Shown here: positions 1 through 41,404 of the stretch, piece after piece | Numbering within the stretch: the first letter of the stretch is position 1 | Layout of the letters: every line of letters begins with the position of its first letter | Origin: Akkermansia muciniphila | GTDB taxonomy: Bacteria > Verrucomicrobiota > Verrucomicrobiia > Verrucomicrobiales > Akkermansiaceae | Reading direction: 5' to 3' | Assembly: GCA_945862285.1 (NCBI GenBank) | Contig: CAMAYN010000008.1 | Span: 1-41,404, forward strand | Length of the DNA: 41,404 bases | Translations under genes and position numbers: made by a program | Notes under the pieces: model-generated | Database searches by the model: none | What the model saw: the letters and a program-made list of their open reading frames with translations, nothing else | What the model was told of the DNA's origin: nothing

Positions 1-2
1 AA

Positions 3-929
3 GACCTTGCTCAGAAAGATGTGGCTAACTTTTTATTGGCGACTGGCATGCATTACAAATTAATCTCCTGCTACCCTCCCACATCTGCGACTTTGAAATT
101 GGAAGGGATGGCACCTTTACTGATCGAGGCCTGTGTAAAAGAAAAAGAATGGGCGAAGGCGATGGAATACTTGCAGGCAAGCAACGACCAATTTGACGTG
201 ATTACATCGCTAGCTTGGAAATCAGCTTTGTTTGAAAAAATGGAGGCGAAAAATGACCTCGATAAAGTCAATATTGAGATTACAAAAGAAATTTCCTCTA
301 AGCCTGATGCAAAGATTTATCTGACCTTATCAGAAATCATGAAAATTGTTGGTATCAAAAAGAGAGAACTCCAATACCTGCTCGATGCGATTCGCTTACG
401 CAATGCCCCGCTGCCTTTGTTTTCTGATATCTCCCCATTGTTAGATGACCTTTATGAGCAAGGCTCCGAAGCTTCGATTGCGGAAGTAATTGTGTGCTAT
501 ATCAATTTTGAGCCATCGAACCCTCTTCTGGTGGCATTATTTACTTATCATTCTTGTATCGCAAGAAACTGTGATCCGTCGATATTGAATGATACCATTC
601 AAAAATTAATTGAAACGTTTGATAAAAGCCCGCATCTGCGCGCAGTGTCGATCGCGATTGAGTTATCGCGAGGCGAATTCGAAAATGCGAAAAAAATCGC
701 AGATGCTATTACAATCGATCCTGCACAATTACCCCCAGGCTATGAAGCTGCTATCGTCATTGGTCGTAACAAAATGGGGCAAGTCACAATGGATAACCCG
801 CAGATCTCTAAGCTCCGTTGGGATAAAATGCTACCTATCGAAAGAGAGTTTTATAGGAGTTTTATAGATCGGGAATCTTCTGATAAAAACGAGCCAAGAG
901 AAAAAACGTCGATATTAGAAACGCCCTAA
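3..929 (+). CDS. Helical-repeat (TPR-like) hypothetical protein, 5' truncated
   Basis: The frame is open from the left edge to the stop at 927-929, so the true start lies outside the window. The GTG at 21 is just an internal valine codon that could pass for a start. The roughly 308 visible residues are almost all helix-forming, with short repeats such as 'KEWAKAMEYL' and 'GEFENAKKIADA' that resemble tetratricopeptide units. No catalytic motif, signal peptide or membrane segment is visible in this part. The C-terminal tail is charged (SSDKNEPREKTS). Its stop lies 15 bases inside the 3' end of the convergent ilvA gene. Function is not recognisable. A scaffold role is possible for TPR proteins but is only inference. 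Confidence 0.7.
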   Translation, partial: DLAQKDVANFLLATGMHYKLISCYPPTSATLKLEGMAPLLIEACVKEKEWAKAMEYLQASNDQFDVITSLAWKSALFEKMEAKNDLDKVNIEITKEISSKPDAKIYLTLSEIMKIVGIKKRELQYLLDAIRLRNAPLPLFSDISPLLDDLYEQGSEASIAEVIVCYINFEPSNPLLVALFTYHSCIARNCDPSILNDTIQKLIETFDKSPHLRAVSIAIELSRGEFENAKKIADAITIDPAQLPPGYEAAIVIGRNKMGQVTMDNPQISKLRWDKMLPIEREFYRSFIDRESSDKNEPREKTSILETP

Positions 930-2462
930 GATCCGATTTGTGGTAGCTTCATCCAGTGGTTGGCAAAGACGAAATCCCTCGCCTTGTTTCGGCATATTTT
1001 TTGTCCAAGATTCGAGCTCTTGTGGTGACGGAAAATCGAGGCCGATCATCGCACGCCCGATCCGCTCACCAGTTTGCTGGTAATTGAAGTAGCAAATGCT
1101 GGCCTTGCCGCGAATTCGCTGGTCAAGGAATGTGTGCAAAGCTCCCGCGCGCTCGTAAAAATCGAGTCGGAGAAACAGCGGGTTCGAGAGTAGCTCTGCC
1201 TTTAACGGAATGGCCCGATAATTGATATCGACTGCTTCAGAAAGCTCATTCCAGCGGTAGTCAGAAGCGAGGAGTCTGTCCGTAACGGCTTCGAGACTTT
1301 GCAAGGTAGCTGCACTGATTCGAAAAACCGGCCATGCTTGGGTTTCGGAACATTTGCCATATTGAAAATCCTCAATGTTCAATCCGGCAAAACAGCGATC
1401 CAGTAAGGAGAGCATAGCACCCGGGCGCTCAGGAATATTGATTTGCAGTGTTTTTGTGGCGAGATTCAGACCGCCTAGGGACTGTGCGACGTGACCAAGT
1501 TGTAAAAAATCGATATTTGCACCGCAAAGTACGACGAGGATTTTTTTCCCGACCCATTCTTCGCGTTCTTGTAATGCCGCCGCGAGACCCATGGCACCGG
1601 AAGGCTCAGCGATGCATCGCAATCCTTCCCAAAGAATTCGAATCGCTTGGCTCACCTCGTGATTGGATACTGTAACGATGCGACTCAGGTTTGTTTGACA
1701 AATGGCAAAGGGCAAATCGCCAGGTTTTTTGACCGCAGTGCCATCACAGAATAAATCGACTTGCTCGAGTTCTAGGATTTTCCCCGCATCCAACGAGGCT
1801 TTCATCGAGGCTTGGTGCACTCCTTCTACACCAATGATTTCCATATTTGGCCAATATTTTTTGAGCCATGTGGAAACACCTGCCGCCATTCCGCCACCGC
1901 CAATTTGGAGAAATGCCGCATCGAAAGGACCTTGCCCCGAGAGGATGATTTCATCCGCCAAAGTGCCTTGACCTGCCATGACTTGGAGATCGTCGTAGGC
2001 GTGAATGTATGTTGCCCCAGAGCTTACCGACTCGGATTTTGCCGCTTTCACAGCATCGTCATAACTATCGCCCACTAGCTGAATCGTCACAAATGCCCCA
2101 CCGTGATGTCGCACCGCATCTTGTTTAACCCTTGGAGTTGTGCGCGGCATAAAAATCGTAGCATGAATGCCACGTTTTGCCGCGGCTAGTGCTACTCCTT
2201 GCGCATGATTGCCTGCTGATGCTGTAACAATACCGATTTGTGCTTCTGCTGTTGTGAGATTGGCAACGCGATTACAGGCTCCCCGCCATTTGTATGATTT
2301 TATTGCAGAAAGATCTTCGCGCTTCACCCAAATTTCGGGGGCGATGCCGGGTATGATCAGTCTTTCTAACGGCGTTGAATGATCGAAGCGATACACCTGC
2401 TCACGAGCAAAAAGGATTTCTTCTCGTAAGCGCTCTTGAAGAGAGGGATCACTATCGGGCAT
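915..2462 (-). CDS. ilvA: Threonine ammonia-lyase (threonine dehydratase), biosynthetic
   Basis: This PLP enzyme deaminates L-threonine to 2-oxobutanoate, the first step of isoleucine synthesis in the cytoplasm. At 515 residues it matches the long, allosterically regulated IlvA form. The PLP lysine is Lys58 in 'KREDLSAIKSYKWRGA', followed by 'SAGNHAQGVA' and the phosphate-binding glycine loop 'GGGGMAAGVS'. The C-terminal 170 residues carry two ACT-like regulatory segments, the first beginning near 'INIPERPGAMLSLLD'. The ATG at 2460-2462 was chosen. The frame stays open about 90 bases further upstream but has no ATG, GTG or TTG there. The gene is a housekeeping flank, divergent from the polysaccharide genes and convergent with the TPR-like gene. 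Confidence 0.95.
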   Translation of the reverse strand: MPDSDPSLQERLREEILFAREQVYRFDHSTPLERLIIPGIAPEIWVKREDLSAIKSYKWRGACNRVANLTTAEAQIGIVTASAGNHAQGVALAAAKRGIHATIFMPRTTPRVKQDAVRHHGGAFVTIQLVGDSYDDAVKAAKSESVSSGATYIHAYDDLQVMAGQGTLADEIILSGQGPFDAAFLQIGGGGMAAGVSTWLKKYWPNMEIIGVEGVHQASMKASLDAGKILELEQVDLFCDGTAVKKPGDLPFAICQTNLSRIVTVSNHEVSQAIRILWEGLRCIAEPSGAMGLAAALQEREEWVGKKILVVLCGANIDFLQLGHVAQSLGGLNLATKTLQINIPERPGAMLSLLDRCFAGLNIEDFQYGKCSETQAWPVFRISAATLQSLEAVTDRLLASDYRWNELSEAVDINYRAIPLKAELLSNPLFLRLDFYERAGALHTFLDQRIRGKASICYFNYQQTGERIGRAMIGLDFPSPQELESWTKNMPKQGEGFRLCQPLDEATTNRILGRF

Positions 2463-2816
2463 GCCGCTGATGCTGCCATCAGAAATCAGCGATGCAAGAG
2501 TGAAAGCGAGAACAGCGAAAAAGTGAACCGTGTGTGTTACGGCAGTATTTGCTAAAACGAAGAGTGCTCAGTGAAGTAGCAACCTTGTCGAGATGATCCG
2601 CACGCGGAACCTTGTTCATTTTTTCTTGAACAAACGGCAGTAGTGTATCAGTTTCTGCGCGCACACTGCATTTCATATTCGGTTCTTGCTTACATCATTA
2701 AGGATAAGAATAAGGTTTCTGCTAAAAATAGCGGATTTGACCAATGGCGGTAGCTTGCAAAAAATTCTTTCACGTTTCCTCGGAATTCACCCTACAGCTC
2801 AGCAGCGTATTTTTTT
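2463..2816. other. Divergent intergenic region between ilvA and the polysaccharide locus
   Basis: These 354 bases separate ilvA (minus) from the first polysaccharide gene (plus), so they should hold promoters for both. No tRNA, clear terminator or long repeat is visible. A 65-codon minus-strand frame (2479-2676) exists, but its product resembles nothing I know and is rich in Cys, His, Arg and Ser near its end. In the ilvA frame, the 30 codons just upstream of ilvA encode a hydrophobic stretch (VHFFAVLAFTLASLI) without a start codon. I treat both as non-coding unless homologues are found. Confidence 0.6.
2737..2765 (+). promoter_or_regulatory. Candidate sigma-70 promoter for the polysaccharide operon
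   Basis: TTGACC (2737-2742, 5 of 6 to consensus), a 17-base spacer and AAAAAT (2760-2765, 4 of 6) lie about 50 bases before the GTG start of glf. Position and orientation fit the first gene of the long plus-strand gene series. The -10 element is weak and similar matches occur by chance in AT-rich DNA, so this is tentative. Confidence 0.3.
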
Positions 2817-3974
2817 GTGAAGTGGGATTTCTTGATTGTGGGTGCTGGTTTTTCTGGCTTGGTAGCGGGTGAGCAATTGTCCAAAAGTGGGTTTCGTTGT
2901 AAAATCATCGATAAGCGCGATCATATCGGCGGTAATGCATATGATAAATTCGATGAGGCGGGCGTCTTAATTCATCCTTATGGCCCCCATTATTTTCGGA
3001 CAAACTCGCAGCGAATCATCGAATATCTTTCTCAATTTACGGAATGGAGCGAAGTCGCCTATGAAATCCGTAGCTTCACAAAAAATCAATATTGGCATTT
3101 TCCTATTAATCTCAACACTTTTGAGCAATGGCTTGGGCGTGAAAGCACGGAAGAAGAGTGGAGTCAGTGGTTAGACGAACACAAAGTCCCCATGACTTCT
3201 CCTGCAAATTCGGAAGAAGTCATCCTGAGTCAAGTAGGGTGGGATCTCTATAAAGCATTTTTTGAGCAGTACACGCTAAAACAATGGAAGAAGCATCCAA
3301 AAGAGTTAGCTGCTTCAGTTTGCGGACGCATTCCCATCCGCACCAATCGCGATAACCGCTATTTAACGGAAGAATTTCAAGCCTTGCCCTTGGATGGCTA
3401 TACAAAAATGATGGAGCGCATCATTGATTCGTCACAGGGATTAGAGGTAGAGTTAGGCGTGGATTATTTGGCAGATCGGAATCGCTGGGATTCCAAACAT
3501 ATCATTTACACTGGCCCGATCGATGCATTTTATGACTATTCTTTTGGACCACTTCCGTACCGCTCATTGAGGTTCGATTACGAATCCTACAATCAAGAAC
3601 AGTTACAGACCCGTGAGGCGGAGTCTGGCAAACCAGGGCACTGGCAGCCTGTGCTTCAGGTAAATTATCCTGATTTAGATGTTCCCTACACGCGCACGGT
3701 AGAGATCAAACACGCGACAAAACAAGACATTCCCGCTTCCACCGTTGTGCGCGAGTACCCCGAAGAATGGACTCCCGAAAAAGAACCATTTTACCCAGTG
3801 CCAACTCAAGAAAGCGCCGAACTTTATCAAAAATATAAAGAATTAGCTGATCGAGATGAACATGTCAGTTTCATCGGTAGATTAGGCTGCTATCGCTACT
3901 ACAACATGGATCAAGTTGTTGGCATGGCACTTACAGAATCACAAAAACTAATAAAAAAATACACCCGAATATGA
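2817..3974 (+). CDS. glf: UDP-galactopyranose mutase
   Basis: This flavoenzyme interconverts UDP-galactopyranose and UDP-galactofuranose, supplying galactofuranose for surface glycans. The N-terminus has the FAD Rossmann motif 'VGAGFSGL' (from about residue 7), then 'IIDKRDHIGGNAYD'. The family signatures 'TGPIDAFYDYSFG', 'LPYRSLRF' and the C-terminal 'YRYYNMDQVVGMAL' are all present. Length (385 residues) is normal. Translation starts at GTG 2817, with no good ribosome binding site. Where many mutases read GPHIFHT, this one reads 'GPHYFRT', so one histidine is replaced by arginine. It is the first plus-strand gene of the locus and overlaps the next gene by ATGA. Confidence 0.92.
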   Translation: MKWDFLIVGAGFSGLVAGEQLSKSGFRCKIIDKRDHIGGNAYDKFDEAGVLIHPYGPHYFRTNSQRIIEYLSQFTEWSEVAYEIRSFTKNQYWHFPINLNTFEQWLGRESTEEEWSQWLDEHKVPMTSPANSEEVILSQVGWDLYKAFFEQYTLKQWKKHPKELAASVCGRIPIRTNRDNRYLTEEFQALPLDGYTKMMERIIDSSQGLEVELGVDYLADRNRWDSKHIIYTGPIDAFYDYSFGPLPYRSLRFDYESYNQEQLQTREAESGKPGHWQPVLQVNYPDLDVPYTRTVEIKHATKQDIPASTVVREYPEEWTPEKEPFYPVPTQESAELYQKYKELADRDEHVSFIGRLGCYRYYNMDQVVGMALTESQKLIKKYTRI

Positions 3975-4900
3975 AAACAGCAGTCGTTACAGGCGGAGCG
4001 GGATTTGTGCCATCCCATTTGGTGGATCGCCTCTTAAGCGAAGGATTACGGGTGATCGCGTTCGATAACTTTGTCACGGGAAATCGACAAAACATCGCTC
4101 ATCTTGTGGATGAACCACGATTTTTGTTTTTCGAGCAGGATGTTTCTGAGCCATTCGATGTAGAAGGTGAAGTGGACTACGTTTTCCACATGGCTTCGCC
4201 CGCAAGCCCCATCGATTATGTGCAAATTCCCATCGAAACCCTAAAAGCGGGATCTTATGCGACGCACAACAGCCTAGACCTTGCACTTCGTAAGAAGGCA
4301 AGATTTCTTTTGGCTTCTACTTCGGAAGTTTATGGCGACCCAGAGGTTCATCCACAACAAGAGGAATACTGGGGCAACGTGAATTCCGTAGGGGTTCGGT
4401 CATGCTATGACGAGGCGAAGCGCTACGCAGAAGCGGCTACCATGGCGTATCATCGACACCATGGCCTCGATACAAAAATTGTCAGAATATTCAATACGTA
4501 CGGTCCGCGGATGCGACTTGACGATGGACGTGTCGTGCCGGCATTTATTGGCCATGCCATGCGCGGCGAACCGATGTCGATTTTCGGCGATGGCTCACAA
4601 ACACGATCTTTTTGCTATGTGAGTGACTTAGTCGATGGCATTTGGAGACTCATGCAAAGTTCTTACAACATGCCAGTCAATTGTGGAAACCCACATGAGA
4701 TGTCAATTCGGTCTTTTGCCGAAGCCGTTGCGCAGTATTTTGGGATAGAGTGCCGTTTTGACCCCAAGCCATTGCCGCCCGACGACCCCAAATTACGTAA
4801 GCCAGATATTTCAAAAGCCAAAGAATTGCTTGGATGGGAGCCGGTAATAGCATTTGACTCAGGGATTGCCGATACGATACGCTTTTTCCGAAATCAATAG
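3971..4900 (+). CDS. uxs: UDP-glucuronate decarboxylase (UDP-xylose synthase), extended SDR
   Basis: Predicted to oxidise and decarboxylate UDP-glucuronate to UDP-xylose with bound NAD+. The hallmark 'HMASPASPIDY' is present, followed by 'STSEVYGDPEVHPQ', 'EEYWGNVNSVGVRSCYDEAKR' (catalytic Tyr in YDEAK) and 'RIFNTYGPRM'. Length is 309 residues, typical for bacterial enzymes without a membrane anchor. The start overlaps the glf stop by four bases, suggesting translational coupling. UDP-glucose dehydrogenase at 9009-10388 would supply its substrate. An oddity is the nucleotide-binding loop 'GGAGFVPSH', with proline where the family usually has the third glycine (GGAGFxGSH). The enzyme is otherwise intact. 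A related SDR specificity cannot be excluded. Confidence 0.88.
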   Translation: MKTAVVTGGAGFVPSHLVDRLLSEGLRVIAFDNFVTGNRQNIAHLVDEPRFLFFEQDVSEPFDVEGEVDYVFHMASPASPIDYVQIPIETLKAGSYATHNSLDLALRKKARFLLASTSEVYGDPEVHPQQEEYWGNVNSVGVRSCYDEAKRYAEAATMAYHRHHGLDTKIVRIFNTYGPRMRLDDGRVVPAFIGHAMRGEPMSIFGDGSQTRSFCYVSDLVDGIWRLMQSSYNMPVNCGNPHEMSIRSFAEAVAQYFGIECRFDPKPLPPDDPKLRKPDISKAKELLGWEPVIAFDSGIADTIRFFRNQ

Positions 4901-4935
4901 AACCCAGCTAAGTCTTAAAAATCGTATCATTACCA

Positions 4936-6063
4936 ATGACATCAGTGACAGTACCTTTACTCGACGTTAACGCCCAAAACCACCCATTGCGAGTGGAGCT
5001 GGAACAGGCATTTGCGCGGGTGTTGACAACGGGGCGATTTATTTTTGGTGATGAAATGGAGGCTTTGGAGCGCGAATGCGCGGAAATGATTGGTGTGAAG
5101 CATGCACTTGCCGTTTCTTCTGGGACGGATGCATTAATTTTAGCATTAATGGCACTGAACGTGCTTCCCGGAGATGAAGTGCTCTGTCCATCGTTTACTT
5201 TTTTCGCTACTGCTGGCGCGATTCATCGTCTTGGTGCCGTCCCAGTATTTTGCGACGTAAAAAATGATGACTTTGGCATCTGCCTCAAAAGTGCCGCGGC
5301 AAAAATCACTTCTAAAACGCGCTGTATCATACCCGTTCATTTATTCGGTCAATGTGTGGACATGCATAGCGTTACTCATTTCGCCCGCGAGAATAACCTC
5401 ACCGTTTTGGAAGATTGCGCCCAAGCGATTGGCTCGGCCTACTGCGGAAAACAAGCGGGAACCATCGGGCATATTGGTGCCTTTAGTTTCTTTCCTTCAA
5501 AAAACTTAGGCGGATTTGGCGATGGTGGCATGGTGACTACCAATGATGATGAACTTGCGGAACGAATGGTTCGCTTGCGAAATCATGGCATGCACCCACG
5601 CTACTACCACAGCGAAGTGGGGGGGAATTTTCGACTTGATGCGTTGCAGTGTGCACTGCTTCGGGTCAAAGTGCCAAAGTATAAGAATTATCTCCGCCAT
5701 CGCCGACAAAATGCGGCTTTTTATCACCAACAATTAAGCGAAAAACTGGGTTTTATCTTGCCAAAAGAAATGCCGCGGTCACTTCATACTTGGAATCAAT
5801 TTACGATTCGCATCGAGAATGGTGCGCGTGATCACTTCAAAAAGCACCTAGCGGATCGTGGAATCGGGGCGGAAATTTACTACCCTGTGCCTTTGCACCA
5901 ACAGGAGTGCTTTAGAAATCTCCCGAAGCACTGTTTATCAGAATGTTCCACATCAGAATCGTTATCTCGAGAAGTCATCAGCATTCCGATTTACCCTGAA
6001 CTCTCGCAAGATCAGAAAAATTTTGTTGTTTCAGCAATCCAAGAATACACAATACCACAATGA
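4936..6063 (+). CDS. DegT/DnrJ/EryC1/StrS-family sugar aminotransferase
   Basis: A PLP enzyme of the family that aminates nucleotide-linked keto-sugars, usually with glutamate as donor. The N-terminus '[10 protein letters not shown]', the '[11 protein letters not shown]' phosphate loop, 'EDCAQAIGS' and the internal aldimine lysine Lys189 in '[14 protein letters not shown]' are all visible. The C-terminal '[15 protein letters not shown]' is shared with WbpE- and QdtB-like members. Length (375) is normal. It sits between uxs and fcl and overlaps fcl by ATGA. Its keto-sugar substrate is uncertain. The GDP-4-keto-6-deoxymannose made by gmd (7040) would allow a perosamine-type product, but the sequence looks closer to the 3-keto group, for which I see no obvious dehydrogenase nearby. 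Confidence 0.88.
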
Positions 6064-6998
6064 AAAAAATACTTGTAACCGGACACCGCGGCATGGTCGG
6101 GTCAGCACTTGTTCGACAAATCGAGAAAGCCAACGGACTCGAACCCATCGTAGCAGGGCGAAAAGAACTGGATCTTACCGATCAGAAATCTGTATTTGAT
6201 TATCTGCAACGTGAGCAGCCTGATGCCGTGCTGGTGGCAGCGGCAAAAGTAGGCGGAATCCATGCAAATTCTACTTACCCTGCCGAGTTTATATACGAAA
6301 ACCTCGCCATTGCTGCGAACCTCGTGGAAGGAAGTCGCCGTGCCAATGTCAACCGCGTTCTTTTCTTAGGCAGTTCATGTATTTATCCAAAAAATGCGCC
6401 ACAACCGATGACCGAAGATTGCCTCCTCACGTCACCTTTGGAACTAACGAATGAAGCCTATGCGATTGCAAAAATCGCAGGTCTCAAGCTGTGCCAGCAC
6501 TACCGGAGTCAATATGGGCTGATGTATCATAGCGCCATGCCCACCAATCTCTACGGACCTGGAGATAACTACCATGCAGAAAATTCCCACGTCATTCCGG
6601 CACTTATTCGCCGATTTCATGAAGCTCAATCCCGTGGTGATGCTTCCGTTACGATTTGGGGTACAGGCACACCAAGAAGAGAATTTCTGCATGTTGATGA
6701 TCTTGCCTCCGCTTGCATGCATTTACTTTCCCTAGAAAATCCGCCCGACTGGGTAAACGTCGGTACCGGAGAAGATGTCACGATTTTCGAATTGGCTTCG
6801 ATGATCGCCAAGGTTGTCGGGTTTACAGGCGAAATCCTTACTGATCCTACGAAACCGGACGGCACCCCGAGGAAATTACTCGATATCTCAAAAATCAAAG
6901 CCACAGGTTGGTCTCCCGCAGTTGATTTCCAAGCGGGGCTAGCCGAAGCCTATCAAGATTTCCAAGCCTCTTTAGAATCGGGAGCTGCCCGCTTATAA
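6060..6998 (+). CDS. fcl: GDP-L-fucose synthase
   Basis: This bifunctional epimerase/reductase converts GDP-4-keto-6-deoxy-D-mannose to GDP-L-fucose with NADPH. It has the SDR glycine motif '[10 protein letters not shown]', then '[15 protein letters not shown]', '[10 protein letters not shown]', the catalytic pair Tyr134/Lys138 in 'YAIAK', and '[13 protein letters not shown]', which is characteristic of the fucose synthase group. The reading frame is intact at 312 residues. The ATG overlaps the stop of the aminotransferase gene. Its partner gmd lies 41 bases downstream, in reversed order relative to the pathway. The mannose-1-phosphate guanylyltransferase needed upstream is not in this window. 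Confidence 0.94.
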
Positions 6999-7039
6999 CT
7001 CATACACCATCGAACAACACACAAACAACGCACAACATC

Positions 7040-8158
7040 ATGAAAAAAGCATTAATTACCGGCATTACAGGACAAGACGGCTCTTACTTGGCAGAATTTC
7101 TTCTGGAGAAAGGCTATGAAGTTCACGGCATTAAACGTCGCGCCTCTTTATTTAACACCGCCCGCGTCGATCACATCTATGAAGATCCGCATGTAGAAAA
7201 TAGCCGCTTCAAGCTCCATTATGGCGACCTTACCGATAGTTCTAACCTCACGAGAATTATTAGCGAAATACAACCCGATGAAGTCTATAACCTCGGTGCA
7301 CAATCACACGTTGCTGTTTCGTTTGAATCGCCCGAATACACGGCGGATGTGGATGCCATGGGGACATTGCGTTTGTTAGAGGCAATCCGATTTCTCGGGC
7401 TTGAAAAGAAAACGCGTTTCTACCAAGCCTCGACATCAGAACTTTATGGTCTCGTGCAAGAGATTCCTCAAAAAGAAACCACTCCATTCTATCCACGCTC
7501 GCCTTACGCGGTAGCGAAAATGTATGCCTATTGGATCACCGTAAACTATCGGGAATCGTATGGCATGTATGCTTGCAACGGGATTTTGTTCAACCACGAG
7601 TCGCCACGCCGCGGCGAAACCTTTGTGACGCGGAAGATTACCCGTGGCATAGCCAACATCGCCCAAGGCCTTGAAAAATGTCTCTATCTCGGCAACATGG
7701 ATGCCCTGCGCGACTGGGGTCATGCCAAAGACTACGTGCGCATGCAGTGGATGATGCTCCAACAGGACTCGGCAGAAGATTTTGTCATCGCTACAGGAAA
7801 ACAAATTTCCGTTCGTGAATTCGTTCGCATGTCCGCCGCAGAAGCGGGAATAAGCGTCAGCTTTTCTGGCACTGGTATTGATGAAGTCGCCACCGTTGAA
7901 GCTATCGCCGATCCAGAAAAAGCACCAGCAGTAAAAGTGGGAGATGCCATCGTGCGAGTTGATCCCCGATATTTCCGCCCCGCAGAGGTAGAAACACTTC
8001 TTGGCGACCCCGCAAAAGCCAAAGCAAAGCTCGGATGGGTGCCAGAAATCACCGTGGAAGAAATGTGTGCGGAAATGGTTGCTGCCGATCTCGACACGGC
8101 ACGCCAGCATGCTTTGCTTAAGTCCCACGGCCATAAAGTGGCCGTTGCTCGCGAATAA
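7040..8158 (+). CDS. gmd: GDP-mannose 4,6-dehydratase
   Basis: Converts GDP-D-mannose to GDP-4-keto-6-deoxy-D-mannose, the precursor of fucose, rhamnose and perosamine. Seen: '[19 protein letters not shown]' at the NADP-binding N-terminus, 'GDLTDSSNL', '[13 protein letters not shown]', 'ASTSELYG', catalytic Tyr156/Lys160 in 'YAVAK', and '[20 protein letters not shown]'. The 372 residues match the family. The segment around residues 280-310 is somewhat longer than in the E. coli enzyme, which is common in bacteria. With the neighbouring fcl it gives a two-step route to GDP-L-fucose. It may also feed the aminotransferase at 4936. Confidence 0.96.
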
Positions 8159-8195
8159 AGTAGCGATCGCAGCTCATCGATGCCGCTTGTAAATC

Positions 8196-8996
8196 ATGCT
8201 ATCGCCTAGTAAAAAAACCATTCCTAGCTTGCCAGTCATAGGCTTGCCCTTTGCTGTGACAGACTATGATCAAGCTGTCGATTGGGTGATGGCATGCGTT
8301 TTGGCTGCGGACTCCGTATATACTGTAAGTGCTGCGAATGCTCATGTTGCAGCACTCGCACGCAACGAATCTGACTTCGGAAATATCATTAGACAATTTG
8401 ATCTGATTTGTCCGGATGGCATGCCGATTGTCTGGAGTCTTAATTTGCAGCTAACACGGGAAAACCGTCTAACCGAGCGAGTTTGTGGCCCCACACTCAT
8501 GCTGAAGGTTTTTGAAAAAACAGCTGAAGATCGCCGTTTTTCTCATTATGTGTTAGGTGGCAAGCAAGACACGATCGACAAAATGTTGGCGCGTCTCGAG
8601 GCGAAGTTTCCCACAGCGCAGATTGCTGGTAGCTATTCTCCCCCGTTTGGAGAATGGTCTGACGAAGAGAAAAAAAATATCATCGATCAAATCAAAGATT
8701 CAGGCGCCAACATGATCTGGGTAGGCTTAGGTTGCCCAAAGCAAGAGCGCTGGATCATTGAAAATAAACACCAACTGCCCAAAGGCGTTTATTTTGCCGT
8801 GGGTGCCGCCTTTACGTTCCATTCCGGGGAAATTCCCCAAGCTCCTTTATTTATTCAGCAATCGGGCTTCGAGTGGCTCTACCGCTTACTCATGGAACCA
8901 AGACGACTCTTCCGCCGCTATTTGGTTTTTAATACTTTGTTCATCTATTATTTGCTGAAAGACGCCATGATTGATGATATCGAAAAAAAAATGTAA
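8196..8996 (+). CDS. WecG/TagA/CpsF-family glycosyltransferase (GT26)
   Basis: Members of this family add the second or a later sugar (for example N-acetylmannosamine, its uronate or glucose) to a lipid-linked acceptor on the cytoplasmic membrane face. Diagnostic segments are 'VSAANAHVAALARN', 'CPDGMPIVW', 'RVCGPTLMLKVFE', 'YVLGG', 'WVGLGCPKQERWI' and 'GAAFTFHSG'. The basic and aromatic C-terminus 'GFEWLYRLLMEPRRLFRRY' is the conserved membrane-associating tail. The 266-residue length is typical. It lies between gmd and ugd in the same direction. The donor cannot be told from sequence. Confidence 0.92.
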   Translation: MLSPSKKTIPSLPVIGLPFAVTDYDQAVDWVMACVLAADSVYTVSAANAHVAALARNESDFGNIIRQFDLICPDGMPIVWSLNLQLTRENRLTERVCGPTLMLKVFEKTAEDRRFSHYVLGGKQDTIDKMLARLEAKFPTAQIAGSYSPPFGEWSDEEKKNIIDQIKDSGANMIWVGLGCPKQERWIIENKHQLPKGVYFAVGAAFTFHSGEIPQAPLFIQQSGFEWLYRLLMEPRRLFRRYLVFNTLFIYYLLKDAMIDDIEKKM

Positions 8997-9008
8997 TACG
9001 TCAAAAAA

Positions 9009-10388
9009 ATGGTTACGAATATATGCTGCATCGGCGCGGGCTATGTTGGGGGTCCCACGATGGCGATGATCGCTGCGAAGTGCCCACACATTCAGGTGAG
9101 CGTCGTTGACTTGAACGAAAAGCGCATCGCTGCTTGGAATTCATCCGAACTTCCCGTCTATGAACCGGGTCTCTATGAACTCGTTTCCTCATGTCGTGGG
9201 AAAAATCTTCACTTCACTACCGAAGTGCGGCAGGCCATTCGGAATGCACAAATGGTCTTCGTAGCCGTCGGCACTCCCACCAAAACCTACGGTGCGGGTG
9301 CTGGCCGCGCCGCAGATCTTTGTTACGTGGAATCGGCAGCACGCATGATCGCCGAAGAATCATCGGGCTGCAAAATCGTAGTAGAAAAATCCACCATACC
9401 TGTTCGCACAGCCGAAGCCATTCGCACGATCCTCACCGCCAATTCGGAAAACGCGCAGTTTCAAGTTCTCTCCAATCCCGAATTCCTAGCCGAAGGAACC
9501 GCTGTGGAGGACATGTTAGATCCTGATCGCATTTTGATCGGGGGAGAGCAATCACCCGAAGGGCTTGATGCGATTGAAAGCCTTGTGCAAGTTTATGCGA
9601 ATTGGATTCCACGCGAACGTATTTTAACCACCAATACTTGGTCTTCTGAGTTATCCAAGCTCGTCGCAAATGCCTTTCTTGCCCAGCGGATTTCTTCCAT
9701 CAACTCCATCTCCGCCCTTTGCGAAAAAACAGGTGCCAATGTGAATGAGGTCGCTCGCGCCATCGGTCACGATTCCCGGATCGGCCCGAAATTCCTCAAA
9801 TCATCCGTCGGCTTTGGCGGCTCCTGCTTCCAAAAGGACATCCTCAATCTCGTCTATCTCTGCGAGCATTATGGCTTGCGGGAGGTCTCCGATTACTGGA
9901 ATCAGGTCATCATCATGAACGATTGGCAAAAGAGCCGCTTTGCAAGCAACATCGTTCAAACACTCTTCAATACCGTAGCTAATAAAAAAATTGGCGTTCT
10001 CGGATTCGCCTTCAAAAAAGACACAAACGATACCCGAGAGTCCGCAGCGATCTATGTTGTGAAAGATCTCCTCATGGAAAATGCCAAAGTTGCCCTCTAC
10101 GATCCGAAAGTAGAGTGGGAGAGTATCGTCGCCGATCTCTCGTATGTAGGAGTTCCCCCAAATATCATTGAGAAAAATTTATCCTGCACAAGTAACGCTA
10201 TGGATGCCGTGAAAGATTCTCATGCCATGGTCGTTCTTACCGAATGGGACGAATTTGCTCACTTAGACTTTGCGGCAATCTATCAAAATATGTTTAAACC
10301 CGCCTTCGCATTCGATGGGCGCGGCATTCTTCCCGCAGCATCGATGCGCGAGCTTGGCTTCCAACTCTACATCATCGGCCAAGGATAA
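9009..10388 (+). CDS. ugd: UDP-glucose 6-dehydrogenase
   Basis: Oxidises UDP-glucose twice with NAD+ to UDP-glucuronate, the substrate for the UDP-xylose synthase at 3971. Seen: Rossmann motif '[13 protein letters not shown]', '[13 protein letters not shown]', 'PVYEPGL', '[20 protein letters not shown]', '[11 protein letters not shown]', and catalytic Cys273 in '[10 protein letters not shown]'. The C-terminal UDP-binding domain includes '[13 protein letters not shown]'. At 459 residues and with the [10 protein letters not shown] segment it resembles the animal/plant-like class rather than the shorter TuaD/KfiD class. It ends 4 bases before the start of the next gene. Confidence 0.95.
10381..10386 (+). 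promoter_or_regulatory. Ribosome binding site deciding the GT4 start at 10393
   Basis: AAGGAT lies just before and within the ugd stop region, with the ATG at 10393 seven bases after AAGGA. It is one of the few clear Shine-Dalgarno-like sites in the locus. It favours the short start of this gene over the upstream in-frame codons inside ugd. Confidence 0.5.
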
Positions 10389-10392
10389 ATTT

Positions 10393-11526
10393 ATGTGTAG
10401 CATGACGAATCACTCCCGCACCAAAGTACTCATGGCGGGTGTCGTTCCTCCTCCTGTTCATGGTGCGTCTCTCGCCACGCAAGCACTGTTTGCCGCCGAC
10501 CTTTCGCCCATCGAAAAAACCATCCTCGAGATTCGCTCCAGCAAGAACCTCGAAGAAGTCGGACGTGCCTCGCTTTCTAAAATCTTCGGTCTCTTCACGA
10601 TTATTTTCAAAGCGCTTCGGCTCAAATGGAGTAGTCGTGCTAAAGTCCTCTACTACACGCCTGGCAGCGGCGCGATTGTTCCCTTCGTCCGTGACATCCT
10701 CTTCCTCGGCTGCTGTCGGCCCTTCTTCAAAAAAACCTGCCTTCACTATCACTCCGGCGGACTCGTTGATTACCTCAATGCAAATCCTGTAAGAAAATTT
10801 CTTGGCCGTCATATCTACGGCAGAAAAGCGTGGGCCATCACACTTTCCAAGCACGTTGCCGTCCCCAGCATGGACTTCGGTGCCGAGCGTGAAATCGAAA
10901 TCCCCAACGGCATCGCCATCACTGGAAAGTGCGCCGTAAAGCAACCGAGCGATACCCTACGCATCCTATTTCTTGGTAATCTCTTCGAAAGCAAAGGTGT
11001 TTTTGACCTTCTCCTTGCCTGCCAAAAAGTCACGCAACGATCTGCTAAAAAAATCCGTCTCCAATTCGTCGGCAAGTGGCCAGATCCACAAACCGAGCAA
11101 AAATTTTCCGAGCTTGTTCAAGCATCCCCTCAAGCAACAAATCTTGAAATTTCCGCACCCCGACCACTCTACGGCGATGATAAATGGCACGCTTTATCAC
11201 AAGCTGACTTATTTGTATTCCCCTCTTACTATGCTTTAGAAAATTTCCCTCTCGTTCTCCTAGAAGCTATGGCATTTGGCTTACCCGTCATTGCCACGAA
11301 TTGGCGCGGCATTCCATCCATCGTCGAAGAAGGTGTAACGGGATTCTTGCATGAGGTTGGTAACGTTGATCAACTCGCCCATCTCATCGAATTATTTATC
11401 AAAAATCCCCATTTACTCCAAGAAATGGGTGAGAAAGGTAAGTCACGCTACCTAGGTCATTTTACCTTTGAAAAACACCGGGATCTGATGATCCAAACGC
11501 TTCAAGAAGCTGGAGAAAAAGCATAA
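10393..11526 (+). CDS. Glycosyltransferase, GT4 family
   Basis: A 377-residue GT-B-fold transferase. The N-terminal half has 'VLMAGVVPPPVHGASLATQ' and the C-terminal half has 'ILFLGNLFESKGVFDLL' and the donor-site E-x7-E in 'ENFPLVLLEAMAFGLPVIAT'. It probably transfers a sugar from a nucleotide donor in the cytoplasm. The frame is open back to 10270 inside ugd. I chose ATG 10393 because AAGGA at 10381-10385 is well placed as a ribosome binding site, and the extension would overlap ugd by over 100 bases. ATG 10402 is an alternative. A cluster of lysines and arginines near residues 65-130 may aid membrane contact. Confidence 0.88.
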   Translation: MCSMTNHSRTKVLMAGVVPPPVHGASLATQALFAADLSPIEKTILEIRSSKNLEEVGRASLSKIFGLFTIIFKALRLKWSSRAKVLYYTPGSGAIVPFVRDILFLGCCRPFFKKTCLHYHSGGLVDYLNANPVRKFLGRHIYGRKAWAITLSKHVAVPSMDFGAEREIEIPNGIAITGKCAVKQPSDTLRILFLGNLFESKGVFDLLLACQKVTQRSAKKIRLQFVGKWPDPQTEQKFSELVQASPQATNLEISAPRPLYGDDKWHALSQADLFVFPSYYALENFPLVLLEAMAFGLPVIATNWRGIPSIVEEGVTGFLHEVGNVDQLAHLIELFIKNPHLLQEMGEKGKSRYLGHFTFEKHRDLMIQTLQEAGEKA

Positions 11527-11553
11527 ACTTCTTTTTTTAACAAAATTTTTATA

Positions 11554-13164
11554 ATGGCAAAGGTCTTAATAATCGCTGGAGGAGACATCTCCAAGAAGTT
11601 GCCTTTCGTTAAGACGCAATCCACGTGTCCTGCGCTCGTCCCACTAAATACTCGCGCTCTCGCTTCCTACGTGATCGAATTCTACCGCGGCAACCACGAA
11701 GTCCACCTTTTTGTTGACCAAATTTTTTACAACGAAGTTACAGCAGAGCTTCATCCCCAAAGATATGGCTATCAACTTCATGGCATCGATCGAGGTTTAG
11801 GTGTCGTTGACACATTGGAACAAGCACTTCAAGTCGTCGCTGCAGATTCCACAGTCATTGTTAATCTTGTCACTACGATTCCTGTGACCGAACCTGCACT
11901 TGGCGAAGTGCAAGGCGGTCGGCTTCCCGTTCACTCAAACACGGCGTGGTCAGCACTGTCCATCGATCCCACAAACCGGATTCATTTCCATGCAAAAGGC
12001 ACAGATCGCCCCGATGATTCGCTGGCCTTCACTGGGGTCTTTCATCTACCAGCGGATGTGGTCAAGAAATCGATAGAAAATCTCGATTGTCGCACCGACT
12101 TACTCCGCGTGGTGGAAGAAGCTTCACGCGCCACCACGCTTACCCTCAAGGAAGTCGAATGGATCGATTGTGGTCATGAAACGAATTACTATCGCAGCCG
12201 CGCGGCTCTGATTAATAGTCGCTCGTTCAATCGCCTGCGCGTAGATACCTGCCGCGGCACAATTACCAAATCTTCTACTGACCACGAAAAACTCGCTCGC
12301 GAAGTAGCTTACTACAATACTCTTCCCACCGATTTGCGGATTTTATTCCCGCGTCTTGTTGCCGTGTCGGGTGCGGATGGTCATGTAGATTCCTACGAAA
12401 TGGAATACTACGGCTATCCCAACATGGCCGAATATTTGCTTTATTGGAATCTCAGCAAAGACAACTGGTGGCGTTTTTTTGATTCACTGAATAGTACATG
12501 CGATTTATTTCGCAAACACTCCTCCTCGATAGGTCCCACGGCATACCATCATTTTCATTGGAAAAAAACCATTGATCGCATTGATTTCTATCTCGCAAAT
12601 CTCCCCGATCCACGCCTACGCTACACCCTCGAAAATGAATCAATCATCATCAACGGGCAAAAAATCGCGCCCTTGTCGGAGATGCTTGAGCTAGCACAAA
12701 AAATTATAACCAACGCCTACCGTGAAAGTGAATTTTCCACCGTCCATGGAGATCTCTGCTTTAATAATATCCTCTATGATGTCGCATCAGGAGTGATTCG
12801 TCTCATTGATCCGCGGGGTAGCTTTGGCAGCAGTATTGGCACCATCGGTGACCGCCGATACGATCTAGCCAAGCTTGCGCATTCCTCCGTCGGGCATTAC
12901 GACTACATCGTCAACGGGCATTTTCAAGTGAGCCAAACTGCACGAAAAGAATGGAATCTTGCCATCGGCTTGCGAGCCAATGCTTCATGGCTTGAGGAAA
13001 TGACCCATTGGTTCATTCGTGAGCAAAATGCCAACGTACGTGAGATTCATGTAATGACAGCGCTACTATTTCTTTCCATGTGTCCGTTGCATGCTGATGA
13101 CGCACAGCGCCAACTTGCGTTCTTTCTCCGTGGCATGTCTCTCCTTCACCAATCACTATTATAA
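11554..13164 (+). CDS. Nucleotidyltransferase-like domain fused to APH/choline-kinase-like phosphotransferase
   Basis: A 536-residue two-domain capsule-type protein. Residues 1 to about 230 look like a sugar nucleotidyltransferase fold ('VLIIAGGD', 'DTLEQALQVV', 'FTGVFHLP'), but the GxGxR loop and PKP motif are not conserved. The middle segment 'WIDCGHETNYYRSRAALI' resembles a motif I recall in capsule biosynthesis proteins. The C-terminal half has a kinase catalytic loop: His398 and Asp400 in 'HGDLCFNNIL', then Asp419 in 'LIDPRG', and 'GDRRYDLAKLAHS'. It should phosphorylate a small molecule or sugar, identity unknown. It stands 4 bases before the HAD gene and forms a set with it and the nucleotidyltransferase at 13592. 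Confidence 0.75.
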   Translation: MAKVLIIAGGDISKKLPFVKTQSTCPALVPLNTRALASYVIEFYRGNHEVHLFVDQIFYNEVTAELHPQRYGYQLHGIDRGLGVVDTLEQALQVVAADSTVIVNLVTTIPVTEPALGEVQGGRLPVHSNTAWSALSIDPTNRIHFHAKGTDRPDDSLAFTGVFHLPADVVKKSIENLDCRTDLLRVVEEASRATTLTLKEVEWIDCGHETNYYRSRAALINSRSFNRLRVDTCRGTITKSSTDHEKLAREVAYYNTLPTDLRILFPRLVAVSGADGHVDSYEMEYYGYPNMAEYLLYWNLSKDNWWRFFDSLNSTCDLFRKHSSSIGPTAYHHFHWKKTIDRIDFYLANLPDPRLRYTLENESIIINGQKIAPLSEMLELAQKIITNAYRESEFSTVHGDLCFNNILYDVASGVIRLIDPRGSFGSSIGTIGDRRYDLAKLAHSSVGHYDYIVNGHFQVSQTARKEWNLAIGLRANASWLEEMTHWFIREQNANVREIHVMTALLFLSMCPLHADDAQRQLAFFLRGMSLLHQSLL

Positions 13165-13168
13165 TATT

Positions 13169-13564
13169 ATGGCTCGTATCTGTCTCGACCTCGATGGCGT
13201 TATTGCCGAACTCAAACGCCCCGGTCAAACCTATCGGGATATCCAAGCTGTTCCCGGTGCGGTGGAAAAAGTCAAAGCGCTTAAAGCGGCTGGCCACTAC
13301 ATTATTATCCAAACCGCACGCCACATGAAAACTTGTGGTGCCAATGTAGGGCTCGTCAATGCGCGTATTGCCAAAGACACACTCGACTGGCTGGAAGCTC
13401 ACGAGATTCCGTATGACGAAATATTTTTTGGCAAACCGTGGGCACAGATCTACATCGATGACAATGGCTTCCGATTTTCCGATTGGAAAGAAATCGCCGA
13501 CGATGGCTCAAACTTGCCGGGCAATCGCGAAGAGATTGCAGGAGCTGGCGGCAACGTCGGATAA
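13169..13564 (+). CDS. EcbF/BcbF-like capsule biosynthesis HAD phosphatase
   Basis: A 131-residue minimal HAD-superfamily protein. The nucleophile motif is 'CLDLDGVIAEL' (Asp7 and Asp9), motif II is 'IIIQTARHMKT', Lys lies in 'FFGKPWAQ' and motif IV is 'IYIDDNGFRF'. This layout fits the small capsule-locus phosphatases named EcbF/BcbF. The frame is open back to 13091, but ATG 13169, four bases after the preceding stop, is the natural start. The probable role is removing a phosphate from an intermediate of the same pathway as its kinase and nucleotidyltransferase neighbours. The substrate is unknown. The C-terminal 20 residues are glycine- and glutamate-rich and poorly conserved in appearance. 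Confidence 0.82.
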   Translation: MARICLDLDGVIAELKRPGQTYRDIQAVPGAVEKVKALKAAGHYIIIQTARHMKTCGANVGLVNARIAKDTLDWLEAHEIPYDEIFFGKPWAQIYIDDNGFRFSDWKEIADDGSNLPGNREEIAGAGGNVG

Positions 13565-13591
13565 AAAAAATTTTCCCTTCACGAGAAGTTC

Positions 13592-14317
13592 ATGAATATC
13601 GTCATTCCCATGGCAGGCTTAGGTAGCCGCTTTGTCGAGGCCGGGTATCAAACGCCGAAACCCCTGCTTCCCGCTCACGGCAAAACGCTGCTTGAATGGA
13701 GCGTTGACTCCCTTCCCCTAGAACTCGCCACAAGATTGGTGTTTGTGGGTCTCAAAGAACACCGCGAACGCCTTGGGCTCGAAGAAATCATCCGCGATAT
13801 TTATCAAGAATATGATCCCTCATTTCATTGGCTCGACCACAGTACGCGTGGCCAAGCGGAAACTGTTGCCGTTGCCGCCCATCTCTATGATAAAAGTGCC
13901 GGCTTATTGATTTTTAATATCGATACCGCATTCCGCTCTTCGCAGCTTTTATCGAAGCTGAAAGACTGCGCGCATGACGGTGTTCTTGGATCGTTCTATT
14001 CCGAAGAACCAAGATTCAGTTTTGCGAGTGAAAATCAACAAGGCTACGTGACAGAAGTGAGAGAAAAAGATGTGATTTCTTCTCACGCACTCACAGGACT
14101 CTATCACTTTTCTTCTACGGCAGATTTTCTAGAAATTGCCAACGAAGCCATTGCCGCAGACGAACGCGAAAAAGGCGAGTTTTACGTAGCGCCGCTTTAC
14201 AATAAATTGATTCAGCGCGGGGCACGTTTCATCTTAGATCAATGCGAAGAACATTGGATTCTTGGCACGCCCGCCGAATACCAGCACTTCCTCGCCATCA
14301 ATCCTCCCCCACAGTGA
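13592..14317 (+). CDS. Nucleotidyltransferase of capsule type
   Basis: A 241-residue GT-A-like nucleotidyltransferase with an intact activating loop, 'IPMAGLGSRF' near residues 5-14, and 'TPKPLLP' near 23-29, plus 'HSTRGQAETV' and 'LIFNIDTAF', where the metal-binding aspartate sits. Such enzymes join NTP and a phosphorylated sugar or alcohol. In this series the kinase (11554), phosphatase (13169) and this enzyme would phosphorylate, trim and activate one compound. Whether the product is CDP-, GDP- or UDP-linked cannot be read. 'ILGTPAEYQHFLA' at the end is typical of this group. The stop overlaps the next GTG start by four bases. Confidence 0.82.
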   Translation: MNIVIPMAGLGSRFVEAGYQTPKPLLPAHGKTLLEWSVDSLPLELATRLVFVGLKEHRERLGLEEIIRDIYQEYDPSFHWLDHSTRGQAETVAVAAHLYDKSAGLLIFNIDTAFRSSQLLSKLKDCAHDGVLGSFYSEEPRFSFASENQQGYVTEVREKDVISSHALTGLYHFSSTADFLEIANEAIAADEREKGEFYVAPLYNKLIQRGARFILDQCEEHWILGTPAEYQHFLAINPPPQ

Positions 14318-15417
14318 AAGCCCCCGTCATCACCATCACCAACTATTGTCTCAATCACGTCCGATACTTCGACTGGTTGGTCACCGGATTTGGCTTGCTC
14401 CAAGAACAAGGAAAAGTGGACCTCCGCTTTAACCTTCCTGCTGCCAAAGCTGCGCTGAAACACCGCTACATTCGCTGGGGGGCGAAAGCAATCGCGCCAT
14501 CTCTGGTTAACAAAATCAATGGCGCGATGTGGTGGTTGGAAGGAACCATCGACTTCGGCGGCACGGTATCCCGCTTCGTCTTTGATGTAACTGATCACGG
14601 CCATGCCTACGCGGAAGAACTGCTGCCGCACTGCCATCGATACTTCAAGTGTCAACTGCCTGACACATTTCCCCATCCTCAGCAGATCTGTAAAAATATC
14701 AGCCGTAACATGCCTCAGGCGGCAGTGGAAAATGCGCATAAAGTTAAGCCTGCGATGTTAGGTCGCCCCTTATCAAGAGCCTTGGATTTTCGAAAAAACA
14801 TAGCCATTCTCCGCGACTGGGAATGCAAAGCGACTCAGAAAAAAAGCACCCGCATCCTCGCCTATTTTGGTGGCGATAACGATCCAGAATCTACGTCTCG
14901 CTTGAAAGATTTCCAAGGGCAATACCAACACCCGAATGTCAAACGCGGCAGTCTCGTCCGCTACCTTCGTCAATGCGGTGCGGCAAACATTGATGCACGA
15001 CTCGTTAACAGCCAAGATCCCTCCCTCATCGGCCCAGAATTAGCCGATGATGATTCATACGCAAAAACTGTGGCAGACGCGGCCTACAATTTGAATATCT
15101 CTGGCTTGAGTCTGAGCCTGCCATTTCGCTTTATAGATAGCTTTATGGTCGGCACGAGCGTTATTACTGACTCGCTTGGAATTCATTGGTATGAACCATT
15201 TGATTCGGAAGAAGTGATAGAACTCGGACTCATGGGCTATGAATTGAATGATGATGTAAATTGGCACGCCATCGAAGCACGCATTCATGAGCTAGCGCAT
15301 TCCGATGATAAAAACGATGCGGAACGTAGCAAGCATCTTCTCGATCGTTACCAACGTTTGTGGTCACCTGTAGCCTTGGCGAACTATGTTATCAACTCAT
15401 GTCAGCAAGCGGTCTAA
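14314..15417 (+). CDS. Exostosin-like putative glycosyltransferase
   Basis: A 367-residue protein without signal peptide or membrane segment. It starts at GTG 14314, overlapping the preceding stop (GTGA). The open frame extends back to 14242, but that lies inside the upstream gene. The C-terminal half, 'RILAYFGGDNDPES', 'RGSLVRYLRQCG' and then 'LPFRFIDSFMVGTSVITDS', is similar in layout to the exostosin/GT47 donor-binding region, where a PxxR-D segment precedes 'G.xPVI'. The N-terminal half resembles nothing I recognise. Coupling to the kinase/phosphatase/nucleotidyltransferase set suggests it uses the activated product of that set. The family assignment is weak. Confidence 0.6.
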   Translation: MKAPVITITNYCLNHVRYFDWLVTGFGLLQEQGKVDLRFNLPAAKAALKHRYIRWGAKAIAPSLVNKINGAMWWLEGTIDFGGTVSRFVFDVTDHGHAYAEELLPHCHRYFKCQLPDTFPHPQQICKNISRNMPQAAVENAHKVKPAMLGRPLSRALDFRKNIAILRDWECKATQKKSTRILAYFGGDNDPESTSRLKDFQGQYQHPNVKRGSLVRYLRQCGAANIDARLVNSQDPSLIGPELADDDSYAKTVADAAYNLNISGLSLSLPFRFIDSFMVGTSVITDSLGIHWYEPFDSEEVIELGLMGYELNDDVNWHAIEARIHELAHSDDKNDAERSKHLLDRYQRLWSPVALANYVINSCQQAV

Positions 15418-15450
15418 CAGCGCATTAACGATTTAATCTAACCAAAAATC

Positions 15451-16047
15451 ATGAAATTCACGAACGTTGCAAGATCATTGATCTTATTGCCCTTGCTACA
15501 CATTGCCGTTGCGCAAGAAGAGATGACAGAACCCGCCGAACTCACAAAGCTGCGCGATCAATTTAGGCTTAAGGTGGATCAGGAAATAAAACCTTGGCGT
15601 GAGCGCTACGTGCTAGAGTTGCAGAAGCTCGAAGACATTTACATCCGCGATCGAAAACTCAACGAGGCATTGATTGTGAAAAATGAAAAAGAGAGCTATC
15701 TAAGCGACGATTCGTCAAAAAAATCCAGTCTCACTTCTTCACCCGATACTGCCGCAAAAACATCTAAAATGATGACCGGTAGTGTTTGGTTAGTCTATGC
15801 TGCAGAAGATAAAAAGCGCGAAAACTTACTCGATACCTACCACTTTTTTGATTCGGAGAATGTCTTCGTTCTAAGTAGTAAGAAAAAATTCTTTTGGAAT
15901 AGCACGTCGGCCAAAAAAGCAAAAATCACCTTCATGAATGGTGATATTACATTAGCGATGGACTTTAAAAATCATACGGGAACATCACTTTATCAGGAGA
16001 AAAAATATACGATCTATCTCGCTGGTAAAGTCCCGCACGAGCAATAA
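15451..16047 (+). CDS. Small exported coiled-coil protein of Verrucomicrobial type
   Basis: 198 residues. The N-terminus is a clear Sec signal peptide (basic 'MKFTNVARS', hydrophobic 'LILLPLLHIAV', cut after AQ or near it). Residues 30-85 form an amphipathic helix, 'LRDQFRLKVDQEIKPW', 'RYVLELQKLEDIYIRDRKL' and 'NEALIVKNEKESY'. This pattern occurs in many exported Verrucomicrobial and Planctomycete proteins. A serine-rich linker follows, and the C-terminal 90 residues look like a beta-rich domain ('GSVWLVYAAED', 'DTYHFFDS', 'ITFMNGDITLAMDF'). No enzyme motif is seen. Its place between glycosyltransferase and flippase genes suggests a periplasmic or outer-membrane accessory role, which is inference. 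Confidence 0.75.
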   Translation: MKFTNVARSLILLPLLHIAVAQEEMTEPAELTKLRDQFRLKVDQEIKPWRERYVLELQKLEDIYIRDRKLNEALIVKNEKESYLSDDSSKKSSLTSSPDTAAKTSKMMTGSVWLVYAAEDKKRENLLDTYHFFDSENVFVLSSKKKFFWNSTSAKKAKITFMNGDITLAMDFKNHTGTSLYQEKKYTIYLAGKVPHEQ

Positions 16048-16096
16048 GGTGCAAAGATTTCGGTTTATGCAAAGGCCGATCTTCAAGAGCTTCGCA

Positions 16097-17443
16097 ATGA
16101 TCAAGAAATTCCTAGCCAGCGCCTCTCTCTGGTCGATCATTGGCGTAGGACTACGTGTTGGTGGTGGACTTATCACATTACCCTTAGCGCTCAAGAAGTT
16201 AAGCCCAGCCGAATTAGGACTTTACTATACTTTTGTTGGTCTAACAGGATTAGTTATGCTTTTAGACTTTGGCTTTTCGCAAACGATTGGTCGTAATGCG
16301 GCTTTCGCCATGGGCGGAGCCAAAGAATTTCAAGCCATTGGAATTCCCGAGTCGAGTGGTAACTCTGAGCCAAACTGGACACTCCTGGCAAAACTTCTCG
16401 CCGCAGTAAAAATTTGGTACCACAGCACGGGCATTTTGTTAGTCGTGCTTATGCTACTCCCTGGCAGTTTCTTTTTATTACCATTGATCAAGGCGGCAGG
16501 CCTATCGCAACATTATCTGACTTGTTGGTGGTTGTTCGCTGGAGTGACCGTTTTTTCCTTTGTATCGACGTATTGGCCAGGGTTACTATTCGGAATTGGT
16601 TCAGTAAAAAGTGCCGCAAGAATTGGCATGATTGCGCAAGGGATTGGCCTAGCGTTACTCATCGCAGCATTGCTCATGGGAGCGGGATTATGGTCTTACG
16701 CGATCAGCAGTTTTGTTAGCACGACGATTAGTCTCATCTTAACGAGAAAGGCTTTCTCTCAAGATGCAGGAAAATCCTTGCAGATCGAAATAGATCGCCA
16801 GAGCCGCAATCAAGTTCTCCTGCAACTATGGCCTATGGCATGGCGGCAGGGTTTAGTGATGATAGGAGCTTTTTTGATCCAAAGGGGTAACACGTTGATA
16901 TGCTCGCACGAGCTAGGTCTCGAGGAGACAGCGAGTTATGGACTCACGTTTAACGTTCTCAACCTCATTTTTCAGGTTATCATCATTCCACTGGGTTTAG
17001 CATGGCCTATGATCGGTAGATTACGCGTTGAGCGCGACTTTAAAAAAATCCGCAAAATTTTCTTCTTGCGACTTTATGGCGGCTTATCAGCGGCGATCAT
17101 TGTGCTTTATTGCCTCGCGCTCTGGGGTAATTGGGGTCTAGAGATTTTAGGAGCAAAAACAGATTTATTACCGACATCGTTATTGGCGCTATTGAGTGCC
17201 ATTTCGTTTCTTGAGTGCCATCATTCGCAATACGCGGGACTCGTTTTAAGCGAAAACAAAAACCCTTTTGTTTGGTCCGCCATCCTATCGGGAGTAGCAA
17301 TCTTTTGTCTATCGTGGTGGGCTGCTGATATTTGGGGCTTGCTGGGAATGATTCTAGCCCAAGGATGCGTTCAACTCGCATGGAACAATTGGTGGCCCGT
17401 GATTCGAGGTTTAAAAGGAGTTTATCCCACAAAGCTAGCATGA
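16097..17443 (+). CDS. Wzx-like polysaccharide flippase (MOP superfamily)
   Basis: A strongly hydrophobic protein with about 12-14 membrane helices, beginning 'FLASASLWSIIGVGLRVGGG'. It fits the lipid-linked oligosaccharide flippases that move undecaprenyl-diphosphate repeat units to the periplasm. The N-terminal layout 'SPAELGLYYTFVGLTGL' with 'LLDFGFSQTIGRNAA' is typical. The frame starts at GTG 16049. ATG 16097 was chosen because it opens with a short basic segment (MIKKF) before the first helix. ATG 16067 is also possible. Length from 16097 is 448 residues. Its stop overlaps the next start by ATGA. Together with the polymerase at 21683 it indicates a Wzx/Wzy-dependent assembly route. Confidence 0.85.
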   Translation: MIKKFLASASLWSIIGVGLRVGGGLITLPLALKKLSPAELGLYYTFVGLTGLVMLLDFGFSQTIGRNAAFAMGGAKEFQAIGIPESSGNSEPNWTLLAKLLAAVKIWYHSTGILLVVLMLLPGSFFLLPLIKAAGLSQHYLTCWWLFAGVTVFSFVSTYWPGLLFGIGSVKSAARIGMIAQGIGLALLIAALLMGAGLWSYAISSFVSTTISLILTRKAFSQDAGKSLQIEIDRQSRNQVLLQLWPMAWRQGLVMIGAFLIQRGNTLICSHELGLEETASYGLTFNVLNLIFQVIIIPLGLAWPMIGRLRVERDFKKIRKIFFLRLYGGLSAAIIVLYCLALWGNWGLEILGAKTDLLPTSLLALLSAISFLECHHSQYAGLVLSENKNPFVWSAILSGVAIFCLSWWAADIWGLLGMILAQGCVQLAWNNWWPVIRGLKGVYPTKLA

Positions 17444-18435
17444 TTAATTCTTCTATAGCAGCTATTGCGATACCATTAGGACGCCTTTCTCCGTGGTTTG
17501 AAGAGGCATTGAACAGCGCTCTTTCACAAACAGTGAAGGTTCCCGTATATTTGATCGCGAATGGACTGCAACAACGCGAAAACGAACGGCTCCAAGAATT
17601 AGCTAAACTTCATCAGCAAATCAAATTATTCGTCTTCGATCAACGAGTCGGGATGTTTGAAAACTGGAATCGAATTTTGAACCTAGTGGAAGAACCTTAC
17701 TTCGGCATGCTTCACGATGATGATTTACTCGAATCATGGGCGATCGAGAAGATTTTAGGAATAATCGAAAAATATCCGAATCAAGGTATCTATTTCACCT
17801 CCGAGCGGATTATGGATGATGCAGGAATTTTCTATGATGAAGTCCCATTGATAATGGATGCCGCGCCTGTCATTTTGACTCGAAAAGACATTGAACACTG
17901 GGCTGTATCGAACCGGATTTGTGCCACTGGTTTTCTTTTGAACCGATCTTTTGCTGTGGCGGAAGGTGGTTATCGTGTCGATCTAACATACACATCCGAT
18001 TGGAACCTCTATTTCGCTGTAGGCGCAAAATACGGTGCGTGCTTTGCTGGTATACATTGCGGACGCTACCGCTTCGGTGGCAAAACGGGACAAACTACCA
18101 ATTCTCTCGCCAAAAACGGCTTTGCATTGAGCGAATACAAGCGTCAGCAATCTCTTAACTTGAGTAGAATCGGACTCAGCGATAAAGACCGAGAGAAAGA
18201 AGCGAAAATCAGTGCCGCTCAGTTTGCCAAGACGACGTTACACCACTTTTCCAGTCAATTGGGTGAGGAGGGGATGAAAAATGTGGCTACAACATTAGTA
18301 GATGGCTTAATAATGGGGCGCTTGGGGAGTGTGAAGGGAATCCTCGGCAACAAAGTATGCCGTCTGCTTGCATCGAAATTCATTTCTATAAAATATCCTG
18401 ATACGAGGAAAGCCAACTCGATTGCTTCTTCATAA
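17440..18435 (+). CDS. Glycosyltransferase, GT2 family
   Basis: A 331-residue GT-A-fold transferase. The N-terminal domain has 'AIAIPLGRLSPWFEEALNSA', then 'RVGMFENWNRIL' and the metal-binding acidic cluster in 'GMLHDDDLLES', as in GT2 enzymes that place the DxD after 'ENWN'. 'CATGFLLNRSF' and 'SDWNLYFAVGA' form the acceptor side. No membrane segments are seen. I chose ATG 17440, which overlaps the flippase stop. The frame opens further upstream (17332), but that stretch is the flippase 3' end. Donor and acceptor are not predictable. Confidence 0.85.
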   Translation: MINSSIAAIAIPLGRLSPWFEEALNSALSQTVKVPVYLIANGLQQRENERLQELAKLHQQIKLFVFDQRVGMFENWNRILNLVEEPYFGMLHDDDLLESWAIEKILGIIEKYPNQGIYFTSERIMDDAGIFYDEVPLIMDAAPVILTRKDIEHWAVSNRICATGFLLNRSFAVAEGGYRVDLTYTSDWNLYFAVGAKYGACFAGIHCGRYRFGGKTGQTTNSLAKNGFALSEYKRQQSLNLSRIGLSDKDREKEAKISAAQFAKTTLHHFSSQLGEEGMKNVATTLVDGLIMGRLGSVKGILGNKVCRLLASKFISIKYPDTRKANSIASS

Positions 18436-18485
18436 ATGTGTAGTGCTTCAATGATCTGCTTTTTACAACGGAATACAATTTACCC

Positions 18486-19751
18486 ATGACTCCCCGGCTA
18501 AGAATTGCTCACTTGGTATCTACGGACAGTGGAGGAGCCTCGAAAGCGGCGTATCGACTCCATCTGAGCTTGATCGCTGCGGGAGTTGATTCACAGTTTT
18601 TTGCATGTGAGCGAACGAATGGTTGGCCCACGGTTCAGTATCTTACGCAACGTCGAAGCTTTTTTCGCCTCGCTTTTGTCTTTCTCAAAAGACTCGCCAA
18701 GTTGTTGTTGACGCTCGGTGGGAAAAATCGTCGTGAGATCGATATACAAATTGTGCCACAAGGATACTTGGCACAAATCGATCGTATGAATTTTGACTTA
18801 ATCCATTTTCATTGGGTTGATGGTTCAGTAGCATCATTGAGCGAATTGTCAAAAGTACGCGCGCCTATTCTCTGGACTTTACACGATATGAGAGCCTTTA
18901 CTGGTGGCTATTATTACTTGGGGAGTCATCTAGAGAAATGGATGGAGTCCGAAGAGACATTGCCTGCGCACGACATGAATGACCATCCATTTGTCCGCTG
19001 GGCTTTTCGCAGTAAAATGGCTATGTATAAAAAGAAAAAAGTCGCTGCCATTGCACCATCAGCGTGGATGGAAAAATGCGTTAGAAATGCCGATATTTTT
19101 CCCTCACAGTGGATACGCCGAATCCCCTACGAAATACCCCAAGATCCATGGCAAAATGTATCATCTAACGAGGCCAGAAAAAAACTCGGGCTCCCTGCTA
19201 CAGCGAGAATCATTTTGTTTGGTGCCGATACACTCGCCTATTCACGCAAGGGCGGGGATTTGCTAGTTGCAGCCTTGAAGAAACTCGATGCTTCTTTAGC
19301 GAGCAATTTGGGTGAATTGATCGTCGTTTCCTTTGGTGGCGGCGAGATCGCCGAGTTGGAACACATGCCGTATCGTTATAAATCCATGGGCCGGATTTCC
19401 GACGAAAAGCATCTTGCCGAATTGTATGCAGCGGCGAATGTTTTTGTGGCTCCATCACGAGAAGATAATTTGCCGAATGTCGTGCTTGAATCGCTCGCCG
19501 CCGGCACACCTGTAGTTGCATTTCATATTGGAGGTATGCCAGATATGATCGAGGATGGAGTTAATGGTCGCTTGGTGACTCCATTTAGCACCGATCGATT
19601 GCTCGCATCGATACTGGAAGTATTGCAGTGGGATGACCGTGATGCCGTCGCGAAAAGGTGCCGCGATTTTGTCAGCCAAAAATTTCATCCAGATCAGCAA
19701 TGCAAGAACGTGATTCGTTTCTATCAAGATTTTCTTTCGGATAGCAAGTAA
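18486..19751 (+). CDS. Glycosyltransferase, GT4 family
   Basis: A 421-residue GT-B enzyme. The N-terminal domain has 'IAHLVSTDSGGASKAAYRL' and 'LIHFHWVDG', then 'LWTLHDMRAFTGGYYY', a segment seen in a recognisable subset of colanic-acid-type transferases. The C-terminal domain has 'ILFGADTLAYSRKGGDLL', 'SPREDNLPNVVLESLAAGTPVV' (E-x7-E region, reading SREDNLPNVVLE) and 'GGMPDMIEDGVNG'. It starts at ATG 18486 after a 50-base gap without a good ribosome binding site. It is followed four bases after its stop by the HAD-like gene, so the two are probably co-translated. Confidence 0.88.
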   Translation: MTPRLRIAHLVSTDSGGASKAAYRLHLSLIAAGVDSQFFACERTNGWPTVQYLTQRRSFFRLAFVFLKRLAKLLLTLGGKNRREIDIQIVPQGYLAQIDRMNFDLIHFHWVDGSVASLSELSKVRAPILWTLHDMRAFTGGYYYLGSHLEKWMESEETLPAHDMNDHPFVRWAFRSKMAMYKKKKVAAIAPSAWMEKCVRNADIFPSQWIRRIPYEIPQDPWQNVSSNEARKKLGLPATARIILFGADTLAYSRKGGDLLVAALKKLDASLASNLGELIVVSFGGGEIAELEHMPYRYKSMGRISDEKHLAELYAAANVFVAPSREDNLPNVVLESLAAGTPVVAFHIGGMPDMIEDGVNGRLVTPFSTDRLLASILEVLQWDDRDAVAKRCRDFVSQKFHPDQQCKNVIRFYQDFLSDSK

Positions 19752-19755
19752 GGTT

Positions 19756-21657
19756 TTGAACAAGAATTTGAAAATTGGAAGTTTTGATATTTTTGACACG
19801 GTTTTGACACGGCGCTTGTCTTGTCCTGCTGATGTTTTTTCGATAGTCGGACAAAGATTGCGTGCGCAGGGGATTCGCGTTCCTCGATCGAACCTGTTCC
19901 GCAAACTGCGAATTCGCTGTGAACGATGGTCACGTCGTTTTGGAGAAAATCATGAAGTCTTACTTCCCGATATTTATGCATTGTTAGGTAGGCTTATGTT
20001 TTGGTCCGCATCAGATCGATTACTCGCTGAAAAAATTGAACGGGAAGTCGAAGCGGAGTTTTTGCATAAAACGACTCACGGATTAGCAGCTGTGACCGAA
20101 GCGAGACTGTCTGGTAAACGCATTGTTTTTGTCAGTGATATGTATTTGGACAGCGATTTTCTCAAAACCATTTTGTTGAGAGAAGGCATCGCTAAAGAGG
20201 AGGATCTCGTGTTCGTTTCTGGCGAATGGAAAGTCTCGAAAGCAAGCGGAGAAATCTGGCCTCGATTACTGGAGAAACTATCCATCACCCCGGATCAAAT
20301 TTTTCATCAAGGAGACCATGAGCATAGCGACGTTGCGTCTCCTGCCCGATACGGAATATCATCCAAAAGACTCGGAACTTCAGTGGTCAGCCGATGGGAA
20401 CAATGGGACGAACGGTCTTCAACATTACCAGCAGAAGGCTGGGGAGGGATTGCTGCACTGGGCCGCATCTCGCGTGCTGCTTGCGAGAAGCCAGATGACT
20501 ATTGGACACGCATCGGTACAGGACTTGTGGGACCTTGGATGTTGGGCTTTGCGGTATGGATTCTCGCTGAAGCAAAAAAACGCGGTATTCTTACATTATG
20601 GTTTCTCTCTCGGGATGGATGGAATTTTTACCAAGCAGCACTGGCGTTAAGTGACGCGGAAGGCATAGAATTGCATTACATCGCCATCAATCGGATCCAG
20701 CTACGTTTTGCAACGGAAGGCGCACGACCTATAGAAGAATTGTTTGATGGGACTCGTCTGATTACGTGGTGCTTACTGCAGGAGCGCCTCGCCTTGACAG
20801 ATGAAGATTTGACCTCGTTGCAGAAATGCTGTGATTGCGGAAATTCCCGTATCGATGATACTTTATCTGCAGGCAATCAAGATCTCATCAGAGCTGTATT
20901 GAAGAAACCAGAATGGGTTGACTTGCTGGAAAAGCGCGCCCAAAAGGCAGGCGTCATCGTCAAGACTTACTTAGCTCAATGTGTTCAGGACAACACAAGA
21001 ATCGCCATCGTTGACGTAGGTTGGCGCGGCAGGTCGCAACAAATGCTGCAACAACTTCATCCAGAAATCATTCATGGTTTCTACATCGGTCTCTGTAATG
21101 AACGAGCACAAGACGACAAACAGGCATGGCTTTATGATCTAGGACGAGGTAAAGGCGTTTCATCTCTCAATCAGCACCAGCGCATGATCGAGGTTTTCAT
21201 TGGTGTCAACGTCGGACCACTGACGGGGTATAAGCAGGTCAATGGCAAATGGCAAGGAGTGTTCCAGCAAAATGACAAGAAAGAAGTCACTTCTGGCCGT
21301 GACGAAATGCATCGAGCGGCGATGGTATTTATACAGCACAGCCAAAGGGATTACTACAAGCAATGGTTGAGTCCTACTGCGCTCCAAGCATTTACAGCAG
21401 AAAATCTCCTCAACTTGCTGGAATATCCGGTTCGAGAGGACGCTGATTTTTTTCGATTTTGGCAAATCACAACAGATGACGCCCACCAAGATGCCGTTTA
21501 CCCAGCTGCTGGATATGACCGCAAGCGCATTCTCTCTTGTTTGCAAAAAGAACAGCCCTGGTCTTTTCTGTGGCCTGCGGCCTCGCTGCACCATACAGGC
21601 TTTATATGCAGATTGGTCATGAAAATGGCTTGGCAAACCAGTCGATTTCTGAAATAA
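19756..21657 (+). CDS. Large HAD-superfamily protein of polysaccharide loci (COG5610-like)
   Basis: A 633-residue protein. The HAD-like part has motif I 'SFDIFDTVLTRR' (Asp11), motif II 'VFVSDMYLDSDFL' and motif IV 'FHQGDHEHSDV' (Asp187). Asp11 is followed by Ile-Phe-Asp, so the acid/base aspartate normally at +2 is Phe and an aspartate sits at +3. The second half has 'LWFLSRDGWNFYQAA' and 'IAIVDVGWRGRSQQML', which I associate with COG5610-type proteins of surface glycan loci. The reaction is unknown. It may cleave a phosphate or be a transferase. The TTG at 19756 is used as start, and TTG 19768 is an alternative. No membrane segment is evident. Confidence 0.75.
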   Translation: MNKNLKIGSFDIFDTVLTRRLSCPADVFSIVGQRLRAQGIRVPRSNLFRKLRIRCERWSRRFGENHEVLLPDIYALLGRLMFWSASDRLLAEKIEREVEAEFLHKTTHGLAAVTEARLSGKRIVFVSDMYLDSDFLKTILLREGIAKEEDLVFVSGEWKVSKASGEIWPRLLEKLSITPDQIFHQGDHEHSDVASPARYGISSKRLGTSVVSRWEQWDERSSTLPAEGWGGIAALGRISRAACEKPDDYWTRIGTGLVGPWMLGFAVWILAEAKKRGILTLWFLSRDGWNFYQAALALSDAEGIELHYIAINRIQLRFATEGARPIEELFDGTRLITWCLLQERLALTDEDLTSLQKCCDCGNSRIDDTLSAGNQDLIRAVLKKPEWVDLLEKRAQKAGVIVKTYLAQCVQDNTRIAIVDVGWRGRSQQMLQQLHPEIIHGFYIGLCNERAQDDKQAWLYDLGRGKGVSSLNQHQRMIEVFIGVNVGPLTGYKQVNGKWQGVFQQNDKKEVTSGRDEMHRAAMVFIQHSQRDYYKQWLSPTALQAFTAENLLNLLEYPVREDADFFRFWQITTDDAHQDAVYPAAGYDRKRILSCLQKEQPWSFLWPAASLHHTGFICRLVMKMAWQTSRFLK

Positions 21658-21682
21658 ACCTGTGACAATATTTTAAAGCAAT

Positions 21683-23272
21683 ATGGGAGGAGCTAACGTA
21701 AAATTCCTAGGGGTAATCATTCTCTTTCCTTTGGTCGGCTTGTTCGTACTACAGGAAGTCATATTGGCTCGTACGAGCATCGGACAATTTTATCTCTACA
21801 TAGCCATTGCCGCACTGATCCTTGGCTTGGTCTCTCCGAAGAAAGCGATGTATGCTATTGGATTTTGCACGATTTATATCGACTTTTTTAAACGCTTGAT
21901 GGTGATTGGTGGTAATCCTTCTATGCTTGAAGTGTCGTATGTGTTGGCGATCCCTCCGATGCTGATGGCAGGTTCGTTGGTCTCAATCGTACTCAGTTTG
22001 CTCTTTAGTCGCGTAAAAATAGCAAAAGACGTATATTTGTCGTTCATTTTAGCTTCTGTGGTAGCAGTAGGCAGCATGGCGGGAATGATTGCGGGTGATG
22101 CATCTTCTGGTCTTGGTGGTGTAGGACAAATGGTCAATCAAGGATTTTATGCCTATTTGGTATTCATCGTGCCGGTCATTTTTCCCAGTGATGAGGAACG
22201 TCGTAAATATTTGAATTACTTTTTTATCTTACTCATTCCTTCGGTAATGTACATGTTTTTCCAAGAATACAACGGTTATGCAGACTTCGAGTATGATTAC
22301 TTAATGTCAGGACTCTCTATTGAAATGAAAAATTTATCGGAGTCTGGATACGGAGAGCTTAGAAAGTTTTCTACATTCAATGGTTCTGGAACTGCTTCTA
22401 CCATTTATTCGATTTTCTTAGTGATGTGCTTTATCTCATTCCGCAAAGATAACCAAAAAGCAACGCCTATTCAAAAATTGGGGAAATTGTTGTTGGCGCC
22501 GTGTTTCATATTGGCTTCTTACTACACCATTTCTCGCACAGGTTGGTTTTGTGGCATGGGTACCCTAGCCGCCTATGTTTTACTCGGTTCGCGCTTTCGA
22601 TCAATGTTAGGTATCGTTAGTGCCGTGACAGGTTTTGGCTTCATTTTAGCAGTTGCACCAACTGCTCTCAAAGAGAACTGGTTAGTCACAATCGAGGGCG
22701 AACTAAAGCATGCTGTGAAGCAAGTCAGTGACGATCCCGCACTCCAACGGTCGATTGTTCTTGGCACTTTTGGCGACCGTCTTCAAGGATGGGCGAATTT
22801 GACCCAAGAACCTAAAATATACACGCCGTTCGGTTTTGCGGCGGCTGGTATCGATGTTGCAAAAAATCATGGCGATGGTTTTAAATGGGGTCACGATGCA
22901 TTAATCGATTCGTTAATCAAATTTGGTTACATCCCGATTTCTATTGCGTTAGTCTTAGGAGCATTTTTCACTTATCGACTTTTTAATTACATCTATAGTC
23001 TCCACAAAAAATCAATTACCTTCAAAGTCACAAGACTTAGCCTTGCTTTAGCTGCGGGCATTCTGTTTGGAGGAATGAGTAGTGGTGCTCAGTTCCGTAA
23101 CTTCCCACAAAATTTTTACTTTATGCTGTTTGTTTCCATTGTTTATGCAACTTACCAACAAGCTCAAAGAGAGCGGAAACAGTCGATAGCCTCATCTGCA
23201 ACGCCCTATATTCCTAATAATTCCGTTGGATTCCCAGAATCTGCGTATCCTGTCGGAATGGCTCGCAATTAG
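21683..23272 (+). CDS. Wzy-like O-antigen/polysaccharide polymerase or ligase
   Basis: A 529-residue membrane protein with about ten to twelve hydrophobic segments and one long soluble loop (about residues 195-245 and again 330-400) between late helices. This is the layout of the Wzy/WaaL group. 'ASYYTISRTGWFCGMG' matches the 'SRT/SRGG' segment, with a membrane-border arginine, found in those enzymes. It would polymerise undecaprenyl-linked repeats in the periplasm. The C-terminus is a soluble tail of about 40 residues. ATG 21683 was used. A GGAGGAG directly after it is not followed by a usable start. Polymerase against ligase cannot be settled. Confidence 0.75.
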   Translation: MGGANVKFLGVIILFPLVGLFVLQEVILARTSIGQFYLYIAIAALILGLVSPKKAMYAIGFCTIYIDFFKRLMVIGGNPSMLEVSYVLAIPPMLMAGSLVSIVLSLLFSRVKIAKDVYLSFILASVVAVGSMAGMIAGDASSGLGGVGQMVNQGFYAYLVFIVPVIFPSDEERRKYLNYFFILLIPSVMYMFFQEYNGYADFEYDYLMSGLSIEMKNLSESGYGELRKFSTFNGSGTASTIYSIFLVMCFISFRKDNQKATPIQKLGKLLLAPCFILASYYTISRTGWFCGMGTLAAYVLLGSRFRSMLGIVSAVTGFGFILAVAPTALKENWLVTIEGELKHAVKQVSDDPALQRSIVLGTFGDRLQGWANLTQEPKIYTPFGFAAAGIDVAKNHGDGFKWGHDALIDSLIKFGYIPISIALVLGAFFTYRLFNYIYSLHKKSITFKVTRLSLALAAGILFGGMSSGAQFRNFPQNFYFMLFVSIVYATYQQAQRERKQSIASSATPYIPNNSVGFPESAYPVGMARN

Positions 23273-23342
23273 CAGTCCTGGGTGCATGTAGTATTCTCAT
23301 AGTGCCTCACCCACTGTGATATTGCTGCAATGGACAAAATAA

Positions 23343-24410
23343 ATGAAAGTTCTTCTCCCCATCATTCTTGATCGGTGGCGCAATCCGATTGCTACACTCT
23401 TGCGCGCTTGCGTGAAAGAGAATCCCGACATCCAATTTTATTCTGGCTCGAGTCCCGCTTTCGATGAAGATCGGCAATTAGCAAATGATTTCTGGTCACT
23501 CCCCAATATTAAAGCCAATTCACAATTTCAATTAGCTGTTACAAAATTTGACTTAATCCATACCGCTTCAATTACGTCTCACAATCAAGCCGCGGTCATT
23601 GCTGCCAAGTTACGAACACTTGGCAAAGCCAAATACTTGGCCACAATTAACTTACAGGTGGGGCCGAATGATGGAAAAGATTGGAATTTATTGAAAACTG
23701 CGGAATTCCTTTTTGACGGATTTGTGGCAGTTAGTGAAGCTGCTGGTGCCGATGCGACGCAAAGATGCTGTGATCGATTTTTGGGCATCATTCCGAATGG
23801 TTTTGATTCACATTATTTTGATCCAAATATTGAAGATGGTGCTGGAATTCCTGAAAAAATTTTAAATTTAGAACCTGGATCATTTGCCTTATTTCTTGGG
23901 GCATTGGAACCGCGTAAAAATCCTGGATTTATAGTCGAACTTGCCAAAAGGCATCCTGAGACAACTTTTGTAGGTGCAGGTTACATCCACCCTCATGGGC
24001 GACATTATGAAGCGCTCGTTCATTCTGTCCCCAACTACCATTGGCTTGGCCACATCGATCGTCGCTGGGTGCGGGCTTTACTAAGAAGGGCAGGTGTTTT
24101 ATTATTCCCCTCGGAAAGAGAAGGCCTTGCCCTATCAGTGATTGAGGCATTGGGAATGGGAGTGCCGGTAGTGTGTCAACCTAAAACCTCCATGCCCGAA
24201 CTCATCCAACATGGTGTCAACGGGATGTTGCATGATATAAGTCACATAGAAGACTGGTCTGAATCTATGCAGAAGTATCTCAAACGCTCTGCGGAAGAAC
24301 GTGCAGCACAGCGCGATTTGATCCGCTCCAGAATGGTAGCGAGGTATGATTGGTCAGTGATTGGCAAAAAATATGGAGAGATTTATCGGAAATTGACCAA
24401 TATTTGTTGA
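23343..24410 (+). CDS. Glycosyltransferase, GT4 family (tandem copy 1)
   Basis: A 355-residue GT-B enzyme. It begins 'MKVLLPIILDRWRNPIATLL' and has 'LIHTASITSHN', 'DGFVAVSEAAG', 'GIIPNGFDSHYFDP', 'FLGALEPRKNPGFIVELA', and the donor-site E-x7-E in 'FPSEREGLALSVIEALGMG'. It is clearly a paralogue of the next gene (24489-25580), with the same N-terminal opening, the same spacing of motifs and the same C-terminal 'YDWSVIGKKYGEIYR'. The DNA has diverged strongly, so the duplication is old. It lies after a 70-base gap behind the polymerase gene. Specificity is unknown. Confidence 0.87.
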   Translation: MKVLLPIILDRWRNPIATLLRACVKENPDIQFYSGSSPAFDEDRQLANDFWSLPNIKANSQFQLAVTKFDLIHTASITSHNQAAVIAAKLRTLGKAKYLATINLQVGPNDGKDWNLLKTAEFLFDGFVAVSEAAGADATQRCCDRFLGIIPNGFDSHYFDPNIEDGAGIPEKILNLEPGSFALFLGALEPRKNPGFIVELAKRHPETTFVGAGYIHPHGRHYEALVHSVPNYHWLGHIDRRWVRALLRRAGVLLFPSEREGLALSVIEALGMGVPVVCQPKTSMPELIQHGVNGMLHDISHIEDWSESMQKYLKRSAEERAAQRDLIRSRMVARYDWSVIGKKYGEIYRKLTNIC

Positions 24411-24488
24411 TTTTGAAATGAGGACTTAGCTCAAAAGTAGAAAATCTTCCGTAATACATTCCCTAAAATTATAACTCAAAACGATTCC

Positions 24489-25580
24489 GTGCGCGTATTA
24501 CTTCCTATCTCTCTCGACCGTTGGAAAAACCCCATCAGCACATTACTCCGTGCCTGCGTGCAATATAACTCCGATATTGAATTTCATTCATTTTCCCATC
24601 CTCAGACGGATGAAGATCGAGAATTAGGAGAATCTTTCTGGCAATTGCCCAACTTAAAACTCCGCAAGCCATCCGCACTGGTGTCGGATCGATTCGATAT
24701 CGTTCATACAGCATCTTATAGCCACGGTAACTACGTGGCATCCGTGCTAGCAAAATTACGGGGGTGGGGACACACAAGATTTTTGGATACAATGAACCTA
24801 GAGCAGCATCCGAGTCACCCGGTTTGCTGGGCACGCTACAAAAGAGTTTTACGCTGGGTCGATGGTTTTGTTGCAGTGAGTCATGCGGTATCGCGCGATA
24901 TACGTGAGCGAGTACCAGAACGGTTCATGGGTGTCATTCCTAATGGGGTAGATACCGAACTATATTCTAACAAAGAATCGAACCCGAATGATATGCCGCC
25001 AGCCATGCACGATATACAACCTGGGTATCCGCTATGGATTGCGTCGATTGAGCCGCGCAAGCATCCAGAGGTATACTTAGAATTGGCTCGCAATAATCCT
25101 TCCATCACGTTTGTAGCACTTGGTCATCCCATGGGTTCGGAAGGTGATGAAATGATGAAGAAATGGAAACAATGCCCCAATCTTCGTTGGCTTGGTGGAC
25201 TCCCACGTCGCCAAGCAAAAGCAATACTATCTCAAGCGGGTGTCTTAGTATTTCCCTCAGAGCGCGAGGGCTTATCCTTAGCAATGATTGAAGCAGTAGC
25301 CATGGGTGTTCCCATTATTGCACAACCAAAAAGCTCCATGCCAGAGTTGGTCATACCTGGTAAAAATGGCGAACTTGTGGACGCGGATAACCTAACAGAA
25401 TGGGAAAATGCCATCCAAAAATGGCAGGAGCCTAGAAGCTGTGATCAACAAAAAAGTTTGGCAGAACTGAGAGCCCAAGCACTTCATCAATATAACTGGC
25501 AATTTGTGGGCTCAGAATACGGAAAGATCTACAAAGCAATTATGCAAAAGCAACCGAAAATTTATAAAGTTATCGCCTAG
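24489..25580 (+). CDS. Glycosyltransferase, GT4 family (tandem copy 2)
   Basis: A 363-residue GT-B enzyme starting at GTG 24489 ('MRVLLPISLDRWKNPISTLL'). It parallels the upstream paralogue almost residue by residue: 'DIVHTASYSHGN', 'DGFVAVSHAVS', 'GVIPNGVDTELYS', 'IASIEPRKHPEVYLELA' and 'FPSEREGLSLAMIEAVAMG'. The GTG matches the paralogue's ATG in position, which supports this start. A 78-base AT-rich gap precedes it, while the next gene follows after 5 bases. The two copies probably add successive, related residues, or one copy has taken a new donor or linkage. That is inference. Confidence 0.87.
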   Translation: MRVLLPISLDRWKNPISTLLRACVQYNSDIEFHSFSHPQTDEDRELGESFWQLPNLKLRKPSALVSDRFDIVHTASYSHGNYVASVLAKLRGWGHTRFLDTMNLEQHPSHPVCWARYKRVLRWVDGFVAVSHAVSRDIRERVPERFMGVIPNGVDTELYSNKESNPNDMPPAMHDIQPGYPLWIASIEPRKHPEVYLELARNNPSITFVALGHPMGSEGDEMMKKWKQCPNLRWLGGLPRRQAKAILSQAGVLVFPSEREGLSLAMIEAVAMGVPIIAQPKSSMPELVIPGKNGELVDADNLTEWENAIQKWQEPRSCDQQKSLAELRAQALHQYNWQFVGSEYGKIYKAIMQKQPKIYKVIA

Positions 25581-25585
25581 GATCT

Positions 25586-26635
25586 ATGAAAATTGGACTA
25601 GTTATAGAATATTTACCCGAGAGCGGAAAAAAACTAGGCGGAGTTTCCGTTGCTGTCCATCGGTTAGCTAATGGACTTGTGGACGCCGGTAATGAAGTAG
25701 TAGTAGTAGCCTTAAATCAAGCGCCCGCAGACGCGAGATATAAGGTTCACTTACCATTCAAAAGTAAATGGCTCTGCAAAGCTCTTAGCGGTTACATCGG
25801 CCAACAATTTTACTCGATATTTCTAAACTTTTGCAATTTTCCCAAAGCAGACATTTGGCATTTTCATGGCTACGATCATTTCATTCTTAAGTCTGTCGGC
25901 CCTCGTGTTCGGACACTTCATGGATCAAGCTTTAGGGAAATGCAGGCAACTACCAATACCATGCGTAAATTGCTCATGTTCCTCAATTATGTTTGGGAAC
26001 ATATTACCATTGCACGTTGTAACAGAGTTTTGTGCATAGGCACCGAAACAGCGTCATTTTTTGGACTAAAACATGTCGTCGATAATCCCTTCGATCCCAA
26101 AGTGTTTCGTCCGAGTACAAAAAGTCAACACCCACAAATTTTCTACAATGGTTATTGGACGGGACGAAAAAGAGGGAGTTTTCTTTATGATATATTTGTC
26201 AATCAAGTCTTACCCGTTGTACCTAACGCCGAACTTGTAATGCTATGTAATGATGTACCTGAGCATCCTAATGTCACAGTATTGAAAGGCATTCCCGATG
26301 AAAGATTGGCACAAGCTTACTCAACGGCTTGGCTATTCTGCTATCCTAGCATTTACGAGGGTTTTGGAATGGCATACATGGAAGCAATGGCCTCGGGCAC
26401 GGCGATCCTGACAAGTCCGAATACCGGAGCAGATGATGTATTGCAGAAGGGAACCTACGGAGTGATCGCAGACGATTGTAATTTCGCCGCCGTTCTTCTC
26501 AACTTACTCCAAAATGAGCATGAAAGAAATCAATTGGAGCAGTTAGGCTTGCAACGTAGCGCCGACTTTCATATTGAACGAGTTGTTGAACAGCATCTCA
26601 ACCATTACCATGCGGTTCTTGGGGAAACTAACTAA
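25586..26635 (+). CDS. Glycosyltransferase, GT4 family
   Basis: A 349-residue GT-B enzyme. The N-terminal domain reads 'MKIGLVIEYLPESGKKLGGV' and 'VAVHRLANGLVDAGNEVVVV', the second domain 'IFYNGYWTGRKRGSFLYDIF', and the donor-binding segment is 'YPSIYEGFGMAYMEAMASGT' with E-x7-E (EGFGMAYME). It follows the tandem GT4 pair after five bases and is more distant from them. 'HGSSFREMQATTN' is a likely acceptor-side loop. No membrane helices are present. It is another cytoplasmic assembly enzyme, specificity unknown. Confidence 0.87.
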   Translation: MKIGLVIEYLPESGKKLGGVSVAVHRLANGLVDAGNEVVVVALNQAPADARYKVHLPFKSKWLCKALSGYIGQQFYSIFLNFCNFPKADIWHFHGYDHFILKSVGPRVRTLHGSSFREMQATTNTMRKLLMFLNYVWEHITIARCNRVLCIGTETASFFGLKHVVDNPFDPKVFRPSTKSQHPQIFYNGYWTGRKRGSFLYDIFVNQVLPVVPNAELVMLCNDVPEHPNVTVLKGIPDERLAQAYSTAWLFCYPSIYEGFGMAYMEAMASGTAILTSPNTGADDVLQKGTYGVIADDCNFAAVLLNLLQNEHERNQLEQLGLQRSADFHIERVVEQHLNHYHAVLGETN

Positions 26636-26652
26636 TTTGACACACCTAACGT

Positions 26653-28191
26653 ATGAATGTAATACGGCGATGCGCCTTTCCACTGATGGCAATATTTTTT
26701 GCCTTTGTGCTGTGGTTGCTGCCTTATTTCGCGGGGTCAGTTATCGTTGACGGATTCCAGTCACTCGGGGCAGTAAGCGATTCAAGTAAACCACTGGATT
26801 TGCACTGGCCTCTTGTCGGCACGTTTATGGGCTATCAGCAAGCTTGGGGATTCCATTGGCCGGGTTGGCCTTTGCTACGATCCTTAGCTCTGCCATTGAT
26901 TCCGCGGACGACATGGATCGACCTGCTGTTGTTATCTCTGATATGGTCAACATGCTCCTGGTACGTAATACGAATTTCAAGTCCAAGAAGTAGTACTTTT
27001 TTTCGCGTTACAACTTATATTATCGCAGTGTTGGCGCCTGGTTATCTAGTCGCCGCGCAAAGCTATCGCCCCGAAATCGTTACAGCATTATGTCTGCTCA
27101 TAATTTTGCATTATTGGCAAGCGAAGGAAACGTTGCCAAAATGGATGCGAACCACGGCATTAACGATCCTGCCGCTACTACATCCACTAGGTTTTGTCAT
27201 ACCTGTCACATGGTTTTCGTGGGATTTTCTGGGGGAAAGTAAAAAAATCGGAATAGCCAAAGCCTCGAAGAATATCACTCGAAGAGCATGGCCTCTTATA
27301 TTGGGAGCATTACTATTTTGTTCTTGGTTCGCATTACAGCCTGATGCATGGGCACAGTTCCAATTGAATGTTAAAAGTCAAAGACAGCTCGTCGATGGCT
27401 TAGGTGCAGGTTGGAATACATTTTTCGTATGGGCGATCGGATCACGCGATACATTGCCACTGGTGGGAATCATATTTGGCGCAATGTTAGGAAGCCTTTT
27501 ATTTATCAAACCAGTTCTTAAAAGGCAGGAACTAGGTTCGGAATTTCAGAAATTTATTTATTCAGCACTTGGAGTATGGATCGCGCTTGTCTTTAATATT
27601 GTAGCTAAAAACCCTAACAGTTTACATTTAGTCGCTATACTGCCAATGTGTATCATACTTCACGTAAATCTAATTGACCGTGTTAGTAAAGCTATACATC
27701 CCATACTATTTCCCGTCGGCATGTTTACAACGCTGCTGGTGTTGTCAATTTATCCTTTAAAATACACCTACAATATTTACCAAAATGATGGTCGAAGTTA
27801 TCGCAGTGAAATCGTTGCCTCATTAGATACACTTCCTCATGCGGATAGAGTTCTGATCCCAGTAGCCTTCTGGGAAGCAGCACTTGAAAAGCAAAAAGAT
27901 ACAGGCCAAATATATCAATTCTCCACATTTCCCAATATTCTAAATAGATCAGAAAGGACAATTTATGAACAGCAAACTCTAAGTAATGTAAAGGCGGGCG
28001 ATTTATTAGTATGGGATCCACTGCAAGAATTAGGCGGTGTGTTTAACTTTGTTGAAATCACAGCACTTCGCCATCAAGTAATATGCCCCCCTTCGCAACC
28101 TGATCTGTGGGAAGAAATACAACGAATCCATATTCCAACCGATTATTCGAAAGGACAACCCGTAGAATTTTTGGTCTATCGGAAGAGATAA
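26653..28191 (+). CDS. GT-C-like polytopic membrane glycosyltransferase (putative)
   Basis: A 512-residue protein with about ten membrane helices in the first 380 residues and a soluble C-terminal domain of about 120 residues. It starts with a basic N-terminus and helix (MNVIRRCAFPLMAIFFAFVL). An extracytoplasmic loop follows ('VDGFQSLGAVSDSSKPLDLH'), and a later 'SYRPEIVTALCLL' is similar to the arginine/glutamate segment found in GT39-like enzymes. Such proteins use polyprenyl-phosphate sugars on the periplasmic side. It could use lipid-linked sugars made by the GT2 proteins near 37.7-39.5 kb. The family assignment is by topology, so an unrelated membrane protein is possible. Confidence 0.55.
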   Translation: MNVIRRCAFPLMAIFFAFVLWLLPYFAGSVIVDGFQSLGAVSDSSKPLDLHWPLVGTFMGYQQAWGFHWPGWPLLRSLALPLIPRTTWIDLLLLSLIWSTCSWYVIRISSPRSSTFFRVTTYIIAVLAPGYLVAAQSYRPEIVTALCLLIILHYWQAKETLPKWMRTTALTILPLLHPLGFVIPVTWFSWDFLGESKKIGIAKASKNITRRAWPLILGALLFCSWFALQPDAWAQFQLNVKSQRQLVDGLGAGWNTFFVWAIGSRDTLPLVGIIFGAMLGSLLFIKPVLKRQELGSEFQKFIYSALGVWIALVFNIVAKNPNSLHLVAILPMCIILHVNLIDRVSKAIHPILFPVGMFTTLLVLSIYPLKYTYNIYQNDGRSYRSEIVASLDTLPHADRVLIPVAFWEAALEKQKDTGQIYQFSTFPNILNRSERTIYEQQTLSNVKAGDLLVWDPLQELGGVFNFVEITALRHQVICPPSQPDLWEEIQRIHIPTDYSKGQPVEFLVYRKR

Positions 28192-28202
28192 ATGTTTCAT
28201 TT

Positions 28203-29207
28203 ATGGAAACAAGGATTGAAATCAAAAAAATTCCGTGGATCTCAGGATTTGATTATCTAAGGGTATTTTTTATCATTTGTGTGATATATATGCACTTGCA
28301 TAAATTTCCGCCGAATGAAAACAACAGCTTATTACAGTACTTTTTCTATTATGCGCTATGTTGTACTGCTACACCAGGATTTTTGTTGATTTCATTATAT
28401 ATACAAGGAATCAAAAAAAATACGAATCAGAGCCACTATTTCGGTTTAGCGAATTATGTATATCTCTACTTATTCTGGGTAGGATGTTGGTGCTTGTTAA
28501 CCAAAAGCTACCCAGAACCTAGCATTCGAGGGGTCTTCCTGCATCTGCTACAAGGCGGTGGTTGGTCATTCTATTTTTTTGCTGCCTTGATTTATACTCA
28601 TCTCGTTAGGATCTATGTTGCTTCTTGGAATGACAAATCTTTATGGTGTGGATTACTCCTATCTATGATCATTGCTTTAACAATATTTTGCGGATTATTC
28701 ATGGATAATCGTTTTTTGCAGACAAATGAAACCTATTGGTGGCCAGTAAATTTTATGCCTGCGCCTTTCATTTCAAGTCTATTAGAAAGAAATAGTGAGG
28801 TCATCCAATCCAATACTAAAATAGCTACAAAAATTTGCTTAGTCATTTTATTGACAGCAGTCTTAGTAATGCTTCTGGAGATGAAACTAGTGCAAAATAT
28901 TTCTGGGAATTACACTTACCTAGCGATACCAGAATACCTAAGAGCATCTCCTTGGTTATTCGCAACATGTGTTGTGATCTACGCGCATAGATTCAATTAC
29001 AGCAATAAAATAGTGGGGTTCTTCGCTAGAAATACTTTAGGTATCTTTTGTTTACATGTATTCGTTCTAGATGGTTTAGCAACGATAATGAATAAATTGA
29101 TTTCGATAGAAGTATACGCTACATTGGCCACATTATGCATTACCATTGTTGGATGTGCGCTTGCTGCTGAGCTTATACGTAAGGTATTGAGATCTCGAGT
29201 AATTTAA
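28203..29207 (+). CDS. Acyltransferase-3 family membrane protein (tandem copy 1)
   Basis: 334 residues with about ten helices. It has the N-terminal family opening 'GFDYLRVFFIICVIYMH', the central 'YLYLFWVGCW' and 'GGGWSFYFFAALIY', and the closing 'NTLGIFCLHVFVLDGL'. AT3 proteins move acyl groups, usually acetyl, onto extracytoplasmic glycans. The frame opens back into the upstream gene, but ATG 28203, 12 bases after that gene's stop, precedes the conserved N-terminus correctly. It shares all landmarks with the next gene. Local base composition is AT-rich compared with the 9-14 kb region. Confidence 0.85.
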   Translation: METRIEIKKIPWISGFDYLRVFFIICVIYMHLHKFPPNENNSLLQYFFYYALCCTATPGFLLISLYIQGIKKNTNQSHYFGLANYVYLYLFWVGCWCLLTKSYPEPSIRGVFLHLLQGGGWSFYFFAALIYTHLVRIYVASWNDKSLWCGLLLSMIIALTIFCGLFMDNRFLQTNETYWWPVNFMPAPFISSLLERNSEVIQSNTKIATKICLVILLTAVLVMLLEMKLVQNISGNYTYLAIPEYLRASPWLFATCVVIYAHRFNYSNKIVGFFARNTLGIFCLHVFVLDGLATIMNKLISIEVYATLATLCITIVGCALAAELIRKVLRSRVI

Positions 29208-29232
29208 CTACAACATAATAACGCAATTAGCT

Positions 29233-30282
29233 TTGAAAAGTTTTTTTGAAAATTCATCTGTACAAAAAAAAGCGAGTTCTGAGCATTATAATGGGTTTGA
29301 TTATCTGAGAGTATTATTCATGATCTCTGTGGTTTCAGTGCACTCGGGGTTAACTCTTGCGCTAGCTACAAATCTTAATGCTAGTGCAGAAATTTCACCG
29401 AACTTTTGGGATTATGTTCAGTTCAATGTCCAAGCAATTTCGGTGCCTACCTTCGTCTTGATTTCATGTATCTTATTCTCCTCTAAACCTTTCACTTGGC
29501 AAAGATTTTCCTCAAGGCAATTAAATCTATTTTATTTGTATCTGTTTTGGGTAGGTACTTGGATGTACTACACAAAACCAGAGTTTGTTTTAGACTTCAG
29601 GATCTTGTCTGAATTATTTCTAAGAGGTGGTGGGTGGCAATTCTACTTTTTAGCCGTGATTATTTTAATGACCTGTGTCAACGCACTGTTACTGAGTTCG
29701 AAAAAAGTAGTCAGGGTCCTTACCTTTACAGCGTGCATCGGTATTTTTTCATACTTTGAAATTGACACAATAGCAACTCGATCATGGGCTGAATCTCCGA
29801 ACTACTGGAATCCTTGCTGTTTCTTATTATTGCCGTGTTTTGCCGTATTAGTGAATCAATATAAAGTACGAATTTTACATACCCATAGTGTTACCATCAT
29901 CATAGCTTTAATATTACTCGCTGTGGCAGTGGCAATAGTCGAGTGGCAATTCGCGATACCTGGGGAATTTCTCCCTAGTGAAAGACGATGGTTGCCAAGA
30001 CACGCCAGACTATCAGTGCACCTTACTGCACTGGCAGTTGTCATTTGTGCAATGAAATGCAAGCCCAAGCCTCGTCTCCTTATTTCATTTCTCGCGCGTA
30101 ACTCATTAGGTGTTTACTGTCTTCATGGATTTATATTAGGAGGAGTGTTAACGTTTTTCCAATCCATTATGGGTTCGTATAATCGTGAATTAGCAATCAC
30201 TGCTGGTTGCGCATTCGTTGTAATTTCTTGCGTGATTGCTTCAGAAGTTTTACGTAAGATATTACAACACAAGATTATCTGA
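29233..30282 (+). CDS. Acyltransferase-3 family membrane protein (tandem copy 2)
   Basis: 349 residues, paralogous to the preceding gene: 'GFDYLRVLFMISVVSVH', 'YLYLFWVGTW', 'GGGWQFYFLAVII', 'NSLGVYCLHGFILGG', and the shared C-terminal layout 'AxEVLRKILQHKII'. It lacks an ATG near the 5' end. TTG 29233 was taken because it gives an N-terminal tail like that of copy 1 and the next in-frame ATG lies inside the first helix. No SGNH domain is fused to it, but an exported SGNH protein gene follows at 30297. It probably acylates the polymer or its lipid-linked repeat in the periplasm. Confidence 0.83.
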   Translation: MKSFFENSSVQKKASSEHYNGFDYLRVLFMISVVSVHSGLTLALATNLNASAEISPNFWDYVQFNVQAISVPTFVLISCILFSSKPFTWQRFSSRQLNLFYLYLFWVGTWMYYTKPEFVLDFRILSELFLRGGGWQFYFLAVIILMTCVNALLLSSKKVVRVLTFTACIGIFSYFEIDTIATRSWAESPNYWNPCCFLLLPCFAVLVNQYKVRILHTHSVTIIIALILLAVAVAIVEWQFAIPGEFLPSERRWLPRHARLSVHLTALAVVICAMKCKPKPRLLISFLARNSLGVYCLHGFILGGVLTFFQSIMGSYNRELAITAGCAFVVISCVIASEVLRKILQHKII

Positions 30283-30296
30283 TCCAATATGGCATC

Positions 30297-32447
30297 ATGC
30301 ACATTTGTCATATAGATAAAAGATTGAATATTTCACTCATAATACCTTTTATTTATTCGTTAGTGCTACTCTTTTCGTCCGTAGCCAATGCGCAAAATAT
30401 GACGATTCTGGTTGATTTTGGGCAAGCAGCCTACAAGACGATTAATCCTGATGCAAAAGGTAACTATTGGAATAATGTTTCTGATGACTTATCTCGACTG
30501 AATTTGAGTAACCTCGTCCTTAAAAATGGTCGCAAAACACCCGTAAGCATTGATGTTGCAGGTTTCTCCGGTGGGGCGAACGCGAATGGTACTACCAATC
30601 CCGATACCGCATTGCTCCGTTCTTTGGCTATTGCTTCTGCGGCTCGTGATTCTTTTTATGTTTCAGGAAACTCCGTCATGAGAGTAACGTTGAGTCAATT
30701 GCCCAAAAATTCGAAATATAAAATTACACTTTTTGGATCTCGCGATGCTACGGAGACGAGAACTACAAAATATGATGTATTGGGTGCTAGAGCATCCACA
30801 CAATTCTTAGTTACGAGCGGTAGCAAAATTGGCATGCTTCCTGAACTGCATGCGAACAGATCTTCCTCATGTGTTTTTGATCAATTCGAATGTTCTTCGT
30901 CTGGTGAAATTACAATAGAAGTTAGAAGAAGTGGTCTGAATTTTGGCTATCTAGGTTCATTGATGCTTGAATTCCTAGATCCGATCAATCTCCCACCTGT
31001 TGCATCTTCAAGCATCGTTGCTGGAGCACCGCGTGTTGGAACGAACCTTCGCACGTATTTCAAATATGAGGATGTGGAGGGTGACCCCATGGCGACCGTA
31101 GAATACCAATTTGAGAAGGCCACTAACGATCTTGGCTCTGGCCTTTCAGTAGTTCAGAATTGGTCTAATAATAGTGGCTACATTCTTTCTAATACCGATC
31201 TCAATTGCTTTTATCGTTGCGGTATTCGTGTGAATCCCACATCCGGATCTGCATCAAATTTTATTTTTTACACGCCATGGTATGGTTCCGTTCGCGATTC
31301 TCATTTTACGAGTATATATTTTATTGGTAATAGTTTTACACGGTGGGCAAACATACCGAAACAAACTGAAACTTTAAGTATGGTAGAATCAGGCCCAATT
31401 GTAATTGGCGCACAACTTACCGATGGGCAAAACCTGCGGTACCACTGGGATTCAGGTATCGAATCCGATTTCTTACTTACATCTGGTACTCGCTCACGGC
31501 GTGAAATATCTACTCGCTCTTGGGAGGTAGTTGTAATCCAACCACATAGTCAAGAATGGATATCATCTTCCTATTCCCAATTTCACAATTATTCTAAATT
31601 ATTTACAGTATTGGCTGTTGAAAATCAATCTCAAGTATATCTCAATGCGTACTGGCCATGGGCTACCTCGGATATCTCGCAGCAAACTCAAATCAATAAC
31701 AGTTTTGAACAATTGCGTTCGACGCTTAGCGTAGGTTTGGCAAAACCAGTTCTAATTATTCCGTCCGGTGAGGCATTACGTGCCGTTATATCGTTTTGTG
31801 GTAAAGATGAACTAGTTGGTTACAATCGTTCCTCATTCTACCTTGATGAACGTCACCAAAGCGCCCTCGGTGGTTATGTTACTGCATTGACTCACTACGC
31901 TACGATTTACAGAAAAAGTCCGGTTGGTATGACATCGAATACATTGAGTGCAAAAGCTGAAAATCAGATCGTTACCTTACCCAGTTCTGTTGCCGCACGT
32001 ATTCAACAAATCGTATGGGATGTTGTGCAACGCTATCCGAACGCATTATCTGCTTCCACTGCCGAGGTGAATCATAATCCATCGCCATTGCCTCCCCCCG
32101 CTTTGGTGGATCCACCATTTGTCGCGGAATCGGGCGTGCCTTCCGATCCTATATTATTGGCATACGCTTTTGCACAAGGAACCCTAGGTTCGTTATCTAG
32201 GATAGAAAATCTCCCCCATCCGGATCCAGCTAAGGTGACAGATAGATTTTCTGTAGTATATTCGATGAACCCCATTGCTCTGGCGGATGGTGTCGTTTAT
32301 AAGCCGCAATGGTCTTATGATTTAAAACGATGGACTGAAACACAACCAGATAACACGATAATAGATGTATCATCAAACAAAGTAACGGTTTCATGGCCAT
32401 TAACCAGTCGCTGGCGATATTTGCGAGTTCATTTATCGAAGCCATAA
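30297..32447 (+). CDS. Exported SGNH-hydrolase-like protein with Verrucomicrobial accessory domains
   Basis: 716 residues. A signal peptide precedes 'VANAQNMTIL'. Residues about 37-230 form a beta-rich domain with 'ILVDFGQAAYKT' and 'SIDVAGFSGGANANGTT', of a style common in secreted Verrucomicrobial proteins. Residues about 340-560 look like an SGNH esterase close to DUF4886: nucleophile Ser346 in 'FIGNSFT', and Asp517/His520 in 'YLDERHQSALGGY', then 'YRKSPVG'. The C-terminal 90 residues ('PQWSYDLKRWTET') form another small beta domain. Following two acyltransferases and preceding MBOAT, it may remove or transfer acyl groups outside the cytoplasmic membrane. Substrate unknown. Confidence 0.72.
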   Translation: MHICHIDKRLNISLIIPFIYSLVLLFSSVANAQNMTILVDFGQAAYKTINPDAKGNYWNNVSDDLSRLNLSNLVLKNGRKTPVSIDVAGFSGGANANGTTNPDTALLRSLAIASAARDSFYVSGNSVMRVTLSQLPKNSKYKITLFGSRDATETRTTKYDVLGARASTQFLVTSGSKIGMLPELHANRSSSCVFDQFECSSSGEITIEVRRSGLNFGYLGSLMLEFLDPINLPPVASSSIVAGAPRVGTNLRTYFKYEDVEGDPMATVEYQFEKATNDLGSGLSVVQNWSNNSGYILSNTDLNCFYRCGIRVNPTSGSASNFIFYTPWYGSVRDSHFTSIYFIGNSFTRWANIPKQTETLSMVESGPIVIGAQLTDGQNLRYHWDSGIESDFLLTSGTRSRREISTRSWEVVVIQPHSQEWISSSYSQFHNYSKLFTVLAVENQSQVYLNAYWPWATSDISQQTQINNSFEQLRSTLSVGLAKPVLIIPSGEALRAVISFCGKDELVGYNRSSFYLDERHQSALGGYVTALTHYATIYRKSPVGMTSNTLSAKAENQIVTLPSSVAARIQQIVWDVVQRYPNALSASTAEVNHNPSPLPPPALVDPPFVAESGVPSDPILLAYAFAQGTLGSLSRIENLPHPDPAKVTDRFSVVYSMNPIALADGVVYKPQWSYDLKRWTETQPDNTIIDVSSNKVTVSWPLTSRWRYLRVHLSKP

Positions 32448-32460
32448 TCTCGGAGATTAT
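32444..32460. repeat. Perfect 7-base inverted repeat at the stop of the SGNH gene
   Basis: ATAATCT-CGG-AGATTAT spans the TAA stop codon and its 3' side, with a three-base loop. No T-run follows, so it does not qualify as a typical intrinsic terminator. It could slow 3' decay or be chance. It lies at the start of a 119-base gap, one of the longer gaps in the plus-strand series. Confidence 0.4.
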
Positions 32461-32566
32461 TGTAAGAAATGAATTACTTAATGCGCGCGTGATTTAGTAT
32501 CTCAATGCCATTTTCTATATCGCGAAATTTCACTTCAATAACTTGTATTGCTACGCAACGATTTTT

Positions 32567-34027
32567 ATGTTATTCAATTCTTGGGAGTTTCTTGTTCTAT
32601 TACTTATCACTCTCCTGCTCTATTATTTACCTTGGACAAAAGGATGTCACGGTAAAGCTTGGCAGGTGACAGTGGCTTTATTAGCAAGTGTCATTTTCTA
32701 TGGTTGGGAAGATCCAAAATTACTGGGTATTCTCTCAATTTCTTGTATCGGAAATGCTATCGCAACAGCAAGAATCATCGTATATAAAATCGCAGGAGAC
32801 GAGCAAAAGGTAAAACGTTGGGTGCGTTTAGCAGTAATTCTCAACCTAGGATTGTTAGCAGTTTTTAAGTATCTGCCATTTCTTGTCGGCATGATGCCGT
32901 TTCTTCCTCAAAACTGGATCAGTGCGCTGAAAAATATTCCGTTACCTATCGGAATCTCATTCTACACGTTTCATGGGATCAGCATGATAGTTGATGTCGC
33001 CCGTGGCGAGGTCACGCGTGAAAGTGACGCTATGTTATCACGAGGAACACGTTTTTCCAAAGGTGTTCGCGATATTGGATTTTATCTTTTGTTTTTCCCT
33101 CAATTGGTAGCTGGGCCTATTGTGAAAGCAAAACAGTTTTGGCCACAAATCTCAGCGAAGCGATGGAGCGACATTCCGTGGGTAAATGTGGTGCGCTACT
33201 TGATCTTAGGATTTTTTCTTAAAATGGTGGTTGCGGATAATCTGGCAGAGCAAACGGTAACCCTAACTAAGCCGTGGCTCAGCGACTTAAGTCCGCTAGA
33301 TTTAATTTTTCTTCTTTATGGATACTCCATGCAAATTTTTGCTGACTTTGCAGGATATTCTTTGATCGCCATCGGATTGGCTGCTTTGTTTGGTTATCAA
33401 TTCCCAATCAACTTTGATTTTCCCTACCTATCCACGAGTATTACGGAATTTTGGAGGCGATGGCACATGTCCCTCTCAGCGTGGCTTCGTGATTATCTGT
33501 ATATACCCCTTGGAGGAAATCGGAAGGGCGAGAAAAGAACATACATCAATTTATTTCTTGTGATGTTTTTAGGAGGACTTTGGCACGGCGCGGAATGGAA
33601 ATTTGCCTTATGGGGCACGCTTCATGGATTGCTGTTAGGAATGGAAAGATTTTGGAATAGACATCGCTCAAAAACTGCAAACCAACAAAAGTCAGGTCTT
33701 CGTGCTGTAGCTGGTTGGTTTTATACATTCCATGCTGTGACCCTTCTTTGGTTAACGTTTCTTATGCAAGACATGAATCAAATTGCCTATTTCTTCAGAG
33801 AATTGTTGATCCCTGGACGAGTTGTCGGACCTGTTGTCTATAGTTCGATTTTGTTTGGTTCCACTGTGGTAATCTATCATGCCTTTGGCTGGTGGCGTGA
33901 ACACCGCAAAGACACATTCTCGCAATTTAGAGGCTCATGGAGAGAGGCAGTGCTATACGGAGTCATGCTCTTTCTCTTGTTAACCAATGCAGGCCCGCCA
34001 CAGGGGTTCATTTATTTCCAATTTTAA
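32567..34027 (+). CDS. AlgI/DltB-type MBOAT O-acyltransferase
   Basis: 486 residues with about ten to twelve helices. It opens 'MLFNSWEFLVLLLITLLLYY', the typical AlgI-like N-terminus, which fixes the start at ATG 32567 rather than the TTG at 32543. The MBOAT signatures are present: 'LPIGISFYTFHGISMIVDV', 'FFPQLVAGPIVKA', 'FWRRWHMSLSAWLRDYLYIP', 'GGNRKG', and catalytic His340 in 'LWHGAEWKFALWGTLHG'. These enzymes pass acetyl or acyl groups across the membrane to a periplasmic partner. The partner is probably the anchored SGNH-like protein encoded 15 bases downstream. Confidence 0.93.
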   Translation: MLFNSWEFLVLLLITLLLYYLPWTKGCHGKAWQVTVALLASVIFYGWEDPKLLGILSISCIGNAIATARIIVYKIAGDEQKVKRWVRLAVILNLGLLAVFKYLPFLVGMMPFLPQNWISALKNIPLPIGISFYTFHGISMIVDVARGEVTRESDAMLSRGTRFSKGVRDIGFYLLFFPQLVAGPIVKAKQFWPQISAKRWSDIPWVNVVRYLILGFFLKMVVADNLAEQTVTLTKPWLSDLSPLDLIFLLYGYSMQIFADFAGYSLIAIGLAALFGYQFPINFDFPYLSTSITEFWRRWHMSLSAWLRDYLYIPLGGNRKGEKRTYINLFLVMFLGGLWHGAEWKFALWGTLHGLLLGMERFWNRHRSKTANQQKSGLRAVAGWFYTFHAVTLLWLTFLMQDMNQIAYFFRELLIPGRVVGPVVYSSILFGSTVVIYHAFGWWREHRKDTFSQFRGSWREAVLYGVMLFLLLTNAGPPQGFIYFQF

Positions 34028-34042
34028 TTTTAAAATTACGAT

Positions 34043-34909
34043 ATGAGTCACGGTTCAGCTTCTAAATTAAAATTCATGACCAGCCTATTATTGTCAGTAG
34101 GCGTTTGTTTTTGTATTCAAGCCTATTTTTTTTACATACGAGACGCGGGAACTGGTAAAACTGAATCCAATTACTTTAGTACATTTAGTCGGTTTCAAGC
34201 GGGTGCTAAACCCGCAGCAGAGATTGCTTTAGCAGGGTCTTCGATTACGGGAAGATTGCCTGGGAGAGAAATCGGGAATCAAGATATCGCCAATCTAGGT
34301 TCCGATGGTGGTTCTGCCATGGATGGATTGCGGCTAATCACAGAGGGAAGAATTGACCCGCCGTCATGGTTAGTCATTGAGGTCAACACGCTCTATCGGG
34401 CAGTTTGCGTAGGTGAAACATTGATCTATCAGGGGGCGCAGAGTCCATGGTTTGGTGTCGGAGCTAAGCAGCCATTACTGGGGGCGTCGGCTCGTCCAAC
34501 AGGTATGTTATACGCGGCGATTCTTCGACGGCCTAAGGTATTAGTGGCTGATGGATTCAAAGTAACTGCGAATGACATTGTGCTTCCCGTTGATAGCTCG
34601 CTCGATAAGTTTACCGAGGGAGAAAAAAACACGTTTGATTCTTATTTATCCCAGCTTCAAAGATTGCAAAACCAGGGTGTGAAAATCATTATTGCTAACT
34701 ATCCTGCTGGCGAAATGACTGAGCGGGAAGAATTTCTGATGAATACTACCTTAGCCGAATTAGGGAAATCGATAAAGTTTTCGTATCTTGATTTACGCAA
34801 TCAAATTCCTCGACAAGATCTACAATTTACAGATCCCATTCATTTAGCACCTGAGTCTGCCGCAAGAGTTTTGCAGACGATACGCAATTTCTGTATAGAG
34901 AATAACTAG
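34043..34909 (+). CDS. Membrane-anchored SGNH/AlgJ-like acyl transfer partner of MBOAT
   Basis: 288 residues. One N-terminal hydrophobic segment ('FMTSLLLSVGVCFCIQAYFF') works as an anchor or signal. The exported part has an SGNH-like nucleophile motif, 'IALAGSSITGRLPG' (Gly65, Ser66, Ser67, with Ser67 in the GDS position), a mid block 'LVIEVNTLYRAV', and the closing Asp264/His267 pair in 'TDPIHLAPESA'. Proteins of this kind (AlgJ/AlgX, DltD-like) receive acyl groups from MBOAT proteins and pass them to the glycan. Coupling to the MBOAT gene supports this. The sequence is not close enough to AlgJ for a name. Confidence 0.72.
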   Translation: MSHGSASKLKFMTSLLLSVGVCFCIQAYFFYIRDAGTGKTESNYFSTFSRFQAGAKPAAEIALAGSSITGRLPGREIGNQDIANLGSDGGSAMDGLRLITEGRIDPPSWLVIEVNTLYRAVCVGETLIYQGAQSPWFGVGAKQPLLGASARPTGMLYAAILRRPKVLVADGFKVTANDIVLPVDSSLDKFTEGEKNTFDSYLSQLQRLQNQGVKIIIANYPAGEMTEREEFLMNTTLAELGKSIKFSYLDLRNQIPRQDLQFTDPIHLAPESAARVLQTIRNFCIENN

Positions 34910-34913
34910 AATA

Positions 34914-35678
34914 ATGAGAACTGCATTAATAGGATATACTGGATTCGTTGGCTCTACTTTGGATGCGGAGCTACAACCATCCCATCGTTACCGCTCCACA
35001 AACATTGGAGAAATCAGAGGGGAAACATTTGACCATATCATTTGTGCGGGCGTGCAGGCCATGAAGTGGTGGGCCAACAAATTCCCTCAAGAAGATAAAG
35101 AGGGGATTATGCGCTTACTTGATGCGCTAGCAGATGTAAAAGCCGATCGATTTACGTTAATTTCATCGATTGATGTCTATCCTTCTCCTAGAGACGTTGA
35201 TGAATCTACCGTGATCGATCAAACGAATCATCATGCCTATGGGATGCATCGGTTGCTAGTAGAAGAATGGGTGAAGGAACATTTCCCCCATGTTTCTATT
35301 CTGCGCTTGCCAGGCTTGTTTGGTCCTGGGTTGAAAAAAAATGTCATATTCGATTTGTTACATGACAACGAACTGGAAAAAGTTCACCCCGATGGATGTT
35401 TCCAATACTACGACACTCGATCATTACCTGCCGATATTGAGAAAGCATGGGAAAATGATCTTCCACTTCTGAATCTATCAGCCGAGCCAATTTGCACACA
35501 TGAAATTCGCGACGTTTTCTTCCCAGGAAAAATGTTAGGAGGAGTAGGGCCCACTCCACCTGGTTATGACATGAAATCAAAATACGCTACAATATGGGGA
35601 GGTGATAATGGATATTTATACTCGAAAAAATCCATTTTTGAACAACTGGGTGACTGGCTCAATCGCCAAAATGCATAA
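34914..35678 (+). CDS. NAD-dependent epimerase/reductase-like SDR with YxxxR
   Basis: 254 residues, short for an extended SDR. The cofactor loop is 'LIGYTGFVGSTL'. 'LISSIDVYPSPRD' contains the serine/aspartate block and 'RLPGLFGPGLKK' the later family block. The catalytic Tyr109 is in 'YGMHR', so Arg113 replaces the usual lysine of YxxxK. 'FQYYDTRSLPADIEKAW' and 'EPICTHEIRDVFFP' follow. It starts five bases after the SGNH-like gene. With the TIM-barrel protein and FAD oxidoreductase downstream it makes a three-gene redox/isomerase set. The substrate is probably a sugar derivative, but none is shown by the sequence. Confidence 0.8.
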   Translation: MRTALIGYTGFVGSTLDAELQPSHRYRSTNIGEIRGETFDHIICAGVQAMKWWANKFPQEDKEGIMRLLDALADVKADRFTLISSIDVYPSPRDVDESTVIDQTNHHAYGMHRLLVEEWVKEHFPHVSILRLPGLFGPGLKKNVIFDLLHDNELEKVHPDGCFQYYDTRSLPADIEKAWENDLPLLNLSAEPICTHEIRDVFFPGKMLGGVGPTPPGYDMKSKYATIWGGDNGYLYSKKSIFEQLGDWLNRQNA

Positions 35679-35708
35679 TACACGGCACCACCTACGAGAT
35701 TCTGCACG

Positions 35709-36518
35709 ATGAACCACTTAGCATTTTCCCATATCGCTTGGCCGCCAACGGAAGAACCGCAGATGCTAGAGCACCTGAAAGGTCATCAAGTGAAACACTT
35801 GGAACTGGCTCCTGTTCGCGCATTCGGAAATCCTTTGGATGCAGATGAATCCTCAGTGCGACGTAGAGCGGAATTCTACCACCAGCATGGATTCCATATC
35901 TGTGCGTTTCAAGCGCTTTTATTCGGTTCAGAAGATTTGTATTTGTTTCGAGATGCTGCATCGCGCGAGAAAATGAAGCAATGGCTCATCGCAGTAGGCA
36001 AAGTGGCTGGATGGTGTGGTGCATCGGCGATGGTTTTCGGTTCCCCCAAAAATCGCTTGAAAGGCGCTTTATCGAAGCAGCAAGCAAATGAGATTGCTTG
36101 CGAATTTTTTCGAGAAATCGGAGATAAAATCGCTTCTTTCGGAACAAAAATTGTGATGGAGGCAAATCCAGCAGAATATGGTGCGGATTACTGCACGAGT
36201 TTAAGCGAGGCCGCGGAACTCGTAGCGATGGTCGATTCTCCTGGGTTTTTGCTGCACGTCGATGCAGGTGGGCTGGCTGTAACGGGAGAAGATTTTACTC
36301 CTGTCATCCAAAGATACAGCCATTTGATTGGTCATTTTCATGCAAGTCAAATCAACCTTGGTGATTGGGCTGATCCGCATCCCGTCCATCAAGAAATTTC
36401 CCAGAGCTTACGATCGGTCAATTATGACAAAATCATTTCCATAGAAATGAGATCCATCGAGCCTTACATAAGCACTATTTCAACTGCGATTGCGCAGGTG
36501 AAAAACATTTATTTTTGA
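35709..36518 (+). CDS. Xylose-isomerase-like TIM-barrel sugar isomerase/epimerase
   Basis: 269 residues, AP-endonuclease-2/xylose-isomerase-like TIM barrel. Likely metal ligands are in place: Glu151 in 'VMEANPAEYG', Asp185 in 'LHVDAGG', His211 in 'GHFHAS' and Glu246 in 'SIEMRS'. The N-terminal strand pattern 'LAFSHIAWP' with 'HLELAPVRAFG' is typical of this fold. It should interconvert keto/aldo or epimeric sugars with a divalent metal. It is located between the SDR and FAD oxidoreductase genes with 30- and 43-base gaps. Its pairing with a flavin oxidase-like enzyme in a glycan locus suggests work on an oxidised sugar, which is inference. Confidence 0.85.
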   Translation: MNHLAFSHIAWPPTEEPQMLEHLKGHQVKHLELAPVRAFGNPLDADESSVRRRAEFYHQHGFHICAFQALLFGSEDLYLFRDAASREKMKQWLIAVGKVAGWCGASAMVFGSPKNRLKGALSKQQANEIACEFFREIGDKIASFGTKIVMEANPAEYGADYCTSLSEAAELVAMVDSPGFLLHVDAGGLAVTGEDFTPVIQRYSHLIGHFHASQINLGDWADPHPVHQEISQSLRSVNYDKIISIEMRSIEPYISTISTAIAQVKNIYF

Positions 36519-36561
36519 TTGGGGATTATCAAATGAGGAAAATCTGCCATCGTAACGAATC

Positions 36562-37674
36562 ATGTCGGTAAACCCAAACGTCGTTGTCGTAGGTGGAGGA
36601 TTTTTTGGCTGTAGTATAGCGTTGATGTTGAAGCAACGCGGCTTGCAGCCTTTAGTCGTTGAGGCGGAAGATGAGCTACTCATGCGTGCTTCACGGGTCA
36701 ATCAGGCTCGTGTTCATGGAGGCTACCATTATCCTCGTAGCTTGATGACGGCTTATCGATCTCGACACAATTACCAGCGTTTTCGTAGCGTTTACAAAGA
36801 GGCTATCGTTGATACATTTACAAAAGTCTATGGCGTAGGTAGAAGATTTTCCAAGGTTACGGCCAATCAATTCGAGGTTTTCATGAAAAGAATTGGCGCT
36901 CCGTTGAAGCCAGCGCCTGAAGGTATCACGAAGTTATTTGATTCAAACCTTACCGAGGCGGTTTGGATCGCGGAGGAATGCGCGTTCGATTGCTCACTTT
37001 TACGTGAGCGTTGTCAGCGCGATTTAGATCAAGCGGGTATTCCAGTGCGACTTTCCACCCGCGTCGTTTCTGCGGCAAAATGCGATGATGGGTCAGCGCT
37101 CGTACGTTTGAGCGATGGTTCTGAGTGGCCCGTAAAAATTGTCATCAATGCGACATATAGCGGATTAAATCTACTTACATCTGGTAGTGGCTTGGATACC
37201 ATTCCTCTCAAACAAGAACTTGCCGAAATGGCATTAGTGGAACTCCCGCCAAGCTTAGCTGGATTATCCGTCACCATGATGTGTGGTCCATTTTTTTCGT
37301 TCATGCCGTATCCTTCAAGGGGATTAACGACCCTGAGTCACGTGCGCTACACGCCTCACCTGCAATGGTTAGAAAGACCTGGAGAAAAAGTTACTGATCC
37401 GTATTCCCGATTTCACTCTTTGAAAAAAGAAAGCCATTTCACCTACATGGTCAGCGACGCATCCCGATTCATCCCCGAGTTGCGCAAGGCCCAGTATCGG
37501 GATTCGATTTGGGAAGTAAAAACGCTATTACCACAAACAGAGGTCGATGATGGGCGTCCGATTCTTTTCCGCAGAGATCCAGGATTCCCATCGATCATCC
37601 ATGTTATGGGTGGAAAAATTGACAATATTTTTGATGTTGAAGACGAGCTTGATAATATTTTACAATCTAGCTAG
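36562..37674 (+). CDS. FAD-dependent oxidoreductase (DAO family)
   Basis: 370 residues. It has the FAD Rossmann motif 'VVVVGGGFFGCSIAL' (Gly11-Gly16), then 'VVEAEDELLMRASRVNQARV' and 'HGGYHYPRS', which mark a subgroup of D-amino-acid-oxidase-like proteins that I associate with surface glycan loci. A second FAD contact, 'VINATYSGLN', is visible. The C-terminal 'HVMGGKIDNIFDVEDEL' replaces the usual 'GHGFAMAP' type end. No signal peptide is seen, so it acts in the cytoplasm. It may oxidise a C-OH or C-NH of a sugar or lipid-linked sugar. The substrate is unknown. Confidence 0.85.
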   Translation: MSVNPNVVVVGGGFFGCSIALMLKQRGLQPLVVEAEDELLMRASRVNQARVHGGYHYPRSLMTAYRSRHNYQRFRSVYKEAIVDTFTKVYGVGRRFSKVTANQFEVFMKRIGAPLKPAPEGITKLFDSNLTEAVWIAEECAFDCSLLRERCQRDLDQAGIPVRLSTRVVSAAKCDDGSALVRLSDGSEWPVKIVINATYSGLNLLTSGSGLDTIPLKQELAEMALVELPPSLAGLSVTMMCGPFFSFMPYPSRGLTTLSHVRYTPHLQWLERPGEKVTDPYSRFHSLKKESHFTYMVSDASRFIPELRKAQYRDSIWEVKTLLPQTEVDDGRPILFRRDPGFPSIIHVMGGKIDNIFDVEDELDNILQSS

Positions 37675-37692
37675 TAGAATAACTAACCCGAA

Positions 37693-38691
37693 ATGGATTC
37701 CCATACTGTAATCAGCATAGTCGCCGCTCTTGAAAACGATGCGAGTGTGATCGATCATTTTCTTGATCACTTATCTCAGCAGTTATCCGCGCATTATCGA
37801 TTTTTTGAAATCATTATAGTCGATGATGGATCAACGGATGATACCCGCAGAATTCTGGAGAAAAAAATGAAAGAAGTCCAACGGGTGAGGTACATGAGAT
37901 TATCGCGCTCCTTTGGGCGAGACGTCGCCCTTTCGGCGGGAATTGAATCGGCTGTGGGTGACTATGTAGTCACGATGAATCCCACATGTGATCCAGTAGA
38001 ATGCATTCCCGATTTGGTAGCCAAGTGCAGGACGACGGGTGGCATTGTTCATGGTGTCGCGACAAATCTCAGCGAGAGATCCGTTTTTCGTGAGGTTTTT
38101 GGAAATTTATTTCGTAAATATTGCAAAAAACACTTGGGCGTTGAATTGCGCCGAGGTGCCGAGGACTTCCGCGTGATGAGTCGGCAAGCAGTAAATGCAT
38201 TGCTGCAAGTGCGGGTGCATAGCCGCTATTTACGCGTTCTCACACTTACCTTAGGTTACCAACACGATTTTTTCGATTATGCCATGAAAGAGAGGCGCGA
38301 TACGTCGTCCTCCGGGTTATTTGTCGCGGAAGTTTCTACGGCTGTTGATCTCCTTGCCGCGAACACAAGACATCCACTGCGTGTCGTAACCCTAGCGGGG
38401 ATTGCTGGTGCTGCGATTAATCTTGCCTACGCTGCGTATGTGCTGGCGATTTATCTATTAAAACAGAATGTTGCCGAAGGCTGGACGACTTTATCTTTGC
38501 AACTAAGCGGCATGTTTTTCTTCTTATGTCTGATCTTGGCGGTTATTAGCGAATATGTAGGGGCAATTCTTGGCGAAGTACGCAGTAGACCCTTGTATTT
38601 TATTTCTCACGAAGCCAATAGCTCGGTGCTATTAGAAGATACGGTGCAATCAAGCATCGTTAGGGAGTCCAATGAAAACCCTGAACTATGA
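37693..38691 (+). CDS. DPM1/ArnC/GtrB-like polyprenyl-phosphate GT2 with degenerate DxD
   Basis: 332 residues. The GT-A domain has 'IIIVDDGSTDDTRRIL' and 'RLSRSFGRDVALSAGIESA', and two C-terminal membrane helices ('VTLAGIAGAAINLAYAAYVL', 'MFFFLCLILAVISEYVGAIL'), the layout of enzymes that make undecaprenyl-phosphate sugars. The metal motif normally reading 'DADLQxPPE' is replaced by 'VTMNPTCDPVECIP', leaving no DxD there. The closing 'YVGAILGEVRSRPLYFI' is normal for the family. The stop overlaps the next GT2 gene. It may be inactive, metal-independent or use the Asp in CDP. Confidence 0.85.
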   Translation: MDSHTVISIVAALENDASVIDHFLDHLSQQLSAHYRFFEIIIVDDGSTDDTRRILEKKMKEVQRVRYMRLSRSFGRDVALSAGIESAVGDYVVTMNPTCDPVECIPDLVAKCRTTGGIVHGVATNLSERSVFREVFGNLFRKYCKKHLGVELRRGAEDFRVMSRQAVNALLQVRVHSRYLRVLTLTLGYQHDFFDYAMKERRDTSSSGLFVAEVSTAVDLLAANTRHPLRVVTLAGIAGAAINLAYAAYVLAIYLLKQNVAEGWTTLSLQLSGMFFFLCLILAVISEYVGAILGEVRSRPLYFISHEANSSVLLEDTVQSSIVRESNENPEL

Positions 38692-39503
38692 GCAATGAGA
38701 TGAAGGAATTACGTGGAAACGATGACGGCTGTCCGCGCTACGAGGTAGCTTGGGAAAAGCCGAGAGAGAAAAATTTCGTTATCTGCATCTTCGTCATCAA
38801 CGAAGGTGAGAAAGTGCGCAAGCAGCTACGTGCGATGTCCGCTTATGCGGATCAAGTTGACATAGTTATTGCGGATGGAGGCAGTACAGATGGTTCGCTC
38901 GATGAAGCTCTGATGAAAGAAGTTGGTGCCAAGGCATTGCTCGTGAAGCGCGGAAGCGGCAAACTCAGTGCCCAGATGCGTATGGCATTCGATTATGCAT
39001 TGAGTGAGGGATACGAAGGAGTCATCGTCATTGATGGCAATGGCAAAGACGGACTGGATGGAATTCCGCGCATGGTTACAGAACTGGAAAATGGTCGTGA
39101 TCACGTGCAAGGAAGTCGCTTCATCGCTGGTGGAATCCATGAAAATACACCTTTGACTCGCCTCCTAGCAGTTCGCCTTCTTCACGCGCCACTCGTCTCT
39201 GTGGCTTCGGGGCGATGGCAAACTGATACTACCAATGGCTTTCGGGCTTACAGTCGTTCACTTCTCGAAGATCCGCGCATTGCGACTTTCCGTGCGTGCT
39301 TTGATCGCTACCAACTGCATTACCATTTAGCCATTGAATCAGCGCGCCTCGGGTTTTCGTGTAGTGAGGTGCCTGTGTCTCGGAAATATCCCGCCACTGG
39401 GAAAACACCTACGAAAATTAACGGTTTTCGTGGATTACAGGCGGTATTACGTCAATTGTTTGCGGTCTGTTTGGGCTATTATCGCAAGCGCAGCAATGAT
39501 TGA
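38688..39503 (+). CDS. GT2 family glycosyltransferase (soluble, DPM1-like)
   Basis: 271 residues with one GT-A domain and no membrane helices. Motifs are 'FVINEGEKVRKQLRAM', 'IVIADGGSTDGSLDEA', 'IVIDGNGKDGLDGIPRM' (the usual DxD region reads DGNGKDG) and 'QGSRFIAGG', which is a common block in DPM1-like enzymes. It overlaps the previous GT2 by ATGA, and a GtrA-like gene follows after 3 bases. This makes a GT2/GT2/GtrA unit that probably makes a polyprenyl-phosphate sugar and moves it outward. Whether the two GT2 proteins act in turn or as a pair is unknown. Confidence 0.85.
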   Translation: MSNEMKELRGNDDGCPRYEVAWEKPREKNFVICIFVINEGEKVRKQLRAMSAYADQVDIVIADGGSTDGSLDEALMKEVGAKALLVKRGSGKLSAQMRMAFDYALSEGYEGVIVIDGNGKDGLDGIPRMVTELENGRDHVQGSRFIAGGIHENTPLTRLLAVRLLHAPLVSVASGRWQTDTTNGFRAYSRSLLEDPRIATFRACFDRYQLHYHLAIESARLGFSCSEVPVSRKYPATGKTPTKINGFRGLQAVLRQLFAVCLGYYRKRSND

Positions 39504-39506
39504 TCT

Positions 39507-40025
39507 ATGAAAATTTTGCAAGATGCCATCACTGAAATGCAGTGGTTTCTGCGCTCGATCCATCAGGGTAGCTGCGGCGATGCAGTAGCTCGAATCCTAT
39601 CGCCTACTGCTCCCGAAGTATGGAAATTGTTAAAATACCTCACCATAGGAGTTCTTTCCGTGGTAGTTTTTTATGCGTTTTTGTATCTATTTCGATTTTT
39701 TGCCGCGAATGGGTTTGGTGCAAATCTTGAAGAACATCGATTTTTGTGGAATTCATTCGCTATTTTTTTTGCGTTTATACCAACAAATTTTTTCACATAT
39801 TTTACGAATCGAAAGTGGGTGTTCGTGGCTGGTCGCCATGAAAGCAAACGAGAATTTTTATTGTTTACGATTGCCGCAGCCGCGAGTTTTATCGTAGGAG
39901 AAGTGGGTGTATATTATGCCGTAATTCATACATCGGTGAGCGATTTCCATGTAAGTTTGGTGTTTATTGCGATGACCACATTTTTTAATTACGGATTTAG
40001 AAAGAAAATTGTTTTTCATGAATGA
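39507..40025 (+). CDS. GtrA-like membrane protein
   Basis: 172 residues with four hydrophobic helices ('LTIGVLSVVVFYAFLYLF', 'FLWNSFAIFFAFIPTNFF', 'LLFTIAAAASFIVGEVGVYY', 'VFIAMTTFFNYGF'), the GtrA layout. 'FFTYFTNRKWVFVAG' and the C-terminal 'NYGFRKKIVF' match the common 'NFxxxRxWVF' and 'NFxxRKxxVF' ends. GtrA-type proteins are thought to help move undecaprenyl-phosphate sugars across the membrane. The N-terminal cytoplasmic tail of about 40 residues is longer than usual. It is placed directly after the two GT2 genes, and the next gene starts eight bases before its stop. Confidence 0.85.
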   Translation: MKILQDAITEMQWFLRSIHQGSCGDAVARILSPTAPEVWKLLKYLTIGVLSVVVFYAFLYLFRFFAANGFGANLEEHRFLWNSFAIFFAFIPTNFFTYFTNRKWVFVAGRHESKREFLLFTIAAAASFIVGEVGVYYAVIHTSVSDFHVSLVFIAMTTFFNYGFRKKIVFHE

Positions 40026-41220
40026 ATTGACGAACAAAGAGACTCCACAAGCGCGACCCAAGGTGGCATTCGTGACCAATATGCTGCCGCCGTATCGCGT
40101 ATCGATGTACAACGCCGTGAGTAAAATCACATCGTTTACTGTCATTCTGGATAAAATGAGTGAGTTTAATCGTAGCTGGAAAGTTTCCCCAGAAGACATT
40201 CATTTTCCCTACATTTTGCAAAATTGCTTTTCTTTTATCTATCAGAGGAAGCGCGAAGATGTTCAATACTCGGAAAAACGCCAATTTCACTTTTCGCAGA
40301 GAACGATCCCACTACTCCATGAGATCAAACCAGATGTGGTGGTGACGATTGAGTATGGACTCAAATCGCTATGGTGTATCCTGTATGGTATCATTTTTGA
40401 CGTGCCGGTGATTTTAGTCTCCGAGGGCACGAAACACACCGAAGGCTATGTCGGTAGGTTTAAACGATTTTTGCGTAAAATCATCGTTACTCAGTGCGAG
40501 CGTTTTTGGTCGAATGGTCCAGAATCCACGGAATTACTGATCGAGTATGGAGCCAGCCCGAGTCGCGTGGATGAAGGAATGACGGGAATCGATACCATTG
40601 CGTGGCGGCAACAGGTCGGAAAACAGATGGAAAATCGAGATGCGACTCGCCAAAAATGGAAGATGAAAGGCAAAGTATTATTATTTTCCGGTTCATTGTC
40701 GGCGAGAAAAGGAGTGATTCCTCTGGCGAAGGCTTTTGAGCGTTGGTTAGAGGCGAATCCAACGGCTGACGTTACCTTGCTACTTCTTGGCGATGGTGAA
40801 AATCGAGCATGGCTGGAGGAGTGGTCGCAGCGATGTCCGGGGGCGAATTTAATCATGCCAGGATTTATTCAAAGAGAGGAATTACCGGCATTTTTTGCGG
40901 CAGCGGATTGGGCTGTATTGCCTACAATTGACGACAACTGGCCACTAGCCACTCTGGAAACTACCGTTGCCGGTTTGCCCCAGTTGTTTTCTTGTTATAA
41001 CGGCGCCACGAGCGATCTCATGAAGGATGGCACGGGAGTCATGATCGATCCGCTAGATCAAGAGAGCTTTGTGCGCGGGCTAGATCATTTTTATTTTTCC
41101 GAACAAGGTAGGGTTAGCGAAAACATGATTGATGAATTGTCGCGCTATTATTCGGCAACGATGCAAGCCCAACGCGCCATGCGTTCTTTTCGATTGGCAA
41201 CAGGGCAAATCGATGCTTGA
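40018..41220 (+). CDS. Glycosyltransferase, GT4 family
   Basis: A 400-residue GT-B enzyme: 'VAFVTNMLPPYRVSMYNAV', 'VTIEYGLKSLWCI', 'LVSEGTKHTEGYVGRFKRFL', then 'LLFSGSLSARKGVIPLAKAF' and the donor-site segment 'LPTIDDNWPLATLETTVAGL', where the E-x7-E first glutamate is replaced by aspartate. It begins at ATG 40018, overlapping the GtrA-like gene by eight bases. TTG 40009 is less likely. No membrane segments, although the 'RFKRFLRKIIV' stretch may touch the membrane. Specificity unknown. Confidence 0.86.
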   Translation: MNELTNKETPQARPKVAFVTNMLPPYRVSMYNAVSKITSFTVILDKMSEFNRSWKVSPEDIHFPYILQNCFSFIYQRKREDVQYSEKRQFHFSQRTIPLLHEIKPDVVVTIEYGLKSLWCILYGIIFDVPVILVSEGTKHTEGYVGRFKRFLRKIIVTQCERFWSNGPESTELLIEYGASPSRVDEGMTGIDTIAWRQQVGKQMENRDATRQKWKMKGKVLLFSGSLSARKGVIPLAKAFERWLEANPTADVTLLLLGDGENRAWLEEWSQRCPGANLIMPGFIQREELPAFFAAADWAVLPTIDDNWPLATLETTVAGLPQLFSCYNGATSDLMKDGTGVMIDPLDQESFVRGLDHFYFSEQGRVSENMIDELSRYYSATMQAQRAMRSFRLATGQIDA

Positions 41221-41240
41221 ATCAAGACCGCAAAGCAAAC

Positions 41241-41404
41241 ATGCATAGACAGAAAAAAGATTCATTTGTAACGAATTCCCTGCAATTCGCTGATGCGTTG
41301 TTGGTGTTTCTTGCATTTTACTTATCTTTCAGTTTGAGAGATCCTATATTGTTATCGCTGCATAAGATCCTCAAACCATTTGGATTTGGTATTATGATTC
41401 AAGG
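41241..41404 (+). CDS. Start of a probable polyprenyl glycosyl-phosphotransferase (3' truncated)
   Basis: ATG 41241 opens a frame that remains open to the right edge (54 full codons). The product begins 'MHRQKKDSFVTNSLQ' and then has a hydrophobic segment 'FADALLVFLAFYLSFSLRD'. This is how the N-terminal membrane region of undecaprenyl-phosphate sugar phosphotransferases (WcaJ/WbaP-like) often starts. The catalytic C-terminal domain is outside the window. If right, this enzyme would put the first sugar onto undecaprenyl phosphate. The call rests only on the N-terminal resemblance and on context, so another membrane protein is possible. Confidence 0.5.
   Translation, partial: MHRQKKDSFVTNSLQFADALLVFLAFYLSFSLRDPILLSLHKILKPFGFGIMIQ

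What the first reader, a model, noticed from the sequence alone, without database searches (positions are those of the whole stretch)
34914..40025. SDR + TIM-barrel isomerase + FAD oxidoreductase set coupled to GT2/GT2/GtrA: possible undescribed lipid-linked sugar pathway
Seen: six consecutive same-strand genes, three encoding a redox/isomerase set and three a polyprenyl-phosphate sugar synthesis/transport set, with gaps of 43 bases or less or an overlap. Known: DprE1 (FAD) and DprE2 (SDR) epimerise a decaprenyl-phosphate sugar in mycobacteria by oxidation then reduction, although DprE1 belongs to a different flavoprotein family from the DAO-type enzyme here. Inference: the FAD enzyme oxidises a sugar (free, nucleotide- or lipid-linked), the TIM-barrel enzyme isomerises or epimerises the keto form, and the SDR reduces it. 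The product is then exported via GtrA. I know of no characterised pathway with this combination.
Basis: partly seen in the sequence, partly recalled or inferred. Interest (0 to 1): 0.7.

Follow-up and report, generated by a model that had tools for sequence, protein, structure and literature searches.

The report
Rare-sugar gene cassette for surface glycans
The window carries a gene cassette, found in many unrelated bacteria, that probably turns an ordinary sugar into a rare one in three enzyme steps and attaches it to the cell surface; its E. coli counterpart sits where published work places genes thought to add a rare 4-deoxy sugar to the O162 coat.

Summary
In detail: six tightly packed genes encode an SDR, a xylose-isomerase-like TIM barrel, a DAO-type flavoenzyme, two GT2 proteins and GtrA. 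The set recurs in shuffled order. Of 54 loci with both flanks, 45 hold all four partners of the DAO. In 142 relatives DAO and SDR share the same 13 genomes; in 392 Enterobacteriaceae DAO, SDR and TIM share the same 9.

The key clue is in E. coli. The cassette (with an SMR transporter) follows gnd in the same 5 of 5426 genomes whose wzm/wzt match strain NCTC10973 at 99% or more, read here as O101/O162 genotype. [quoted passage not shown] Three of the five carry IS4 at the DAO start; two are intact.

Best reading: DAO oxidises C2 of an activated hexose, TIM acts at C3 (losing 4-OH in the O162 type), SDR reduces, GtrA/SMR flips the polyprenyl-linked product. The chemistry is inferred; whether the window makes the same sugar is uncertain.

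The parts
34914..35678 (+). SDR-fold reductase (proposed ketone reductase). GYTGFVG nucleotide loop, Ser84, Tyr109; Arg113 stands where the usual YxxxK lysine would be
   Evidence: PF01370 E 1.9e-7; S84 in 78 of 79 rows (one gap), Y109 and R113 in 79 of 79; that YxxxK is usual is recalled
35709..36518 (+). Xylose-isomerase-like TIM barrel with ketose-3-epimerase-type metal site E151/D185/H211/E246 (proposed to act at C3 of a 2-keto sugar; epimerase or dehydratase)
36562..37674 (+). DAO-type FAD oxidoreductase (proposed C2-OH oxidase/dehydrogenase of an activated hexose)
37693..38691 (+). GTa: GtrB/ArnC-type polyprenyl-phosphate glycosyltransferase homologue with two predicted TM helices and a degenerate DXD site (MNPTCDP); co-varies with DAO
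   Evidence: GtrB sll0501 (5ekp) E 7.5e-65, ArnC 9hwj 3.8e-47; both Asp of DXD kept in 0 of 97; r 0.90 with DAO
38688..39503 (+). GTb: DPMS/AglJ-like GT2 with a D-G-N-x-K-D motif in place of DXD (proposed polyprenyl-phosphate sugar synthase)
   Evidence: AglJ TIGR04182 55.8 bits, below its cut-off of 325; DPMS 5mlz E 4e-13; N118, K120, D121 in 79 of 79 strict rows
39507..40025 (+). GtrA-type flippase of the polyprenyl-linked sugar; an SMR-type protein takes this slot in the E. coli, Psychrobacter and Pseudomonas loci
   Evidence: PF04138 E 2.6e-9; SMR/EmrE/DMT in the slot
40021..41220 (+). GT4 glycosyltransferase directly downstream; probably part of the larger cluster rather than of the cassette
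   Evidence: PF00534 E 9.8e-20; similar proteins (one blast cluster) in only 5 loci: L024-L027 and the window

Best explanation
It is a side-chain sugar cassette that works like the Gtr O-antigen modification systems but carries its own rare-sugar pathway. Proposed steps: an already activated hexose (nucleotide- or polyprenyl-phosphate-linked; the cassette has no kinase or nucleotidyltransferase) is oxidised at C2 by the DAO flavoenzyme; the TIM enzyme takes the C3 proton next to the C2 ketone, as its ketose-3-epimerase relatives do, and in the O162 type expels the 4-OH (2-keto -> 4-deoxy-2,3-dione); the SDR reduces the ketone(s). GTb, with the GtrB-like GTa, puts the sugar on or holds it as polyprenyl phosphate; GtrA or an SMR protein flips it; a variable multi-TM protein transfers it to the glycan. 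In E. coli the product is probably the 4-deoxy-D-arabino-hexose branch of O162. In the window it is that sugar or a close relative. Shown: gene content, linkage, conserved metal site, family memberships, genotype match in E. coli. Inferred: every chemical step, the order of steps, the carrier, and the window's product.
For: Linkage: 45 of 54 fully flanked loci hold SDR, TIM, GTa and GTb around the DAO, in several gene orders. DAO and SDR strong hits fall in the same 13 of 142 relatives, TIM in 10 of these 13 and nowhere else at that strength; DAO, SDR and TIM in the same 9 of 392 Enterobacteriaceae. E. coli: near-identical cassette in 5 of 5426 genomes, the same five with wzm/wzt at >=99% to NCTC10973, against 5 at 97.1% and 304 in the 90-95% band, between gnd and ugd. 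PMC13168486 (Introduction read): O162 differs from O101 by a 4-deoxy-D-arabino-hexose branch; Fig. 1 legend: genes directly downstream of gnd hypothesised to modify O162 but not O101 because of a transposon. Three of the five carry IS4 there and their DAO ORF starts 14 codons later, without the GGGFFG loop; two are intact. KSC64 (97.1% wzm/wzt) has another GtrA/GT2 set in this slot and no DAO, SDR or TIM. Stereochemistry (own reasoning): 4-deoxy-D-arabino-hexose has C3 inverted relative to Glc, Man and Gal, so C3 must become sp2; TIM's nearest relatives work at C3 beside a C2 ketone; DAO's best sequence match is a glycerol-3-phosphate oxidase, which oxidises the carbinol next to a C-O-P carbon (recalled). 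AKR or Gfo/Idh/MocA in loci lacking the SDR.
Against: No biochemical data. TIM's matches are epimerases and isomerases; the IolE dehydratase model scores 20.8 bits against a cut-off of 290 and no chain named IolE is among the 36 matches. A 2,3-dione needs two reductions and the cassette has one obvious reductase. TIM is missing in 4 SDR-bearing loci of the 54 (L032, L033, L034, L102) and in 5 further short loci; 5 of 54 lack both SDR and TIM. I did not see the serotype records of the five E. coli strains, the O101/O162 reference loci, or Liu et al. 2020 (not held). Window and E. coli proteins are only 24-45% identical. No multi-TM GT-C candidate lies next to the window cassette; the contig ends soon after. 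DAO's structural neighbours include amino-acid and amine oxidases within about one Z unit.
Confidence: 0.55

Rival explanations
1. TIM is a plain C3 (or C4) epimerase and the window's product is a fully hydroxylated rare hexose (for example an altrose- or gulose-type sugar). The logic is that of E. coli YcjQRS, and the loss of O4 is peculiar to the Enterobacteriaceae or happens elsewhere.
For: TIM keeps the four metal ligands and its nearest sequences and folds are ketose 3-epimerases, IolI and YcjR. Window TIM is only 31% identical to the E. coli O162-type TIM, while the E. coli copies are 53-64% identical to each other.
Against: The E. coli cassette has no other candidate for the deoxygenation step, and the same five families recur together in E. 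coli and the window.
Confidence: 0.25
2. A DprE1/DprE2-like epimerisation of a polyprenyl-phosphate sugar: DAO oxidises the lipid-linked sugar and SDR reduces it from the other face, with TIM optional.
For: DAO and SDR were always found together in the two genome surveys (13 of 13 and 9 of 9); TIM is missing from 3 of the 13 relatives. GTa, a GtrB relative without a usable DXD, co-varies with DAO (r 0.90 against 0.72-0.79 across blocks), as expected if it presents a polyprenyl-phosphate sugar to the flavoenzyme.
Against: TIM is present in 45 of 54 loci with an intact metal site. 5 of 54 loci have DAO without this SDR. DAO is not of DprE1's family. Nothing here shows that the substrate is lipid-linked.
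Confidence: 0.15
3. The three enzymes only modify a common nucleotide sugar for the main-chain glycosyltransferases, and their place beside the GT2/GtrA genes reflects cluster packing.
For: Polysaccharide clusters often gather unrelated nucleotide-sugar genes, and this window has several.
Against: The cassette recurs as a unit with both GT2 proteins and often an SMR or GtrA protein, also alone on a 10.8 kb Psychrobacter plasmid and on an E. coli plasmid; GTa 53 of 54 and GTb 53 of 54.
Confidence: 0.05

Closest known systems
E. coli O101/O162 genes downstream of gnd (putative O162 side-branch genes; PMC13168486 Fig. 1 legend, citing Liu et al.)
   Same: Five families shared with the window (DAO, GTa, SDR, TIM, GTb) plus a small flippase and a multi-TM protein
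   Different: SMR instead of GtrA; different gene order; 24-45% identity to the window. That my cassette is the gene set of that legend is inferred from place and genotype
Gtr O-antigen modification cassettes (GtrA flippase, GtrB polyprenyl-phosphate glucosyltransferase, GT-C)
   Same: GtrA or SMR, a GtrB-family protein, often a variable multi-TM protein; mobile and found in a modification slot
   Different: Own three-enzyme sugar pathway; the GtrB homologue has lost the DXD; a second GT2 is always close by in the full loci
E. coli YcjQRS (guloside/glucoside interconversion; recalled, YcjR = 6wn6)
   Same: Oxidation, a TIM-barrel enzyme acting beside the ketone, reduction; TIM matches YcjR
   Different: Catabolic, NAD dehydrogenases (recalled) rather than a DAO flavoenzyme and an SDR; acts on glycosides
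DprE1/DprE2 (decaprenyl-phosphate ribose/arabinose; recalled)
   Same: Flavoenzyme plus SDR beside polyprenyl-phosphate sugar genes
   Different: DprE1 is a VAO-type flavoprotein (recalled); here PF01266 DAO, plus a TIM enzyme
Inosose dehydratase IolE (recalled chemistry)
   Same: TIM barrel of the same superfamily that dehydrates a ketone to a 1,2-dione; the chemistry proposed here for the O162-type TIM
   Different: Only 20.8 bits against a cut-off of 290; not a member by sequence

Membership tests
Gtr (GtrA/GtrB/GtrC) modification cassette | GtrA-type flippase | tested here: met
   PF04138 E 2.6e-9, 37.7 bits against a cut-off of 26.1
Gtr (GtrA/GtrB/GtrC) modification cassette | GtrB homologue with an intact DXD catalytic site | tested here: not met
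   GTa is GtrB-like over its whole length (5ekp E 7.5e-65), but both Asp of DXD are kept in 0 of 97; GTb has D-G-N instead
Gtr (GtrA/GtrB/GtrC) modification cassette | Polytopic GT-C transferase in the cassette | tested here: inconclusive
   Window: none adjacent and the contig ends soon after. Elsewhere: a >=400 aa, >=6 TM ORF within 6.5 kb in 44 of 54 loci, but Pfam named none of the ten tested as a transferase; one is MFS, nine had no match
DprE1/DprE2 pair | VAO-type FAD-binding oxidase | tested here: not met
   DAO PF01266; fold neighbours GlpD, glycine oxidase, G3P oxidase
DprE1/DprE2 pair | SDR reductase partner | tested here: met
   PF01370 at 34914-35678, co-occurring in 13 of 13 relatives with DAO
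Ketose 3-epimerase / YcjR-type TIM enzymes | Glu-Asp-His-Glu metal and catalytic site | tested here: met
   E151 73, D185 73, H211 74, E246 74 of 74 rows. That these are the ligands in D-psicose 3-epimerase is recalled
IolE inosose dehydratase | NCBIfam equivalog score | tested here: not met
   TIGR04379 20.8 bits, cut-off 290
E. coli O162-type ara4dHex cassette | DAO, GTa, SDR, TIM, GTb and a flippase in one cluster | tested here: met
   (GtrA in the window, SMR in E. coli)
E. coli O162-type ara4dHex cassette | Product is 4-deoxy-D-arabino-hexose | not testable with these tools
   Needs glycan analysis or enzymology

The most novel reading that the evidence does not exclude
A flavoenzyme works on a membrane-bound polyprenyl-phosphate sugar that is presented by a catalytically dead GtrB-like glycosyltransferase (GTa). 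TIM and SDR then dehydrate and reduce it while lipid-linked, so that a 4-deoxyhexose is made on the carrier. This would be a new way to build sugars, spread over loci from 13 named phyla.
Probability: 0.25. Interest if true: 0.82.

Novelty: new variant of a known kind. Interest (0 to 1): 0.62.

Why it matters
4-Deoxy-D-arabino-hexose is a known O-antigen sugar of E. coli O162 and Franconibacter pulveris O1 (and, from a title in a reference list, Citrobacter braakii O6). [quoted passage not shown] If this reading is right, it names the enzymes, gives a stereochemically consistent route that can be tested with three soluble-looking proteins, and shows that the cassette is not an enterobacterial oddity: DAO loci came from 13 named phyla, with TIM in 12 of them (mostly MAG titles). 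It also points to a conserved DXD-less GtrB relative that co-varies with a flavoenzyme.

Tried and rejected
Phage origin: tblastn of the DAO in 50,697 phage records gave one partial hit (33% of the query). Pfam scans to name the multi-TM proteins: of ten tested, one MFS and nine without a match; blast clusters show that they fall into several unrelated groups, and the three E. coli ones match different proteins. IolE as TIM's family: not supported by score; no chain named IolE among the 36 or among the rows shown, which excludes nothing. Fold search to fix the DAO substrate: alcohol and amine oxidisers score within about one Z unit. Bradyrhizose and decaprenyl-arabinose were considered from memory and dropped for lack of any link. 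Literature searches by gene names gave nothing useful; strain names gave no paper. Co-variation could reflect physical adjacency (DAO and GTa are neighbours in most loci) rather than contact. The GTb profile was too broad (189 ORFs in its last round) and was replaced by a stricter one; the GTb counts come from the broad one.
Full report
Observation. Families: SDR, PF01261 TIM barrel, DAO, two GT2, GtrA. The cassette lies in a large polysaccharide cluster. The host genome G000 (3.65 Mb) has one DAO of this kind. The nearest named relatives are Verrucomicrobiaceae and Akkermansiaceae MAGs; L024 has an 83% identical DAO and the same run of genes, from the upstream 716 aa protein to the downstream GT4.

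Recurrence. tblastn in 72,556 plasmids gave 12 records. I opened 8 of them: 7 hold an SDR-position gene and a TIM gene beside the DAO, with GtrA in 5 and SMR in 1; the eighth (Mesorhizobium, 27% identity) has DAO and SDR together and a TIM gene nearby on the other strand. Psychrobacter pA22P4, 10.8 kb, carries mobilisation and replication genes and the cassette, with both GT2 proteins fused. The sample is therefore biased to close relatives. Over all 103 sources with a DAO, many cut short, profiles found SDR in 79, TIM in 74, GTa in 97, GTb in 98. Over the 54 with at least 6.5 kb on both sides (window included; L008, L022 and L023 set aside), SDR 49, TIM 45, GTa 53, GTb 53, all four 45. Gene order varies, for example GTa-DAO-SDR-TIM-SMR-GTb in L064, DAO-GTa-GTb-SDR-TIM in L035 and GTa-SDR-TIM-GTb-DAO in L053. 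Of the 96 DAO rows in the tree, those with a known origin fall in 13 named phyla, with TIM in 12 (titles are the submitters', mostly MAGs).

Phylogenetic profiles. Among 142 relatives (own genome included) 16 had any DAO match; 13 were strong (E <= 1e-90, next 1.1e-7). The strong SDR matches (E <= 1e-43, next 1.5e-14 in a further genome) are in the same 13; one SDR copy (G083) has an in-frame stop. Strong TIM matches (E <= 1e-28, next 1.1e-23) are in 10 of the 13; G002, G071 and G115 lack it. Among 392 Enterobacteriaceae 72 had any DAO match, 9 of them strong (E <= 1e-150, next 1.8e-6); the 9 strong SDR and 9 TIM matches are the same genomes, each on the same contig as the DAO.

Variants. Four SDR-bearing loci of the 54 lack TIM (L032, L033, L034, L102; L102 also lacks both GT2), as do five shorter Verrucomicrobial loci (L015, L016, L017, L029, L031). 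Five of 54 lack SDR and TIM (L039, L040, L046, L077, L103). Of these, L103 has an aldo/keto reductase next to the cassette, L039 a Gfo/Idh/MocA protein, L040 ATP-grasp and methyltransferase genes, L046 a hexapeptide-repeat protein; L077 was not examined further. I read the AKR and Gfo/Idh/MocA cases as replacement of the reductase. On the DAO tree the TIM state changes at least 8 times under three labels.

E. coli. A distant DNA search with the Mangrovibacter cassette (L082) found it in 7 of 5426 genomes. Five are near-identical over GTa-SDR-TIM-SMR-GTb and lie between gnd and ugd beside wzm/wzt annotated as O89/O101/O162 family. The others are SY3626, after gnd beside a different O-antigen cluster, and a resistance plasmid of CUPF09. 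wzm/wzt of NCTC10973 match 314 genomes: 5 at >=99%, 5 at 95-99% (97.1%) and 304 at 90-95%. The 5 are the cassette carriers. PMC4732683 (passages) gives O101 and O162 as 99% identical and O89 as 96.6% over 66.6%; PMC6128206 (passages) gives O89m-type wzm and wzt 92.6% and 93.4% to O101/O162. So the five fit the O101/O162 genotype (inference; no serotype record seen). KSC64, one of the 97.1% genomes, has a different set with GtrA in the gnd-ugd slot.

Published link. [quoted passage not shown] its Fig. 1 legend says that genes directly downstream of gnd are hypothesised to modify O162 but not O101 because of a transposon insertion, citing Liu et al., which is not held. In three of the five genomes IS4 (in two of them itself interrupted) lies between gnd and the DAO, whose ORF starts 42 bases later; the intact copy begins MRKNIIIVGGGFFG, so the lost part holds the FAD loop. 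NCTC10973 and 2017.17.03CC are intact. PMC11231755 (passage) reports two such residues in Franconibacter pulveris O1 and says that their synthesis is unclear.

Chemistry (inference). 4-Deoxy-D-arabino-hexose is 4-deoxy-altrose/idose: relative to Glc, Man and Gal its C3 is inverted and O4 is gone. Oxidation at C2, removal of H3 and loss of O4 give a 2,3-dione, whose reduction can set both centres. TIM has the ketose-3-epimerase metal site and its nearest structures act at C3 beside a C2 ketone. DAO's best sequence match is glycerol-3-phosphate oxidase and GlpD is among its nearest folds, enzymes that oxidise the carbinol beside a phosphate-bearing carbon (recalled); C2 of a sugar 1-phosphate ester is such a position. 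Against this: TIM scores far below the IolE model, two reductions are needed, and amine oxidases are as close to the DAO in fold.

The two GT2 proteins. GTa is GtrB-like over its whole length (5ekp E 7.5e-65), but the DADLQDP stretch of GtrB is degenerate; no member of 97 keeps both Asp. GTb resembles DPMS (5mlz E 4e-13) and has D-G-N-x-K-D with N, K and D in 79 of 79. Identity matrices over 59 loci give r 0.90 for DAO-GTa, 0.90 for SDR-TIM, 0.85 and 0.82 for TIM-GTb and SDR-GTb, and 0.72-0.79 across blocks; in 300 subsamples of 60% the within-block excess stayed above zero for DAO-GTa over DAO-TIM and for SDR-TIM over SDR-DAO. E. coli and the Pseudomonas/Burkholderia-type loci share about 60% identity in SDR and TIM and more in GTb, but about 41% in DAO and 23% in GTa. 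I read this as two exchangeable blocks; adjacency may explain part of it.

Verdict. A real, widespread and mobile cassette. Its E. coli form has a probable product; its enzymology I did not find in print. The window's product remains open: identity to the E. coli proteins is 24-45%.

Noticed in passing
32543-34909: MBOAT/DltB-like acyltransferase (TIGR04091 190 bits, below its cut-off of 375) followed by a 288 aa protein without a Pfam match that ends 4 bases before the SDR; possibly an acylation pair in the same operon.
   Followed up: no
2817-8158: UDP-galactopyranose mutase, several NDP-sugar dehydratase/epimerase genes and a DegT aminotransferase at the other end of the cluster.
   Followed up: no
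L007 1-10782: Psychrobacter plasmid pA22P4 is little more than mobilisation and replication genes and the sugar cassette, with GTa and GTb fused.
   Followed up: partly
L105 11981-18840: The cassette on E. coli plasmid pCUPF09A, between IS and transposon remnants and beside resistance genes.
   Followed up: no
L111 24790-32353: A different GT2/GtrA modification set occupies the same gnd-ugd slot in E. coli KSC64.
   Followed up: no
L040, L046, L037: DAO + GTa loci without SDR or TIM: L040 with ATP-grasp, methyltransferases and a HAD protein; L046 (and by position L037) with a hexapeptide-repeat protein. Possibly other sugars.
   Followed up: partly
34914-35678: The SDR has YGxxR instead of YxxxK in 79 of 79 rows; unexplained.
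   Followed up: no
G083:C1:3964438-3965181: The SDR match in relative G083 contains one in-frame TGA.
   Followed up: no
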